Shown piece after piece: positions 1 to 64,000 of a stretch of 64,000 nt of DNA. The number at the start of each line of letters is the position of its first letter. Position 1 is the stretch's first letter. The DNA is taken from the NCBI GenBank assembly GCA_024331045.1, contig JANDJC010000001.1:1-64000 (forward strand), read 5' to 3'. This DNA is from Nitrospira sp. (GTDB lineage Bacteria > Nitrospirota > Nitrospiria > Nitrospirales > Nitrospiraceae). A model generated the notes under the pieces. It saw only the letters and a program-made list of their open reading frames with translations, searched no databases and had not been told where the DNA came from. The translations under genes and the position numbers were made by a program.

Positions 1-1790
1 AGCGACTTGGGATCGAGGGCGACCCCCGCGCGCGTGATCATGACGCGCATCAAAAACTTGCCCGCGACGTCGTACGGATCGAGTTTCGGATCAAGATGAG
101 CCGTCGCCAGTTGGACTTGCGCCAGCGCCTTGGCGGCGAGCGTCAGCGAAGCCGGCAGCGGGACCCCGTGTCGAAACGCGATGGCGCTCATTTCCTGCAA
201 CAGCGGTCCGATCTGCATCTCGGCGAGCGCCGCCTTGCGGTACTTGGCCATCACGTCGCCGATCTCGCTCTGAAACCGCGGAACGTCCAGATCGCTTCGG
301 TCGATCGAACTCGTCATCATCAGCGTGACGTCGGTCAGAAACGCCGCGTCCTCTTTCCACAACGCCATGAGCATCAACAAGAGATGCTCGCGCAACCCGG
401 CGTCGATCGCCCCGACCATTCCGAAGTCGAGCAAATACACGCGGTCCTTCCACCACATGAGATTGCCCGGGTGAGGATCGGCATGAAAGAAGCCCTCGAC
501 GATGATCTGTTTATAGAAACCTTCCAACAATTGGCGCGCCGCCTCGATCCGTTCCCGGCCTTCCGGCGCCTGCGCGATCGGAATCCCTTGAATCTCCTCC
601 ATCACCAACAAACGGGCGGTGGACAACTCCTGATGGACGGCGGGGACCGCTAATCGGTCATAGTCCGCCAGCACGGTCCGCATCCGTTGGATGTTGTCGA
701 TCTCCTGGCGAAAGTCGAGCTCGCGCTGGAGCGACGTCGAGAGGTGCTTGAACACCGCCTCGATATCCACGACCTGATGAAGAGCGGGACGTCGCCCGAC
801 TTGGCGGGCAAAGATCTCGAGGAGGGCCAGATCCTGCTCAATGTCGGCCCGAGCGGTCGGTCGCTGAACCTTGACGACGACTCGGTCTCCGTTTTCGAGG
901 GTCGCCCGATGGACTTGCGCGATGGTCCCGGCGGCGAGCGGTCGGGGATCGATCGACTCGAACACGTCTTCCCACGGCACCCCCAGCTCCTGCTCCGCCA
1001 CCCGAACGACTTCACTTTCCGGCATGGGAGGCACGCGACTCTGCAACAAGGCCAGCTCTTCAATATACTCGGCGGGCAGAAGATCCGGACGAGTCGACAA
1101 GATCTGTCCCAGCTTCGAGAAGGTCGGGCCCAGTTCCTCCAACGCCGAGCGGAGACGCTTCGCCTGTTGACGACGAATGGACACGTCCGCTTGATCGGGC
1201 CGGCTGAAGAGTTCCTTGACGCCGTACTTCGCCATCACCGTCGCAATGCGCACGGCCCGCCCCCCTAGCCGAGGTTCTGGGGAGGAGGCGTCGGCGGAAG
1301 GCCGAGGGATCGGCGCGGCTTCGAGACCTGGCTCACCGACGGCCTGAAGGGTATTCACAATGATGACAGTGCAACGGGCATTGTGACTGATGCGGTTCGG
1401 AACGTTCCCGAGCAAGAACTCCTTTCGTCCCGCCATGCCCGAATTCCCGACCACCAGCACGTCGATCGCTTCGCGTTCGGCGGTACGGACGATAGTCAAC
1501 GCCGGATCGGAATCGATGACGACAAGGGCGCGTCCCCGTTCTCCGGCCAGTTGCGTCACGATGTGGGTAAGTTCCTCGCCGGCGGCTTCGGCCTTCGTCT
1601 GTTCGGCCGCGCCGAATTCCGTGACGGTCGGATGTTGCGGCACGATAACCTGCACCACAAACAGCTCCGCTCCATAACGATTTGCGAACTCAGCGGCCCA
1701 CCGGACGGCATGGTCCGCCGTTTTGGAACGGTCGGTTCCCACCATCACACGTCGTATGGAGGTGGTGGATAGAGGTGAAGGAGGGGTCAT
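1..1790 (-). CDS. UspA domain fused to ABC1/UbiB (AarF) atypical kinase, C-terminus cut by window edge
   Basis: This gene is absent from the ORF track because it runs off the left edge; I translated it by hand from the ATG at 1790 and it stays open for 596 codons. Residues about 12-147 are a universal stress protein domain, beginning IRRVMVGTDRS and ending with the nucleotide-loop pattern VVGNSG...GNVPNRISHNARC. A Pro/Ser-rich linker (about 148-178) leads into an ABC1/UbiB kinase-like domain with KLGQ at 226-229, an IAQVH loop and HADPHPGN at 436-443. ABC1 proteins are membrane-associated ATPases or kinases linked to quinone and lipid metabolism; Usp domains often bind ATP. The frame is continuous across the linker, so I infer a true fusion and not two genes. 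It lies 145 bp downstream of the marR-like gene on the same strand and could be its target. The substrate is unknown. Confidence 0.85.
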   Translation of the reverse strand, partial: MTPPSPLSTTSIRRVMVGTDRSKTADHAVRWAAEFANRYGAELFVVQVIVPQHPTVTEFGAAEQTKAEAAGEELTHIVTQLAGERGRALVVIDSDPALTIVRTAEREAIDVLVVGNSGMAGRKEFLLGNVPNRISHNARCTVIIVNTLQAVGEPGLEAAPIPRPSADASSPEPRLGGRAVRIATVMAKYGVKELFSRPDQADVSIRRQQAKRLRSALEELGPTFSKLGQILSTRPDLLPAEYIEELALLQSRVPPMPESEVVRVAEQELGVPWEDVFESIDPRPLAAGTIAQVHRATLENGDRVVVKVQRPTARADIEQDLALLEIFARQVGRRPALHQVVDIEAVFKHLSTSLQRELDFRQEIDNIQRMRTVLADYDRLAVPAVHQELSTARLLVMEEIQGIPIAQAPEGRERIEAARQLLEGFYKQIIVEGFFHADPHPGNLMWWKDRVYLLDFGMVGAIDAGLREHLLLMLMALWKEDAAFLTDVTLMMTSSIDRSDLDVPRFQSEIGDVMAKYRKAALAEMQIGPLLQEMSAIAFRHGVPLPASLTLAAKALAQVQLATAHLDPKLDPYDVAGKFLMRVMITRAGVALDPKS

Positions 1791-1935
1791 CGCCTCTCAG
1801 GGTGCTCCACAGGCTGTTGATCAGGCTGTCGATCCGCCACAGGGGGTCGGAAGAGCCGACACCGCAATGGCCGGCATCACGCCATTACGACAGGAGGCTT
1901 ACCATTGTGCCCCATGGTGAATCCCGGCCGCAACC

Positions 1936-2391
1936 TCACCGGTCTCGGTTGAAACTGTCCCTGATTCGCAGAAGGAACGAGCGCGCCTGCTCCACCTCCT
2001 GCGGAGTCAAAGCCCGCTCGAAAAACGGACGGATGAACGCGGTATGGGCGCTGAACGTTTTGCGAAATAACGCATCGCCCTTGGCCGTCAGTGAAATTTT
2101 CGTAAATCGCCGGTCCCCTTGAATCGCCTCGCGCTTGATCAACCCTTTCGCGGCCAAGCGATCCAACACGCCGGTCAAGGTGCCTTTGGTCACCAGTGTC
2201 TGGCGGGACAATTCCGAACAGGTCATCCCGTCCGTATCGCCCAAGGTGGCGATCACGTCAAACTGAGAAGGCGTCAATCGAAGAGACTGTTTGATGTGCC
2301 GACTACTGGTTCGCCAGAACGCCAAATAGGCCTCCACCAGCGGCCGAACCAGTTTCAAATAGGGATCGTCGTGGGGCTGTGGCAATGTCAC
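1936..2391 (-). CDS. MarR-family transcriptional regulator
   Basis: The encoded protein of about 151 residues has the MarR winged-helix core: a helical N-terminus (DPYLKLVRPLVEAYLAFW), the recognition helix region LTPSQFDVIATLG, TCSELSRQTLVTKGTLTGVLDRLAAKGLIKR, and the wing with GDRRFTKISLTAKG. MarR proteins bind DNA as dimers and usually repress genes for stress or efflux until a ligand binds. The ORF track begins at a GTG at 2442, but a strong -35/-10 pair lies inside that extension, so I moved the start to the GTG at 2391, which would make the message leaderless. The gene is followed on the same strand by the UspA-ABC1 fusion, its most obvious partner. The ligand cannot be told from sequence. 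Confidence 0.85.
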   Translation of the reverse strand: MTLPQPHDDPYLKLVRPLVEAYLAFWRTSSRHIKQSLRLTPSQFDVIATLGDTDGMTCSELSRQTLVTKGTLTGVLDRLAAKGLIKREAIQGDRRFTKISLTAKGDALFRKTFSAHTAFIRPFFERALTPQEVEQARSFLLRIRDSFNRDR

Positions 2392-2397
2392 GGCCGG

Positions 2398-2426
2398 AGC
2401 ATAGTGAGAAGACCATACGTCGTCAA
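2398..2426 (-). promoter_or_regulatory. Sigma70-like promoter for the marR gene
   Basis: On the minus strand TTGACG and TATGCT are separated by exactly 17 bases. The -10 ends six bases before the GTG at 2391, so transcription would begin at or next to the start codon. This is a sequence match only. Confidence 0.5.
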
Positions 2427-2550
2427 GATGGCGGGACCACACGGGTCGTCACTTGCTAGCAGAAACTGCATGGCATTGGGCCGCCCTGGCCGGCCTTTAC
2501 TCCGGCTGACCTCGTTGACCAACCATTCGGGATGTCCGTAAGATCCTCCC

Positions 2551-3210
2551 ATGCAACAGCAACAACCGACAGAGCGGAGTCCCATTCAGGTGATCGCCAT
2601 TCTTGTCCTTCTAGGACTCATCGTCGCCGCAGTCTGGGTATGGAAACGGCTTCCGATCGACACTCAGATTACGGTGATCGACCACGCCGTTCCCATCGCG
2701 GCAGGAGCGGCGGCCGTCGGGGCGATGGTCCTGCTCACGATCCGGCACATCCGCCGACGGATCGCACGGCGACGCAAGCGGGACCGTTTGCTGGCCGCAT
2801 TCCGCGACGAAACCGATCCGCAAAGAAAATTGGACCTGTCCTTTGAGTTGATCGAATGCAACAATTATCGGATTGATGGCCTCGAATCCATCGCGCCAGA
2901 TCTACGAGATCTCTGGGCACACATCCTGCGCCACTGGCTAGGCGACAAACGCCATCGGTGGCGAGGCTTGGCAGCCAGTCATCTCGGCCTACTACGGGAC
3001 AAGTCGGTCATGCCCCTCCTCCTTCAGGCACTGGAAGACGACCATGCCTACGTGCGCGCGTGCGCGGCCCTGGGTCTAGGACGGTTGCGGGCCGTGGAAG
3101 CAAGGCCGAAGCTGGAATATCTTGCCAAAGAGGATTGGGACCAAACCGTGCGGAGTCGATGCCGGGAAGCGCTGGACCAATTGCGCTACGTGAGTCCGCA
3201 GAAATCCTAG
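2551..3210 (+). CDS. Membrane-anchored HEAT-repeat protein
   Basis: A 219-residue protein with two predicted membrane helices near the N-terminus (about 12-30, VIAILVLLGLIVAAVWVW, and about 46-64, AVPIAAGAAAVGAMVLL), then a basic stretch (RHIRRRIARRRKRDR) that should sit in the cytoplasm. Residues about 80-215 form alpha-helical HEAT or PBS-lyase-like repeats, for example DKSVMPLLLQALEDDHAYVRACAALGLGRL. Such repeats bind other proteins; no enzymatic residues are visible. The gene stands alone between the MarR regulator (opposite strand) and truD. It is probably a scaffold at the inner membrane, but no partner is evident. Confidence 0.7.
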   Translation: MQQQQPTERSPIQVIAILVLLGLIVAAVWVWKRLPIDTQITVIDHAVPIAAGAAAVGAMVLLTIRHIRRRIARRRKRDRLLAAFRDETDPQRKLDLSFELIECNNYRIDGLESIAPDLRDLWAHILRHWLGDKRHRWRGLAASHLGLLRDKSVMPLLLQALEDDHAYVRACAALGLGRLRAVEARPKLEYLAKEDWDQTVRSRCREALDQLRYVSPQKS

Positions 3211-3344
3211 TTGTCGGTTGCCAGTGGTCGGTGCTCGATCGATAGATCTTCTGACGACTGAATGGCGTCCTTTTCCGACAACCAGGCACTGAACACCCGA
3301 CAATTCGACCCTGAAAAGGAACACAGCCCCTCTCACACGACCAG

Positions 3345-4412
3345 ATGATCGGCCCCTACTTGACGAGTGCAATTCCCGGCATCGGTGGGCAAATCCGTGT
3401 GGTACCGGAAGATTTTTGCGTGGAAGAGTTGCCACTGTATCTCCCCTGTGGCACCGGCGAGCATCTCTACATCAAGGTCACCAAGCGGCTCCTGTCCACG
3501 CCCGATCTCATCAGGCTCATTTCGAATACGACGGGCCTGAAAGCCAAAGCCATCGGCATGGCCGGCCTCAAAGACGCACGGGCCATCACGACCCAGATGC
3601 TGTCTCTCCATCTCGTCACGCCCGAACAGGTGGCTCGTCTCAAGACCAACGAGCGGATTCTTTCCCTCGAGGTCCTCGGACACCATCGGAATCGGCTGCG
3701 CCCCGGCCACCATGCCGGAAACCGGTTTCGCTTGGTGATTCGGGACGTGGCGGCCCATGCCAAGGACACAGTCCCGGCCATTGTCGAGATTCTTCAGCGC
3801 CGAGGCGTGCCGAATTATTTCGGCCCCCAACGGCAGGGACGGGACGGAAGCAATTATCGGATCGGCGCGACTTTGCTGACCGATCAAACCAAACGGGCCT
3901 CGATGAGTCGCGCCAAACGCCTGTGGTACTTCCACGCCTTTCAGTCCCATCTGTTTAACCGCATTCTTGCCAAGCGGATCGACTCGCTTGATCATGTCTT
4001 TGCCGGCGACTGGGCGATCAAGACCTCGACTGGCGGCTGTTTCTTGGTTGAAGACGAGGACGCGGAACAACCCCGAGCCAACCGGTTCGAGATCAGCCCA
4101 ACGGGGATCCTGTTCGGTTCACGCGTCTCATGGGCTGGCGGCGGGCCGGGACGGATCGAGGAAGCCACCGCCGCGGAACTGGGGATGACGAAGGATCGGC
4201 TGATTCAAGCAGCCAAGGCTTGCGGATTCCGTGGCGAGCGCCGGGCCTTGCGGGTGCCCCTCAGGGACCTCGAGTGGTCGCTCGACGGATCAACCCTAAC
4301 TCTGGCCTTTACCCTTCCTCCCGGCGCATACGCCACCAATGTGCTGAGAGAACTGATGAAAACTGATCAGTCTTGTTCTCCTGCCGATCCTTTCCTCCTG
4401 GAAGAGAAGTGA
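3345..4412 (+). CDS. truD: tRNA pseudouridine(13) synthase TruD
   Basis: TruD converts uridine 13 of tRNA(Glu) and some other tRNAs to pseudouridine. The 355-residue product has the family signature around the catalytic aspartate, GMAGLKDARA with Asp77, and further TruD blocks PNYFGPQRQGRDGSNYRIG and LWYFHAFQSHLFNRILAKR. Length fits the family. The N-terminus (IRVVPEDFCVEE) is the usual start of TruD, supporting the ATG at 3345. It is followed after about 37 bases by the arginine-catabolism pair; there is no functional link that I can see. Confidence 0.95.
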   Translation: MIGPYLTSAIPGIGGQIRVVPEDFCVEELPLYLPCGTGEHLYIKVTKRLLSTPDLIRLISNTTGLKAKAIGMAGLKDARAITTQMLSLHLVTPEQVARLKTNERILSLEVLGHHRNRLRPGHHAGNRFRLVIRDVAAHAKDTVPAIVEILQRRGVPNYFGPQRQGRDGSNYRIGATLLTDQTKRASMSRAKRLWYFHAFQSHLFNRILAKRIDSLDHVFAGDWAIKTSTGGCFLVEDEDAEQPRANRFEISPTGILFGSRVSWAGGGPGRIEEATAAELGMTKDRLIQAAKACGFRGERRALRVPLRDLEWSLDGSTLTLAFTLPPGAYATNVLRELMKTDQSCSPADPFLLEEK

Positions 4413-4449
4413 TAGAATCAGCAACACTCGTCTCCCCTTTGGAGAACCT

Positions 4450-5694
4450 ATGAATATTCATCAAGAAACCGTCGTCTTGAACGGCCACATCATCGACTCG
4501 TTGTTGCTCGCCAAGGTACTGGACCTGATCCTCATGATGGGCGGAGATTTCGACCTCGAGGATGTTCAGATCGGCAAGACGCGAGAGGCATCTTCTCGCG
4601 CCCGTATCACGGTTCGGGCCCCTTCCCAAACGCTGTTGGATGATATCCTCAAGGCCATTCAGCCGCACGGCGCCTCCGTCGAGCGCGAGGCGGACTGCCG
4701 ACTCGAAGCCGCTCCAGCCGACGGCATTTTCCCTGAGAATTTCTACGCCACCACCCATTTGCCGACTCAAATCAGACTCAACGGCCGATGGATCGACGTC
4801 GAGCACATTGAGATGGACGTCGGCATTGTGGTGGACCGACGGCGGGAGACTGCCCAAGCCGTTCCCATGGGTGAAGTACGGCAAGGAGAACTCGTCGTGA
4901 CCGGCCGAGAGGGGGTGCGGGTGATTCCCTTGGCCCGTCCCCGCGAGCGTGACGTCTTCGGTTTCATGGAATCCCACGTGTCGGCCGAACGGCCACACGG
5001 CCACGTCATCGCCGATATCGCGTCCAGAATGCGCCGCCTTCGTGAACAGCACAGACAGGAGGGCGCCGCCTGTCGAGTCTTGCTGGCGGGAGGGCCGGCC
5101 ATCATCCATGCCGGTGGACGGGACGCCTTGGCCTGGCTGATCGAGGAAGAATTTATTCATGTGTTGTTTTGCGGCAATGCCCTGGCCGCCCACGATATGG
5201 AAGCAGACCTGTACGGCACATCCTTGGGCTATGGACTGACCGCCGGACGCACGATTCCCCACGGCCATGAGCATCACTTGCGGACCATCAACCGGATTCG
5301 CGCGATCGGCAGCATCGAACGAGCTGTGGCCTCTGGCATCGTAAAAAACGGTATCATGGCCGCCTGCATTCGGAAGCACGTCCCAGTCGTGATGGCCGGC
5401 ACCATCCGCGACGATGGCCCCCTGCCCGGCGTCATCACCGATTCCATTCAAGCGCAACGGGCCATGCGCGCCGCAATTAGTGGGGTGAAACTGGCACTGC
5501 TGGTGGCCTCCACATTGCACGCCGTCGCCACGGGCAACCTGCTACCGGCCACGATCCCCACGGTCTGCGTGGACATCAATCCCTCCGTGCCGACCAAACT
5601 CGCGGATCGTGGGAGTTTTCAAGCCGTCGGCCTCGTGATGGACGCCGCGTCGTTTCTCAATGAACTCGCCAGACGGTTGGGAAGACCGGCATGA
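4450..5694 (+). CDS. LOR/SDH-type ornithine cyclodeaminase (TIGR00300 family), AgrE C-terminal half as a separate protein
   Basis: The 414-residue product belongs to the TIGR00300 / LOR-SDH family, which in methanogens is an ornithine cyclodeaminase and which forms the C-terminal half of cyanobacterial AgrE. Visible blocks are an N-terminal alpha/beta region (ETVVLNGHIIDSLLLAKVLDLI), FPENFYATTHLPT, VLLAGGPAIIHAGGRDALAWLI, FCGNALAAHDME and GVITDSIQAQRAMR, with a Rossmann-like nucleotide-binding core in the second half. Predicted reaction: ornithine to proline plus ammonia. The stop overlaps the start of the argZ-like gene by 4 bases (ATGA), so the two are translationally coupled. The family assignment is firm; the exact activity is inferred from the neighbour and from AgrE. 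Confidence 0.8.
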   Translation: MNIHQETVVLNGHIIDSLLLAKVLDLILMMGGDFDLEDVQIGKTREASSRARITVRAPSQTLLDDILKAIQPHGASVEREADCRLEAAPADGIFPENFYATTHLPTQIRLNGRWIDVEHIEMDVGIVVDRRRETAQAVPMGEVRQGELVVTGREGVRVIPLARPRERDVFGFMESHVSAERPHGHVIADIASRMRRLREQHRQEGAACRVLLAGGPAIIHAGGRDALAWLIEEEFIHVLFCGNALAAHDMEADLYGTSLGYGLTAGRTIPHGHEHHLRTINRIRAIGSIERAVASGIVKNGIMAACIRKHVPVVMAGTIRDDGPLPGVITDSIQAQRAMRAAISGVKLALLVASTLHAVATGNLLPATIPTVCVDINPSVPTKLADRGSFQAVGLVMDAASFLNELARRLGRPA

Positions 5695-6494
5695 CCCGCC
5701 TCCTTGTCTGTCCACCGGACTTTTTTGGGATTGAATATGAAATCAACCCCTGGATGCGACTCAACAATCAGGTGGATCATGAACGGGCGATCCTCCAATG
5801 GAATAACTTGATGGCGGTCTTCGAACGGGACATCGGGGTGACGCTCGAACGGATGACACCGGTCCCCGGTCTCCCCGATTTAGTCTTTACAGCCAATGCG
5901 GGCATCGTGGTTGGCCGCCAAGCGGTTGTCAGCCGCTTTCGCTATCCCGAGCGACAACGGGAAGAGGCTTATTTCGAGAACTGGTTTCGCGACCATGGGT
6001 ATGAAATCTTGACGTTGGAACCAGGCCTCTTCTTTGAAGGAGCCGGCGACCTGTTGGGATTTCCCGATTGCTGGTTCGGCGGCTATCGTCAACGGTCCGA
6101 TGTCCGCGCATTTCCAATCTTGAGCGAATGGTTTCATCGTGAGATTCTTCCGCTCGAATTGGTGGACCGCCGTTTCTATCATCTGGATACCTGCTTCTGT
6201 CCATTAAGCGGAGGTGATCTCTTATATTTTCCACCCGCGTTCGATCACTATGGCCAGACCGCCATTGCCGAGCGAATCCCCCCAACCAAGCGACTCGTGG
6301 TCCCCGAGCACGACGCCCTGCGATTCGCTTGCAATGCGGTCTGCGTCGGCAACCATGTCGTGCTTCCGGCCGGCTGCCCAACGACCGAGCAGATGCTCCG
6401 GGAGCACGGGTACCAACCCCACGCCGTGTGGCTGGATGAATTTATGAAATCAGGTGGCTCGGCCAAGTGTTTGACCCTGCGGTTGGAGGAGTGA
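5691..6494 (+). CDS. argZ: Arginine dihydrolase ArgZ-like (guanidine-modifying superfamily)
   Basis: ArgZ hydrolyses arginine to ornithine, CO2 and two ammonia. The 267-residue protein lines up over its length with the N-terminal domain of cyanobacterial AgrE/ArgZ: NPWMRLNNQ, LPDLVFTANAG with Asn69 (Asn here separates ArgZ from arginine deiminases), SRFRYPERQREEAYF, FFEGAGD (Glu116, Asp120), the catalytic histidine in FYHLDTCFCPL (His164), and the C-terminal nucleophile in GGSAKCLTLR (Cys260). All key residues are present. It overlaps the upstream cyclodeaminase by 4 bases. In cyanobacteria the two activities sit in one polypeptide, in the opposite order. Together they should convert arginine to proline and release three ammonia. 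Confidence 0.82.
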   Translation: MTRLLVCPPDFFGIEYEINPWMRLNNQVDHERAILQWNNLMAVFERDIGVTLERMTPVPGLPDLVFTANAGIVVGRQAVVSRFRYPERQREEAYFENWFRDHGYEILTLEPGLFFEGAGDLLGFPDCWFGGYRQRSDVRAFPILSEWFHREILPLELVDRRFYHLDTCFCPLSGGDLLYFPPAFDHYGQTAIAERIPPTKRLVVPEHDALRFACNAVCVGNHVVLPAGCPTTEQMLREHGYQPHAVWLDEFMKSGGSAKCLTLRLEE

Positions 6495-6583
6495 GGGGGC
6501 CGCGGCAAGGCTGGAAGGTCTGTCGCCTCTGACGGAGCCATCCGTCCAACCTGTCCGTGCGTGGGCCAAGCCCGCCGCTTCTT

Positions 6584-6940
6584 TTATTTTATTCGAAAGA
6601 GAAAGGATGCGTAGAGACCGGCCATGGCGATCGTGACCAATTCGATCGTGAGCAACATCCGACTCACCACTGCATCCGGCGTAGGAGGAGAAAGGACGAA
6701 GTGCAGGCCCAGGAATTCCGGCGGCTGGTCCGGGGGCGTCTCCCACGGTGGAAATAAGAGAGCCAGCACCAGCATCACAACCATTCCGTATAACACCTGG
6801 ATGTTCAACTGCCCCCGTTCGTGGGAACGGAGCTCCGAGTCACGTTCTAAGCGAAGTTCTTCTCCCAGCCTGCTTCCGCAAGCCGTGCAAAATCGATTGA
6901 TCTCCGGCTGAACCAATCGACAGGTAGGACACCTCTGCAT
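6584..6940 (-). CDS. Zinc-ribbon inner-membrane protein
   Basis: A 118-residue protein starts with a zinc ribbon of two CxxC knuckles (CPTC at 4-7 and CTAC at 18-21). A charged stretch follows, then two predicted membrane helices (about 48-65, LYGMVVMLVLALLF, and about 92-112, LLTIELVTIAMAGLYASFLF) separated by a Pro-rich loop. The layout suggests a cytoplasmic zinc ribbon and an anchored tail. It converges with argZ. No function is known to me. Confidence 0.65.
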   Translation of the reverse strand: MQRCPTCRLVQPEINRFCTACGSRLGEELRLERDSELRSHERGQLNIQVLYGMVVMLVLALLFPPWETPPDQPPEFLGLHFVLSPPTPDAVVSRMLLTIELVTIAMAGLYASFLFRIK

Positions 6941-7153
6941 CGTTCACCATCCTCCACTGGACACCTGACCACGTTGCGCGTTCAAAAGCAAAGGCTACAC
7001 CGATCCCGCCACGATCCGCCAGGGACGGTTGCCCGTTGATTGACAGGGGAAAGACGCGCTTCCTATAATCCATCGACTTCGAGCGATGGCCTATTCTCCA
7101 CCTTCGTGACCTTCCGCCGTTCGTCGCCACCTATCGACCCATGCATCTCTACC

Positions 7154-8173
7154 ATGCAGCCACTGACTAACATAGCCGTCATCGGCGCAGGGGCATGGGG
7201 AACGGCGCTCGCCAAGTTGTTGGCCGAAAAGGGATTGACCGTTCGCCTGTGGGCCTATGAGCCCGAGGTGGCGCACGCGATCAATACCCTCCATGAAAAT
7301 CCCGTTTTTCTCAAGGGCATCTCGCTTCCCCTCTCTCTTACCGCCACATCTTCCCTCGCCGAGGCCGTGGAAAATTGCGAGGCATTGCTGTTCGTGACCC
7401 CCTCTCATGTCGCGCGCTTGGTTCTTCAACAGCTCGCCCCTTATCTTTCCAAACCGGTTCCTATCATCAACGCCACCAAGGGGATTGAAGAAGGCACCGC
7501 CTCTCTCATGACCCACGTGATGGAAGAGGTCCTTGCCCCTTCGCTCCATCGATCCATAATGGTCCTCTCCGGGCCCAGTTTTGCCGAGGAGTTGAGCTCG
7601 GGGTGCCCGACGGCCGTGTGTCTGGCCGGTTCGGACGATCAGCTGGTTCGACGATTTCAGCAGATCCTGATGACGCCAACCTTCCGGGTCTATGCCGATT
7701 TCGATGTGATCGGTGTCCAGTTGGGCGGAGCCCTCAAGAACGTTATCGCTTTGGCAGCCGGCATCGTGGATGGCCTTGAGCTTGGCCTCAACGCACGCGC
7801 GGCGCTCATTACGAGGGGACTGGCCGAGATTGTTCGCCTAGGCTCGGCCATGGGAGCTGATCCCCGTACCTTCTACGGCCTCTCCGGCGTGGGGGATCTC
7901 GTGCTGACCTGTACCGGCACACTGAGCCGGAACCATACGGTCGGGATGCGTATTGGGAAGGGCGAGTCGCTGGAGACGATTCTCGGTACCATGCATACGG
8001 TGGCGGAGGGGATCAGAACAGCGCGGGCGGCGTGGCAACTGGCCCAACGATATGGAGTGGACATGCCCATTACACAAGAGACCAACGCGGTCTTGTTTGG
8101 CGGCAAGTCCTGCCGCAAAGCCGTGAGTGACCTGATGGAGCGTGACGCCAAGATGGAGAAATCGCCCCTATGA
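7154..8173 (+). CDS. gpsA: NAD(P)H-dependent glycerol-3-phosphate dehydrogenase
   Basis: GpsA reduces dihydroxyacetone phosphate to sn-glycerol 3-phosphate for phospholipid synthesis. From the ATG at 7154 the protein is 339 residues, the usual size. It opens with the Rossmann motif VIGAGAWGTALAKLLA and has the family blocks PIINATKGIEEG, VLSGPSFAEEL and the catalytic lysine segment GGALKNVIALAAGI, then GLSGVGDLVLTCTG. The ORF-track start at 7040 adds 38 residues that precede the conserved N-terminus and was rejected. The stop overlaps larB by 4 bases, so the two are coupled. Confidence 0.95.
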   Translation: MQPLTNIAVIGAGAWGTALAKLLAEKGLTVRLWAYEPEVAHAINTLHENPVFLKGISLPLSLTATSSLAEAVENCEALLFVTPSHVARLVLQQLAPYLSKPVPIINATKGIEEGTASLMTHVMEEVLAPSLHRSIMVLSGPSFAEELSSGCPTAVCLAGSDDQLVRRFQQILMTPTFRVYADFDVIGVQLGGALKNVIALAAGIVDGLELGLNARAALITRGLAEIVRLGSAMGADPRTFYGLSGVGDLVLTCTGTLSRNHTVGMRIGKGESLETILGTMHTVAEGIRTARAAWQLAQRYGVDMPITQETNAVLFGGKSCRKAVSDLMERDAKMEKSPL

Positions 8174-8943
8174 GATCAGAACGGATCGCGCGACTGCTTC
8201 GCCAAGTTCGCCAAGGGCGCCTTAGCATCGAGGCCGCCTTCCGGCAATTACGATCCCTGCCGTTTGAGGACTTGGGGTTCGCCTCCCCCGATCACCATCG
8301 TTCGCTACGCCAAGGATTCCCCGAAGTGATTTTATGCGAGGGTAAGTCGATCGCCCACATCAGGGCTATCGCCCATTCCCTCCTTCGGCATGGCGGTCCC
8401 TTTCTTGCCACCAAGGCCACTCCCGCCATTGCCCGCGCGATTCGGCGATTGGCGCCCCGTGCGCGATTCTACGCCGAGGCTCGCGTCGTCGCCATCCCGC
8501 CACGGCCGTGGACGAGACGGGGCCAGGTCCTGGTGATCAGCGCCGGCACCGCTGACATTCCCGTCGCGGAGGAAGCTCGCGTTACGGCGGAAGTCATGGG
8601 GAGCAAAGTCGAACGACTGTATGATGTCGGGGTAGCGGGACTTCATCGACTCTTAGGCCACACAGACCAGCTCTTCGATGCCAGAGTGATCATCGTGGTC
8701 GCAGGCATGGACGGTGTCCTGCCGAGCGTGGTGGGGGGCCTCGTCCAATGTCCCGTGATCGCGGTCCCCACCAGCCAGGGCTACGGAGCCAGTTTCGGCG
8801 GGCTCTCAGCGCTCCTCACCATGCTGAATTCCTGCGCGGCGGGCGTCGGGGTGATGAACATTAACAACGGCTTTGGAGCTGGTTGCCTCGCTCACCGGAT
8901 TAACATGATGGGGATAACCACCCCCAAAACGGCGGAAGCCTGA
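8170..8943 (+). CDS. larB: Nickel-pincer cofactor biosynthesis protein LarB
   Basis: LarB carboxylates nicotinic acid adenine dinucleotide and breaks its phosphoanhydride bond, the first step to the nickel-pincer nucleotide cofactor. The 257-residue protein has a family-specific N-terminal part (FEDLGFASPDHHRSLRQGFPEVILCEGKS) and a PurE-like C-terminal part (VISAGTADIPVAEEA, YDVGVAGLHRLL, VAGMDGVLPSVVGGL, PVIAVPTSQGYG, NINNGFGAGCLAHRIN). It starts inside the gpsA stop (ATGA). larC follows about 0.8 kb downstream on the same strand, interrupted by an opposite-strand gene. No larA or larE lies in the window. Confidence 0.92.
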   Translation: MRSERIARLLRQVRQGRLSIEAAFRQLRSLPFEDLGFASPDHHRSLRQGFPEVILCEGKSIAHIRAIAHSLLRHGGPFLATKATPAIARAIRRLAPRARFYAEARVVAIPPRPWTRRGQVLVISAGTADIPVAEEARVTAEVMGSKVERLYDVGVAGLHRLLGHTDQLFDARVIIVVAGMDGVLPSVVGGLVQCPVIAVPTSQGYGASFGGLSALLTMLNSCAAGVGVMNINNGFGAGCLAHRINMMGITTPKTAEA

Positions 8944-8991
8944 TTCTCCGTTCGTCATCAAGGATCCATTGGCATCCATCGCAACCACCGG

Positions 8992-9582
8992 CTATTTCAC
9001 TTCCAACGTCCCTCGCTTGGGCCATGCTACCATGATCGTGCGCGGTCCCTTTTCGCTATCGGCCAGCAATTTTGTCCGGACTTCGTAAGAATAGATGCCC
9101 GCTGCGGCCTGTTGTTTCCGATGGTCCTGCCCATCCCAGAAGAGCTCAACCGAGAGAGTAGGCCGAGCCGTGACCTCTTCGCCAGGCGGCAGAACCTCAA
9201 CAGGCTGGCGGTGAGTCAGAAAACGCAGCGACGTTTTGGACGGCGAGGTGATCAAGGATGTGACTTCAAGAATGGTCGCACCATCCAGTTCCTTGGGCAG
9301 TTGAACAGTGACCAGAAATTGCAAGGGGCCGTTTCCTGGTTCAAATGGAAGGGGATCAATTTTGAGATCAACGATTTTTAGTTCCGGCTCCGGACGCGGC
9401 GCACGGTCAGGCTTGGGCCAGGCCTCATGGCTCAACATCATCACCATGCCGCAACAGAGACCGAGAACCATCGTCGCCTGCAGAGAGATGCGGCGCAAAA
9501 GAAGAAACGATCGCCCCCTGCGGTGGGTTGGCAGTCGAGGCCTCCACCGTTTGAGCGAGAGCCAAGCCGGAACGGTCTTCAT
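8992..9582 (-). CDS. Hypothetical membrane-anchored or secreted protein
   Basis: About 196 residues if the ATG at 9582 is used; the GTG at 9630 in the ORF track is another option. A basic N-terminus (KRWRPRLPTHRRGRS) precedes one hydrophobic segment (ISLQATMVLGLCCGMVMML), a signal anchor or long signal peptide. The rest looks like a beta-sandwich that would face the periplasm: ELKIVDLKIDPLPFEPGNG, FLVTVQLPKELDGATILEV and IYSYEVRTKLLA, reminiscent of interaction folds. It lies between larB and larC on the opposite strand. I do not recognise a family. Confidence 0.55.
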   Translation of the reverse strand: MKTVPAWLSLKRWRPRLPTHRRGRSFLLLRRISLQATMVLGLCCGMVMMLSHEAWPKPDRAPRPEPELKIVDLKIDPLPFEPGNGPLQFLVTVQLPKELDGATILEVTSLITSPSKTSLRFLTHRQPVEVLPPGEEVTARPTLSVELFWDGQDHRKQQAAAGIYSYEVRTKLLADSEKGPRTIMVAWPKRGTLEVK

Positions 9583-9742
9583 GAGACAAGCAAGGTGGCC
9601 GTTGCGCAAGCGTGCTGATTCGCATAACACAGCGTGTGAAGCCTGTCAACGAGACGACGGAAACAAATTGCCGCGCGCCGCTCGCTTGGGTAAGATGTCC
9701 GCCCGTTCCGCGATGATTTCGCAACGAGAAACCCACAAAGCC

Positions 9743-10993
9743 ATGGAGCGCCATCTACATTTCGACTGTTTTTCCGGCATCAGTGGCGACATGGTACTAG
9801 GCGCGCTCGTCGACGCTGGATTGTCGTGGACGGCCTTGGTGACGGGACTCCGAGGATTGAAGCTCAATGGGTACCGATTGCGACGACGAACCGTGCGACG
9901 GGGAACGGTGAAGGCCACGAAGGTTGACGTGATCGTCCAACGAGGATTCGAGCGTCCCCTTTCCCTTGCTCGCATTCGCCACATTGTGACAGCCGGCGCC
10001 CTGCCGCCGGAGGTCAAGGAACGGAGCCTCGCTGTGTTCCATCGGCTGGCCGAGGCGGAAGCAACGGCTCATCGCTTCGCCGCTCACCGGGTCCAGTTCC
10101 ATGAAGTGGGAGTCTTGGATTCCTTGATCGACGTCGTGGGTTGTATGCTCGGATGCCATTTCCTAAACATCGTCAAGACGACCGCGTCCGCCGTGAACGT
10201 GGGAAGCGGAATGGTGCAGACCGATCATGGACTCTTACCGGTGCCGGGGCCGGCCGTGGCAGTCCTGGCCAAGGGAATTCCCGTCTATTCGGATGGACCA
10301 CGTTGTGAACTGGTCACGCCAACCGGCATCGGCCTGCTACGAACCCTTGTTTCGGATTTTGGTCCCACTCCCCTCATGACCATCACCTCCATCGGGTACG
10401 GCGCCGGTGACCACAACCCAGAACATTGGCCGAACGTGTTGCGCATATTCCTCTCCGAGTCCACAACCGGCAGCCCGCTGGTAGAGCGGGTCATGCAGAT
10501 CGAGACGAATGTGGACGACCTGACGCCACAAGCTTACGAACATGTGATGGACCGTTTGTTTCGCGCGGGGGCCTTGGACGTCGTGCTGACCCCCACCCTC
10601 ATGAAACGGGGCAGGCCAGGCATGATCATCACCTGCCTGGCCTCGCCAGAACGAGCCGACCCTCTGCTCAACGTGTTGTTTAAGGAAACCCCCACGCTCG
10701 GCGTGCGCGTGCAAGAACTGTCCCGCCATGTGCTGCCTCGTCGGATCGTCCCAGTGACGGTCCGCGGGAAGACCGTTCGGATGAAGGTCGCCACGATGAA
10801 AGACGGAACCGAGAAAGCGGCTCCTGAGTATCGCGACTGTCAGGCCATCGCCGACCAGACGGGGCTGCCCCTGCGACAGGTAATGGAGGAAGCCTGTCTC
10901 ACCTATCGGGCCAATCAGAGGGTCGAACGAAATGACGCGCGCCTCTCTCCGTCCCAGCGAAGCCCCCGGAGGGCGAGACGAACCCCCTCATAA
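9743..10993 (+). CDS. larC: Nickel-pincer cofactor biosynthesis protein LarC (nickel insertion)
   Basis: LarC inserts nickel into the pincer nucleotide in a CTP-dependent step. From the ATG at 9743 the protein has 416 residues and starts with the family hallmark HLHFDCFSGISGDM. Other blocks are AHRVQFHEVGVLDSLIDVVG, ELVTPTGIGLLRTL, ETNVDDLTPQAYEHVMDRLF, GALDVVLTPTLMKRGRPG and MKVATMKDGTEKAAPEY. It is one uninterrupted frame, unlike the Lactiplantibacillus gene, where LarC1 and LarC2 are joined by programmed frameshifting. The ORF track runs back to 9308, but that extension is antisense to the previous gene and was discarded. Confidence 0.92.
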   Translation: MERHLHFDCFSGISGDMVLGALVDAGLSWTALVTGLRGLKLNGYRLRRRTVRRGTVKATKVDVIVQRGFERPLSLARIRHIVTAGALPPEVKERSLAVFHRLAEAEATAHRFAAHRVQFHEVGVLDSLIDVVGCMLGCHFLNIVKTTASAVNVGSGMVQTDHGLLPVPGPAVAVLAKGIPVYSDGPRCELVTPTGIGLLRTLVSDFGPTPLMTITSIGYGAGDHNPEHWPNVLRIFLSESTTGSPLVERVMQIETNVDDLTPQAYEHVMDRLFRAGALDVVLTPTLMKRGRPGMIITCLASPERADPLLNVLFKETPTLGVRVQELSRHVLPRRIVPVTVRGKTVRMKVATMKDGTEKAAPEYRDCQAIADQTGLPLRQVMEEACLTYRANQRVERNDARLSPSQRSPRRARRTPS

Positions 10994-11004
10994 GTGTTCG
11001 AAGT

Positions 11005-12012
11005 ATGGAAGCCTTGCTCTATACCCTGTTGTTTCTCGTCTCCATTGCCGTCACACTGGGCGCCTGCGCGTTATTTACCAACGGCATCGAATGGCTCGGC
11101 AAACGATGGGGCTTCGCCGAGGGTGCCGTAGGCAGCATTTTCGCAGCCATCGGCACGACCCTGCCCGAAACGTCCATTCCAATCATTGCCATCTTCTTTG
11201 GAGAAAGCCAGGATGAGGTCGATGTAGGACTCGGCGCCATTCTGGGGGCGCCGTTCATGCTCAGCACCCTGGTCCTCCCCCTGCTGGCGCTTCTGTTGCT
11301 GTTGTACGCCTGGGCGGGAAAACGTACGGCGCGGTTCCATTTGAACTACAGCGAAGTGGTCACCGACCTGGGATTTTTCCTGGTCGGCTACATCATTGCG
11401 TTGGGGTGTATCTACAGTTCATACCGATTGGTTCACCTGATTGCGGCCGTTGTGCTCATCGGTCTCTACGCCTACTACATGAAGCTCAAATTAAGTGCGC
11501 CGGAGGAAGATGGCGCGGGCAGCGAGCTTGAGCCCTTGATCTTCGCCAAGTCCAAGGCGACGCCTCCCCGCTTGATGATCGGATTACAAACGTTGACCGG
11601 CCTCGCCGGGCTGATTTTGGGAGCGCACCTGTTCGTGATGGCGACGGAGTCGATGGCCGGTGCCTTTGACATCTCTCCCTTGTTGCTGGCGCTTCTGATC
11701 GCCCCGCTTGCGACCGAATTGCCCGAGATGTCGAATAGTTTCCTGTGGCTCTATCGCAAGAAGGACCGCCTGGCCGTCGCCAACGTCACGGGCGCGATGG
11801 TGTTTCAAGGAACCATCCCGGTTTCCGTTGGTTTGATCGGCACCGATTGGGTGATTACCGCCTCGGCCAGTTCAACGATGGTGTTGGCGCTGCAAGCGGT
11901 GACGTTTTATCTGCTCCAACTGTTCATCGGCGGCTATTGGCGTGCCTGGCTGCTCGGCAGTGGCTCCTTGATCTACATTGGCTATACGCTGTACCTTGCT
12001 CTTCGTCCCTGA
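11005..12012 (+). CDS. Sodium/calcium exchanger (CaCA superfamily) membrane protein
   Basis: A 335-residue integral membrane protein with about ten predicted helices and the two inverted alpha repeats of the CaCA family: GSIFAAIGTTLPETSIPI in the first half and LIAPLATELPEMSNSFLW in the second. The acidic residues in these repeats (Glu in LPET and LPEM) bind the cation. The central loop (APEEDGAGSELEPLIFAKSK) is cytoplasmic and acidic. It starts 12 bases after larC and ends 9 bases before the pdxA ATG, so it probably belongs to the same transcript. Ion specificity (Ca2+ or another divalent, against Na+ or H+) cannot be read from sequence. Confidence 0.85.
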   Translation: MEALLYTLLFLVSIAVTLGACALFTNGIEWLGKRWGFAEGAVGSIFAAIGTTLPETSIPIIAIFFGESQDEVDVGLGAILGAPFMLSTLVLPLLALLLLLYAWAGKRTARFHLNYSEVVTDLGFFLVGYIIALGCIYSSYRLVHLIAAVVLIGLYAYYMKLKLSAPEEDGAGSELEPLIFAKSKATPPRLMIGLQTLTGLAGLILGAHLFVMATESMAGAFDISPLLLALLIAPLATELPEMSNSFLWLYRKKDRLAVANVTGAMVFQGTIPVSVGLIGTDWVITASASSTMVLALQAVTFYLLQLFIGGYWRAWLLGSGSLIYIGYTLYLALRP

Positions 12013-12021
12013 AGATTGACT

Positions 12022-13080
12022 ATGGTCCCATCACCGCCCAGTACGACAGCCCCGCCCCTGCTTGGCATTACCATGGGGGATCCAGCCGGTATCGGTCCGG
12101 AAATCATCGCCAAGACACTTGCTGACCAACAGATCCTTACGCTTTGCCGACCCATTGTGATCGGATCGGCAACCGTGATGGAACAGACCATAGGACAACT
12201 GCGCCTGCCTCTGACCGTTCACCCGATCAAGGACCCGGCGTCATTTCAACCACTGGACCGCACGGTGGCCGTGCTGGACCCCCTGGACGACTCCTTGGGA
12301 CCGTTTCCGCTAGGCGTCGCTTCAGCCGTCGCTGGCGCCGCTTCGGTTTCTTTTATTAAGAAAGCTGTCGCGTTGGCGCTGACCGGTGCTCTGGACGGCA
12401 TCGTCACTGCGCCAATCAATAAGGAGGCGATTAACTTGGCCGGGTGTCATTACCCTGGCCACACGGAGCTGCTGGCTGACCTGACTCATGCTCAAGAATC
12501 CGGCATGATGATCGTCGGTGGCCCCTTGCGCGTCATGTTCACCACCACCCACCTCGCCATCAAGGATCTCCCAGCCTCCCTCACCCAGGCCAAGATCGAA
12601 CGGGCCATCCGACTGGCCCACTCTGCGCTCATTACTCTGTTTGGGATTAAGACCCCTCGCATTGGCGTCGCGGCACTCAATCCCCATGCGGGCGAACATG
12701 GACTGTTTGGTGACGAGGAAGACCGCGTGATCCTTCCAGCGTCGCAGGCAGCCAGAGCCCAAGGCATCGAGGCTAGCGATCCCCTGCCAGCGGACACCCT
12801 TTTTGGAAAGGCGGCAAAGGGACTCTATGATGCTGTGGTCGCCCTCTATCACGATCAAGGGCTGATTCCGTTAAAACTGGTGGCGTTTGGCCGCTGTGTG
12901 AACCTGACGGTCGGTCTCCCGATCATTAGGACATCCGTCGATCACGGAACGGCATTTGATATCGTGGGGAAAGGCATCGCAGACCACGGTAGCCTGCTCG
13001 AAGCCATCAAGCTGGCCGCGACGATTGCTGCCCACCGCATCTCTTCTCCCCAGAAACAGAAGGAGGTTGTCTCTTCATGA
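12022..13080 (+). CDS. pdxA: 4-hydroxythreonine-4-phosphate dehydrogenase PdxA
   Basis: PdxA oxidises 4-phosphooxy-L-threonine in the DXP-dependent pathway to pyridoxal phosphate. The protein of about 352 residues has GITMGDPAGIGPEI, TAPINKEAINLAG, CHYPGHTELLADLT, GVAALNPHAGEHGLFG, LYHDQGLIPLKL and TSVDHGTAFDI, which carry the metal-binding histidines. I prefer the ATG at 12022 (GAAG seven bases upstream) to the TTG at 12016. The stop overlaps the next small gene by 4 bases. The pdxA-rsmA pairing is conserved in many bacteria. Confidence 0.95.
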   Translation: MVPSPPSTTAPPLLGITMGDPAGIGPEIIAKTLADQQILTLCRPIVIGSATVMEQTIGQLRLPLTVHPIKDPASFQPLDRTVAVLDPLDDSLGPFPLGVASAVAGAASVSFIKKAVALALTGALDGIVTAPINKEAINLAGCHYPGHTELLADLTHAQESGMMIVGGPLRVMFTTTHLAIKDLPASLTQAKIERAIRLAHSALITLFGIKTPRIGVAALNPHAGEHGLFGDEEDRVILPASQAARAQGIEASDPLPADTLFGKAAKGLYDAVVALYHDQGLIPLKLVAFGRCVNLTVGLPIIRTSVDHGTAFDIVGKGIADHGSLLEAIKLAATIAAHRISSPQKQKEVVSS

Positions 13081-13394
13081 GGGATAACAGATCACAAGCC
13101 TTGGCTGTGATCAGGCAACAGCTCGCCGAACTTGACCAGTTGCAGCAGCGAACACTGAGTGACCTCAATACCGTCGCGGGAACCGAGCGGGTCACCCAAT
13201 GGAAGACTAAGACCGCCGCCTTGATAGCCGAAACCGTTGGTCGGCAAGAAGGTTTGGCGTTTGCCGCAATTCAACCCGGTCCGTCCTTTACCAATGATTT
13301 GCTCGAAGAATTCACCGAGTTGGTAGACTGTTACCGCTCTTCCTTGCTGGCCTTGGCTAGCCGCCTCACCCCCTTGTCTCATCTCGGAGGTTAA
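13077..13394 (+). CDS. Small helical protein between pdxA and rsmA, function unknown
   Basis: A 105-residue soluble protein that overlaps the pdxA stop by 4 bases (ATGA) and ends 3 bases before rsmA, so it is clearly part of the operon. The first half is a likely coiled coil (IRQQLAELDQLQQRTLSDLNTV) followed by two more helices (TNDLLEEFTELVDCYRSSLLALASRL). There is no signal peptide and no recognisable motif. Tight coupling on both sides is the best evidence that it is real. Confidence 0.7.
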   Translation: MRDNRSQALAVIRQQLAELDQLQQRTLSDLNTVAGTERVTQWKTKTAALIAETVGRQEGLAFAAIQPGPSFTNDLLEEFTELVDCYRSSLLALASRLTPLSHLGG

Positions 13395-13397
13395 CTG

Positions 13398-14195
13398 GTG
13401 AACGGAACGAGGCCCCCCCCTCCGCTTAAACGCCTGGGCCAGCACTTTCTGATCGATCCCAATATTGCTCGCAACATTGTCTCTCTGGCGGCCCTGGCCC
13501 CTACGGATACAGTGTTGGAGATCGGACCAGGCCGTGGAATTTTAACTGCCGAGCTTTGTCAGGTCGCCGCTCATGTCACGGCCATCGAGATCGACACCCG
13601 CCTTTCCAACTACTTAGCCGAACGATGTGGAACCAGCCCCAACCTCCACCTGGTCTGGGGAGATGCAATGAAGTACCCCTTGGAGCAGCTACCCGTCGGG
13701 ACGGTGGTGGTGGCGAATCTTCCGTACTATCTGTCCACCCCTCTCCTCTTCAGACTGTTGGAACAGCGTGGGCGCTTCTCCCGCATGGTGCTGATGCTGC
13801 AGAAGGAAGTGGTGGACCGCGTGGTGGCCCAACCAGGCACGTCTCACTACGGGATCCTTTCGGTCATGATTCAATACGCAGCAACGGCGACGAAATCCTT
13901 GACTGTCCCGGCCCATTGTTTTCGGCCCCGGCCGGAAGTGGAGTCGGCTGTTCTGCTCTTGCAGATGAAAAGGGATCAGCTCCTCACGGCGGAAGACGAA
14001 CGCCGGTTTGCCTCCTTGGTCAAAGCCGCCTTTGCCCATCGGCGGAAGACCCTCGTTAATTCCCTCAAAAATCAAGGCTACCCCCAGGAGGTAGTGCTGA
14101 GAGCCCTGCGGACGCTGGCCCTTCCTTTGGCAATCCGAGCTGAAGCTCTCTCGATGGAGCAGTTCATTGCATTGGCCCAGTTGCTCCCTCCATAG
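13398..14195 (+). CDS. rsmA: 16S rRNA dimethyladenosine transferase RsmA (KsgA)
   Basis: RsmA dimethylates A1518 and A1519 of 16S rRNA during late small-subunit assembly. The 265-residue protein has the typical opening KRLGQHFLIDPNIARNIV, SAM motif I (VLEIGPGRGILTAEL), motif II region (VTAIEIDTRL), the catalytic NLPYYLSTPLLF (NLPY), and the C-terminal FRPRPEVESAVLLL and FAHRRKTLVNSLKN. The start is a GTG at 13398 placed three bases after the upstream stop, with GGAGG a few bases before it. Confidence 0.95.
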   Translation: MNGTRPPPPLKRLGQHFLIDPNIARNIVSLAALAPTDTVLEIGPGRGILTAELCQVAAHVTAIEIDTRLSNYLAERCGTSPNLHLVWGDAMKYPLEQLPVGTVVVANLPYYLSTPLLFRLLEQRGRFSRMVLMLQKEVVDRVVAQPGTSHYGILSVMIQYAATATKSLTVPAHCFRPRPEVESAVLLLQMKRDQLLTAEDERRFASLVKAAFAHRRKTLVNSLKNQGYPQEVVLRALRTLALPLAIRAEALSMEQFIALAQLLPP

Positions 14196-14234
14196 AGCGC
14201 GCTGAGATCACAATGCTATACTTTAAAAGTATCT

Positions 14235-14591
14235 ATGCGTTGCCCAAAACCCAGAGAGACAAGAAGCCGGCTGGCATGCTGGCTGATGGTGGCAATGGCT
14301 TGCCTCACCGGCTGCGCCGATGAATATGTCATGTTTCACGGAGAGTCCGGCGATCCCATTTTGATTGCGCGCCGTGCCTACTCAGCAGATGCTTGTATCG
14401 AGAAAGTAAAAGCCGACGCCGTTCGCCTCGGCGTTACGTTTCGATACATCCACGTGCGAGGCAATCTGGCTGGCCGTTCACTGCTCTGGCCCCTGGAGCC
14501 GGGCTATGCCTGCGAAGCAGCCATCGGCCCCGAACAGCCACCCTTCGGCGCCTATCCGAACGGGAAGAGGCTTTCTCTAAAGGGCTCCTAA
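14235..14591 (+). CDS. Small lipoprotein
   Basis: 118 residues with a type II signal peptide: basic start, hydrophobic stretch (LACWLMVAMACLTGC) and lipobox LTGC with the modified cysteine near residue 27. The mature part of about 90 residues has a paired-cysteine pattern (DACIEKV and GYACEAA) and no domain I recognise. A TATACT box about 20 bases upstream could give it its own promoter. Likely attached to the outer or inner membrane on the periplasmic side. Confidence 0.6.
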   Translation: MRCPKPRETRSRLACWLMVAMACLTGCADEYVMFHGESGDPILIARRAYSADACIEKVKADAVRLGVTFRYIHVRGNLAGRSLLWPLEPGYACEAAIGPEQPPFGAYPNGKRLSLKGS

Positions 14592-14721
14592 TCGATCGGC
14601 GTGACCTACCATTCTCCACGAGTTCCTTTCGTTTTCCACTGAGCCACTCCACGAGCTGGCCAGAGTGCTGTTCCCACGGATCTCGCCTCCCGCTTGCTTC
14701 AGTCCCAATTACGCCATTGCT

Positions 14722-14749
14722 TTGTTGAGGGAGTCCCTTGGGCTATACT
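14722..14749 (+). promoter_or_regulatory. Candidate sigma70-like promoter for the diguanylate cyclase gene
   Basis: TTGTTG and TATACT are separated by 16 bases, ending about 60 bases before the ATG at 14811. The -10 is near consensus and the -35 is moderate. Sequence match only. Confidence 0.35.
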
Positions 14750-14810
14750 TGCAAGAAAAGAGGTCAGGGCCTGGTTGCTTCCGGCAGGCCTGCGTCCTTT
14801 GAAACGAGCC

Positions 14811-15761
14811 ATGCTGAAAATCTTATTGATTGAGGACAATGAAACCGACGCTCTGCTGACCCAGGACATCTTGGCAGACCAGGACATCTTGGCAGAATGG
14901 AACACCGATCAATTTGAGGTTAAGCGCGTCGCGTGCCTCCACGAGGCCCTTGATCAGATCACCCGTGGCCGCTACGATGCGGTTCTGCTCGATCTCTCCC
15001 TCCCTGATGGATACGGGCTTGCTTTGCTCGAACAAATCCAAGCGGCGAATCCCAGAATCCCCGTGATCGTCCTCAGCGGATTGAGCGATCAAGGCATGGC
15101 GCTTCAGGCCGTCCATGCCGGCGCCCAAGATTATCTCGTTAAGGGACGGTGTCATGGCGAACTGCTGGCCCGATCGATCCGTTACGCCATCGAACGCAAG
15201 CGAGCCGAAGAACGATTGACCTATCTCGCTCAATACGACCAGTTGACGGGCCTCGTCAACCGGACGTTGTTCCGCGACCGGCTGCTTCATGCCATAGCCA
15301 GGAGCAAACGGCTCCAGCAAGGGATCGGCCTCATGCTGCTCGACCTTGATCGTTTCAAGACCGTCAACGATACATGGGGACATGAAGCTGGTGACCAGGT
15401 CCTGCAGGCCGCCGCCGACCGAATCAAAGCCTGCGTGCGCGAAGTCGATACGGTGGCCCGCATGGGCGGCGATGAATTCACAGTCATTGTGGAGGGCCTC
15501 TCTCAAGAAGAAGATCTCGCTCACATCGCCGAACGGATCATCTCATCCATGATCGAGCCGTTTTGTCTGTCATCGGGACAGGCCGTGATCGGCGTCAGCA
15601 TCGGCATGACCGTTTACCCATACGACGACCACGACATCGACGATCTCTTGCGACACGCAGACGCCGCGATGTACCGTGCCAAACAACGGGGCGGCAACTC
15701 CTTTGAGTTCCACGTGGCAGCCCATTCGCTGACTCCTCCCTTCCAGAGCAAACCGCCCTAA
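14811..15761 (+). CDS. Response regulator with GGDEF domain (diguanylate cyclase)
   Basis: 316 residues. An N-terminal receiver domain (about 1-125) has the acidic pair in LLIEDNETD, the phospho-acceptor in YDAVLLDLSLPDG and the conserved lysine in DYLVKGR. A linker helix (IRYAIERKRAEERL) leads to a GGDEF domain (about 150-305) with DQLTGLVNRTLF, DLDRFKTVND, an intact active site ARMGGDEF (219-223) and a product-inhibition RxxD site (REVD) five residues before it. It should make c-di-GMP when phosphorylated. An exact 18-base tandem duplication adds six residues to the first loop/helix of the receiver. The track start at 14694 is too early; the ATG at 14811 matches the receiver start. No partner kinase is adjacent. 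Confidence 0.9.
   Translation: MLKILLIEDNETDALLTQDILADQDILAEWNTDQFEVKRVACLHEALDQITRGRYDAVLLDLSLPDGYGLALLEQIQAANPRIPVIVLSGLSDQGMALQAVHAGAQDYLVKGRCHGELLARSIRYAIERKRAEERLTYLAQYDQLTGLVNRTLFRDRLLHAIARSKRLQQGIGLMLLDLDRFKTVNDTWGHEAGDQVLQAAADRIKACVREVDTVARMGGDEFTVIVEGLSQEEDLAHIAERIISSMIEPFCLSSGQAVIGVSIGMTVYPYDDHDIDDLLRHADAAMYRAKQRGGNSFEFHVAAHSLTPPFQSKPP
14861..14896 (+). repeat. Perfect 18-bp tandem duplication inside the receiver domain
   Basis: The unit ccaggacatcttggcaga occurs twice in a row with no mismatch. It duplicates the peptide DQDILA in frame. The lack of divergence points to a recent event. Confidence 0.9.
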
Positions 15762-16068
15762 TTCTCCTTGTTGCCTGAGCCGGCAGTTTCCACGGCCTTC
15801 TTAACGTTCTCCCTCCACAGCCGGATACTCGCCGATCTTCTGATCCGAACACCCAGTGCTTCGTCGTAGCGTGGAGAGCAGCGTTCCTTAAAAAGGACCC
15901 TCCTGTACAATTCTGTCTCCTTGACCGCCAGTGGAGACCTCCCATCACGAATTGCCGCAAGCAGGAAAGTTAACAGCTGATTTTTTATTAAGATCCTACA
16001 CTGCCAACCTGGTCGGTATTGCGAAGGATTGCTCGTAAGCCTGGAACAATGCACACGGAGGCTCATCC
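15762..16068. other. 307-bp stretch without a convincing gene
   Basis: It lies between the diguanylate cyclase and the broken TPR gene. The minus strand has an open frame (15758-16075, 105 codons) with a plausible lysine/arginine-rich composition, but no ribosome binding site, no recognisable motif and a start inside the neighbouring pseudogene, so I do not call it. I see no terminator with a T-run and no repeat. Confidence 0.4.
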
Positions 16069-16585
16069 ATGGCACACATCATGGTCGGTATTGCCCTGCT
16101 GCTTTCTCTTGTTTTTCACCCGCCGAGGAGGCCGTCGGAGCCTCCGGTCACATGCGTGACACATCACGGCGCCTCGATGACCGAATCATGGAGGAATTCC
16201 AGCAACAGGATTATGAAGCAGCCCTGGCGGGATTTCGGCTGTTCATCGAATTGCACGGCCACTCATCGCTTGCCGCCAATGCCCACTACAATGCCCACTA
16301 AATGCCCACTATTGGATCGGCGAATGCCACCTTCGCAAGAGACGATACCACGAGGCGCTGGATTCCTTTTATAACGTTCTCTCGTTTTATCCGTTCGGTT
16401 CCAAACTTCCCGCTTCGATACTCAAGCCCGGGCACATCTAGGTTAAGTTGGGAGACCATGAAAAGGCCCGCCTGATGTTCGAGCGAGTCATTGATCAGTA
16501 CCCAGACGACCCGGAAGCGGAACAGGCAACAAGAGCCCTTCGGGAGGCGAGCACAGATGGCGCCGATCTCCGGGAGACAGACTAG
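16069..16585 (+). pseudogene. Broken TPR/YbgF-like periplasmic protein
   Basis: Pieces of one protein lie in different frames. Frame 1 from the ATG at 16069 gives a signal peptide (MAHIMVGIALLLSLVFH). The frame then shifts near 16120-16130, and the second frame gives RIMEEFQQQDYEAALAGFRLFIELHG, typical of the C-terminal TPR region of YbgF/CpoB or BamD-like proteins. It hits a stop at 16299-16301 caused by two extra copies of an 11-base unit. The third frame resumes YWIGECHLRKRRYHEALDSF, has an in-frame TAG at 16439, and continues VKLGDHEKARLMFERVIDQYP to a TAG at 16583. Three lesions make a functional product unlikely. The intact ancestor would have been about 165 residues, exported, and probably involved in the cell envelope. 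Confidence 0.75.
16278..16311 (+). repeat. Triplicated 11-base unit that breaks the TPR reading frame
   Basis: aatgcccacta occurs at 16278-16288, 16290-16300 and 16301-16311, with one extra c between the first two. Removing 23 bases restores the NAHYWIGEC reading. This looks like slippage. Confidence 0.85.
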
Positions 16586-16604
16586 ACACCAGATGCCGTT
16601 GTTC

Positions 16605-17120
16605 TTAGAAATCTTCTTCCTGCTCGGCCATGCCGAGGAGGCAAGTCAGTTCCGGGATGCTGTACAAGCGATCCGACCGGACCTTGACGACCTTGATCCC
16701 GGCGGCGGACGCCACTGACTCCACCGTATAGTCACGCTCCCGTTGCATGGCCGTCGATGGCTCCTCATGCAGCAACACCACCAGTTCCACCTTGCGTGAG
16801 CCGGGATGGACCAATACGAAATCGACTTGTGTCACCATAAGACGTTTGAGAACTGGCAACCGATCTTTCCTCAGTCCTTGCACGGATACAAACGCCCAGA
16901 GCGAAAGGCCGGCAAAGACGAGGTACTGATCCCGTACCGCCAACTGCAATTGGTTGTAAAGCGCGCTTTCTTTTTCTGTCAGGAGCGGTAGAGATACCAC
17001 GTTCACGGTGGTCGGCAAGATAAACGGCGGCGGAGCGGCGGCTGGTCGCTTGAACCTGGCAATCAACCACCCGGTGACGGTTATGGCTACAACCGCGCCC
17101 CCTATCACCACATCCTTCAT
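16605..17120 (-). CDS. DUF2726-type protein with N-terminal membrane anchor
   Basis: From the ATG at 17120 the product is 171 residues: one membrane helix (about 2-20, VVIGGAVVAITVTGWLIA), a Pro-rich linker, then a nuclease-like alpha/beta domain resembling DUF2726 (TEKESALYNQLQLAVRDQYLVFAGL, VTQVDFVLVHPGSRKVELVVLL, RDYTVESVASAAGIKVVKV). DUF2726 is related to restriction endonuclease-like folds, but the catalytic residues are not clear here. The track start at 17204 overlaps anmK and was rejected. It follows anmK by 20 bases on the same strand. Confidence 0.7.
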   Translation of the reverse strand: MKDVVIGGAVVAITVTGWLIARFKRPAAAPPPFILPTTVNVVSLPLLTEKESALYNQLQLAVRDQYLVFAGLSLWAFVSVQGLRKDRLPVLKRLMVTQVDFVLVHPGSRKVELVVLLHEEPSTAMQRERDYTVESVASAAGIKVVKVRSDRLYSIPELTCLLGMAEQEEDF

Positions 17121-17140
17121 CGACCGGCTCCTTCTTTTTG

Positions 17141-18331
17141 CTACGTTTTGCTGACACGGCCCCGTAGCCGCTTGATCCATCCCGGTCCAGCAGGGACAAT
17201 ACATCCCAACAGGACCGGATGCGCCGCCCCCGTCACCGATGGGACATTGCCATATTGGTCTGTCGCCGTTTGATAGGCCAGGACTGCAAAGGCCACCGCT
17301 TCGAACGCCTTGCTGTCCCAGCCGTAGGATTCAAACGGCACCACCGGCGCCGGGGCAAATACCTCGGTGAGATGGTGCATGAGGGCGCGATTGCGCACAC
17401 CACCGCCCCCGACCATCACTTCATCGATTCCTCCTGCAATCCACCGCCGAACCGTCCCGACGGCCTCGGCGGTCCACCGACTGCATGTTGCCAGCAGGTC
17501 CTCGATCGTGAGCCGTTGGGCCTGGGGCATTGCGGTCAACTCTTCAATCATCTTGGCGCCGAACAGTTCTCGCCCCGTGGACTTAGGTGGCGGCTGGGAG
17601 AGGTAGGGATGGGCGAGGAGTTTGGCCAACAGCCTGCCGTCAACCTTACCCTTGGCCGCCAATCGGCCATCGCGGTCCATCGCCATCCGTCCGTTGGAAT
17701 ACCATGCCATTAGGCCGTCCAGCACCATGTTGGCCGGCCCGGTATCGAACGCAACGATCCCCTCATAGCCCGCCCCTCTCGGCAAATAGGTCACGTTGCT
17801 GATACCGCCCAAGTTGACAATCAGCCTGGCTCGGCGAGGATGGCGAAACAGAAGGGCATGGACCGCCGGAGTCAACGGTGCCCCCTGGCCTCCGGCCGCG
17901 ATATCTCGTGGGCGGAAATCGGCAATGGTTGTGATGCCGGTGCGTTCCGCAATGACGGCCGGCTCTGCAATCTGAAGAGTGGAGCGGATCGCACTGCCCC
18001 CCCCATCTTTGATTCCTTGCGGCAAATGATGCAGAGTTTGGCCATGGGAGCCGATCAAATCCACGTCTCGCGGCTGTACCGAGGCGGCACGGATCACCCC
18101 CAGCGCGGCATTGGCAAACCATTCGCCCAACAGGACATTGAGATGACATACCTCCGCAACCGTTCCCGACACCGACGCGGCTAAAATCCTCTGTTGGAGC
18201 GACCGAGGATACGGTAGCGAATGCGCTGCGATCATGGTAACGCGAAGTCCCCCCTTGCCGCGCTGAATCTCCACCAAGGCGGCGTCCACTCCATCGCCTG
18301 AGGTTCCCGACATCAATCCCACAACTTTCAT
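17141..18331 (-). CDS. anmK: Anhydro-N-acetylmuramic acid kinase
   Basis: AnmK phosphorylates and hydrates 1,6-anhydro-MurNAc from peptidoglycan turnover, giving MurNAc-6-phosphate. From the ATG at 18331 the protein is 396 residues and starts with the family hallmark VVGLMSGTSGDGVDAAL. Further motifs are LIGSHGQTLHHLP, TIADFRPRDIAAGGQGAPL, VNLGGISNVTYLP, AFDTGPANMVLDGL and MVGGGGVRNRALM. The track start at 18715 adds 128 residues without family similarity. No mupG/murQ partner is adjacent. Confidence 0.95.
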   Translation of the reverse strand: MKVVGLMSGTSGDGVDAALVEIQRGKGGLRVTMIAAHSLPYPRSLQQRILAASVSGTVAEVCHLNVLLGEWFANAALGVIRAASVQPRDVDLIGSHGQTLHHLPQGIKDGGGSAIRSTLQIAEPAVIAERTGITTIADFRPRDIAAGGQGAPLTPAVHALLFRHPRRARLIVNLGGISNVTYLPRGAGYEGIVAFDTGPANMVLDGLMAWYSNGRMAMDRDGRLAAKGKVDGRLLAKLLAHPYLSQPPPKSTGRELFGAKMIEELTAMPQAQRLTIEDLLATCSRWTAEAVGTVRRWIAGGIDEVMVGGGGVRNRALMHHLTEVFAPAPVVPFESYGWDSKAFEAVAFAVLAYQTATDQYGNVPSVTGAAHPVLLGCIVPAGPGWIKRLRGRVSKT

Positions 18332-18488
18332 GAGCCTGCTACCTTCCCCCTTCCGTTGCCCAACACACGTTCGGCTGCTTTCGTTCTCCGCTACGCTAAT
18401 GGAACTCCTCCGGCCGGTCAAGCAATCCTGGTTCAGGTGGAATGAGCAGACGAATCCTGATGCGTTCCGTTGACATCTTGCGGGTCGG

Positions 18489-19445
18489 ATGTTACGGTCC
18501 TCTCCCATGTTGGGTGCGGGATGTCGACGGTTGTTGTTCGCCCTTCTCGTTTCCGTCACAGCCACCAATTTCGCGGGTTGTATGTCGGTTGCGGGGGCCG
18601 AGCCTGTCATCGAAATTGTGACCACCATTCCCGTCCTCAAGGACCTAGCGGAGCAAGTGGGACGGTCCCATGTACGGGTCAAATCGTTGCTCACTGGATT
18701 AGAGAACGAACACACCTACTCCCCGAAACCCACCGACTTGATCGCGGTGCGCAAGGCCAGGCTGTTGTTTGAGATCGGCCTCGGCCTTGAAGTGTGGGTC
18801 TCCTCGCTCGTCAAGAATGCCGGAAGTCCGTCCCTCTCTGTGATCACGACCTCGCGGGGTGTTCCTCTGATCCACGACGACGCCGAAGGTGATCATGATG
18901 CTCGGCCACCGGACGGCGTCAACGCTCACCGGTCGGGCAATCCTCACATTTGGATGGACCCGAACAACGTTGAAATCATGGTACGTCATATCGCTGATGC
19001 GTTGATCGCGGTCGATCCCGCTCAGGCGGAGGACTATCGTCGAAACCTCGCCGCTTACCTTGAACAAGTGGACAAGCTCCGACGCGAACTGCTGGAGAGG
19101 GTGAGCCGGCTCCCGGACCGGCGCATCGTGGCCCATCATCCCGCCTGGCCATACCTGGCCAAGCGGTTCGGCTTCGAGATCGCCGCCACGATCCAAATCC
19201 ACGCGGGCGCGGAGCCTTCTGCTCTCCAGGTCCAACAGTTGATCGGCAAGATCAAAAAGGAACGGCTGAAGGTGATCGCCTCTGAAATTCAGTTAAGTCA
19301 ACGAATCCCTCATCTGCTTGCAAAGGAGACCGGAGCGACGGTGGTCCTCCTCACCACCCTCCCTGGAGGGTTGCCCGGCACCGAGTCATACCTCGACATG
19401 CTTCGCTATAATGTGCTCAAATTGGCGGAGGCGTTGGAAAACTGA
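18489..19445 (+). CDS. znuA: Zinc/manganese ABC transporter substrate-binding lipoprotein
   Basis: Cluster A-I metal-binding protein of about 318 residues (312 if the ATG at 18507 is used). It has a signal peptide ending in a lipobox-like NFAGC, then the metal-site pieces ENEHTYSPKPTD, GNPHIWMDPNN, VAHHPAWPYLAKRFG and VIASEIQLS. A His/Asp-rich loop (HDDAEGDHDARPPDGVNAH) between the first two ligands is typical of zinc-type ZnuA proteins. It would deliver Zn2+ (or Mn2+) to the permease encoded by the next two genes. Order is znuA-C-B, all plus strand. I saw no clear Zur box. Confidence 0.9.
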   Translation: MLRSSPMLGAGCRRLLFALLVSVTATNFAGCMSVAGAEPVIEIVTTIPVLKDLAEQVGRSHVRVKSLLTGLENEHTYSPKPTDLIAVRKARLLFEIGLGLEVWVSSLVKNAGSPSLSVITTSRGVPLIHDDAEGDHDARPPDGVNAHRSGNPHIWMDPNNVEIMVRHIADALIAVDPAQAEDYRRNLAAYLEQVDKLRRELLERVSRLPDRRIVAHHPAWPYLAKRFGFEIAATIQIHAGAEPSALQVQQLIGKIKKERLKVIASEIQLSQRIPHLLAKETGATVVLLTTLPGGLPGTESYLDMLRYNVLKLAEALEN

Positions 19446-19473
19446 CCCATCTTGTTCGCGACCCGTCCCCAGC

Positions 19474-20289
19474 ATGACCAGCCCGCAAGACTCCAAGGAG
19501 AATGCGTCTCGCCCTGCGATCATTCGCTTTGACCACGCCTGGTTCGGATTTCCCGGCGTGGTTGCGTTGGAGGATATCTCGCTATCCATTCACGCCGGCG
19601 AATTCATCGGCGTCATCGGTCCCAACGGTTCCGGGAAAACCACCTTATGCCGAGCCGTGTTGGGGCTGCTCTCTCCCCTCAAGGGACAACTCCATATCTT
19701 TGACTGCGCCTGTGAAGAACTCCGATGTCACCATCGGGCCCAGATTGGCTACCTGCCACAAAAAGGTGTCGTGGATCGCGATTTTCCAGTCACCGTCCTT
19801 GAGACGGTCATGATGGGGCGATACGGCGCCCTGGGTCTTTTTCGCCGCCCCGGGCCAGAGGATCGCCGGATCGCCCTTGAGTCGCTTGCCCTCGTGGCCA
19901 TGGAGCGCTACCGCGACGTCGCCTTGGGCAGCCTGTCGGGGGGCCAACAGCAGCGAGTGTTCATCGCCAGGGCACTGGCCCAACAGCCTAAGGTCCTCTT
20001 GTTAGACGAACCAACGACCGGCTTGGATCTCCCCATGCAACACAATGTCCTCGATCTAATCCAGCACCTGCACAAGACCCTGAGGCTGACCGTGCTGTTG
20101 ATTACCCATGACATCAACATGATCCGCTCACGGGTTGATCGCCTGGTTCTGCTTAAGACCCGCCTGTACGCCCAAGGCCCTCCTGCTGACGTCCTTAAGC
20201 CAGACATCCTTGAACAGGTGTACGGCAGGGGCCTGATCTTTTCGGACCGCGACCTGGTGTTTGTCGAGGATTATCATCATTCCCACTGA
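19474..20289 (+). CDS. znuC: Zinc/manganese ABC transporter ATPase
   Basis: 271 residues from the ATG at 19474. ATPase motifs in order: Walker A GPNGSGKTTLC, Q-loop IGYLPQKGVVDRDFP, signature LSGGQQQRVFIARAL, Walker B KVLLLDEPTTGLD and switch His in LLITHDINM. The pattern GVVDRDFPVTVLETVMMGRYG is characteristic of the metal (ZnuC/MntB) branch. It begins 28 bases after znuA and its end overlaps the earliest possible znuB start. The track start at 19318 lies inside znuA and was rejected. Confidence 0.93.
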   Translation: MTSPQDSKENASRPAIIRFDHAWFGFPGVVALEDISLSIHAGEFIGVIGPNGSGKTTLCRAVLGLLSPLKGQLHIFDCACEELRCHHRAQIGYLPQKGVVDRDFPVTVLETVMMGRYGALGLFRRPGPEDRRIALESLALVAMERYRDVALGSLSGGQQQRVFIARALAQQPKVLLLDEPTTGLDLPMQHNVLDLIQHLHKTLRLTVLLITHDINMIRSRVDRLVLLKTRLYAQGPPADVLKPDILEQVYGRGLIFSDRDLVFVEDYHHSH

Positions 20290-20299
20290 CCACCATGAA

Positions 20300-21142
20300 A
20301 TGATTCCGGCGATGTTGGACCTTTTCGCGTATGATTTCATGCAGCGGTCGTTGCTCGCTGCGGCGATAGTGGGCGCCCTCTGTTCACTGATGGGGGTGTT
20401 CGTGGTGCTGCGAGGCCTGGCGTTCGTCGGAGCCGGCACCTCCCACGCCGCCTTTGCTGGTGTCGCTCTGGGCTACCTTGTCGGATGGCCGCCTCTCCTC
20501 TTGGCCATTGTGTTTGGGATTGCCACCGTCTGGATCACAGGATGGCTCGAGGAGCGAGGCCGGATGAAATTGGACGTGTCAATCGGCATCCTATACACCA
20601 CCACAATGGCGCTGGCTATCGTGTTCATCGGTTTAATGAAAACGTACAACCCTGAGGTGTATGGGTACTTGTTCGGCAGCGTGTTGTCGGTCACTGGTGA
20701 AGAGGTGTTGCTCATCGGCGGATTGGCCGTGCTGGAGCTGGGCCTCTTGGCTTTGTTCTGGAAGGAATTGTTGTTTATTGCTTTCGATCAAGAAATGGCG
20801 GAAGCCTCGGGCGTTCCGGCTCGCGGCATTTTTTTCCTGTTGTTGACGCTGATCGCTCTTACCGTGGTGGTCGCCCTGAAAACCGTCGGCGCCATCTTGG
20901 TGTTCGCCATGATCCTCATTCCCGCCTCAACAGCGTATCAGCTTACACACAGCCTGACGACACTCACCCTGTACTCGGTGATCATCGGAACTACGACGGC
21001 TGTCACAGGTGTCATTGTCTCAACAGTGTGGGATATTCCTTCCGGACCATCCATTGTCCTGCTGGCCACGGCGGTGTTCTTTCTCTCTTTATTGATCTCT
21101 CCCAAACGCTTGAAACAACCTCTCGGCTCTCGCCATCCCTGA
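20300..21142 (+). CDS. znuB: Zinc/manganese ABC transporter permease
   Basis: An ABC-3 family permease of about 280 residues with eight or nine predicted membrane helices, including LLAAAIVGALCSLMGVFVVLRGLAFVGAGTSHA (the early conserved region), GILYTTTMALAIVFIGL, VLLIGGLAVLELGLLALFW, and VGAILVFAMILIPASTAYQL near the coupling loop. I chose the ATG at 20300; the TTG at 20261 in the track overlaps znuC, and the ATG at 20312 is also possible. It completes the transporter with znuA and znuC. Confidence 0.9.
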   Translation: MIPAMLDLFAYDFMQRSLLAAAIVGALCSLMGVFVVLRGLAFVGAGTSHAAFAGVALGYLVGWPPLLLAIVFGIATVWITGWLEERGRMKLDVSIGILYTTTMALAIVFIGLMKTYNPEVYGYLFGSVLSVTGEEVLLIGGLAVLELGLLALFWKELLFIAFDQEMAEASGVPARGIFFLLLTLIALTVVVALKTVGAILVFAMILIPASTAYQLTHSLTTLTLYSVIIGTTTAVTGVIVSTVWDIPSGPSIVLLATAVFFLSLLISPKRLKQPLGSRHP

Positions 21143-21297
21143 ACCATTGCGGTCTTCGACAGGTCGCTCCCTTTCAACTCGCAAGAAGCGCCGCGGCCAC
21201 GGAACCCAAGCAGCGGGATTTGACCATCACCCGCCAACTATGCGACAACGGGCCTGCCATCTCGCTTGTCCACCATGTCTCAAAAGGAGGAACAACC

Positions 21298-21975
21298 ATG
21301 AACATCAACCGTCCCCTGGTGCGGCTGGCCATCTTCCTGTGCCTCGGTATGGTGAGTGGACTGGAGCCGAACGGACCGGCTCAGGCCGCTGATGGCCATC
21401 AATCATTGGGTGGCATCCAGCCCAGAACCTGGATACTAGGGGCTCGAGCCGGTTTTGCCGTCCCCACGCAATCTCTCTCGCACGATGTGGTTGGCATCGC
21501 AGGCTTTGACCGAGGATCTGCCATGATCGGCCCGCTTGTCAATGTACAGGCCCTCTATAGCCTGAACCGGTGGTTCTTGCTGGGCCTCATGGTGGAGTGG
21601 GAGCGACACGACGTCGATGTCGAGGATCGGCGGTTATCGCTAGATGTGGGGAGTCAACATACCGTCTCAGTGCTTCCAACGCTTGAGCTGCGTCCCGTCA
21701 CGCTGGGATCGTTCGTTCCCTATGTCAATATGAGTTTCGGCGTGAACGTGAACAGCTTCAGCGAAGGGATTTCTACCGAAATCAGTCCCAGCAACACGTT
21801 TGCCTGGAGATTGGGGTGGGGGGTGGATTACCTGATAAGCAGACATCTGGCACTCAATGCAGAGTGGGCCTACAAGCGGAACGACGGCCACGCCCACGTG
21901 AATGACCGTTTTCGCATTAACGACTGGAACCTGTCGTCTTTTGGATTTCTCTTCGGCGTGAGGGCTTTTTTCTAA
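21298..21975 (+). CDS. Outer-membrane beta-barrel protein (OmpW/OmpA-barrel-like)
   Basis: 225 residues from the ATG at 21298, which has a very strong ribosome binding site (AAAGGAGG). A signal peptide (about 1-30, cleaved after AQA) is followed by alternating amphipathic strands (TWILGARAGFAVPTQ, WFLLGLMVEWERHDV, VSVLPTLELRPV, FVPYVNMSFGVNV, FAWRLGWGVDYLI, LALNAEWAYKRND) and a C-terminal aromatic, FLFGVRAFF, as expected for BAM substrates. About eight strands fit. The cargo, if any, is unknown; it follows the zinc transporter but has its own spacing of 155 bases. Confidence 0.75.
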   Translation: MNINRPLVRLAIFLCLGMVSGLEPNGPAQAADGHQSLGGIQPRTWILGARAGFAVPTQSLSHDVVGIAGFDRGSAMIGPLVNVQALYSLNRWFLLGLMVEWERHDVDVEDRRLSLDVGSQHTVSVLPTLELRPVTLGSFVPYVNMSFGVNVNSFSEGISTEISPSNTFAWRLGWGVDYLISRHLALNAEWAYKRNDGHAHVNDRFRINDWNLSSFGFLFGVRAFF

Positions 21976-22010
21976 AATCAGCCCCCGCTCTTCAGGACGG
22001 GCCTCGCGTG

Positions 22011-22031
22011 AAAAGATGCGAAGATCGCATC
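22011..22031 (-). terminator. Rho-independent terminator candidate after the GNAT gene
   Basis: GATGCGA and TCGCATC pair around a 3-base loop (22015-22031). Read on the minus strand the stem is followed by TTTT. It lies 9 bases beyond the GNAT stop codon. Confidence 0.45.
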
Positions 22032-22039
22032 ACCGCTGC

Positions 22040-22465
22040 TTATTCGTTGCGGGCGTGGGGTGTTCTGGCCCACACCATCCCGGTCTGTTCTTTCGTGCTG
22101 AATCCCAGCCTTTCGTAAAAGCCAGGGCGCCTCGTGCAGAGCCAAAACAGTTCGACCCGCTGCAATCGCGGGTGGTGCAGGATCCGCCGAACGATCTCGG
22201 AGCCGATCCCCTGCCCCTGGTAGGACTGGTCAACGATCACATCCCAAATCGTTGCCCGGTAAACAAAGTCCGTCAGCACCCGCCCAAACCCAACTAGCCG
22301 CTCGCGATCCCACGCGCAGATGGCTAAGTCCGTGTGGCGGAGCATCTCCTCCGTGTCCGTAATCTTCCGACCCTTGGCCCAGGGTGCTTGTTGGAAGAGC
22401 CGAATCAGTTGGTCCGGCTGCGGAACCACATCATCGGCATAGCGGATGGCGGGCTTGAGGGACAC
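22040..22465 (-). CDS. GNAT-family N-acetyltransferase
   Basis: 141 residues with the GNAT fold: LAICAWDRERLVGFGRVLTD (beta2-4), VIVDQSYQGQGIGSEIVRRIL (acetyl-CoA binding motif A, Q/R-x-x-G-x-G/A) and FWLCTRRPGFYERLGF (motif B). It transfers an acetyl group to an unidentified amine. The start is a GTG at 22465 with no clear ribosome binding site. It is a single gene converging with the outer-membrane barrel gene. Confidence 0.85.
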   Translation of the reverse strand: MSLKPAIRYADDVVPQPDQLIRLFQQAPWAKGRKITDTEEMLRHTDLAICAWDRERLVGFGRVLTDFVYRATIWDVIVDQSYQGQGIGSEIVRRILHHPRLQRVELFWLCTRRPGFYERLGFSTKEQTGMVWARTPHARNE

Positions 22466-22534
22466 GCGAATCTTATACTACATTAGTAGGTTGCGTTCAG
22501 GCTGTCTTGCTTGAGGAAGTGTACGAGGAAGATC

Positions 22535-22714
22535 ATGTCAACGCAAGTCCGCACCTGCCCCAAATGTTTTCGGCTCATGTGGCTCAAGTCCGAACAATAT
22601 GAATTGGTGGACGATGTGACCATTCGCACCAAATGTCCCCATTGTCACGCCACAGTTCGGTTCACCCTCATCACGCAAGGAGCAAACGCCACGGGGCCAA
22701 AGATGGGGCATTAA
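22535..22714 (+). CDS. Small zinc-ribbon protein
   Basis: 59 residues from the ATG at 22535, preceded by GAGGAA. Two CxxC knuckles (CPKC near 9 and CPHC near 35) form a zinc ribbon, with an interspersed beta-hairpin (YELVDDVTIRTKC). Proteins like this bind RNA, DNA or protein; no specific role can be assigned. It converges with the next gene. Confidence 0.6.
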   Translation: MSTQVRTCPKCFRLMWLKSEQYELVDDVTIRTKCPHCHATVRFTLITQGANATGPKMGH

Positions 22715-22749
22715 CCTTTTGGTTCCGAGGCCAGCGGGATAAAAGACCA

Positions 22750-23169
22750 TCAGGCTCTCCCTGACTCCTCCAACTCTGGCCTGTTGCCGGGCATAATCTT
22801 GCGCAGTGACCGGCGGTATTCAACCAGTCGCCCCTCGTCAGATGGTCTCGCTTCAATCCGGCCGTCCTTGATCATCTGCTCCATCTGATCCAGCAGAACC
22901 AGCAGCGGCTGGATCGCCCCTAGCAATCGTCCAGACTCGAATGCCTCAAGAGACTCAAGCAACGGCGCACCGAGATGTTTATAGGGCGTTCCAGCGATTC
23001 TGGCCCTCAGGCGCATCACCATGTCGTCATACGCCTCGATGGCGGCTGCAGAGGGCTTGACACCGGTGGGGGCGACGGCCAAATGGACGACGGCAGGCAG
23101 CTTGGCCGCATAATCTTTGAGCCGCGCGATGAGACCGCCGATTGCATCCAATAGGTCTCCGGTCTCCAT
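22750..23169 (-). CDS. Hypothetical alpha-helical protein downstream of the RluD-type gene
   Basis: 139 residues, soluble, mostly helical (METGDLLDAIGGLIARLKDY; LLGAIQPLLVLLDQMEQMIKDG). It follows the pseudouridine synthase gene by 21 bases on the same strand, so they are likely co-transcribed. No motif, signal peptide or membrane helix. Not recognised. Confidence 0.55.
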   Translation of the reverse strand: METGDLLDAIGGLIARLKDYAAKLPAVVHLAVAPTGVKPSAAAIEAYDDMVMRLRARIAGTPYKHLGAPLLESLEAFESGRLLGAIQPLLVLLDQMEQMIKDGRIEARPSDEGRLVEYRRSLRKIMPGNRPELEESGRA

Positions 23170-23190
23170 TTGTACGAAGGAACTCCTCCT

Positions 23191-24150
23191 TCACCCATTC
23201 TCTTGGTCTGATCCGAGCCCCTCGAGGACTTGCGCGACGGCCTCCATATCCGCCGGCCAACCATGGCTGAACTCGCGAAACTCACCGGTAGAGGGATGGT
23301 GAAATCCCAACGTTCTCGCATGGAGCATCACCCGTGGAATAAGGAGAGTACCGATTTTTTTGACCTTGGTTCCACCATACGTCGGGTCGCCCAGAACCGG
23401 ATGCCCCAACGACTGAAGGTGTACTCGCAATTGATGGGTTCGGCCCGTTCGAGGGTACAGCAGGAGGCGAGCGGCGACATCACCATAGCGCCGCTCAACG
23501 TGATATTCCGTGATGGCTTCCTTGGGTCGAGCTGTTCGCGCCGAGAATTTCTTGCGTTCTTTCACATCTCGCCCGATCGCCAATGTAATTACACCTCGGC
23601 TTTTCTTCGGCACTCCCCACACCAGTGCCTCATAGACCCTGGTAAGAGTATGCCGTTGAAATTGCGAGGCCAAATGTCGGTGGGCCTGATCGGTTTTGGC
23701 CACTACCATGACGCCGGAAGTTTCCTTATCGAGACGATGGACTAGCCCTGGCCGTTCCTTGCCCCCAATGGTAGAGAACGTGCCTCCCGAAACGGCGAAA
23801 TGATGGAGCAATGCATTCACCAAGGTACCATTCCAGTTGCCCGGCGCCGGATGCACCACAATTCCCGCCGGTTTGTACAAGACCAGCACCACATCGTCTT
23901 CGTATAGCACCCGCAGCGGGATCGGTTCCCCCTTGATCTCCAACGGTTCCGGCTTGGGGATCTCCATCGTGATAGTATCCCCTGGCCTGATCTTGTGGCT
24001 TGGTTTGACCACAGCCTGATTGACCCGGATACGGCCCAGTTCGATCAACCGTTGCAAGGCCGACCGAGAGATTGCCCGTTCATGGTTGGCAAGAAAGACA
24101 TCCAATCGCTTCGGTTGTTCACCAGCGGTAATGATGAACTCCGTGATCAT
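23191..24150 (-). CDS. rluD: RluA/RluD-family 23S rRNA pseudouridine synthase
   Basis: 319 residues from the ATG at 24150. An S4 RNA-binding domain (about 8-75, KRLDVFLANHERAISRSALQRLIELGRIRVN) is followed by the catalytic domain with LYKPAGIVVHPAPG, the active-site motif RPGLVHRLDKETSGVMVVAK (catalytic Asp in HRLDKETSG) and RTGRTHQLRVHL. This layout is that of RluD, which modifies helix 69 of 23S rRNA. RluC-type specificity cannot be excluded. The track start at 24177 adds nine non-conserved residues. Confidence 0.88.
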   Translation of the reverse strand: MITEFIITAGEQPKRLDVFLANHERAISRSALQRLIELGRIRVNQAVVKPSHKIRPGDTITMEIPKPEPLEIKGEPIPLRVLYEDDVVLVLYKPAGIVVHPAPGNWNGTLVNALLHHFAVSGGTFSTIGGKERPGLVHRLDKETSGVMVVAKTDQAHRHLASQFQRHTLTRVYEALVWGVPKKSRGVITLAIGRDVKERKKFSARTARPKEAITEYHVERRYGDVAARLLLYPRTGRTHQLRVHLQSLGHPVLGDPTYGGTKVKKIGTLLIPRVMLHARTLGFHHPSTGEFREFSHGWPADMEAVAQVLEGLGSDQENG

Positions 24151-24322
24151 GGACGCGCCTCGTGATGCTGGGCCCACTAGGGAGTCTTCTTCCGCAGATC
24201 ACCCCTAGGCAACTGCAGGAATCTACGGTACACCGGAACCACCTGCTCTCGATGTCAGGGTATGAAGAAAGATGAACCGTCCCAGAGAAGATCTGAATAG
24301 CCGGTAAGCGCCGAGGCTCAAT

Positions 24323-24348
24323 CGAGAGATTGACGCGAGAGATTGACG
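24323..24348. repeat. Perfect 13-bp tandem duplication after atpC
   Basis: cgagagattgacg occurs twice in a row, ending five bases beyond the atpC stop. No function is apparent. Confidence 0.8.
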
Positions 24349-24353
24349 GGCAA

Positions 24354-24776
24354 TTAGGCGCGGGCGACCTTTCGAGCCCGCTCCGCAATTTTTTTGCGCA
24401 GCCGGGCCTTCTCCAAACTGATTTGGGCTTCTTTGACATCGGACGGCAGTCCTCCCTGTTTCAGCCGGCGCTCCGCTTCCTCCAGCTTGGCGGTGGCCCG
24501 CTCAACATCGATGTCCTCGGCCTTTTCGGCAATTTCCGCCATAATGGTGACCTTGGCCGGTGTCACCTCTGCATATCCCCAGAGCACAGCCATGTGGTTG
24601 ACTTGCTCACCAACGCGATATCGCAGTTCGCCGATGCGCAACATAGAGAGGAAATGACAATGACCGGGTAAGACTCCGAAATCTCCTTCCAGCCCCGGTG
24701 CGATAACCTCATCCACCTGCTGGCTCAACAGCAGCTTTTCTGGTGTGACGACCTCTAAAAGGATTTTCCCCGCCAT
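24354..24776 (-). CDS. atpC: ATP synthase F1 epsilon subunit
   Basis: 140 residues from the ATG at 24776 (the track start adds 10 residues). The beta-sandwich domain has ILLEVVTPEKLLLSQQVDEVIAPGLEGDFGVLPGHC, and the C-terminal helical hairpin (AEDIDVERATAKLEEAERRL and onwards) can extend to inhibit the motor. It is the last gene of the F1 block, 42 bases after atpD. Confidence 0.93.
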   Translation of the reverse strand: MAGKILLEVVTPEKLLLSQQVDEVIAPGLEGDFGVLPGHCHFLSMLRIGELRYRVGEQVNHMAVLWGYAEVTPAKVTIMAEIAEKAEDIDVERATAKLEEAERRLKQGGLPSDVKEAQISLEKARLRKKIAERARKVARA

Positions 24777-24818
24777 ATTTCCCTGAACTGTCTGTTCCCT
24801 CTGCACATCACCGGCTTC

Positions 24819-26264
<1,446 letters not shown>

Positions 26265-26382
26265 TCACCTTCTCCGCACAATGTCTAGTGTTCCGTCTCT
26301 CGTGATCGAGCGCGACTGCTCCCTCTCGCGACGGCGCTCGCTGCCGACTCCTTCCCTCCAGCACTGAAGATCGAGCCGTCCT

Positions 26383-27261
26383 TCACTTGAGCGCTTCCGC
26401 GCCGCCTACAATGTCCATCAATTCCTTGGTAATCGCTGCCTGCCTCGTTTTGTTGTAATACAGGGTCACCTTCTTGATCAGTTGCCCCGCGTTGCGGGTT
26501 GCCCCGTCCATGGCGGCCATGCGCGCCCCATGCTCGGCGGCAGCAGACTCCAACAGAATGCGATAGGTCTGGACTTGAAAATGTTTGGGCACCAGGACAG
26601 CCAGCAGCTCCTCCTCGCTCGGTTCATAGAGATAGCCTCCCCCCGCCATGCTTTCGACCGGTGCCACACCGAACTCGGCGGTTACATCGACGGGAAACAG
26701 TTTCTCGACAACCACACGCTGTTGAATCGCCGATTTAAACTCATTGTACACAACGTGCAGTTCGTCGAACGTTCCCCGAACAAAATGATCGGTGAGATCA
26801 CTACCGATGTCGATGGCGTGCTCAAAGCTCAACTTGTCAAAAATGCCTGTCCACTCCTGACGAATCGGCCACGCACGGCGGCGGAAATACTCCCGTCCTT
26901 TACGCCCCACGATACTCAAGTGAACCGCCACTCCTCGTGCCTCGCACTGCCTGATGAATTCAGCACTTCGCCGCACAATGTTGCTGTTAAATCCCCCGCA
27001 CAATCCCCGGTCGCTGGTAACCACCAACACCTCGACCGTTTTGCACTCCCGCTTTTGGAGAAGCGGATGGGCGGCGCGATTGACTCGTTGGCTCAAATTG
27101 CCCAGCACACCGCGCATCTTATGGGCATAGGGACGGGCCGCCAAGATGCGGTCCTGGGACCGTTTCAGTTTCGCGGCGGCCACCATCTTCATGGCCTTTG
27201 TGATCTTTTGTGTATTCTTAAATGCCGCGATTTTTCGTCGGAGCGATTGGAGGCTTGGCAT
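26383..27261 (-). CDS. atpG: ATP synthase F1 gamma subunit
   Basis: 292 residues forming the central rotor stalk. The N-terminal helix SLQSLRRKIAAFKNTQKITKAMKMVAAAKLKR and the C-terminal helix ATRNAGQLIKKVTLYYNKTRQAAITKELMDIVGG are the two coiled-coil halves and are strongly conserved; VTSDRGLCGGFNSNIVR is the family marker in the middle. It lies between atpA and atpD with about 90 and 120 base gaps. Confidence 0.96.
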   Translation of the reverse strand: MPSLQSLRRKIAAFKNTQKITKAMKMVAAAKLKRSQDRILAARPYAHKMRGVLGNLSQRVNRAAHPLLQKRECKTVEVLVVTSDRGLCGGFNSNIVRRSAEFIRQCEARGVAVHLSIVGRKGREYFRRRAWPIRQEWTGIFDKLSFEHAIDIGSDLTDHFVRGTFDELHVVYNEFKSAIQQRVVVEKLFPVDVTAEFGVAPVESMAGGGYLYEPSEEELLAVLVPKHFQVQTYRILLESAAAEHGARMAAMDGATRNAGQLIKKVTLYYNKTRQAAITKELMDIVGGAEALK

Positions 27262-27353
27262 CGTCTTTTATCAGCTGTCGATCATGGGAAGGGACGCCTT
27301 TAGCCGACTCGCAAGAGCGGTTTTCGCATACTTCTGTCAGGCGGGCTCTCTGG

Positions 27354-28874
27354 TTAGGCCTTGGCCCCATATCCCATTTTCTGCTTAAAGGTCGTGATAA
27401 TGTCCTTGATGCGGCTGCTGATCTTCTCATCGATCTTGTTGATCGTGATGATTTCCTTCCTCAACTCAGGATGGTGTTGTTGGATGTAGTGCAGCAAGTC
27501 CGCCTCAAACTGCTGTACTTGATCAACGGCGACATCATCGAGAAATCCGTTGACGCCGGCGAAGATCGACAGCACCTGATCGGCCACAGGCATCGGCTGA
27601 TACTGCCCCTGTTTGAGCAGTTCAACCATCCGAACCCCTCGAGCCAACTGCATCTGCGTGGCCTTGTCCAATTCGCTTCCAAACTGCGCGAAGGCGGCCA
27701 TTTCTCGATATTGAGCCAAATCGAGCCGCAGCGTCCCCGCCACTTGCTTCATCGTCTTGATTTGAGCAGCCCCTCCCACCCTGGAAACAGAAAGTCCGAC
27801 ATTAATCGCCGGCCGAACACCGGAATAAAAGAGGTCGCTGCCCAGATAGATCTGACCGTCCGTAATTGAGATCACGTTGGTCGGAATATAAGCCGATACG
27901 TCACCAGCCTGCGTTTCGATGATCGGCAAGGCGGTCAAACTTCCGCCACCCAGCTTGTCGCTCAGCTTGGCGGCCCGTTCCAGCAGTCTCGAGTGCAGGT
28001 AAAACACGTCGCCCGGATAGGCCTCGCGCCCGGGCGGTCGGCGCAGCAACAACGACAACTGCCGGTAGGCAACCGCATGTTTGGACAAATCGTCATACAC
28101 GATCAAGGCGTGCATGGCGTTGTCCCGGAAGTACTCGCCGATAGCCGCACCAGCAAACGGTGCAAGAAACTGCATCGGGGCCGGATCGCTGGCCGTAGCC
28201 GACACCACGATGCTGTAGTCCATTGCGTGATGTTCTTCCAGCGTCTTAACAACCCGAGCCACCGTCGACCGTTTTTGGCCGATGGCCACGTAAATGCAAA
28301 AGACTCCCTGCCCCCGCTGGTTGATGATGGTATCGACGGCAATGGCCGTTTTCCCAGTCTGCCGATCTCCGATGATCAGCTCGCGCTGCCCCCGTCCGAT
28401 GGGGATCATCGCATCAATGGCTTTAATGCCGGTTTGTAATGGCTCTCGTACTGATTGCCGAGTGTGCACGCCCGGCGCCACCACTTCGACACGGGAAAAT
28501 CTTTTTGCGTTGATGGGACCTTTGCCATCAATAGGCTGGCCGATCGCGTTGACGACCCGTCCCACCAACTCCTCGCCAACCGGCACTTCGGCAATACGGC
28601 CCGTGCGCTTGACCGGGTCTCCCTCCTTGATGCCGACGTCTTCGCCCATGAGCACGACGCCGACATTGTCCTCTTCGAGGTTGAGCGCAATTCCATAGAG
28701 TCCTCCCGGGAACTCCAGCATCTCTCCTGCCATCGCCCCGTCGAGTCCGTAGACCTTGGCGATGCCGTCCCCGACTTGAATGACAGACCCGGTTTCTTTG
28801 ACATCGATCTGCTTGTCGAAGCCCCGAATTTTTTCTTTGATAATGGCACTGATTTCATCGGCCTTGATTTGCAT
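27354..28874 (-). CDS. atpA: ATP synthase F1 alpha subunit
   Basis: 506 residues from the ATG at 28874 (six fewer than in the track). It starts [16 protein letters not shown], has the Walker [14 protein letters not shown], the nucleotide-binding [12 protein letters not shown]-like segment ([16 protein letters not shown]), and the arginine-finger region [10 protein letters not shown]. The non-catalytic partner of beta. Confidence 0.97.
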
Positions 28875-28948
28875 GGATACTCCTTCGTCCACAGAACGGG
28901 GGATGCTCGTCGGTCAGTTGCATGGGGATCGGCTCCATCGTAAGGTGG

Positions 28949-29488
28949 CTACGCCTGCGCCAACAACGACCGGATGTCTTGCAAGCGGCCCCGGACCGTA
29001 CCATCGACCTCCTTGTTCTCAATTTGGACCCTTATGCCGGCAAGCAGACTGGCATCGGTACGAAACGTCACCGCCACTTCTCGCTTCAGAGCCTCTCGCA
29101 GCTTCGCCGTCATCTGCTCCTGTTCATCAGGGGAGAGCGCTCTGGCCGACGACACCGAAACCCGTTGCACTTTTCTTGCTTGATCAACCAATCTATTGAA
29201 CGCCTCGGCAATCTCCGGCAAAAACCCGATTCGATGTTTCCTGACCAACTGCCCGAGAAAAGCCCTCCCTTCCGGCGGACAATGGAACCGACCGCTCAAT
29301 TCAGCAAGAATAACTATTTTTTCATCCGCGGCAAACGTCGGCGAGGCTAGCACGTAACGAAGGTCCGCTGACTCCTTCAGCGCTCGCCCAAGTCCGTTTA
29401 GAGTCTCCTGGGTTGCTTCGATGGTGGCTGGATCGAGGAGCTCGAAGAGCGCCCGTGCGTAACGCCGCGCAACTGCCGTTTTAATCAC
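28949..29488 (-). CDS. atpH: ATP synthase F1 delta subunit
   Basis: About 179 residues from the GTG at 29488. The track begins at a TTG at 29524, but the family start (IKTAVARRYARALFELL) fits the GTG. A helical N-terminal domain binds alpha; the C-terminal part (VSSARALSPDEQEQMTAKLREAL, GIRVQIENKEVDGTVRGRL) contacts the b subunit. It is the first gene of the F1 operon. No atpF, atpB or atpE lies upstream. Confidence 0.9.
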   Translation of the reverse strand: MIKTAVARRYARALFELLDPATIEATQETLNGLGRALKESADLRYVLASPTFAADEKIVILAELSGRFHCPPEGRAFLGQLVRKHRIGFLPEIAEAFNRLVDQARKVQRVSVSSARALSPDEQEQMTAKLREALKREVAVTFRTDASLLAGIRVQIENKEVDGTVRGRLQDIRSLLAQA

Positions 29489-29558
29489 GTTGATCCACTT
29501 GTTACTTAGCCGGACATACTTCAATCACTCGCGCGAAACGCACGACAACCGGCCGGTC

Positions 29559-29588
29559 AACCTACCATTGCCGGCGATCGGCTGTCAA
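29559..29588 (-). promoter_or_regulatory. Candidate promoter of the atpHAGDC operon
   Basis: On the minus strand TTGACA and TAGGTT are 18 bases apart, with the -10 about 70 bases upstream of the atpH GTG. The -35 is perfect and the -10 is moderate. Confidence 0.35.
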
Positions 29589-29894
29589 TCCAGCACCCCA
29601 GTACCCTCGCACCTCAGCAAACCGCCCCCCGTCCTCCCTGGCAATCACCAGCCACCAGTCAATTCCGATCCAATTCCAATGTCTCCGATCCAATTCCAAC
29701 GTCCAATCCAATGCCGATGGTCTCTTCCAATGGCTTCTTTGTCTTTTCTTCGCCCCATGACCTCTACCCCATGAGCGGGAGTGACGTGTAGAGGCCGTGA
29801 ATACCGGATTCTTTTTTTCAGCCAATTTCACCTTCTTGTTTCGGTCACCGTCATCACCTCATTCTGCGAGATGCGAAGGCCTGAGCGTGAAAGG
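29589..29894. other. Non-coding divergent region between atpH and the HEAT gene
   Basis: No gene is supported here; the minus-strand 89-codon frame in the track is low-complexity and repeat-derived. The region contains the CCAATT-rich direct repeats, and is flanked by candidate promoters for both divergent transcription units. Confidence 0.45.
29665..29699. repeat. Short direct repeat between atpH and the HEAT gene
   Basis: ccgatccaattccaa occurs twice at a 20-base period, followed by a degenerate partial copy (gtccaatccaatg). Confidence 0.75.
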
Positions 29895-29900
29895 TATAAT
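29895..29900 (+). promoter_or_regulatory. Perfect -10 element (TATAAT) upstream of the HEAT-repeat gene
   Basis: TATAAT preceded by GG, about 127 bases before the ATG at 30027. I cannot find a good -35 at the right distance, so confidence is low. Confidence 0.25.
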
Positions 29901-29955
29901 GACATTTGTGTGTGGTGGAGGACCAAATCTATCCCCCCCTCTGCCCTAATATCCC

Positions 29956-29991
29956 CGGCGCATGTGCCTCTCGCCTCGGCGCACGTGCCTC
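29956..29991 (+). promoter_or_regulatory. Pair of operator-like near-palindromes
   Basis: cggcgcatgtgcctc (29956-29970) and cggcgcacgtgcctc (29977-29991) differ at one base of 15 and are centred 21 bases apart, two helical turns. The second contains the perfect palindrome GCACGTGC. They end about 35 bases before the HEAT gene start. Confidence 0.4.
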
Positions 29992-30026
29992 AACATTCGC
30001 GATCATCGAACAGAAAGGGGGAAGCC

Positions 30027-31118
30027 ATGAACGCGTCATCACCTTCATCAACAGCAACAACGATCGCCTGTCTGCTGTCTTGCTCTTTGCTTGCGACACC
30101 GGGATGGGCCTATCGCGATTATTTCACGCCCGAGCAGAAATCCCAGTTGGCAAACATTCGAACAGTCCTCGTGGAGGTTCTCGCGCTGACGGACAAGGGT
30201 GAGGCGGATGCCGGCCCTCTTGTGCAAACCATCTCACGCCGGCTCCGCGAGATCGGATACACCGTCGTTTTGAACCGTGACGATCCCCACGATGTCGTCT
30301 TCCGTGTGAAGTGCGAACAACAGAAAACGTGGGAAGGCACGACAGCGGCTGGAGGTGATGCCGATCTCCCCGACGCTCCCTCACGGCTGTGGAAAGGGCC
30401 GGCCTGCCAATTGACCTATCTCTTGAGTGGGATGAAGATCAAATGGCAAAAGGAGGTGCGGACGGAGTTCGAGGACGCTGTCGCTGCAGCTCAAGCGGCC
30501 CATGTCGCCGATCCGGGGGCCTATGCCCTTGATCAGCTCAAGGAAGAACTGGAACGGCATGAATTCCCCCTCTTCCTAGCGGCGGAATGGGGTCAACCGG
30601 AACGTCTCCTGGCATTGCTGGACGCCCGTGACACCAGTCAGAAGAGGAAGATCCTGATCATCTCTCTGCTCGGAGAAATGCAGGCAGACGAAGCCCTCCC
30701 CAAGCTCAAGGAGGTGCTCAAAGACCGTGACCTTGCCACGCAAGCACTCGTCGCCATCGGCAATCTGGGGCGGGACAGCATCCCGCTTCTCATTAACATT
30801 TTAAACTCCTCGCCCCAGGTTGAAATTCAAGCCGCAGCGGCCAAGGGGCTTGGGCAGATCGGGGGCATCGCAGGGGACGCCTCGGTCGTTCCCCCCTTGT
30901 TGGCCAAACTGCAGGACCCTCAGACGGACTGGGTGGTGCTGACGGAGGTCGCCTGGGCGCTGGGCAAGATTCCCGACAAACGATCGATTCAACCGTTATA
31001 CGACCTAGATAGAAAACTCCAAGCCATCCGCGACCCAGACAACATGGTGCTCAAGAAGCTCAAAGAGGCGGTCTTTTGGGCGATCAAACAATGCGACACG
31101 TGGGATCAGTATAGTTAG
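30027..31118 (+). CDS. Secreted HEAT-repeat protein
   Basis: 363 residues from the ATG at 30027, with a strong ribosome binding site (AAAGGGGGAAG). A signal peptide (about 1-29, cleaved after GWA) sends it to the periplasm. A first domain (about 30-170) with an alpha/beta look (ANIRTVLVEVLALTDKG, DPHDVVFRVKCEQQK) precedes about five HEAT-type helical pairs (RKILIISLLGEMQADEALPKLKEVL, SIPLLINILNSSPQVEIQAAAAKGLGQIGG). Repeats like these bind proteins. The partner is unknown. It converges with the hybrid kinase gene. Confidence 0.7.
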   Translation: MNASSPSSTATTIACLLSCSLLATPGWAYRDYFTPEQKSQLANIRTVLVEVLALTDKGEADAGPLVQTISRRLREIGYTVVLNRDDPHDVVFRVKCEQQKTWEGTTAAGGDADLPDAPSRLWKGPACQLTYLLSGMKIKWQKEVRTEFEDAVAAAQAAHVADPGAYALDQLKEELERHEFPLFLAAEWGQPERLLALLDARDTSQKRKILIISLLGEMQADEALPKLKEVLKDRDLATQALVAIGNLGRDSIPLLINILNSSPQVEIQAAAAKGLGQIGGIAGDASVVPPLLAKLQDPQTDWVVLTEVAWALGKIPDKRSIQPLYDLDRKLQAIRDPDNMVLKKLKEAVFWAIKQCDTWDQYS

Positions 31119-31169
31119 GACGTCATCCTGACGGGGTTGCCTTCAACGAGATATGGCCGCGGAGACATG

Positions 31170-31194
31170 GCCGCGCCGATCCTCCCGGCGCGGC
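31170..31194. terminator. Bidirectional stem-loop between convergent genes
   Basis: GCCGCGCCG and CGGCGCGGC pair perfectly around the loop ATCCTCC. It lies between the stops of the HEAT gene and the hybrid kinase. AT-rich sequence follows on the plus side, but there is no long T-run. Confidence 0.45.
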
Positions 31195-31203
31195 GTATTA
31201 AAT

Positions 31204-33651
31204 TCAGAACGACTCGTCCAGCAAGCGGCGGAGTTGGGCAGCCAATTCGGTGGGCAGAAATGGTTTCTGCATAAAGAGAGTGCCCGGCGAGTTGAGAAAC
31301 ATCGGTTTGACCCGCTCCGTGTAACCGGACATAAACAGGACCTTTAAACCTGGCCACCGCTGCCGAAGCCGCTCCGCCACCATCGGCCCCGTCAAGCGAG
31401 GCATCACCACATCCGTCACAAGCACGTCGATCGGATGCGGCAGGACAGCCGCCAACCGAAGGGCCTCGTCCCCATTGGCCGCCTTGAACACCTGATAGCC
31501 GTATTCTTCGAGCGCAAGGCAGACGAGATCTCGCACCGCCTCTTGGTCTTCAACCAAGAGGACGCGCTCGCCTCCGCGCTCGGGGCTGGAGACAGCGGTG
31601 GAGGCCGTCTCCGTCTCCTCCTCCACAAAGCGCGGGAAATAGAGATCGAACGTTGTGCCCTTGCCTGGTGCACTGTCGACAAAAATCACTCCCCGGCTCT
31701 GCTTGACGATCCCATAGACGGTCGCCAACCCCAGTCCGGTTCCCTTGCCTTCTTCCTTGGTGGTAAAAAACGGCTCAAAGAGATGGGAACGTACGTCGTG
31801 ATCCATCCCGCAGCCAGTGTCCCGAACGGTCAATTGCACATAATCACCAGGCGTAAAGAGAGGGTTGGACACCGGCGTCCACGCATGCAAGACAAAATTG
31901 GCTGTCGATAGCGTCAGCTTACCGCCATCCGGCATGGCATCCCTCGCATTGACTGCCAGATTCATGACGACCTGATCAAGCTGGCCCTTGTCCACCTGAA
32001 TCGGCCAAAGGCCAGGATCAAGCTCGAGCACAACCTCGATGTCCTCACCCATCAGCCTTTTGAGGATGGAGGCGATGGCCCTGAGCGATTCATTTAAATT
32101 GACGCGCTGCGGCTTGAGCACCTGTTGACGGCTGAAGGCCAGGAGCTGCCTGGTCAGATCCGCAGCCCTGGCTCCAGCCTTGGAGATTTCATCGATCAAG
32201 TGATAGAGCGGATCCTCCCGTCTCACTCGGTCGAGCAACAGGGCGCTACAGCCATTAATGACCGTCAACAGATTGTTGAAGTCGTGGGCCACCCCTCCTC
32301 CCAGCCGGCCGATCGCTTCCATCTTTTGCGCCTGCCGAAACTGATGTTCCAACCGCTTTTGTTCCGTGATGTCGATGCAAAAAGCCATCGCCCCCGTGAC
32401 CCGCCCTTCAGAATTTCGGCGCGGCACTCCCCAGAAGCTCACCTCAACAACGGCTCCGTCCTTCCGCCGACGTCGCAACTCGACGTTTCGAACAGGAAGA
32501 CCGCCCATGATCGATTGCCAAAGATGGCGCGACTGTTCTTCATCCTTGTCACCATCAGGGATATAGGGCAACTCCCGGCCCATGACCTCTTGCTCCGTCC
32601 ATCCAAAGATGCGCGAGGCAGCGGTGTTCCAACTGACCACTTTGGCCTCTTCGTCCAGTTCGATGATCGCAAAGGGCGCTTCTTCGATCAGCGTTTGAAG
32701 CTGTGACGTCGTCTGACGCAACACCTCATTCGTCGCAAGCAACTCGCTGGTCCGTTCATTCACCCGATGTTCAAGTTGCTGATAGATTTCTTTGAGCGCC
32801 TGCTCGTGCCGTACCCGTTCAGAGATGTCTTGACCAACCACGAGCATGACAGCTCGGCCGTCGCTGCCCGGAACAACGCGCGTGCGCCCATGGACCTGGA
32901 GCGTGGTTCCGTCTTTCCGAACTTTCCGCAGCTCCCATTCGCGTTCCACGCTCGGGCTTGCCAGACAGACCTCCATCTGATTTTTCACGCTCGGGCGATC
33001 CTCCGCCACAAACACGTCCAAGATGGACCGTCCGACCAATTCGCTCACGGTATAGCCGAGCTGCTCGGCCCCGGAGCGGTTGACAGACAGGATCGTTCCC
33101 TCCCTATCCAACGTGAAATACATGATGGGGGCATCGTGGAAGAAACTCTGCAGCTTTTCCTCACTAGCCCGAAGTGCCTGTTCCGCCTGTTTAATCGAAG
33201 AAATATCCCGCACCACCGCCTGAAAACCGATCACTTCTTCGTCCCGCTGCAACAATTGCACGTTCTGGCCGACCCAGACTTCTTTCCCCGTTCGCGCAAT
33301 CAACGGCAATTCGAGATAACTGGACGGGCGGCCGCGCAGGAACTGTCGCACGTGGAACCACCAGACCTTGGCACGGTAGTCTTCCCGAATGAACTCCGCG
33401 ATGTGATGACCCAGCACCTCCACCATCGCGTAGCCCAGAATTCTGGTCACCGCAGGATTGATAAAGGTGATACGGCCGGAAAGGTTGGTGCGGCAGATGA
33501 TGTCGGAGGCTTGTTCGAGTGCAAACCGATAGTCCTCCCGATCGATGTCCAACATCAGTTCCATCTGTTGGTCGGCCTGTGGCGGGCGGGGGAAGCGGCC
33601 GCCTGTTTCGGACGGGGAGGAAGAAGAGTGGGAAAAGACGCGATCCACCAT
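31204..33651 (-). CDS. Hybrid sensor histidine kinase (PAS-PAS-PAS-HisKA-HATPase-REC)
   Basis: 815 residues with no membrane helix, so probably cytoplasmic. Three PAS domains (about 45-155, 165-285 and 320-435) each end in a PAC-like tail (VVRDISSIKQAEQ, VVGQDISERVRHE, FCIDITEQKRLEHQ). A short coiled coil (LKEIYQQLEHRVNERTSEL) joins PAS2 to PAS3. The HisKA box has the phospho-histidine in GGGVAHDFNNLL (His456). The ATPase domain has the N-box VVMNLAVNARDAM, DTGCGMD and GTGLGLATVYGIV. A C-terminal receiver (about 697-812) has Asp747 in VLVTDVVMP and Lys796. The ligand or redox signal of the PAS domains cannot be read. No cognate regulator is adjacent. Confidence 0.92.
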   Translation of the reverse strand: MVDRVFSHSSSSPSETGGRFPRPPQADQQMELMLDIDREDYRFALEQASDIICRTNLSGRITFINPAVTRILGYAMVEVLGHHIAEFIREDYRAKVWWFHVRQFLRGRPSSYLELPLIARTGKEVWVGQNVQLLQRDEEVIGFQAVVRDISSIKQAEQALRASEEKLQSFFHDAPIMYFTLDREGTILSVNRSGAEQLGYTVSELVGRSILDVFVAEDRPSVKNQMEVCLASPSVEREWELRKVRKDGTTLQVHGRTRVVPGSDGRAVMLVVGQDISERVRHEQALKEIYQQLEHRVNERTSELLATNEVLRQTTSQLQTLIEEAPFAIIELDEEAKVVSWNTAASRIFGWTEQEVMGRELPYIPDGDKDEEQSRHLWQSIMGGLPVRNVELRRRRKDGAVVEVSFWGVPRRNSEGRVTGAMAFCIDITEQKRLEHQFRQAQKMEAIGRLGGGVAHDFNNLLTVINGCSALLLDRVRREDPLYHLIDEISKAGARAADLTRQLLAFSRQQVLKPQRVNLNESLRAIASILKRLMGEDIEVVLELDPGLWPIQVDKGQLDQVVMNLAVNARDAMPDGGKLTLSTANFVLHAWTPVSNPLFTPGDYVQLTVRDTGCGMDHDVRSHLFEPFFTTKEEGKGTGLGLATVYGIVKQSRGVIFVDSAPGKGTTFDLYFPRFVEEETETASTAVSSPERGGERVLLVEDQEAVRDLVCLALEEYGYQVFKAANGDEALRLAAVLPHPIDVLVTDVVMPRLTGPMVAERLRQRWPGLKVLFMSGYTERVKPMFLNSPGTLFMQKPFLPTELAAQLRRLLDESF

Positions 33652-33889
33652 CGAGCCAGACAGGAGAGTTACGGCAACGCTCGTGTCGCCTTTACAGAGG
33701 GGCGTATCTTACTCCAAGTCTACAGGGTTTGACTAGCTACAGATATATACTTACCCTTCACTTTCTCAGAAGAAGATGGTGGGATACCGTCAAGTCCCTG
33801 CCTCCATACCGACACTCTCTGCCCCACGTGGTGGGTTTGTTCGCTTCAAAAGACGGCCGTGAGCCAACTTTGATGAGGAGAGCACCTCG

Positions 33890-35566
33890 TCAATGCTCGC
33901 TCTTGGTCATAGCCTCGACGGTCTTGAACAGCCCTTGCAGCCATCGCCGCCCCTGCCGCTTGATCGGCTCCGACATTGTCCCCTTCAGTAACTCTCCCAT
34001 GGCATCCACCGTTTCCCGTTGGATCTTACGCTGAATCCGCTCCGCAACACCGTTGAGATCCAGCCGATACGAAGGCTCTTGAAGTGTCCCCTTGATTGCA
34101 AGCGGAAGTACCACCCGACCGTCCTGCATCATCAGGTTGACGACCGACGAAACCCTTGCCAGCCGTCGGCTTAAATCAGGCGACAAGCTCAACCGTGCCG
34201 CCAAATCCAGCGTCTGATCGAAGCCGATTGTCCCGGCTGCGGTCGCTTGAACATCAGGGCTTTCCGCCAACAGCCGCTGCACGGTGATCATGCTGCCCCC
34301 CACAACGCCATCAGCTTCGAGGGTCTGAAATGCGACGGGATCGGTGACGCCGATCGAGATTCCAGCAGCATGAAGAAGGGCTCGCGTTTCACCAGGGAGA
34401 TCCACACCCCCGATCATCCCATTTTTCACGACGATCCGCCCTCCCCCCTCCAACGACTTGATGAGATCTTGCGCGGCAAACCCGCGGCCGTTGAATGTCA
34501 GGGTGACATCCGCCGTTCCACTGATCGAGACCTGAGCATCCGCGAAAGTCCTGAATGCCGTACCGAGTTGTAATCCTTCGAGGCTGACCGTTCCGTCAAA
34601 AGGCGGGGCGTCCGAACCGGCGACCACTTTGCCCCGCCCCTTCACCACACCGCCGAACATCCGACAGGAGAATGCCGTCAGTTCGACTTCCTGCCCCGTG
34701 ACTTCCACCGTCACGCTGCAATCGTTCATCGCAACCGGTTTCATGAACAGCGGGGCAAGAGGAAGCTCTGCCACATTAACGGTCGGCGCACGGAGGACGA
34801 TCGTGGCATCGTGACCGGCGACCTTTCCTGTCACAGTGACATGTGTGCCTCCCAGCCTCAATTGAAAATTGATCGCTTCGATGTCGGCTGTTTCTTTCAG
34901 CGGGCCAAACGTCCCCTCAAGGTTGAACGGCACATTGAGGGGCTGGATGACCGCCGTGAGACGAAGACGGGGGGTTTGGCCAATCCCCATTGATCGAAGC
35001 AACAGGTCAAGATCCTTTAAGGCATACTCAGTGGGACTCACGGTCGAGAGATCTCGATAGGCCAACCTGCCCCCCGAGACGGAGACCCGCTCAACCGCCA
35101 ACAGGCCCAGAATGTTCAACGGCCCCTCCAGTGAAGGAATCGGCGCCCGGGAGGGGGTCGTCGGCGCTTCTTTCCCAGATCGTCCCAGCGTCGCCACGTT
35201 CAAGACCCCACGCCGATTTTTAACGACGGTCATCACAGGATCGTGCAGCGTGATTTCTTCCACTTCAATCTTTCCCGTCAGCAACGGCAGCAGCCTCACC
35301 CCTACGTTCAAGGAGGCCACCGACACAAACGGTTTCATGCCGAATGCCGGATCGTCCAGAATGGAAAGACCCGTAACCCGCACGCCGATGGTGGGCCACA
35401 GAGCCAGACGGATGTCTTGAACCTGAATCGTTCGGTTCAGCGCACGTTCGATGACCGGCTTGTACTGATCTTGATACCGGTTCAGGTCAATGAGAACAGG
35501 CAAGGCCAACACAAGGCCGATGACCATCGCAGCGAGAATCAGCGCGCCCCCTGCAATTTTCATCAC
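33890..35566 (-). CDS. AsmA-family protein
   Basis: 558 residues. One N-terminal membrane helix (about 4-25, IAGGALILAAMVIGLVLALPVLI) is followed by the AsmA start region DLNRYQDQYKPVIERALNRTIQVQDIRLALWPTIGVRVTG. The body is beta-rich, with the C-terminal AsmA-like segment (IVVKNGMIGGVDLPGETRALLHAAG; GTIGFDQTLDLAARLSLSP). AsmA-like proteins are repetitive beta-groove proteins that carry lipids between membranes. It lies 147 bases after gdmH on the same strand; no functional link to guanidine is apparent. Confidence 0.85.
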   Translation of the reverse strand: MMKIAGGALILAAMVIGLVLALPVLIDLNRYQDQYKPVIERALNRTIQVQDIRLALWPTIGVRVTGLSILDDPAFGMKPFVSVASLNVGVRLLPLLTGKIEVEEITLHDPVMTVVKNRRGVLNVATLGRSGKEAPTTPSRAPIPSLEGPLNILGLLAVERVSVSGGRLAYRDLSTVSPTEYALKDLDLLLRSMGIGQTPRLRLTAVIQPLNVPFNLEGTFGPLKETADIEAINFQLRLGGTHVTVTGKVAGHDATIVLRAPTVNVAELPLAPLFMKPVAMNDCSVTVEVTGQEVELTAFSCRMFGGVVKGRGKVVAGSDAPPFDGTVSLEGLQLGTAFRTFADAQVSISGTADVTLTFNGRGFAAQDLIKSLEGGGRIVVKNGMIGGVDLPGETRALLHAAGISIGVTDPVAFQTLEADGVVGGSMITVQRLLAESPDVQATAAGTIGFDQTLDLAARLSLSPDLSRRLARVSSVVNLMMQDGRVVLPLAIKGTLQEPSYRLDLNGVAERIQRKIQRETVDAMGELLKGTMSEPIKRQGRRWLQGLFKTVEAMTKSEH

Positions 35567-35713
35567 GCCTCCCGAACCGTCTTAAGCACTCTAGGCAAGA
35601 GCCATCTATGAATCAACCAGCCAGAAAGGGAAGAAGCGAGCCGTCCAGGTGAGGGGCCTCCAGAGAGGCAGGCCCCTCAGTGGGCGATCCCATTGAGTGG
35701 GGAGCGATACGTG

Positions 35714-36862
35714 TCAACGTTTCTTTCGATTGCCCAGATGTCCCGATCGCACCTGACAAGCCAACACATCGCAGATGACACGGGTCGCCATCAGGCTGGT
35801 GATCTCCGCCGCATCGTAGGGCGGCGCACATTCCACGATTTCCATGCCGGCCAGCGGCTTCGCGTCGGCAATGATTTGGATGAACTTGAGCACCTCGCGA
35901 GGGAGAAAGCCTCCCGGCTCCGGCCAGCCCGTGCCTGGCACGAACGCGGCGTCCAAGCAATCGACGTCGAAACTGAGCCAGACCGCATCCACCCCATCCC
36001 ATGCGACTTCCAACGCCTGTTTGGCGGCGTTTTCGATGCCCATCTCCACACAGTCGGTTACGGTCATGATGGTCGTTTGCCGCTCCCGCCCCACTTTGAC
36101 ACCTGGTCTGGGCGCTTGCCAGCCGCCGATGCCAATCTGAACCAGATTTTTGGCTGGTACGTTGGGAATGTTCGTCGCGTGGAACCACGGCGTGGTATGC
36201 ATACGTTCATCGAGATCGGTATCCTGAGTATCGACATGCCGATCGAAGTGGAGAATGCCGAGCTTCCCCCCATTTAAATGCTGCGCGACACCGCGCACCG
36301 TGGCATAGCCCAGCGAGTGATCTCCACCCAGCACGACGGGAAAGGCCCCACTGGCAAAGATGTGGGCCACACCTTTGCTCACTTGATCGAACGTTTTTTC
36401 GATGTTGCTGGGGATCGTAAAGATATCGCCGACATCGCAAATGGAGATGGATTCCCGCAAATCCACGCCAAGTTCAAAACTATAGGTGCCATACAACGCC
36501 GAAATTTTCCTGATGCCTTGGGGACCAAAGCGGGTGCCGGACCGATAGGTCGTCCCGCCGTCAAAAGGGGCGCCAACAATGGCCACATCATACTGCCCGC
36601 ACTTACGGACATCCTCAAGATAGGGTGCTTTGATAAACGTGTTGATACCGGCGAAATGAGGAAGTTCCCCTCGGCTAAAAGTAGGGATGCGCCGATCCTT
36701 GATGGAATCGGCGCCGGGCAGGCCCAATTCCAGGCCGCGGGCAATTTCCTCCTCATGTTTGGCTGTCGGCAGTAAGGCCTCCGCCTCAACAGCGTATTTC
36801 GCCTCCGGCCCATAGTTGTCATGCAATGGAACCTTGCCTTGATACGTTCTCTTTTTCGCCAT
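35714..36862 (-). CDS. gdmH: Guanidine hydrolase (GdmH), arginase/agmatinase superfamily
   Basis: 382 residues, preceded by a good ribosome binding site (AAAGGAG). It has the extended N-terminus typical of cyanobacterial guanidinase (GLPGADSIKDRRIPTFSRGELPHFAGINTF, in two parts), absent from plain agmatinases. Metal ligands of the ureohydrolase fold are present: His182 in GGDHSLG, Asp207/His209/Asp211 in FDRHVDTQD, and Asp299/Asp301 in SFDVDCLD; GTGWPEPGG follows. GdmH is a nickel enzyme that splits guanidine into urea and ammonia. The gene follows a permease and a guanidine-I riboswitch, which strongly supports guanidine as substrate over agmatine. No nickel chaperones (GhaA/GhaB, HypA/B-like) or urease lie in the window. 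Confidence 0.9.
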   Translation of the reverse strand: MAKKRTYQGKVPLHDNYGPEAKYAVEAEALLPTAKHEEEIARGLELGLPGADSIKDRRIPTFSRGELPHFAGINTFIKAPYLEDVRKCGQYDVAIVGAPFDGGTTYRSGTRFGPQGIRKISALYGTYSFELGVDLRESISICDVGDIFTIPSNIEKTFDQVSKGVAHIFASGAFPVVLGGDHSLGYATVRGVAQHLNGGKLGILHFDRHVDTQDTDLDERMHTTPWFHATNIPNVPAKNLVQIGIGGWQAPRPGVKVGRERQTTIMTVTDCVEMGIENAAKQALEVAWDGVDAVWLSFDVDCLDAAFVPGTGWPEPGGFLPREVLKFIQIIADAKPLAGMEIVECAPPYDAAEITSLMATRVICDVLACQVRSGHLGNRKKR

Positions 36863-36948
36863 AGGTTCTCCTTTCGATGAGAATAGTAGGTGGTCTTATT
36901 GCTCGTGTTTTCTCCGATGACGAGACGGATAGCCTTTCTTTTGGTGCA

Positions 36949-38499
36949 TCATTCACCTCCCTCCGACTTGACCGTTTGCACGATGCGCCATCTCCCGTAC
37001 TCTCCGATCACCACCGACAGGGTCGTCGCAGCAAGGATACAGCCGAGCACCAGCGGAACGGCCCAAAGTTGCCACCAGGGAGCATCGGGCGCCACAGCAT
37101 AGGGACGTGGCCACGCGATATTGACGAATTCAAACACCGACCAGAGAAACGCCACCGTATTGATCAGAAGTCCCCACGAGCCCAACTTCAGGTGACCCAC
37201 CGAGGGATCCCACCGACCAGTCAGCCTGCTATAGAGCCCGACTCCCGTGGTCATCGCGAACATGGCGTAGAGCCCTCCCGTGCCAAACGCCAGCACCGTG
37301 GCAACCGCTTCGTCATTGAGCCCGAACAACAATCCGAGCGTGGCCCAGGTAACGGTGAAGAGGACGGCACGGCGCGGCGCGCCCTCCACGGTGAGTTGAC
37401 TCAAGGCCGCCGGAAGGCTTCCCTCGCGAGCCATCGAAAAGACGATCCGGGACGTGTAGCGGACCATCGACGCCCCACACGCCAGAAACGCCACCAGCAC
37501 GATGGCCAGGAACGGAGTTTCCGCCCAGGCTCCGAAATTGTCGACAATCACGGGCGTGACGGGGTCTGACGCGGCGCTGGTCACGGCCAAACGGTCTCGA
37601 TGCACACTGAGCGTGAGAGCAGCGGAATTGAAGAGCACCACGCTCCCAACCATGCAGAGCGAGAAGAAGATCGCGCGCGGCACCATCCGTTTGGGGTCGT
37701 GTGTTTCTTCAGCGATGGTCGAGCAGGCATCGAAGCCGATGAAGGCCCATCCCGATATCGCGAGCGCCGCCAAAAATGCGGCGGTTTTACTGGGCGCGGT
37801 CCCGGTCCCAAGATGCGCGAACAGCTCCGAGAATTCGTGCTGCCGGAAAAAGAGGAACAGCAGAAGCGCGACACCAAACGAACCGACGATTTCCGCATAG
37901 ACGCCGAGAGAGATGAGCAGCTTAAAGACCGAGACGTGGACCAGGTTGAGCACGGTACAGAGCAGCATAAACACTGCCCCCCACAGAACCAGGTTCAAGC
38001 CCGTTTCACTGTTGGATCCCCAAAAAATCGCCAGCCAGATCCCGCCGGTATAGGCGGTGGTGGTCAGCATCGCAATCGTGGAGCTGATATAAATGGCGCC
38101 GGCATACGTGCCTGTGATGTCGCCGCCGAGCTGCCTTGCCCACTTGTACGCACCTCCCGCAATCGGGATCTGCGAGGACAGTTCCGCGTAGACCGTCGCG
38201 ACCAGCAACTGCATCACCAAACAGAGGGCGAGGGCGGGAAACCATCCGCCTCCGGCGACGACCGTCTGAACGCCGATAATGGCGTAGAGCCCCGCCACCG
38301 GGGAGACCGTCGCAAACCCAATGGTCAGACTGTTCCAAAGACTGAGACTCCGATGGAGCGTCGGAGTACTCCTTGCTTCGGGGGGAGGAATATCCGATTG
38401 GTTTTCTTGGGAGAGCGCGCCAGCCCCTTTGATGGCAATCGTCCCCACCTCGGGCTCAGAAGACCTATCGGGGAAAGGATCGTTGGGCTGGATATGCAT
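36949..38499 (-). CDS. APC-superfamily permease, probable guanidine importer
   Basis: About 516 residues from the ATG at 38499, which has AGGGAG 8 bases upstream; the TTG at 38529 in the track lies in the leader RNA. Twelve or more predicted membrane helices follow a polar N-terminal tail of about 40 residues. Conserved APC features are NSLTIGFATVSPVAGLYAIIG in helix 1, IPIAGGAYKWARQLGG after helix 2, and WAFIGFDACSTIAEETHDPKRMVPRA in the middle. These permeases carry amino acids, amines and related cations. Position directly behind a guanidine riboswitch and 86 bases before gdmH makes guanidinium the likely cargo; that part is inference. Confidence 0.85.
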   Translation of the reverse strand: MHIQPNDPFPDRSSEPEVGTIAIKGAGALSQENQSDIPPPEARSTPTLHRSLSLWNSLTIGFATVSPVAGLYAIIGVQTVVAGGGWFPALALCLVMQLLVATVYAELSSQIPIAGGAYKWARQLGGDITGTYAGAIYISSTIAMLTTTAYTGGIWLAIFWGSNSETGLNLVLWGAVFMLLCTVLNLVHVSVFKLLISLGVYAEIVGSFGVALLLFLFFRQHEFSELFAHLGTGTAPSKTAAFLAALAISGWAFIGFDACSTIAEETHDPKRMVPRAIFFSLCMVGSVVLFNSAALTLSVHRDRLAVTSAASDPVTPVIVDNFGAWAETPFLAIVLVAFLACGASMVRYTSRIVFSMAREGSLPAALSQLTVEGAPRRAVLFTVTWATLGLLFGLNDEAVATVLAFGTGGLYAMFAMTTGVGLYSRLTGRWDPSVGHLKLGSWGLLINTVAFLWSVFEFVNIAWPRPYAVAPDAPWWQLWAVPLVLGCILAATTLSVVIGEYGRWRIVQTVKSEGGE

Positions 38500-38534
38500 A
38501 ACGTCGGCTCCCTGCGGGCTTTTTCCCAAAAGGC

Positions 38535-38552
38535 CATGTACCGTCGTACATG
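38535..38552 (-). promoter_or_regulatory. Hairpin in the riboswitch expression platform
   Basis: CATGTAC and GTACATG pair around GACG immediately after the aptamer. A second possible pairing (GGGAAAAAGCCC) lies closer to the ribosome binding site. No T-run follows, so control of translation start is more likely than termination. Confidence 0.4.
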
Positions 38553-38655
38553 ATCTCCCGGGCTTTTATCCCTCCGTGGAGCCCCGTTATGCGAGGCCGA
38601 AAACTCTTGGCCCAGACGCTTTCTTTTACGAGAAAGCCGGAACCCTAGTTTTCCT
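38551..38655 (-). ncRNA. Guanidine-I riboswitch (ykkC class, subtype 1)
   Basis: On the minus strand the leader contains, in order, the ykkC hallmarks CTAGGGTTCCGG, CTGGGCCAAGAG (consensus is close to CTGGTCCGAGAG) and ACGGAGGGATAAAAGCCCG followed by GGAGA. The spacing fits the aptamer of about 100 nucleotides. It starts about 13 nucleotides after the predicted transcription start and ends about 50 bases before the permease ATG. Guanidine binding to this class turns expression on. The downstream genes are a permease and a guanidinase, so the subtype is very probably the guanidine-binding one and not a ppGpp or PRPP variant. Boundaries are approximate. Confidence 0.9.
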
Positions 38656-38674
38656 TTTGGATATGTTTCGCAGG

Positions 38675-38703
38675 ATCTTATTGGTCCATCCCAACAAAGT
38701 CAA
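38675..38703 (-). promoter_or_regulatory. Sigma70-like promoter of the guanidine operon
   Basis: TTGACT and TAAGAT are exactly 17 bases apart on the minus strand. The predicted start, near 38668, lies just upstream of the riboswitch aptamer. Confidence 0.55.
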
Positions 38704-38719
38704 GCCCAACAAAGTCATG
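38690..38719. repeat. 15-bp tandem repeat overlapping the guanidine operon -35 element
   Basis: cccaacaaagtca occurs at 38690-38702 and 38705-38717, period 15. The -35 hexamer falls in the proximal copy, and the same TGACT sequence is present in the distal copy. Confidence 0.8.
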
Positions 38720-38873
38720 CCTTCCTTCCTTGGAGGTTTCTAGAGATGTACAAGAACGACTTTTACCGACGTACCACCTCGCCCGCATCAAGCGATTGTG
38801 CTAGCATGCCCCCTCCTTCTCATATCTCGCTTATGTCTCGCGCGTGAAGACCGTTGCGTCAAGGCCGACGATC

Positions 38874-39902
38874 ATGACTTCGCTCTCTTCCGCCTCCGCT
38901 TCCGACTATCGGTTTCTGTTCCTCATGATCCCGTCACTGTTCATCCCATCGCTTGCGATCGGTTTGTTTGAATTCAGCTCCAACATCACGGTGGACAATT
39001 TTCACTATCTGACGAACCGGCTGATGCACCCTGACTCAGAACGCTCCACTCATTCTTTCAATCCCTCCCACTTTCTGGTGGAGGTCAAAGCACGGTACCT
39101 CTGGCTCACCACCGTCGTCATCATGCTGGTCGCCGGACTCTATGCCTCGATTCTCTGCGGGATGATTGTGTATCAATCTCATCCGCGACCACGGATGGCC
39201 GTGGTCGCGGGGGTCGGCACCATCCTCGCCGCAATGGGACTCTTCTCTCTCTTGGCGCTGGATGAAACCCATACGCTTTATCGGGTGGTGTTCGTCTTCA
39301 GTTACGAGAACCTGCGCCAAGCCGGCCCCGAGCGAATCAGCCCGGAACTCTTGCGCTATGCCAAGACCGTGGTTTCCCTCATCAATGTGGAGGCCGTCGT
39401 GGTGCCGGTGGTGGCGATTCTGGCCGCTTGCAGCACGCTCGCTCCTCCGCTCACGGGTGATCAAGCCGACCCTGATTTTTGTGCGACGCAGATGAAACGA
39501 CTGAAGGAAGTCCTGGGCGCGTCCTCGGCTGTCCTCGTGGCGGGAGTCCTCCCTATGGGGGCCTGGCTTCGATGGCCGGCGGCGTTGATCTCCGACAAGG
39601 CCGCGCACGAAGCGGTACTTGGAGCGGCTATGGCCGTCACGCTTTTTGGGGGCGTCACCTTCACCTTGATGTTGGTATCCACCTCCCTTCCCGCCGCCTT
39701 CATCCTGGCGAAACGAGCACAAGCTCTCTTACAAGCCGACCCCGACACCCGGTCTCCCTCGGCTCAGGAAGCGTGGCTCAAACAGCACGGTCTGTTTCTG
39801 TCGTTGCACGATCACGTTCCTCAATTCGGCCTGATGTTGGCTCCTCTGTTGGCAAGTCCCTTGAGCTCTCTTCTGCTCGCTCCCCTTGCCCCCTCCGGGT
39901 AA
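38874..39902 (+). CDS. Multi-pass membrane protein of unknown function
   Basis: About 342 residues from the ATG at 38874 (the GTG at 38844 adds ten). At least five predicted membrane helices: LFLMIPSLFIPSLAIGLFEF, LWLTTVVIMLVAGLYASILCG, MAVVAGVGTILAAMGLFSLLAL, VEAVVVPVVAILAACST and LGAAMAVTLFGGVTFTLML. Loops carry no metal or catalytic motif. It stands alone between the riboswitch operon (divergent) and the methyltransferase (convergent). Not recognised. Confidence 0.6.
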   Translation: MTSLSSASASDYRFLFLMIPSLFIPSLAIGLFEFSSNITVDNFHYLTNRLMHPDSERSTHSFNPSHFLVEVKARYLWLTTVVIMLVAGLYASILCGMIVYQSHPRPRMAVVAGVGTILAAMGLFSLLALDETHTLYRVVFVFSYENLRQAGPERISPELLRYAKTVVSLINVEAVVVPVVAILAACSTLAPPLTGDQADPDFCATQMKRLKEVLGASSAVLVAGVLPMGAWLRWPAALISDKAAHEAVLGAAMAVTLFGGVTFTLMLVSTSLPAAFILAKRAQALLQADPDTRSPSAQEAWLKQHGLFLSLHDHVPQFGLMLAPLLASPLSSLLLAPLAPSG

Positions 39903-39976
39903 AACCGACGCGGAGCGTCCGGCTCATCACCGACGACAAGGTGCGCAGGATGGACCTCGGTTCATGGCCGGTCATG

Positions 39977-41416
39977 TCACCGGCAGGTGAAGTGGCAATA
40001 CTCGACGGGACTTGGAGGAGCATGCAACACCATGCCGATGGCATCCGGGTCGTACCCGATCTCCTCTAGATCTTTCCGTGCGCGGGCAAGTTCTTCTTCC
40101 GTGACGTAGGCGACGGTGTCAGGAACTCCGTCGTCTTTCAAAGAACGCACAAGGGCGCTCAATGTTTCGCGCTCCTCCGGCGGGACGTCCTTCGGCAGCG
40201 GGAAATCAATCCGCCGGCGGTAGGGGCTCACGTATGTCTCGTTCAACGCCTTGATTGTTTTCAGCGCGAGTCGATCCTGTTCCCATCGCTGGAGCCTCGG
40301 GCCAGCGGACGGATGCACGGCCAGCAGATCCATGAGCGTGATAACATTGGTATTCAACGATCGGCCAATAAATTCACGCTGCGGCTCAAGCATCACCTCT
40401 GTGAATCCGAGATAGCGGGCCACTGCTTCCACCAAGGCAAAATTGATCATGAAACTGTACTGCCCGCCAAACTGGCCATAGCAGGGTTTGTTAGGGTCGT
40501 TGAGCACCTTGAGATCTCCCGCACCGGCGTCAAAGGCGCTGAAGCCGACGGCGTTGGGCGCCAGGAGCCGTTTGGCTTCCTTTAAGGTCGCAAAGGCGCC
40601 GAGGTTGACCGGCACCAACACCTGTGGGTCGATCGATTGGAAAAACTCCACAATGGTTTTTCGGTAGGGGACCTGCTTCCATTCGACCGGCCGAAGCTCT
40701 TTCTCCCACACCAGCTCATCAAGAAAGAGAGGATACCGTTTCAAGGAATCGATGTCTTTCGCTTCAAAGGCCCTAACAAAGGCTGACCACTCAGGCATGT
40801 TGCCATACAGCGTTCCGCTTACATTCGGCCGAACGTGCTCCTCTTCAAGGTCCCCACCGTTCTTGGCCAACAGCTTGGTTGGCAGATCGTTCCACAACTC
40901 GTTGCAGATGATCCGATCGACCGTTCCATCGCCCACCCCCGCCACCTGTTCGATTGAACCGCAATAAACCTCCACACGGTCCCGATGATCCGCCAGATCG
41001 GGGTGGGCCAATGCCCCTTCCAAAACAGCCTCGTCCCAATCGACCATGACATACCGGACGTGGGGATACACCCTGCCTTCTCGATCCAGGGTTTTGAGAT
41101 GGCAAAGAAAACATGCGGCGAGATTCCCATTGCCAGGTCCCAACTCCATCACCATCAAACATGAGTCGTCGTTTGTCACCCGACTGCTGGTCGATGGATG
41201 ACGATGGGCGGCCTTCTCGCGCCTCACGACTTTTTCATAGTAGTCAGCGGCGAGCGCATGGGCCAGACGATAGTCCGCCGAAGCGAATGTTTGATAATAG
41301 GATCGGAGCCTATCCCCTCGCAGCGCATAGAAGATGCGGTTCACATGGGCCTGCCACTGGTCAAGCGGCTTGAAGTCCCCGATTGGCTGCGGAAGGTCGT
41401 CGATCGCTTGTAACAT
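39977..41416 (-). CDS. SAM-dependent methyltransferase, MidA (DUF185)-like
   Basis: 479 residues, soluble. An N-terminal helical part (QWQAHVNRIFYALRGDRLRSYYQTFASADYRLAHALAADYY) leads to SAM motif I (MVMELGPGNGNLAACFL) and the acidic strand end YVMVDWDEAVLEGAL. RIICNELWNDLPTKLL resembles the ELLDALP block of MidA/NDUFAF7 methyltransferases. A further 200 residues without a known domain follow. The substrate is probably a protein, by analogy. It converges with the membrane protein gene. Confidence 0.65.
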   Translation of the reverse strand: MLQAIDDLPQPIGDFKPLDQWQAHVNRIFYALRGDRLRSYYQTFASADYRLAHALAADYYEKVVRREKAAHRHPSTSSRVTNDDSCLMVMELGPGNGNLAACFLCHLKTLDREGRVYPHVRYVMVDWDEAVLEGALAHPDLADHRDRVEVYCGSIEQVAGVGDGTVDRIICNELWNDLPTKLLAKNGGDLEEEHVRPNVSGTLYGNMPEWSAFVRAFEAKDIDSLKRYPLFLDELVWEKELRPVEWKQVPYRKTIVEFFQSIDPQVLVPVNLGAFATLKEAKRLLAPNAVGFSAFDAGAGDLKVLNDPNKPCYGQFGGQYSFMINFALVEAVARYLGFTEVMLEPQREFIGRSLNTNVITLMDLLAVHPSAGPRLQRWEQDRLALKTIKALNETYVSPYRRRIDFPLPKDVPPEERETLSALVRSLKDDGVPDTVAYVTEEELARARKDLEEIGYDPDAIGMVLHAPPSPVEYCHFTCR

Positions 41417-41647
41417 GGGTCAGGCTGGGAGCAGCATGTGGAGTAGTAAAATCCTAGCAAAGGGCCAGACGGAGCCGCAACGGGATTCCCGCGATCGCGT
41501 CCCACCCCCACGTTCTTCAGCCGCCAGATTCTCACAACAACGGCTGAACAACGTCGCGGCATCGTCGCGCAACCAACTAGGTTGACGACTCAGGCTGACC
41601 GCAACGCCCTTGACGGGTCGTACGATGGTCGGTATAGGTGGCCGAGC

Positions 41648-42220
41648 ATGATGGCTCACAAGAACAAGACTCTCCTCCTTAGCACCTTTGCCGTCATTAC
41701 CTGGGCTGGCCTGGTTGCTCCAGCATCAACTCAAGAACTGCCCCTGACTGAAAACGTTCCGATCTCGGAGTTCCAAAACCGCACCGAGGATGTTAAAGGT
41801 TATGACTTCGATGCGCCGCCGGAAGGACTGTTCCGCTCCATCACGACGGCGGAAAGCTTCGAAGAGGAGATCGGCCATCTGCGCACGCATGAGATTGTCC
41901 CCGTCCGGCCAACTGACCAGTTTCCGCCCGACATCCCAGCCGTTTTCATCGTATTTGCCCTCCATCAGCACTACCAAGGATTCAACATTTTTGGCCGCTG
42001 CTTTCCCGAAACCGTACCCGGCCTGTCGCGCGAAACGCTCATAAGCGAAGACGTCGTCCATATCACACTCGAAGACAATAGTGGCTATCTCTCCCTCCGC
42101 CGTCCTGCCGGAGGATGGCGCCCCGGCCGCTACAGAGTCGAGATCCATGTCGGCGAAGAAGTCAACGAATTGAGCTTGATGGGCACCATGCGGTTCACGA
42201 TCGTGAACCCATCCCCCTAA
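41648..42220 (+). CDS. Exported protein of unknown function
   Basis: 190 residues from the first ATG of an ATGATG pair at 41648. A signal peptide (about 1-30, cleaved near PASTQ) is followed by a beta-rich mature part (FIVFALHQHYQGFNIFGRCFPE; GWRPGRYRVEIHVGEEVNELSLMGTMRFTIV) that looks like an immunoglobulin-type sandwich. Periplasmic or surface location is likely. No family recognised. Confidence 0.6.
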   Translation: MMAHKNKTLLLSTFAVITWAGLVAPASTQELPLTENVPISEFQNRTEDVKGYDFDAPPEGLFRSITTAESFEEEIGHLRTHEIVPVRPTDQFPPDIPAVFIVFALHQHYQGFNIFGRCFPETVPGLSRETLISEDVVHITLEDNSGYLSLRRPAGGWRPGRYRVEIHVGEEVNELSLMGTMRFTIVNPSP

Positions 42221-42336
42221 CGCCCCATGGGTCAGTGGCGTGGGGGCTCGTTTGACCCCTCCCCTCCCTTTCGTTAGAATGCGCGTCAAGTGATGGAAGG
42301 TCTCCCACGATCCACCGTCGGAGCGTCCCTGGCACC

Positions 42337-43074
42337 ATGGCACCGCCGCTCACACCCTGGGTCTCCGTCATCGTTCCCATCAAGGACGAACGGGACAATC
42401 TCTCGCCCCTGGCGACTAGCCTGCTGAAGGTATTGGATTCCCACGAACAGTCTCGGTTGAGACCGTTCGAAGTGATTTTCGTGGACGACGGCAGCACCGA
42501 CGGCAGTGCCGAAGAACTTGATCGGCTTGCAGCACTTCATCCCCAGCTCAAGGTGTTTCATTTTGATCGCAATTACGGCAAGACCTGCGCGCTGGATGCC
42601 GGATTCCGCCAATCCTCGGGGGACCTGATCGTCCAGATCGACGGAGATCTCCAGCAAGACAGCGAGGATATTTTGAAACTCCTGCCCTTGACGGCCACCT
42701 ACGACTTGGTCTGCGGCTGGCGGCAGGAACGGCAAGACGGCTTCGTCAAGAAAGTCTCCTCCCGCATTGCCAATATGGTCCGTAACTGGGTGACGCACGA
42801 CGGGGTGCATGACACGGGATGCCCGCTCAAAGTTTTTCGGCGTCCTGTGCTGGAACGTATCTGCCTCTACGAAGGCATGCATCGGTTTTTCCCAGCCCTA
42901 GCGTTGATGTATGGCTTCACCGTGACAGAAGTGCCGGTTCGGCACTATCCCCGTATCCACGGACGTTCGAAATATGGTATGGGCAATCGACTGTTTGCAT
43001 CCCTCTATGATTTGATTGCCGTGCGGTGGATGCAGCGGCGCATCTTACGGTACAAATTTAGAGAGCCGGTGTGA
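42337..43074 (+). CDS. Glycosyltransferase family 2 (dolichol-phosphate mannosyltransferase-like)
   Basis: 245 residues. GT-A fold motifs: WVSVIVPIKDERDNL, VIFVDDGSTDGS, NYGKTCALDAGF and the metal-binding DGDLQQD. It lacks the C-terminal membrane helices of ArnC/DPM-type long forms. It should transfer a sugar from a nucleotide donor to polyprenyl phosphate, supplying the ArnT-like enzyme encoded two genes on. It is about 94 bases upstream of the LAB_N gene. Confidence 0.87.
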   Translation: MAPPLTPWVSVIVPIKDERDNLSPLATSLLKVLDSHEQSRLRPFEVIFVDDGSTDGSAEELDRLAALHPQLKVFHFDRNYGKTCALDAGFRQSSGDLIVQIDGDLQQDSEDILKLLPLTATYDLVCGWRQERQDGFVKKVSSRIANMVRNWVTHDGVHDTGCPLKVFRRPVLERICLYEGMHRFFPALALMYGFTVTEVPVRHYPRIHGRSKYGMGNRLFASLYDLIAVRWMQRRILRYKFREPV

Positions 43075-43167
43075 CACACCCTGTTGTTCTTTCTCTCAGT
43101 CTCGATTCCTCCGCCGATTTCCGAGAAACAGCCGGTGCAGCGCCTGGCCAGTGATGCCTCAACCTCT

Positions 43168-43482
43168 ATGTTGACCACGGACGCGATTTGGGTCGGGATC
43201 GGATTCTTAGGCCAAGGGCTATTCTTTGGCCGATGGGTGGTCCAATGGATTCTGTCGGAGAAACACGCCCGGAGCGAGGTGCCTCTGTCGTTTTGGTACA
43301 TGAGTCTGTTCGGGGGCTTGATCACGCTCGCCTACGCCCTCTATCGTCAGGATCCAGTCTTTATCGCAGGCCAAGGTCTGGGATCCGTCGTCTATATCCG
43401 CAATCTCATGCTCATCCATCGTGCCAACCGCCGTGCCAGCAACGCGCGACCTTCACCTGACACTCCATCTCCTCAAGCCTAA
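43168..43482 (+). CDS. LAB_N-domain membrane protein (lipid A biosynthesis N-terminal domain)
   Basis: 104 residues from the ATG at 43168, consisting mostly of the LAB_N domain with three predicted membrane helices: WVGIGFLGQGLFFGRWVVQW, SFWYMSLFGGLITLAYALYR and PVFIAGQGLGSVVYIRNLML. In some bacteria this domain is fused to LpxB; alone it clusters with ArnT/GT2 genes, as here. The track start at 43084 is not conserved. Probable role in presenting lipid-linked sugars. Confidence 0.8.
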   Translation: MLTTDAIWVGIGFLGQGLFFGRWVVQWILSEKHARSEVPLSFWYMSLFGGLITLAYALYRQDPVFIAGQGLGSVVYIRNLMLIHRANRRASNARPSPDTPSPQA

Positions 43483-43495
43483 ACACTCCTTAGCT

Positions 43496-45361
43496 ATGAT
43501 CCCCGCGCAGCTTACCAATTTCACTCCCTCCGCTGCTTCGCCTTCCCCTCATCGAGAGGAGGGTGCTCCGCTCTCTGATCGTCCGTCCAACACGCTCATC
43601 CTAGCGGCCATTCTGCTCGCCCTGTCGCTTCTCCTTCTCTTTGCGGGATTAGGCGACATGGGCCTCACCGACCGCGACGAAGGGCGGAACGCGGAGGCCG
43701 GCCGCGAGATGTTTGTGTCCGGCGACCTGATCACGCCAACGTTCAACGGCGAACTGCGCGTGGCCAAACCGGTGTTCATCTATTGGCTTATGACCTTCTC
43801 CTATCAGCTCTTCGGCGTCAACGAATTCGCCGCAAGGGCTCCCTCGGCCATCTTTGGCGTCGCCTCGGTACTTATGCAGTTTTTTTTCCTCTCTCGGATA
43901 CGAGGACACGCGGTGGGGTTTGCCGGCGCCTTCATGTTGCTGCTGAACATCGAGATGTTGGCGCTGGGGCGCATGGCTATTACCGACAGTGTACTGATCT
44001 TTTTCACCACTCTCTCGCTCTACGGGTTTTGGCTGGGCTTGCACGGAACAGGCAGAGCACGCCATTGGATGTGGAGCTTCTATGGAGGCATGGCTATCGC
44101 AACCCTCACGAAGGGACCGGTCGGTTTCATTGTGCCACTGTTGGCAGGCGGACTGTACCTCTCAACGACACGGCGTTGGGGACAATTCTGGCGACACGGC
44201 CTGCCTGTGGCTGGCACGATCGTGTTTGCAGCCCTAACGATTCCCTGGTATGCCGCCATGGTGATCATCCACGGCGATGCCTACAGTTCGCAGGCTAAAC
44301 TTCACACCGTCGGCCGCTTCCTCAGTCCAATGGAAGGACACGGAGCGGGGCCATGGTTTTATTTCCCCGTGTTGCTGCTTGGGTTCTTCCCCTGGAGTAC
44401 CCTGTTGCCAGCCTCACTGTATCAAACCTATCTCGACTGGCGATCTCGACGACCAGCGATGGGGCCGGAGTCCACCACTCCCACGACAGCCATCCCACCG
44501 CATTGCCATTCCGCCTATTCCATGGGGGGCACAGCGAGGAGCGATGACCTGGAATGGTTCGCCGCCCTCTGGCTCATTGGAACGTTTGTCTTCTTTACCT
44601 TGTCATCAACCCGCCTGCCGCACTACATCGGCCCACTCTTTCCCGCCGCGTCGATCTTGGTCTCTTGTTATTGGTTCCGGTCAATGGACGAGCCGCTTGC
44701 CAAAAGATTCCGCTGGTCGCTCCACGCTATGACGTTCATTGGCTACCTCCTGGCGATTGGATTGGCCTCCCTGCCCATGATTTACGAAAAAATTTCCGGC
44801 AAGCTGGTCGGCGAATTTCCACTCGCCACCCAATTCCAACTGGGAATCGGTCCGTACCTCGCCGCGGCATCGGTGTTGATCGGCATGGGACTAATCCGAT
44901 TCTTCGGATTCCATCAGAACAAACGACAGGTGGTACTGGGAGTCGCCGGAGGAACGGTCGCGGTCGTGTTTCTGTTGACCATCTTTACCGTCATTCCAGG
45001 AATCAACCGCTATGCCATCGCCCCTCCTCAGGAATTGGCCGCCATCGCCGGCCTGAATCTCGGTCCAACCGATCAACTGATCGCCTATGGAACGACGAGA
45101 CCCTCGTTCACGTTTTACGCGCAACGCAAGGTCCTGTTTATCGCACGGGGTGAAACCGATCGGCTCGCGGCCACCTTGACCTACCCCGGTCGCATCATGA
45201 TCCTCTTGCGTGAAGATCTCCAGAGCGCACTGCCGGAAGAAGCTTCTGCTTTTCAACCGGTTCTAAAACGCCACGGCTACGTATTGCTGGCGAACCAACC
45301 GATGGTGTCGATCCCTGAATCCGCTCGGCAGGCCACACCACCTCCCATCCCGCCTCACTGA
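43496..45361 (+). CDS. ArnT-like GT39-family glycosyltransferase (lipid A modification)
   Basis: 621 residues from the ATG at 43496. About twelve predicted membrane helices and the GT39/ArnT signature near the N-terminus: LTDRDEGRNAEAGREM, with the catalytic acidic residue in the first periplasmic loop. AKPVFIYWLMTFSYQLFG and ARAPSAIFGV are typical. The enzyme moves a sugar from polyprenyl phosphate to lipid A or a protein on the periplasmic side. It ends a three-gene run (GT2, LAB_N, ArnT). Confidence 0.87.
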   Translation: MIPAQLTNFTPSAASPSPHREEGAPLSDRPSNTLILAAILLALSLLLLFAGLGDMGLTDRDEGRNAEAGREMFVSGDLITPTFNGELRVAKPVFIYWLMTFSYQLFGVNEFAARAPSAIFGVASVLMQFFFLSRIRGHAVGFAGAFMLLLNIEMLALGRMAITDSVLIFFTTLSLYGFWLGLHGTGRARHWMWSFYGGMAIATLTKGPVGFIVPLLAGGLYLSTTRRWGQFWRHGLPVAGTIVFAALTIPWYAAMVIIHGDAYSSQAKLHTVGRFLSPMEGHGAGPWFYFPVLLLGFFPWSTLLPASLYQTYLDWRSRRPAMGPESTTPTTAIPPHCHSAYSMGGTARSDDLEWFAALWLIGTFVFFTLSSTRLPHYIGPLFPAASILVSCYWFRSMDEPLAKRFRWSLHAMTFIGYLLAIGLASLPMIYEKISGKLVGEFPLATQFQLGIGPYLAAASVLIGMGLIRFFGFHQNKRQVVLGVAGGTVAVVFLLTIFTVIPGINRYAIAPPQELAAIAGLNLGPTDQLIAYGTTRPSFTFYAQRKVLFIARGETDRLAATLTYPGRIMILLREDLQSALPEEASAFQPVLKRHGYVLLANQPMVSIPESARQATPPPIPPH

Positions 45362-45429
45362 CCCCCCCAGCTTCCAGGAACAGGTGCCCCGACTGCGTCG
45401 GCAAGGCTCGACGCTTTCTTTAGCCAACA

Positions 45430-46560
45430 TCAGCGAAAGGGCAGGACCCCCCTGGCACTCACGAGCATCAGCGCGACCGTCAGCACCCCGACTAGTAGAA
45501 GACTTTCCCGCACAGACCGTGGAAAAGAGCGGACCGTTTTGGTCTCTCCTTCGCCAGCTCCTTCGCATGTCCAGTGCGCGAGGCAGGTCAATCCGGCAGC
45601 CGCCACCACGTAGAACGACGTCGTCAGAGCGGCAAGACCGCAGACGATCACATGCAGAGAACCGGTTGAGACCCTGACCGCATCGTCTCCCCTCCAAGCG
45701 GCTCTTCGAACCCACAAGCCACCGGCTGTAACGGTCAGACCCAATATGATCATGGCTGCACTAGCAATCCCTCCTTCCGCAGGACGAGCCAGAGCCCACA
45801 GCAACGCCAACGCCCCACAGGACCCCCAGGCCGAGTGCAGCAGACCTTGCACAAGCGATATCCGCCATTGTTTGGAGGGGGCAGCGACCACCGCCCCACT
45901 GACGACTCCGATGACGGCCGCTCCCCACACATCGGTCGGGAAATGGGATCCTCGAAGAACCCGACCGACTACGACAAAACAGGCAACAGCCAGGGCAAAC
46001 GGACCTATCACCGGAAACCGTTTAGCCAGCACCGTGGCGACCGCAAAACTGATCGCCGAATGGCCCGACGGAAACGAATCGAATCCCGATGCCAGGGACG
46101 GCGCAACAACCCAATCACCCGAGTGGGTAAATTTGGGCCGAGGTCTTCCGACCAGATGCTTGAGCCCATTAGCGATCACGGCCGCGAGGCCGTGCGCCAG
46201 CAGGGTTTCGATGCCCGCTCTTTTGACTGTCTCCTTCGACCACAGCCATCCTGCTGCCGCCAGCACCAAGCTGAACACGACCAGGTGAGTCCCCTCTCCG
46301 ATATAATCTCCAGCATTGCTGGTAAAGGCCATCCAGGGGATAGCCAGATGTTCTCCTCCCGAGGAAATGGTGACGGAGCGGACATACCGGATAATGGGAA
46401 GGTCAAATTGAGAAAGGCCAGCGAACGACATACCGAGGGCGGCAAGGGAACAGGCTATGGAAACTAGCAGTTTGCCACCTTGCCACCGAGGCCGGTCATT
46501 ACCAGGACCGAGTGAGTCCCGCTCGGTTGAAAAATCCTCTGCGTCCCGCTCAGTGCTCAC
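45430..46560 (-). CDS. PAP2-family membrane phosphatase
   Basis: 376 residues. The three PAP2 motifs are present: KHLVGRPRP, SFPSGHSAISFA (catalytic His) and RVLRGSHFPTDV. About nine predicted membrane helices; a C-terminal extension of about 130 residues with four helices is not part of the core fold. Substrates of such enzymes are lipid phosphates such as undecaprenyl or phosphatidic acid. It follows the TolB-like gene by 9 bases on the same strand, suggesting an operon. Confidence 0.87.
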   Translation of the reverse strand: MSTERDAEDFSTERDSLGPGNDRPRWQGGKLLVSIACSLAALGMSFAGLSQFDLPIIRYVRSVTISSGGEHLAIPWMAFTSNAGDYIGEGTHLVVFSLVLAAAGWLWSKETVKRAGIETLLAHGLAAVIANGLKHLVGRPRPKFTHSGDWVVAPSLASGFDSFPSGHSAISFAVATVLAKRFPVIGPFALAVACFVVVGRVLRGSHFPTDVWGAAVIGVVSGAVVAAPSKQWRISLVQGLLHSAWGSCGALALLWALARPAEGGIASAAMIILGLTVTAGGLWVRRAAWRGDDAVRVSTGSLHVIVCGLAALTTSFYVVAAAGLTCLAHWTCEGAGEGETKTVRSFPRSVRESLLLVGVLTVALMLVSARGVLPFR

Positions 46561-46569
46561 CGGCCCAGA

Positions 46570-47709
46570 CTAGGGGATCCACTCAGCCAGAAAGACATTG
46601 AACTCTCCTGGCTCTGTGGCATGACGATCCGACACCCAGACCAATCGTTTCCCGTCCGGAGAAAACATGGGGAAACTGTTGAAGTGACCTTCCGTGGTGA
46701 TTTGTTCCAACCCCGTCCCATCGTCGTTGATGAGATAGAGATGGAAGCTGGGGCGTCCCTTGTTACCTTGTGATCCCACATTGGACGAAAAAATAATCCG
46801 CCGCCCGTCGGGGTGAAAAAACGGTGCAAAGTTCGAGGCGCCGTTCGTCGTTACCTGCCGTTTGCCTGAGCCATCGGCATTCATGACAAAAATCTCGAGT
46901 TGATTCGGCTCAACCAATCCTTGCGCCAGCAAGCCTCGATACCGAGCCACTTCCTCCGGCTTGGTCGGGTGGGACGCACGATAGACGATTCTGGTACCAT
47001 CCGGAGAGAAAAACGCGCCCCCGTCATAGCCCACCTCGTCGGTCAATCGTCGAACGCCGGTCCCGTCAAGTTTCATCGTATAGAGATCCAGATCCCCATC
47101 CCGCACCGATGTCCAGACGATGGTTGTCCCGTCCGGCGAGAGAGTCGCCTCGGCATCGTAGCCCGGCGTCGCCGTCAGCCGCTCGAAATGTCCACCGTCA
47201 AGATCCACCGCATACAGATCATAGTCGTCAAGCGCCCACCGATAGGTGGCACCCCGCTTTGGTTTGGGAGGACAGTCTGGGCCGGCGTCATGCGTCGAGG
47301 CGTAGATGACGCGGCGGTCTCCCGGATAAAAGTAGCCGCAGGTGGTGGCCCCTTTGCCGGTGCTCACCATCTGAACGTGACCGGTCTCGATGTCCATCAC
47401 GTACATCTGATAACAGCCGAGCCCTGCTCCAGCCGGCTTGGTGGTGACCGCCAGCCCCTTGGTCCAATCGTTGGTCGATTGAAAAATCAGTTTTCTCCCG
47501 TCGAAGGAAAAATAGGCCTCCGCATTCTGGCGGCCGAAGGTCAACTGCCGGATCTGGCCAAGATGGCGCTCTGTCGGATTGGAAACGGAGGGATGTGTAA
47601 CGGCCCTCGTGGACTCTTTTCGAGCCTCGTTGGCCGTACAGCCTACGGACAGACACAACGCCGCCACCATCCCCAACGCGACACGTCGCCATGATCTACC
47701 GCGCCCCAT
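46570..47709 (-). CDS. TolB-like beta-propeller lipoprotein
   Basis: 379 residues from the ATG at 47709. A signal peptide ending in a lipobox-like SVGC precedes WD40-like/TolB-type PD40 repeats: IRQLTFGRQNAEAYFSFDGRKLIFQS, YDAEATLSPDGTTIVWTS, YDGGAFFSPDGTRIVYRAS, NFAPFFHPDGRRIIFSS and FNSFPMFSPDGKRLVWVS. It probably forms a propeller on the periplasmic face. The start overlaps the end of the M1-like peptidase gene by 14 bases, so they are co-expressed. It is not the Tol-Pal TolB. Confidence 0.8.
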   Translation of the reverse strand: MGRGRSWRRVALGMVAALCLSVGCTANEARKESTRAVTHPSVSNPTERHLGQIRQLTFGRQNAEAYFSFDGRKLIFQSTNDWTKGLAVTTKPAGAGLGCYQMYVMDIETGHVQMVSTGKGATTCGYFYPGDRRVIYASTHDAGPDCPPKPKRGATYRWALDDYDLYAVDLDGGHFERLTATPGYDAEATLSPDGTTIVWTSVRDGDLDLYTMKLDGTGVRRLTDEVGYDGGAFFSPDGTRIVYRASHPTKPEEVARYRGLLAQGLVEPNQLEIFVMNADGSGKRQVTTNGASNFAPFFHPDGRRIIFSSNVGSQGNKGRPSFHLYLINDDGTGLEQITTEGHFNSFPMFSPDGKRLVWVSDRHATEPGEFNVFLAEWIP

Positions 47710-49912
47710 CGACGTCGACCTCCTTCGTTTCTGGCCCATCTTGCCACACTCCCCGCTCCACCACGGTTCCGTTTTTAAAGACCACGTAGCTATGCCAGCC
47801 ATAATAAAACAGATAGTGTGCGACCCTCTCAACCGCTCCTGGAGCCATACCATAGAGGACCGTGACCACGCTCCCTGGCGTGGCGGGACGACGGCAAGTG
47901 AAGAGCACGGCTGTCTCCAGACCTTGATATCGACGGCCTTTGATCTCGAGTCCGTCATCACTGAACCGCATCAGATCACCACAGGGTTCCTTCACGAGCC
48001 GCTCCAGACTCTTCTTCTGATCCCCCGTTGCTAAGATCAACACGGACCCAGCCTGTGGTACTGTATCGCCCCCGAACGTCACGACCGTCTTGCTCGATGC
48101 TGGCCATTGAGATTCTCGCTCGGCGATCCGATCCAGAATCGGTTGAAACGAGCTGTCCCCCTCCCTGCTAAACGGCACCACTGTTCTCCGGCTGTCGGTC
48201 ACATATCCATTCAACATCGGTGTCAAGTGGCGGCGTGGGATCCGGCGGAATACCATCCATTGTGGATCCAGCTGCACCGCAAGGGGGCGTGCGGAGACTG
48301 AGAACTCTGCGGTCGTCGTAGCGACGGGACCGAGCCTGATCCATTTGGTCTCCGTTCCACGATCGAATACCACATGGAGGGGAATGGCCAGTCGAAACGG
48401 CCGTCCAGTCTGACCCACTCGAACCAGCACCCGCCATCTGTCCGGCTCTTCGCTAGCCTGGAACCGATAGGCACGGACCTCATCCAACGACACGAGAGGG
48501 GCCCCGCCCTGCTCTACCCACTGGTCAAAAAACCAACGGAGATCGCGGCCGCTTTCCTGCGTAAAGACGGCTTCCAGATCCGTCCAATCTGCAGGCCGAT
48601 TGCGATACCGCTGAACAAACGTTTTGATGCCCCGCCAGAATGGCTCCTCGCCCAGTTCATGGCGGAGGTGATGAAAGATAAAGGCGGCCTTGTGATAGCC
48701 GATCGCATTGTCTTTTTCGTCTTCTTTCGCAAAAAAGCGGGAGACCGGATAGTCCCGCTCCGGCTCCACATAGAGGCTATAACCTTCGACCATCAGGCGC
48801 CGTTGCTCGGTCGCCTGCCGCTCGTCACCTGTGAGTTCATGCCAATAATAATTGGCTAGATAGGTCGTCAGCCCCTCGACCCAGTTGCCGGCTCCGTGGC
48901 GATTGAATACGGCATTGCCAATCCATGAATGGACGATTTCGTGGCCAAGGGCGTAGGGTTGAACATAGTGCCGCTTGATACTCCCGCTGCCCAGCAGGGT
49001 AAACGACGGCATGCCCAGTCCGCTGGGAAAGAAGTTTTCCACCACCGCAAACCGATGAAACGGATAATCGCCCAGAATCCGAATGTAGGCGTCAAGATAG
49101 GTTGCCGTCGCATCAAGGTACTCATCGGCTAGATCTGCATTCTCTGGAAAGAAGTAGGTCGCCAATTCGATCCGCTGTCCGGTTCGACTCGTCCAGTTCC
49201 TCGATTTGACAACGAACCGATTGGCCACGAGCGTCAGGGCCTCGGACGGTTCGTTTACCACCCACGTGGAGGAGGCCCACCCGTCCTGAACCCTGTTATG
49301 TTGACGGAACCCCTGGGTCACAACCGTCCACCCCTCAGGAACCTGAACGTGAAGGCGATAGGTGCTGTACGATCCGTCAATGTCCGGATACCACAGGCTT
49401 TCGCCACTGAGATAGACCCCCTCATTACCAATATGCCCGGCTGTGTCGCTCGGAGTAACGAAGCGCAGATGGCGTGGCTCTTTGGGCGGGTCATTGATGA
49501 CGCCGCGGTATGTCCAGATGACCGTCACGTGCCTATCATGTCCCGGTGGCACGGTGACGATCACCCGCTGCCCCCGCTGACGAGCGGGACGTTCGATTGA
49601 AAAAGTGAGGGGCTGCGGGCGATCTTGGCCATCGTACGTTCCATGGTCATCACCCAGCAGGACGGATTCCACTTGCAAGGTGGGCGCAAGCACGAACGAA
49701 ACGGTCTCAGCCTGTAAAGGCAGAGTTACCACCGTTTGATCGCGCACGATCAACTCGTGGGTTGCGGGGTTGATCGTGGCCTTGATCTCATGGCTCAGGA
49801 CAGAGGGTTGAGCCGAATGATGTGAATCGGCCGCTGCTGCGTGCCCCCACAACCCGGTCGCAACCAGAACGAACCCCCCGTACCACACCCCCCATAGGCT
49901 CCTCATTAGCAT
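47696..49912 (-). CDS. M1-like zinc metallopeptidase, secreted
   Basis: 738 residues from the ATG at 49912, which has GAGGG 6 bases upstream. A signal peptide (cleaved after HAAAA) leads to an M1-type N-terminal domain (VLSHEIKATINPATHELIVRDQ). The catalytic domain has HEIVHSWIGN (His324, Glu325, His328) and a third ligand in NWVEGLTTYLANYY (Glu346). Only 17 residues separate the second His from that Glu, one fewer than in classical M1 enzymes. The GAMEN-type exopeptidase motif is not obvious, so the specificity may differ. A further 250 residues at the C-terminus have no clear assignment. Confidence 0.8.
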   Translation of the reverse strand: MLMRSLWGVWYGGFVLVATGLWGHAAAADSHHSAQPSVLSHEIKATINPATHELIVRDQTVVTLPLQAETVSFVLAPTLQVESVLLGDDHGTYDGQDRPQPLTFSIERPARQRGQRVIVTVPPGHDRHVTVIWTYRGVINDPPKEPRHLRFVTPSDTAGHIGNEGVYLSGESLWYPDIDGSYSTYRLHVQVPEGWTVVTQGFRQHNRVQDGWASSTWVVNEPSEALTLVANRFVVKSRNWTSRTGQRIELATYFFPENADLADEYLDATATYLDAYIRILGDYPFHRFAVVENFFPSGLGMPSFTLLGSGSIKRHYVQPYALGHEIVHSWIGNAVFNRHGAGNWVEGLTTYLANYYWHELTGDERQATEQRRLMVEGYSLYVEPERDYPVSRFFAKEDEKDNAIGYHKAAFIFHHLRHELGEEPFWRGIKTFVQRYRNRPADWTDLEAVFTQESGRDLRWFFDQWVEQGGAPLVSLDEVRAYRFQASEEPDRWRVLVRVGQTGRPFRLAIPLHVVFDRGTETKWIRLGPVATTTAEFSVSARPLAVQLDPQWMVFRRIPRRHLTPMLNGYVTDSRRTVVPFSREGDSSFQPILDRIAERESQWPASSKTVVTFGGDTVPQAGSVLILATGDQKKSLERLVKEPCGDLMRFSDDGLEIKGRRYQGLETAVLFTCRRPATPGSVVTVLYGMAPGAVERVAHYLFYYGWHSYVVFKNGTVVERGVWQDGPETKEVDVDGAR

Positions 49913-50133
49913 GATGTTCCCTCGTTGGATCGGGCAAGGGGACCTGCCCCACGACGTCCGCCCCACCATCCCCAGTTGCCTGTTCCGAGGCGACCGCCCC
50001 CTTCAGTTGTTCATCCGGATCAAAGCCGGTGGCGCTTCCGTCTGTTTTCACCACTCCTCCACCAGGCGGTTCAACAGTGAAAAGCAAGGGAGGTGAGCAT
50101 AGCATGGACGGGAAGAAACCAGAAGAATGGGGT

Positions 50134-51069
50134 TTACGGGCCGACGGCCGGTTCCCCGAAAAGAGCCGCCACGAAAGCCTCGGGATTGAAGTCTTGGAGG
50201 TCCTCGGCTCCTTCTCCAACACCGATCAAACGAACAGGTATTTTTAGCTCCTCGGCGATGGCCACGACGATACCGCCCCGCGCCGTCCCGTCCAGCTTGG
50301 TCAACACCAGCCCCGTGACCCCCACCGCTTCATGAAACTGCCTGGCCTGAGCCAGGGCATTTTGGCCGACCGTCGCATCCAGTACGAGCAGCACTTCATG
50401 GGGAGCACCGGCCAATTCTCGACCGACGACACGCTTGACCTTCGCTAACTCCTCCATCAGGTTGGACTTGGTATGCAATCGACCAGCCGTGTCGATGAGC
50501 ACGACATCGATGCCGCGGGCCTTGGCGGCAGCGATGCCGTCGAACGCGACGGACGCGGGATCGGCCCCCTGACGCTGGCGGATGATCGGTACGTCCAATC
50601 TGTCAGCCCACACCTGTAACTGCTCGATCGCCGCAGCACGAAAGGTGTCCCCGGCAACCAACAACGGCCTCTTCTGAGCCTGCACAACGCGTCGAGCCAG
50701 CTTCGCAATCGTCGTGGTCTTTCCCACCCCATTGACACCAACAGCCAGGATGACAAAGGGCTTGGGACCCCGCTCGATCAGATCGAGTAACGGAGGGCCG
50801 GCAACGGGGGTGAGGATCTCATAGAGAGTTCGGCTCAACACATGCTGCAGACCACGAACGGACGAGGCCGCCTCTCCGCGCGCCTCGTCGTTGACCCGGC
50901 GAATCAACCGTTCCACCACTCGGGCGCCGAGATCGGCCCCAAGCAACGAGGCCTCCAGTTCTTCCAACAGAGCCGGGGTGGGAGTTCGTCCCAGCATCCG
51001 ATCGAGCGAGTGACGCACGGCATGCCGGGTCTTCCCTAATCCCTCTTGGAGTCGCTGAAACCATCCCAT
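50134..51069 (-). CDS. ftsY: Signal recognition particle receptor FtsY
   Basis: 311 residues. An N-terminal helical bundle (WFQRLQEGLGKTRHAVRHSLDRML; LLEELEASLLGADLG) is followed by the SRP GTPase domain: G1 GVNGVGKTTTIAKLA, the insertion-box DTFRAAAIEQLQVW, G3 DTAGRLHTK, G4 TKLDGTARGG and the closing GVGEGAEDLQDFNP. The acidic A domain of E. coli FtsY is missing, as in many bacteria. It delivers SRP-bound ribosomes to SecYEG. It starts 2 bases after the ybeY stop. Confidence 0.96.
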   Translation of the reverse strand: MGWFQRLQEGLGKTRHAVRHSLDRMLGRTPTPALLEELEASLLGADLGARVVERLIRRVNDEARGEAASSVRGLQHVLSRTLYEILTPVAGPPLLDLIERGPKPFVILAVGVNGVGKTTTIAKLARRVVQAQKRPLLVAGDTFRAAAIEQLQVWADRLDVPIIRQRQGADPASVAFDGIAAAKARGIDVVLIDTAGRLHTKSNLMEELAKVKRVVGRELAGAPHEVLLVLDATVGQNALAQARQFHEAVGVTGLVLTKLDGTARGGIVVAIAEELKIPVRLIGVGEGAEDLQDFNPEAFVAALFGEPAVGP

Positions 51070-51071
51070 TG

Positions 51072-51548
51072 TCAGAGCCTCCTCCCGGATCGTCGCCGCC
51101 TGACAAGCCGACAGAGAGCGACGTTCAGCGAGCGCAGCACGGCCGTTTCGCGCCGCTTCATGCGCAACGCCTCCCGTTTGTTTTTTTCGTGGTCATAGCC
51201 GCACAAATGCAGCACTCCGTGCACCAACAACGAGGCGAGCTCCTCGTTCAGCGACCGCCCAGCTTCCTTCGCCTGCCGCATAGCCGCCGGCACCGAAATG
51301 ACGACGTCGCCCAACAGTCGCCGACAGGGCGAGCGAGCTTCCCGCATGGCAAACGCCAACACATCGGTCGTCCGATTGTTCCCCCGATACTCTCGATTCA
51401 AGCGGCGCATGCGGCCGTCGCCTACCAATTCCAAACTCAATTCCGCCCCTGGCTCTCCGACCGCACGGAGAACAGCCTGCGCCGCTCGCACTAAAGAATC
51501 CTGTCGCGCCGACAGTTGCCTGAGTCGAACACGCAAGATGACAGCCAT
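51072..51548 (-). CDS. ybeY: Endoribonuclease YbeY
   Basis: 158 residues. The zinc-binding active site is HGVLHLCGYDHE. DGRMRRLNREYRGNNRTTDVLAF is the other family marker. YbeY matures 16S rRNA 3' ends and helps ribosome quality control. Its start overlaps the phoH stop, and ftsY follows after 2 bases, so phoH-ybeY-ftsY is one operon. Confidence 0.95.
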   Translation of the reverse strand: MAVILRVRLRQLSARQDSLVRAAQAVLRAVGEPGAELSLELVGDGRMRRLNREYRGNNRTTDVLAFAMREARSPCRRLLGDVVISVPAAMRQAKEAGRSLNEELASLLVHGVLHLCGYDHEKNKREALRMKRRETAVLRSLNVALCRLVRRRRSGRRL

Positions 51549-52657
51549 CAGTGGGGTTGGCCCGATCCCTCTTCCGACGCGGGGTGGGACGATGGAGTGC
51601 GAACGGTCCCTCCCCGGCCTGGGCCGGAAAGGGGTTGAGGCGGGGACACGCGCCGTCGGTTTGGACCGCCTGCCTCGGCATTCACGGCGTGATAACGATC
51701 GTAGGCCTTGATGATCTGTTGAACCAGACGATGGCGCACGACATCTTTGTCATTGAAATGCACGAACGCGATGCCGTCCACGTCGCGGAGCACGTCCTTG
51801 ACTTCGATCAACCCCGACACCCGGTCATTCGGCAAGTCCACCTGCGTGATGTCTCCCGTCACGACCATCTTGGAGTGGAACCCCAATCGCGTGAGGAACA
51901 TTTTCATCTGCTCGGCGGTGGCATTTTGTGCTTCATCCAAAATGACGAACGAATCGTTCAGGGTGCGCCCCCGCATGAACGCAAGTGGCGCAATTTCGAT
52001 GTCGCCCCGCTCAATCAGCCGATTGGCTCGATCCACGTCCATCATGTCAAACAGGGCGTCGTACAAGGGGCGAAGGTAGGGATTCACCTTCTGGTAAAGA
52101 TCGCCGGGGAGAAATCCCAGCTTCTCCCCCGCCTCGACGGCGGGACGTGCCAGGATAATCCGGCTAACTTCTTTTTTGAGTAGTGCGCTCACCGCCATCG
52201 CCATGGCCAAATAGGTCTTGCCTGTTCCGGCCGGCCCGATGGCGATGACGATGTCGAACTCGTTGATCGCGTCGATATAGCTTTTTTGGGTGGGGGATTT
52301 CGGGACGATGAGCCGTTTTTTCGTGACGATGGTCGCCGGCCCGCAGAGGATATCCCTAATGGCGGCATCCGGCTCCTGTCGCAACGCATGCAGCGCATGG
52401 GTAATGTCCTCCGTTTGTAGAACAATCCCTTCGTTCGCCAATGCCGCCAGCTCGAGCATCACCCGTTCTGCCTGGCGCACAGCCTCCGGCTGCCCATCCA
52501 TGGTCACTTCTTCGCCTCGAGCCGACAACCGCACTCCCAATTCATGCTCGATCAGCTTGAGATGCCGGTCGTGGTGACCAAAGAGAACGGCGGTATTGGT
52601 GCCTTCTCGTAGCTTCAGCTTCCGCACAAGCGAGGGATGGACTCCTTCATCCGACAT
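51548..52657 (-). CDS. phoH: PhoH-family ATPase
   Basis: 369 residues. A small N-terminal KH-like part ([29 protein letters not shown]) precedes the helicase-like ATPase: Walker [34 protein letters not shown], Walker [15 protein letters not shown] and [10 protein letters not shown]. The C-terminal 40 residues are Pro/Ser-rich and probably disordered. PhoH and YbeY are commonly paired and both linked to RNA metabolism. Confidence 0.94.
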
Positions 52658-52720
52658 GCGTCCGTGCTGTCATCTTACCAGACTGGAAAATGGCCGACAA
52701 TCAGGAGCGCAGCACCACCG

Positions 52721-53776
52721 TTAGGTTCCGACCTGTGAAGCAGGAGACTGAGGAATAAGCTGCAGGTCGAATTCTTGTGAGGCGACTCCTCCCCGTCCGT
52801 CTGTGACAATGATGGTGACGTGGTGGACTCCTAGGCGATCGTGAGACACACGCCAGTCGATTCGGCCGTCCTCGCCGATTGTCATCCCTGGTGGAGCGGT
52901 TTGCAACACATACGTTAACGGATCCCCATCATCGTCGATTGCCTGAACCTTATAGAGGTATGAGTCAGCAGACCGGGGAGGCGGGGGGATGGAAACGATC
53001 CGAGGCGGGCGGTTCTCCATCATCCAGGGAGCGGATTGCGCCGTACTCTCTGTGCCACTCGGGTCTCTCGCTGTCACCTCAACAGCGACTAGATCGCCCG
53101 CGACGACTCCTTCTGTTTCGAGGAACGCTTCGTCTCCCTCTTTCACCAAAACTCGATTCCTGTACCACTGGAAGGTCAGCGTCAGCGGATCACGATCGGG
53201 ATCACTGACATCGACGCTGGCTTCGAGCCTCTTGCCCGGCAAGGTGTCTCGACGGACAATGGTCACCGAATGAATAACTGGTGGGCTGTTGACCACCACG
53301 GTGGGAGGCACTCGATAAACAGGGCCCTTTTGCTTGGCGTCGGCGGGCGTAATCTCGACACTCACTCGCTGGCCCCGGCGGAACTTGGTGGGAGACAGGG
53401 TCGGCCCGGTCTCCCCCACCAGGGGCACTCCCTCCACATACCATTGATACCACAGCGTCACGGCTTCATGGTCTGGATCTTCAGCGATCACCTGAACGGC
53501 CGCTTCCTCCGCTGACAACAAGGGGTCGTTGAGAAACCGAGCCGACGTGATGACGGGAGGCCGGTTCCCAGCCGAAGACACCGGCGAGAGGAACGAGAGT
53601 GAAGAAGGAGAAGGCTCCGTACAAGCCGTCAGCGTCCAGAAACTGGCAATCGCCACCGTGGAGGCCCATCTGAGGAGACCGCTGCTCTCCTTTTTTCGGC
53701 CGGCGGCGGACCCTATCCGCCGGTTGACATACCGTGCCACGAGGAGCCGGGAGGAAGATGGAACGCGCTCGGTCAT
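52721..53776 (-). CDS. Lipoprotein with repeated Ig-like/cadherin-type domains
   Basis: 351 residues. A type II signal peptide ends in the lipobox LTAC near residue 52. The mature part has three beta-sandwich repeats with the wording NRPPVITSARFLNDP, NSPPVIHSVTIVRRD and NRPPRIVSIPPPP at their starts, and acidic calcium-type patterns (DPDHEAVTLWYQWY, DPDRDPLTLTFQWY, DDDGDPLTYVLQ). It is the gene immediately after pilY1 on the same strand (45 bases), so a role at the pilus base or surface is possible but unproven. Confidence 0.75.
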   Translation of the reverse strand: MTERVPSSSRLLVARYVNRRIGSAAGRKKESSGLLRWASTVAIASFWTLTACTEPSPSSLSFLSPVSSAGNRPPVITSARFLNDPLLSAEEAAVQVIAEDPDHEAVTLWYQWYVEGVPLVGETGPTLSPTKFRRGQRVSVEITPADAKQKGPVYRVPPTVVVNSPPVIHSVTIVRRDTLPGKRLEASVDVSDPDRDPLTLTFQWYRNRVLVKEGDEAFLETEGVVAGDLVAVEVTARDPSGTESTAQSAPWMMENRPPRIVSIPPPPRSADSYLYKVQAIDDDGDPLTYVLQTAPPGMTIGEDGRIDWRVSHDRLGVHHVTIIVTDGRGGVASQEFDLQLIPQSPASQVGT

Positions 53777-53821
53777 GGTCTTCCCTCACCGATCTCTGCT
53801 CATTCTCTCACCCCCCACCAC

Positions 53822-56800
53822 TCAATCGCGTTGATGAACCCAGCTCACATAGCGGCTATAGTAGTCTCCCGTGCTCGCGCAGGGCTGAGCCGCAGCCCCG
53901 GTACTCATTTGCACCGCACCAGTCATGCCACCGGAGCACCCGCTGCCCCCCGTGCCGCTGGTCCCCAGGTTGCCGGCTCCTTGCGATCCGATCTGGACAG
54001 ACATCGACGAGGCCAACCCAACGCCCAGCGCGACCTTTGTTTGGACATTGACGTTGGCGCCGACTGTCGTGGTGCCGACCACCGGTGTTGTCGCAGCCGT
54101 GCCGGTCTTGTAATAGAGGGCGTAGAGATAACTCTGGCCGGTTGAAGCACAAAAGTCATTCGTCGGAACGAAGGTCGGGAAAAATACCGTGCCGCCGATT
54201 AAGGTGGGGCTGACCACCGACCGTTCCGCCGCGTTGGTGCCAGAGCCGACGGGCAGGGTGACACGCCAGCCGTCTCGCTGGTCAACAAGCCCGATCATGG
54301 AAGTGGTTCCTGTTCCATGGAACGTCGTGACGGTCGGGTTCGTCGGATCCGTCACTTGGTTGGTCCCACCGCTACACACTAAACAAATGGTCGCATTGGT
54401 CACATCCACGAGGTTATTGTTGAGACAACTGACGGTGCTGGTTTGTGTGCACGTGTTATTCATCACGGAATCCTTGATGCCGAACAGACGCTGCACATTG
54501 TTATTGACCTTGTCTGAATTGCCGAAGTACCGCCCCGTGCCGAAAAAGACCCAGAGTTTATTCGCATCGTCGATCGTCACCGTCGGCGCGGCAGTGATGG
54601 GGCCGACCTCCAGGAGTCCTAGCACTGGATCGGAAAACGTATCGATGACCTCGGTGGGGATTCGGCTGGAGCCGCTGGAAATCCCCCATGTGGTCGGAAC
54701 ACAGGGACTGGAGGGACACCCCATCGTCAGGCGGTACAGCTTGCCCCTCCACGGCAACGTTCCATCATGAATAGTTCTTCCCACATAGGCGACATCGCCC
54801 CGCCAATCGAGATCCTTGTCCACTGTGATGATATGCCCCATGAAGGAGCGCCAGGTCCCAACTGGCATCGTCGTCACCAGACTATTGGCCACTCCAGGGC
54901 CTTGGGCCAGATCCACCACATACAACTTGGCAGTTTGGGCTGGTGTTGCAGGAAGATCGGCCTGGTAGCCGTTCGGACCAGACCCAAAAATCACATACCA
55001 CTTCTCATTGGTCTTGCTGGTCCATACATCAGTCGTCGGATTGACCCTTGTGACGGCCGGATAGGCCGTGGTGAGGCCTAAACCACTGTCGGTGAATACC
55101 CACAGGAGTCTTGGTTCAACTTCTGGATTGGTAATGTCCAACACAAAATAGGCGCTATAAAACGTCCGGTTCGTGCCCCCGATATTGACCGTCATGGGCG
55201 GGGCTCCGGTCGAGGCCGTGCAGTTACCGCAACTGCCTCCCATGCGGAAGCCACCGATCAAGATCGTTCCCCAGCCGTCGGGATGGTCGGCATCGGGCGT
55301 AAAGATCCGTACGTCCGTCACCTTGGGTTTCAGATCGACGTAATACACATGGCTATAGTCGGCCCTCGCGAGCCACTGAAGCTGGGGCAAGAGCTGATAG
55401 GGGATAAAGGCCCAGAGTTCCGCGCCCAAATTGGGCCCCCCTGAATTGTCATTGGGTGTTCTGGTGAACCAACCATGCTCGATTACATTGGTCGTGGCGG
55501 GATTGTCCCCTCGGTGGTAGAACCCGGCGTTGAAAGCATGGAGCATCCCGTCATTGGCCCCGACATAGGCCACTTGCCGACGGTTTCGATACTGTCGATA
55601 AAACGTGTTGTAGGTGGCGTCGCCATAGATCAAGTCGTACCGTTCTTTCGGGGGCCCGACGATCGTCGGCGTCGAGTGGATCGGATCGCCGAGCTTCCAG
55701 ACGTGATAGGAGCCGCTTCCGACCGGCACCTCGATCATGCGCGTGCGGAGCCCGCTGATTTCTTCTCCCCGGATAAAGCGGATGAGGTTCATTGCGTTGC
55801 TGCTGCCCGTGCAGGTATCGCCGGCGTAGCGCAGATAGTCGCGCAGAGTCATGCAATTGGCGGTGCTGAAGTCCATCTGCTCGGCCGGATCGACGAGACC
55901 GTTATTGTTGACATCGACCCAGGTGAGGATTCGTCTGGAGGCTGCAGAGGTCAACGCCAGTTCTTTGCCCGCCTCCCAGATCGGAATGATGGATTTCAAG
56001 CTTCCACCCAGCACAATGGGCGTCGTACTGTCGGCCAGGCCATCGCCATTGAGATCTTCATACTTGTCCACGAGCACGCTTCGATACGTCGGGCTGGCTG
56101 GGTCATTGTCGTACCTGGTCGTTACGATCCGATCGACACGGTAGTCCAATACGCCATCCTGATTGGTGTCTTCGCGGAAATTGCCGAACGAGTCGATGAA
56201 CAGCGCGTGGGTGTAGCCCATCCATTTGACCGTGCTTCCGTTCTGGCCGATGTCGCTCGTAAAGAAGTAGGCTTGATAAATGGACCCTTCCCCGGAGGCA
56301 GAGGTGGCCAAGACGGAGATCGAGGTCCCGGAAGCGCTCCGTCGCAAAATCGACGTGATCGTGGCCATGAGCCGTTCTTGGAGATCATCCACGTTGGCTG
56401 ATTCAAAATAATTGTCGGGGATCCCGTCGCTGCCTGGTGCGCCGGTTGCGTTGATCACCCTGTCCCATTCATGGACAAGGTCCGGCACATTGTTGCCGTT
56501 CGTATCCTCAAACCCGCCGAGAAGGGCCGCCTTCATGAGGATCTCACGGCCCGTGATGTTTCCAAACGCATAAAAGGTGTACACCGTGATATTCTGCAGT
56601 CCCTCTAGACAGTGACCCGTCACATTCAGCACAGGGATCGTGCCATCCGCCGTGCCGTTGCAAGGCCGCAGATCGTTAATATGAGCCCAATAGGCGACAT
56701 CGTCCAAATAGTGGGAACCGTCGCTCGGATAGTCAGTCCGATGCTGCATCAGCAACACATTGGGCGGTGTCGCGGGATCGTTATTGCACGTCGCGCCGGG

Positions 56801-58243
56801 AGGATTGGCATAGGGGACACCTCGATTCCCCGTGCAGAGGGTGCCCACATAGGACGGCGCGTTTGTCACGGCGTACGTATTGAGGCCTGAGGGAATATTG
56901 AGGTCTTGGGTGGGTTCTCCATCGGTGAAGACAATTACAAACGTCTTGCAGCACCGGACTTGAGTGGAGCTCACAGCCCAAGCCGGCGTGTGATTGCTGC
57001 CGTAAAAGAACGGATCACGGCCGCAGGCATTGGGAATGTAGCCGGATGGACAGGTCTCGGATCCCGTGAGCACGCTGATTTCCGACGGCCCAACGCTACC
57101 TCTCCCGTTTGCCCCAAAAAAAACAGCGGGGGAATAGGCAAGGGGATAGACATAGGTGTCAGGATAATAGGCCGAATTGATTTGGGCCACATACCGAGTG
57201 ATGTCATAGAGCGACTCCGCCAGTGGCGTCCAGGTGGCGGGGTAGGATTCCTCAACCGCATCTACCATGGCCGCCATATTATCATTAAATGTTTCCACCG
57301 TGGACCCGTTGAAATCGATCGATTGGCGGCTGCCAGCCCCGACTAACACCCGCATGCCGTTGTACGATGAGCTGGAATTGAAGACCGCCAAGGCAAATCG
57401 GGCCTGCGCGCCGATCTGTTGGATGACGCCGGTCGGTTGGGAAGAGACCGCCAAACGGAGTCGGTACTGGCTTTCGGCGAATCCATCGGTGTCGTTACAG
57501 GATGTGGCGCTGGAAGCGGGAGCCGCGTCGTCATTGTCCACACAAAACGTTCCCTGCATCCCGGAAGTGCCGCCGCGCAGGTGAATGTACAGATTCGAGG
57601 GAGACCCTCCAGTGGCAGAGGTCGGAACGCGACCGCTATAGCCGTTGGCACCGCTGCGTGGGACAGCAGCGGTTGTATGATGTTGGCAACAAGCGCTAGT
57701 GCTAAAGACATCTTGGCCAACCTTGATGGTGATCCGGGCCGGCGTCCCGCTCGGCGGACAGGTGCCGTCCGCCGCGCGGGTGACCGCGCAATCGCCGCCG
57801 ATCAGGGCTTTTTTTACCGCGTCAAAGCGGCGGAAGGTTGCCCAGTTCAGAAAGTTCCCGTCCCATTCATTTGTCCCACACGCAGCAGTGAGCGAGGATT
57901 TACTGGAAGCCGCCTCAAATCGAGTGTTCGTCGTATCATACGTATAGCAAGTGCTCGAATTGAAAAAACCGCTGTAGGTCGTACTTGCCACGAAATTTTG
58001 GTTAACTGGTGTGGTTCCCCCGCTGGCCAGCACGCCACACCAGGTCGGATCACACGCCCGGTCTCCCATGCTGCCGGAATTATCCATGAGGAGGATGATG
58101 TTCGGCGGGACCTGATCCGCCACGAAGGGCGGTACACTGTGGTACTGATCCATCGTCTGCGCCGCAAGCGGCTGCGTTGACAAGAAACCGGCGAGCAGGA
58201 TCAGGGCCGTGGCTCCACGACATGCGATGTTCCGGCTGTTCAT
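53822..58243 (-). CDS. pilY1: Type IV pilus tip protein PilY1
   Basis: 1473 residues. A signal peptide (about 1-29, cleaved after LAAQ) is followed by a von Willebrand A-like domain with the MIDAS start DNSGSM (Asp54, Ser56, Ser58). A long middle part is rich in Cys, Gly and Thr. The C-terminal half is the PilC/PilY beta-propeller (YDLIYGDATYNTFYRQYRNRRQVAYVGAND; GANDGMLHAFNAGFY). Four EF-hand-like calcium loops begin at Asp580 (DTNGNNVPDL), Asp692 (DTNQDGVLDY), Asp730 (DLNGDGLADS) and Asp777 (DVNNNGLVDPAEQ). PilY1 primes pilus assembly, sits at the tip, and can sense surfaces. It is near the end of the minor pilin operon. Confidence 0.93.
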   Translation of the reverse strand: MNSRNIACRGATALILLAGFLSTQPLAAQTMDQYHSVPPFVADQVPPNIILLMDNSGSMGDRACDPTWCGVLASGGTTPVNQNFVASTTYSGFFNSSTCYTYDTTNTRFEAASSKSSLTAACGTNEWDGNFLNWATFRRFDAVKKALIGGDCAVTRAADGTCPPSGTPARITIKVGQDVFSTSACCQHHTTAAVPRSGANGYSGRVPTSATGGSPSNLYIHLRGGTSGMQGTFCVDNDDAAPASSATSCNDTDGFAESQYRLRLAVSSQPTGVIQQIGAQARFALAVFNSSSSYNGMRVLVGAGSRQSIDFNGSTVETFNDNMAAMVDAVEESYPATWTPLAESLYDITRYVAQINSAYYPDTYVYPLAYSPAVFFGANGRGSVGPSEISVLTGSETCPSGYIPNACGRDPFFYGSNHTPAWAVSSTQVRCCKTFVIVFTDGEPTQDLNIPSGLNTYAVTNAPSYVGTLCTGNRGVPYANPPGATCNNDPATPPNVLLMQHRTDYPSDGSHYLDDVAYWAHINDLRPCNGTADGTIPVLNVTGHCLEGLQNITVYTFYAFGNITGREILMKAALLGGFEDTNGNNVPDLVHEWDRVINATGAPGSDGIPDNYFESANVDDLQERLMATITSILRRSASGTSISVLATSASGEGSIYQAYFFTSDIGQNGSTVKWMGYTHALFIDSFGNFREDTNQDGVLDYRVDRIVTTRYDNDPASPTYRSVLVDKYEDLNGDGLADSTTPIVLGGSLKSIIPIWEAGKELALTSAASRRILTWVDVNNNGLVDPAEQMDFSTANCMTLRDYLRYAGDTCTGSSNAMNLIRFIRGEEISGLRTRMIEVPVGSGSYHVWKLGDPIHSTPTIVGPPKERYDLIYGDATYNTFYRQYRNRRQVAYVGANDGMLHAFNAGFYHRGDNPATTNVIEHGWFTRTPNDNSGGPNLGAELWAFIPYQLLPQLQWLARADYSHVYYVDLKPKVTDVRIFTPDADHPDGWGTILIGGFRMGGSCGNCTASTGAPPMTVNIGGTNRTFYSAYFVLDITNPEVEPRLLWVFTDSGLGLTTAYPAVTRVNPTTDVWTSKTNEKWYVIFGSGPNGYQADLPATPAQTAKLYVVDLAQGPGVANSLVTTMPVGTWRSFMGHIITVDKDLDWRGDVAYVGRTIHDGTLPWRGKLYRLTMGCPSSPCVPTTWGISSGSSRIPTEVIDTFSDPVLGLLEVGPITAAPTVTIDDANKLWVFFGTGRYFGNSDKVNNNVQRLFGIKDSVMNNTCTQTSTVSCLNNNLVDVTNATICLVCSGGTNQVTDPTNPTVTTFHGTGTTSMIGLVDQRDGWRVTLPVGSGTNAAERSVVSPTLIGGTVFFPTFVPTNDFCASTGQSYLYALYYKTGTAATTPVVGTTTVGANVNVQTKVALGVGLASSMSVQIGSQGAGNLGTSGTGGSGCSGGMTGAVQMSTGAAAQPCASTGDYYSRYVSWVHQRD

Positions 58244-58288
58244 GGCATCCTCCTCGTTTGTTGGGCGGCCCTGCGGCCGATTGCATCA

Positions 58289-58693
58289 CTATCGCGCCAA
58301 ATAAACCATGATCTTGTCGATCTTGTGGGTATTATCCCGTTTCACTCGAAACCGCACCTCCGCGCTCCGTGTCACAGCGGACAGATCAACTTGATGCCCT
58401 TCGTCATCAAAGACCTCCACGTGTTGGTCCACTTCATACGCCCGGCCATCGATAACGATGGTCTGTTCGGAGAGATCGGTCACGATACCGCGCTCCGTCA
58501 GCCCAGCCATGACCCCAGCCATTACCATGGGGCGAGTCTGAGCTAGGGCGATGGGCGGTATCCCACCATACCCGCCCACGATGCTCACAGTGACTGCAAC
58601 GTAGCAAACCACAAGACCTCTTGTTGTTCCCGCACGTTTTATTCCGGTCGCTCCGTCCCTCTTTCTCGGTCTCTGTATGAAAGCCGTTTTCAT
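58289..58693 (-). CDS. PilY2-like small secreted protein
   Basis: 134 residues. A basic start and a hydrophobic stretch (LVVCYVAVTVSIVGGYGGIPPIALAQ) act as signal peptide, cleaved near AQT. The mature part is a small beta-barrel-like domain (RGIVTDLSEQTIVIDGRAYEVDQHVEVFDDEGHQVDL; VRFRVKRDNTHKIDKIMVY). Position between pilX and pilY1 and this shape recall PilY2 of pseudomonads. Sequence similarity is too weak for certainty. Confidence 0.5.
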   Translation of the reverse strand: MKTAFIQRPRKRDGATGIKRAGTTRGLVVCYVAVTVSIVGGYGGIPPIALAQTRPMVMAGVMAGLTERGIVTDLSEQTIVIDGRAYEVDQHVEVFDDEGHQVDLSAVTRSAEVRFRVKRDNTHKIDKIMVYLAR

Positions 58694-58736
58694 TGTTGAC
58701 CTCTTTCAATCAGTCGGTTCGCCAGTCAGCCGGTAC

Positions 58737-58807
58737 ATTGATTGCTTATGAACCGGTCCATTGATTGCTTATGAAATTGATTGCTCATGAAATTGATCGC
58801 CTATGAA
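58737..58807. repeat. Four copies of a 16-bp direct repeat in the pilX-pilY2 gap
   Basis: Consensus attgattgcttatgaa. Copies at 58737-58752, 58760-58775, 58776-58791 and 58792-58807; the first is separated by seven bases and the last three are contiguous. Copies 1 and 2 are identical and copies 3 and 4 have one to three changes. Confidence 0.85.
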
Positions 58808-58817
58808 AACCCCTCTG

Positions 58818-59459
58818 CTAGTAGGTCCGCCTAGTGCAGCCATCACCGGTCGCCAGACAGTCATAGACGGCGATCACGCGGCTCGTAGCCCCTGTCGCCG
58901 CGTTCTGAGCCGTACAGTCGATGCGATAGAACATGTTTACCGACGCCGCGCCCGTGCCTGCTCCATCGTAACCGGAGGCTAAACTCGCCACTCCGCCGCT
59001 CTTTTGCTTGCGGTACTGAAAGTCGATATCCCCGTTGACCATGTAATTATTGACGTTCATGACGATGTTCGGATTGCCGCCGGCGCCGACGGCGACATCT
59101 GGATCATTCGCCCGCACACCATTGATTTCCTCGCCAAGAAACGCGGCGTTGCCAGCCGGCACAGGCCCGCTCGGCGCGATAAGCGTCGCGGGCACTGTTC
59201 CCGCATCGATACTTTGCTGGATCACGTTGACCGATGCCCCGATGCAGGATTCAGCCGCGTGGGTTCCTTCCTCGACCATACGGACGGCCCCGGCCATGGA
59301 ATTTTCCATGCTAGTCATGGTCAAGGCCGCCACGCCGAGCACACCAACCATCAGCAGGATGATCATCATCGCCAGGAGGGCAAGCCCGCGCTCATCCTTC
59401 TCCCCCACGCAATCACGCTGAACAGCACGCCGGACAGGGTGTTGCTGATCTCTGGCCAT
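58818..59459 (-). CDS. pilX: Type IV pilus minor-pilin assembly protein PilX-like
   Basis: 213 residues. The N-terminus is the PilX type: a charged leader, then ERGLALLAMMIILLMVGVLGVAALTMTSMENSMAGA, a long hydrophobic helix lacking the usual glutamate at position 5 of mature pilins. The rest is a soluble domain with cysteine pairs. It starts immediately after the pilW stop. It helps build the priming complex with PilV, PilW and PilY1. Confidence 0.85.
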   Translation of the reverse strand: MARDQQHPVRRAVQRDCVGEKDERGLALLAMMIILLMVGVLGVAALTMTSMENSMAGAVRMVEEGTHAAESCIGASVNVIQQSIDAGTVPATLIAPSGPVPAGNAAFLGEEINGVRANDPDVAVGAGGNPNIVMNVNNYMVNGDIDFQYRKQKSGGVASLASGYDGAGTGAASVNMFYRIDCTAQNAATGATSRVIAVYDCLATGDGCTRRTY

Positions 59460-60761
59460 CTAATACCTCTGATTTCTCAACTCGACCGTCCGGGTGAGGA
59501 TGCGCCGCCGCAATTGCAAATAGGCCTGTCGTTGGGCCGGCGTGCTGTTGTCTCCAGCTGTGAACAGACCATCCTCATGGTTGTGATCGCTCACCGTAAG
59601 GATCCCACCGTTGATCCCGCCACCCATCGCGCCACTACTCAAGCCCGTGTGAGTGACAACCTGAGTAGCCTCACCAAATCCTTGATCAGGGGTGAGCTGA
59701 CGGGCCACCAGCGTCACGCGCACCAATTTGATTTTGTCGGGCGTCATGTACGTCCCAAAGGGAGCTGCGGTCCCAAACCAATCACGGTTCGTGATGAAGT
59801 CCCCTTGATCGAAAGAATTGCTGCCATTGAGGTCGTCGATCTGGCCGTCGGGGTTGCCTCCGTTGACCAGAGGACTGCATCCATCACACGCATAGGCCAG
59901 TTGCAAATCTTCCACTCCATCCATGATGGACACGCAGGTGGAGCCAGCCTGGTTACAGTTGGGAGCCGTGCCTGCGGGAACTAACGCGATCGGCACGGCC
60001 CCCCGAACCAGACAGGGCGCGTTGCCTTGACAGAGATTGAGATTGTCGGGCGGTGGGATGACCTGATAGGTGATGCACTGCAACAGATAGACTTGCGTGC
60101 CGGTTCCAAACTGAACCGGCGCGGGGATCGGCGGATTGAGCACCAGCCCGCCCCCTCCGGCGTTCTGGATCACCGATCCCGCGGTGCCGGCAATGGACAC
60201 ACTCATGCCGGGGAGTAACGCTGCCCCTCCCACCGCCTGTTCCATAGCTGGAATGGCGCCCGCAGGGAGCGGAACATTCGTAATGGGACTGTTCGGCCCG
60301 CCAATGGTTCCAGCGGGGGGAACCGAGACCTGCCACAGGGGGCCAGCCGCCGCCACGGAATTGGTCATTGGCACGACGATCGAAATTCGGTCAGGACCAG
60401 TGTCCGGCCCGGCTGGATTGTTGTCTGTCGGAACCACTGCCACCGGAGTATTGTTGATGCGACAGCCCCCCACCGTGCCCGGCCCTCCCCCCGCTCCTAT
60501 CAGACCTTGAAGACCGAACCCCGCCACTTTGAGATCCGCCGCAATCATGTCGAGTGCGTTCCGCACCGTCGCTTGGGTTTGCCCCACCTGACTGGTTGAG
60601 CGCGTGGTTTTCTGCGTCATCGTGACGGCAGCAAATCCCGCGGCCAAGATGGCCGCCGTCATGGCCGTGGCAACCATTACCTCTGTCAAGGTGAAGCCGC
60701 GCTGGTCCGGCTGCCCCTTTCGACGATCGAGGGTTCCTTCGTGAACTTCGGCACATCGCAT
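59460..60761 (-). CDS. pilW: Type IV pilus minor pilin PilW-like
   Basis: About 433 residues from the ATG at 60761, nine bases after the pilV stop (the track start at 60839 overlaps pilV). The class III prepilin site is RGFTLTEVMVATAMTAAILAAGFAAV with Glu5. The globular part is unusually Pro/Gly-rich (GPLWQVSVPPAGTIGGPNSP; VLNPPIPAPVQFG) and ends in LRRRILTRTVELRNQRY. Core subunit of the minor-pilin complex. Confidence 0.88.
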   Translation of the reverse strand: MRCAEVHEGTLDRRKGQPDQRGFTLTEVMVATAMTAAILAAGFAAVTMTQKTTRSTSQVGQTQATVRNALDMIAADLKVAGFGLQGLIGAGGGPGTVGGCRINNTPVAVVPTDNNPAGPDTGPDRISIVVPMTNSVAAAGPLWQVSVPPAGTIGGPNSPITNVPLPAGAIPAMEQAVGGAALLPGMSVSIAGTAGSVIQNAGGGGLVLNPPIPAPVQFGTGTQVYLLQCITYQVIPPPDNLNLCQGNAPCLVRGAVPIALVPAGTAPNCNQAGSTCVSIMDGVEDLQLAYACDGCSPLVNGGNPDGQIDDLNGSNSFDQGDFITNRDWFGTAAPFGTYMTPDKIKLVRVTLVARQLTPDQGFGEATQVVTHTGLSSGAMGGGINGGILTVSDHNHEDGLFTAGDNSTPAQRQAYLQLRRRILTRTVELRNQRY

Positions 60762-60769
60762 CGCGTCAC

Positions 60770-61297
60770 TTACTCCGGCACGACCTGGGTTTGAAACACG
60801 ACCTGTCGTAATCTCTGTCCCTGAGCCCGTTCGTTCCACTGCACGCGAACCGTGACAAGCATCGCACCCGAGTCCGCCGTGAGCGGTACCACCGGGGTCA
60901 CCGTCACGGTTCCCAGCACATTAAGCAGATTGGAGTCCTGCACCAGTTGTCGCCATTGCACACAGTCGCCCTGAACCTTTCGCGCCGCCGCGACTGACAG
61001 CGGCGCAGCAGGAAACGGCGGAGCCGGTTGCGCGGCGGGAATCGCCCCCGTTAAGCAATTGCCTCCGCCCGCCGTGGTGATGGTGTTGTAGGCCCATGCA
61101 ATGCGCCGGCTGTTTTGTATGCGCTCCACCATGTCCGACGCCAGGTTGGTCACAATGGAGAGGTCGTGAGCATCCACATTTTTGCTCAGTGCCATTCCCT
61201 GCATGGCTGCCATCCCGAGCACCCCAATACTGAGCACCGTGGCCGAGACCACGGCTTCGACCAACGTGAACCCCGCCTCCCGATATTGACTATCCAT
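60770..61297 (-). CDS. pilV: Type IV pilus minor pilin PilV-like
   Basis: 175 residues with prepilin motif EAGFTLVEAVVSATVLSIGVLGMAAMQ (cleavage after Gly, Glu5 present). The following SKNVDAHDLSIVTNLASDMVERIQNS is the conserved PilV helix. It lies 43 bases after fimT and 8 bases before pilW. Confidence 0.9.
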   Translation of the reverse strand: MDSQYREAGFTLVEAVVSATVLSIGVLGMAAMQGMALSKNVDAHDLSIVTNLASDMVERIQNSRRIAWAYNTITTAGGGNCLTGAIPAAQPAPPFPAAPLSVAAARKVQGDCVQWRQLVQDSNLLNVLGTVTVTPVVPLTADSGAMLVTVRVQWNERAQGQRLRQVVFQTQVVPE

Positions 61298-61340
61298 ACT
61301 TTGTTGCCACTCCTCTTGCCCTCTTCGCTCCCTCGCGTCA

Positions 61341-61853
61341 TTACCCAGACTGAACTAGGCAAGGATTGACCGCTTGGTTGCACCACGTGACCTTGCCTGC
61401 TGGGGTCAATGAAATCGTGTAGATCAAGTTCGGATTTCTGAGGCTCTGGAGCTGAATGGTCTGGGTTGCGAACGGCGTTGTGCTCAACCCACGAGAAGTA
61501 AAGCCGATCGGTTGCGCCGGCGGGGGGAGGACGAAGCCCACCGTCAGCGGAAATGGCTCGGCTGTCACAACCGTGTTGAATGTCACTTGCCCTTGACCGT
61601 TGGGAAGATTCGACAGCGTTGCCGTAATGACCGTGTTGCGGGCAATGGCCGCCGAGCGAGCCATCAACAACGTCCGATGGAGGGAGGTGGTTGTCTGATA
61701 GAGTTCATAGCGAGCGTACAGGCTCATCAGATTGGGCCCTGCCAGCGCCGCTGCAATGCCGATGATGGCCAGCACAATGGCAATTTCAATCAGCGTGAAG
61801 CCACCATCCCGCGCATGAGAAGACACGATGTTTGCCACTTTCGGTCGCACCAT
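61341..61853 (-). CDS. fimT: Pseudopilin FimT/GspH-like
   Basis: 170 residues with prepilin motif DGGFTLIEIAIVLAIIGIAAALAGPNL (Glu5) and the FimT/GspH helix continuation YELYQTTTSLHRTLLMARSAAIARN. The C-terminus has a Cys pair (WCNQAVNPC). First gene of the minor-pilin operon; 520 bases of non-coding DNA precede it. Confidence 0.88.
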   Translation of the reverse strand: MVRPKVANIVSSHARDGGFTLIEIAIVLAIIGIAAALAGPNLMSLYARYELYQTTTSLHRTLLMARSAAIARNTVITATLSNLPNGQGQVTFNTVVTAEPFPLTVGFVLPPPAQPIGFTSRGLSTTPFATQTIQLQSLRNPNLIYTISLTPAGKVTWCNQAVNPCLVQSG

Positions 61854-62373
61854 GGCTCATGATCGAGAGAGCAAGCGGTATGCCCCACAAGCCTCTTGAG
61901 GATGTGGTGCGCAAACTCTTGATTTTCTGAAGAAAGATTGTCTGTCGCCCAAGCGAGTTAGAGAGCAGGATGGGGCCTGGTGGCCGATTTTCGTGCAGCA
62001 GGACAAGAATTGTCCGGTTCGCGATGAACGAGGCACGGAGGAGCAGAGAACCTTGCCATGGGGAGTACTGCTCACTATCCGGCAACAACCCAACAAAACG
62101 AGGAGTAAGCGACAGGTCTTCCCGCCCATGACGTTACGCTTCGTCTTGTTAGCATCCGTCAACCTCCTTCGGTCGCAGCCGCTTAGTTTGCGGCTGCACG
62201 AGCAACGAGGTAGCAGGGCACGAAGCGTAACAGGGATGACGCTACGCATCCATAGGCAACTGGAGGCAACTGGCCGCAAAGGGAGGATGTTTCAACGCGT
62301 GGAGCTGGCCTCTGAGAGAGTCTCTGTTGGGGGAACCCCTTCTCTGCATTCTTGTAGGTGACTCAGAAGGACA
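61854..62373. other. 520-bp non-coding leader upstream of the minor-pilin operon
   Basis: Frames on both strands lack homology and good composition. It contains a 99-base nested inverted repeat (62133-62231), a 15-base palindrome (GGACAATTCTTGTCC, minus strand), and a 26-codon minus-strand ORF with a perfect AAGGAGG seven bases upstream (62075-62155). I looked for a c-di-GMP riboswitch and did not find one. Confidence 0.5.
62133..62231. repeat. Nested inverted repeat, MITE-like or structured RNA
   Basis: The outer arms gttacgcttcgt (62133-62144) and acgaagcgtaac (62220-62231) match over 12 bases. Inside, gcagccgc (62175-62182) and gcggctgc (62190-62197) form a perfect 8-bp stem with a 7-base loop. 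The region between the two stems pairs only partly. Confidence 0.7.
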
Positions 62374-63735
62374 TTAGGCTTGAAGCGGGGTGGAAAATGC
62401 TGATGGTGCGATCACAGATTCACAATCTCTCATGGTGACGGCCCTGACTTGCCGATAGGTCGTCACCCCCTGAATGACCTTCTCAATACCATGTTGAAAT
62501 AGCGTGACCATCCCCTGATTCCTCGCCATCGACAACAGGTCCGCCGTGCTTGCCTTCGCTCGAATCAACCGTTTAATTTCCCTGGTTCCAATCAATACTT
62601 CATGAAGTGCCACCCGCCCGCTGAATCCCCTGCCGTGACAGCGATCGCAGCCGACTGGTCGATACAATATCCAATCATCCGAATAGGGAACTCGCACTAT
62701 CTCCCACTGCGATCGTCCGTACGCCTCGACTAATTCATCGTACTCTTGTTTGGAGGGGTGATAGGGCTCCTTGCATGACTCGCACAGCCGTTTGCAGAGG
62801 CGGACGGCGAGCACCCCCACAATCGTATCGGCAACGTTCAGGGCATCACACCCCATCTCAATCAATCTGGTGACTGTCTCCGCCGCGCTGTTGGTGTGCA
62901 ACGTGCTCATGACAAGATGGCCGGTCAGGGATGCCTCAATAGCAATATCGGCCGTCTCCCTGTCGCGCATCTCACCGATCATAATGACGTCCGGATCCGC
63001 CCGCAGAAATGCCCTCATGGCAGCGGCAAATGTCAAACCAATTTTGGGATGGACCTGCACCTGGCGTAACCCTTCCTGGGTTATCTCGATTGGATCTTCG
63101 GCCGTCCAGATCTTCCGTTCATCGGTATTGATATGTTTTAAGATGGCATGAAGGGTGGTCGTTTTGCCTGACCCTGTCGGCCCCACACACAGAAACAGGC
63201 CGTACGGGAGTTCCGCCAAGGCCTTGACGGCTCGCAACACATCCGGTGAAAACTCCATCGCCTCCAGCGGCATGATGTCTTTCTGCGCCAACAGTCGCAG
63301 CACCATATCCTCGATCCCTCCGGACGTCGGAATCGTGGCCACGCGCAGTTCAAGGTCATGACCATGCGCCAGTGTTAACCGAATTTTTCCGTCCTGCGGC
63401 TTGCGCCGTTCGGCAATGTCCAAGTTGGCCATGACCTTCAAACGGGAGACGACGGCTCGGTGATACGCCGCCGGAATCTTCATACTGGTGAAGCACGTAC
63501 CATCCACCCGCAAGCGGACGATCGTTTCTTTCCCGCCAGTGGACGGCTCGATATGTACATCAGAGGCTCCCCGTTGGTAGGCCTCAGAAAGGATTTGGTT
63601 GACTAGTCGCACGACGGTAGAGTCTTGCTCTACTACGATGTTCATCATGGTATCCCGTCGCCGCTCACGAACGTTTTCATCAACTGATTTGCAAGACATG
63701 GTCGCCTGCTTCATGGCCAAAACCGTCCTCTCCAC
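62374..63735 (-). CDS. GspE/PilB-type secretion or pilus ATPase lacking the N1 domain
   Basis: 453 residues, shorter than the usual 560-600 because there is no N1/MshEN domain. The N2 domain (about 35-150, LVNQILSEAYQRGASDVHIEPS) and the ATPase domain are intact: Walker A GPTGSGKTTTLHA, Asp box WTAEDPIEI, Walker B DPDVIMIGEMRD, His box SLTGHLVMSTLHTNSA. Zinc-binding CESC and CDRCHGRGF are present. It energises pilus assembly or type II-like secretion; placement next to minor pilins supports the former. The true start may be any of several ATGs (63735, 63714, 63648). Confidence 0.87.
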   Translation of the reverse strand: MERTVLAMKQATMSCKSVDENVRERRRDTMMNIVVEQDSTVVRLVNQILSEAYQRGASDVHIEPSTGGKETIVRLRVDGTCFTSMKIPAAYHRAVVSRLKVMANLDIAERRKPQDGKIRLTLAHGHDLELRVATIPTSGGIEDMVLRLLAQKDIMPLEAMEFSPDVLRAVKALAELPYGLFLCVGPTGSGKTTTLHAILKHINTDERKIWTAEDPIEITQEGLRQVQVHPKIGLTFAAAMRAFLRADPDVIMIGEMRDRETADIAIEASLTGHLVMSTLHTNSAAETVTRLIEMGCDALNVADTIVGVLAVRLCKRLCESCKEPYHPSKQEYDELVEAYGRSQWEIVRVPYSDDWILYRPVGCDRCHGRGFSGRVALHEVLIGTREIKRLIRAKASTADLLSMARNQGMVTLFQHGIEKVIQGVTTYRQVRAVTMRDCESVIAPSAFSTPLQA

Positions 63736-64000
63736 GAATGACGTCGGCGCAGCGCCTCACCAACCGAAACTCCATCTTTGCCTCATCCATCGGCAACCTC
63801 ACTGGGCAACATCGCTGTGTACGCACCAGCACGATCGTCGAACGGTAGGGACCTGATTGTTCTCCTACCACGACCGTTCTCCTCTCTATTGCAACCAGTA
63901 CTCGCCACCCACCCAGAGCACTCAGCTCCTTGAACATGTGGCGAGGGAGAGCGCCATGCGAAGAGGGACCAGTTGAGGCTCAACGCGATTGATGCTCCCG
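63736..64000. other. Right edge, no confident gene
   Basis: A minus-strand frame (63680-63937, 85 codons) overlaps the ATPase start and has no motif I recognise. A second minus frame entering from the edge ends in a stop at about 63919-63921 (SINRVEPQLVPLRMALSLATC); it faintly resembles an MshEN region but is too short to judge. Confidence 0.35.

Follow-up and report, generated by a model that had tools for sequence, protein, structure and literature searches.

Two overlapping genes in the window, a 64,000-nucleotide stretch of a Nitrospira sp. contig, likely encode the two enzymes of one arginine-to-proline pathway, arranged in a probably ancestral layout and with an ornithine cyclodeaminase (OCD) that may use the nickel-pincer nucleotide (NPN). 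The first gene (4450–5694, forward strand) encodes a 414-aa OCD of the LOR/SDH type and the second (5691–6494, forward strand) a stand-alone 267-aa arginine dihydrolase (ADH) of the ArgZ/AgrE N-domain type. Judged by homology, the pair very probably carries out a two-step conversion of arginine to proline with release of ammonia. The ADH would convert arginine to ornithine, CO2 and two NH3, with Cys260 as the nucleophile and Asn69 as the residue that, by analogy with ArgZ, separates a dihydrolase from a deiminase; the OCD would then form proline from ornithine via internal hydride transfer, releasing the third ammonia. The yield of three ammonia per arginine predicted in the initial annotation, to which one CO2 should be added, is supported by homology to AgrE, which takes arginine through ornithine to proline and releases one CO2 and three ammonium (PMC8262935). 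We infer the substrate, activity, flux direction and cofactor of the pair, through which arginine may be channelled either into making proline or into releasing nitrogen. In the 1.69 Mb scanned of the host genome (a draft of 2.85 Mb in 109 contigs, 85% complete), proA was found (38% to E. coli); proB, proC and the proline dehydrogenase PutA were not found in this portion.

The cyclodeaminase and the dihydrolase

The 414-aa protein passes the NCBIfam model TIGR00300 (465.6 bits against a cut-off of 410.8, residues 6–410), which places it in this family, and Pfam finds the PF04455 LOR/SDH N-domain together with both ArgZ-like C-terminal domains, PF21571 and the Rossmann domain PF21570. Its AlphaFold model (pLDDT 89.5) fits the C-terminal half of AgrE and ArgZ as well as the M. 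maripaludis structure 3c2q, in line with the earlier assignment of this reading frame as a LOR/SDH OCD. Like the archaeal TIGR00300 OCDs (M. maripaludis 3c2q, M. jannaschii MJ1480), it scores above the family cut-off, contains all domains and is free-standing; unlike them, it is coupled to a dihydrolase gene, and the dihydrolase family has no match in the M. jannaschii and H. volcanii control genomes. Weak TIGR00300 matches at profile positions of about 184–257, seen in surveyed genomes, possibly represent deoxyhypusine-synthase-like proteins.

For the 267-aa protein, the best NCBIfam match is the arginine dihydrolase model NF052232 with 299 bits, which is under the curated cut-off of 450; none of the 53 Nitrospirota matches to this model reaches that value. 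ArgZ and AgrE are its best solved relatives by sequence (ArgZ chains, E about 1e-80), and its AlphaFold model (pLDDT 96.8) matches the substrate-bound N-domain of ArgZ (6jv1) with a TM score of 0.97 and 46% identity. The catalytic residues Asn71, His168 and Cys264 of ArgZ correspond to Asn69, His164 and Cys260: Asn69, conserved in 34 of 34 aligned rows, aligns with the ArgZ asparagine that is serine in chain 6juz (title: N71S), Cys260 aligns with the cysteine that is serine in 6jv1 (title: C264S), and His164 sits inside a YHLDTC motif that is invariant in the alignment. The initial annotation had named the protein an arginine dihydrolase with all its catalytic residues intact, and both statements hold on this evidence. 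As single chains, the two models thus match the respective halves of ArgZ and AgrE.

It is improbable that the 267-aa protein is instead a deiminase or a dimethylargininase (DDAH) with citrulline as the product. Such an identity could draw on the NF052232 score under the cut-off and on the model NF045659, named “dimethylargininase” (M. tuberculosis type), which scores 244 bits on the protein, itself below a cut-off of 300. Yet the dihydrolase model is the best match, the fold is closer to the ArgZ chains than to DDAH (TM 0.97 versus 0.79–0.82, with 46% identity to ArgZ), Asn69 is present in every aligned row, and the partner gene is predicted to act on ornithine, not citrulline. NF045659, which we take to be the family of Rv2323c, resembles the Nitrospira ADH in being a stand-alone dihydrolase-like protein; the Nitrospira ADH differs in having a cyclodeaminase gene, not one for an ornithine aminotransferase, as its partner. 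If that equation is right, the name “dimethylargininase” is itself doubtful, because Rv2323c is required by M. tuberculosis for proline from arginine (PMC4569260). NCBIfam scores and structure comparison together led us to reject a DDAH or deiminase identity in favour of the dihydrolase.

Gene order and the cyanobacterial fusion

The cyclodeaminase is encoded first, and the start of the ADH gene overlaps the OCD stop as ATGA (5691–5694, forward strand), exactly as originally described. This 4-nt overlap suggests translational coupling of the two genes. Across 61 split pairs (the window and 60 related loci), an overlap is present in 34, with a length of 4 nt in 33 cases and 29 nt in one. The pair is conserved in the same order at about 60–92% identity across genus and order, which rules out chance ORFs. 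Directly upstream, separated by a 37-nt gap, lies truD (3345–4412, forward strand), which accompanies the pair across the genus, and gpsA (7157–8173, forward strand) stands between the pair and larB in the genus loci that reach that far; neither is a member of the pathway. Nearly all relatives in the genus show the order truD-OCD-ADH, mostly followed by gpsA, larB and larC where the contig extends; the exceptions include L061, L072 and L074, in which the cyclodeaminase was not found or is incomplete. A perfect sigma-70 consensus (TTGACA, 18, TATAAT; 12 of 12 positions) at 7040–7069 precedes gpsA-larB and suggests that these two genes are transcribed separately from the OCD-ADH pair.

The closest known systems are AgrE (Anabaena Alr4995; 6lrf, 6lrg, 6lrh) and ArgZ (Synechocystis Sll1336; 6juy, 6juz, 6jv0, 6jv1), represented by the fusion model NF052231, with which the Nitrospira pair shares both halves, the fold, the catalytic Asn/His/Cys and the predicted overall reaction. 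Identity to the aligned cyanobacterial AgrE/ArgZ rows amounts to 45–50% for the ADH and 37–41% for the OCD. What differs is the architecture: in place of a single polypeptide with an N-terminal dihydrolase, Nitrospira has two ORFs with the cyclodeaminase first, and neither half reaches the NF052231 cut-off of 1025 bits. The cyanobacterial fusion and the 4-nt overlap are indirect hints at a putative OCD-ADH complex, in which the two proteins may be in physical contact.

The initial annotation presented the locus as an AgrE split into two genes in reversed order. As a comparison with cyanobacterial AgrE this wording is apt; as an event in this genome it is not supported by the distribution of the two layouts. 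An OCD gene followed directly by an ADH gene is found at nearly all genus loci and also in seven phyla besides Nitrospirota, namely Nitrospinota, Gemmatimonadota, Armatimonadota, Chloroflexota, Planctomycetota, Verrucomicrobiota and Myxococcota (the phylum of each locus as titled or classed), and none of the loci examined in these seven phyla carries an ADH-OCD fusion. In 116 cyanobacterial genomes, by comparison, all 48 TIGR00300 matches lie in frames of 683–744 aa, the length of the fused protein, and every one of the 31 cyanobacterial loci in which domains were mapped (30 of the 48 plus L127) is an ADH-OCD fusion. In quick maximum-likelihood trees of the OCD (46 rows) and the ADH (63 rows), the 14 fused cyanobacterial rows form a single group with a support of 100 in both. 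The OCD tree is rooted on a single long-branched archaeal sequence, in a region where long branches come together, and the exact placement is correspondingly weak.

The two-gene layout is ordinary and widespread, and the cyanobacterial AgrE fusion looks derived, because the separate pair occurs in seven other phyla, the 14 fusions are one group and the archaeal chain 3c2q is without a dihydrolase; free-standing OCD and ADH genes are probably ancestral. The economical reading is a single fusion event, in cyanobacteria, with Nitrospira retaining the older separate genes; the locus thereby points to an origin of AgrE from two such genes by fusion. That an AgrE-type fusion was secondarily split and inverted in the Nitrospira lineage is, by contrast, extremely improbable: the comparison with cyanobacteria is its sole support, and it has against it that the other phyla keep the two genes apart and equally ordered, the lack of any fusion among the loci examined there and the grouping of the sampled fusions in both trees. 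A recent split that broke AgrE was rejected on the same OCD and ADH trees.

Nickel-pincer nucleotide genes and the cofactor of the cyclodeaminase

More interesting than the “split and reversed” order are the nickel-cofactor genes next door, which the initial annotation had left aside. At 2.5–5 kb downstream of the OCD-ADH pair lie larB (8170–8943, forward strand; NPN biosynthesis; NF033503, 279 bits, cut-off 175) and larC (9743–10993, forward strand; nickel insertion in NPN biosynthesis; TIGR00299, 185 bits, cut-off 90; NF052512, 143.5 bits, cut-off 50). The start of larB overlaps the gpsA stop by 4 nt (8170–8173). For larC, the longest ORF runs from 9308, and the likely start is 9743 (MERHLHF), as the homology of relatives begins at most three residues from this motif. 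LarE is encoded on another contig of the genome (306 bits, cut-off 150). LarA has no match in this genome, which at 85% completeness is weak evidence for this genome alone; above the cut-off it is found in none of the 19 sampled genomes of the genus, this one included, and in 14 of 148 Nitrospirota. The locus is thus like the LarA/LarB/LarC/LarE system in having LarB and LarC in the window and LarE in the genome, and differs from it in that no LarA was found and in the likely recipient of the cofactor, the TIGR00300 cyclodeaminase, which belongs to another family.

The placement of larB and larC is conserved across the genus, and most other genera of the family link OCD to larB at about 3–6 kb, one genus at about 20 kb (contig positions); the small number of genomes inspected from the same order but other families did not show the linkage. 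Of the 148 Nitrospirota genomes, LarB is present in 47 of 47 with TIGR00300 versus 77 of 101 without it (Fisher p 6e-5), and in cyanobacteria in 46 of 48 versus 26 of 68 (Fisher p 3e-11); both p values treat genomes as independent, ignoring relatedness, and therefore overstate the association. Among 28 TIGR00300 genomes identified via their loci, four have no LarB, as do two of the 48 cyanobacteria (a Leptothoe genome counts in both sets), several of these being MAGs or drafts. A further 74 of the 148 Nitrospirota genomes (e.g. G124, G173, G177) are above the cut-off for LarB and below it for both TIGR00300 and LarA, which makes another NPN client or another use of LarB likely.

We consider NPN made by LarB, LarC and LarE the more likely cofactor of the OCD, rather than free NAD+, so that the second step of the pathway may need a rare nickel cofactor. 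The link between NPN and this family is already contained in the curated NCBIfam name of TIGR00300, “nickel-pincer nucleotide-dependent” OCD. This name suggests a published basis, although our search for work that connects ornithine cyclodeaminase with the nickel-pincer cofactor found no paper in the literature covered.

It is unlikely, if considerably less so than the alternatives weighed above, that the pathway is the same but the OCD uses NAD+, with larB and larC serving another protein or being inherited neighbours. By its title, PDB entry 6lrg contains AgrE in complex with ornithine and NAD+, and the next fold neighbour of the Rossmann half of the OCD model is deoxyhypusine synthase, of which several entries were solved with NAD. 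The consensus promoter of gpsA-larB would also fit this explanation, as would the TIGR00300 genomes without LarB, the many Nitrospirota with LarB and without TIGR00300, and the disregard of relatedness in the co-occurrence counts; the OCD-larB link could be family-level synteny, that is, an inherited neighbourhood. Against NAD+ speak the presence of LarB alongside TIGR00300 in all 47 Nitrospirota and nearly all cyanobacteria that have it, the genus-wide lack of any LarA client among the genomes sampled, and the curated family name. The preferred reading, an NPN-using OCD, can be extended to a Nitrospira nickel-dependent arginine-to-proline route in which the OCD is a client of the LarB/C/E NPN and its PF04455 N-domain can act apart from the rest as a partner of the dihydrolase, next to which Gastranaerophilales retain this domain alone; for this fuller proposal we regard the case as evenly balanced.

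About 15% of surveyed genomes, many cyanobacteria included, have larB, larC and larE but no larA (PMC11796402), which suggests that the nickel cofactor is used by enzymes other than LarA. With larB and larC beside the cyclodeaminase in a genus in which no larA was found, the question of the NPN client becomes testable within one genus, and the nickel-dependent route, if true, would explain the use of NPN in these genomes where LarA is missing. Many phyla also have stand-alone dihydrolases, through which ammonia may be freed from arginine, in the present case in a nitrifying lineage.

Four Gastranaerophilales genomes, in which full TIGR00300 was not found and of which one passes LarB, encode a stand-alone PF04455 protein of about 72–79 aa (49–71 bits, cut-off 23.5) before the dihydrolase (L117: 3527–3763; L119: 7689–7985; L122: 7660–7965; L124: 5810–6043).
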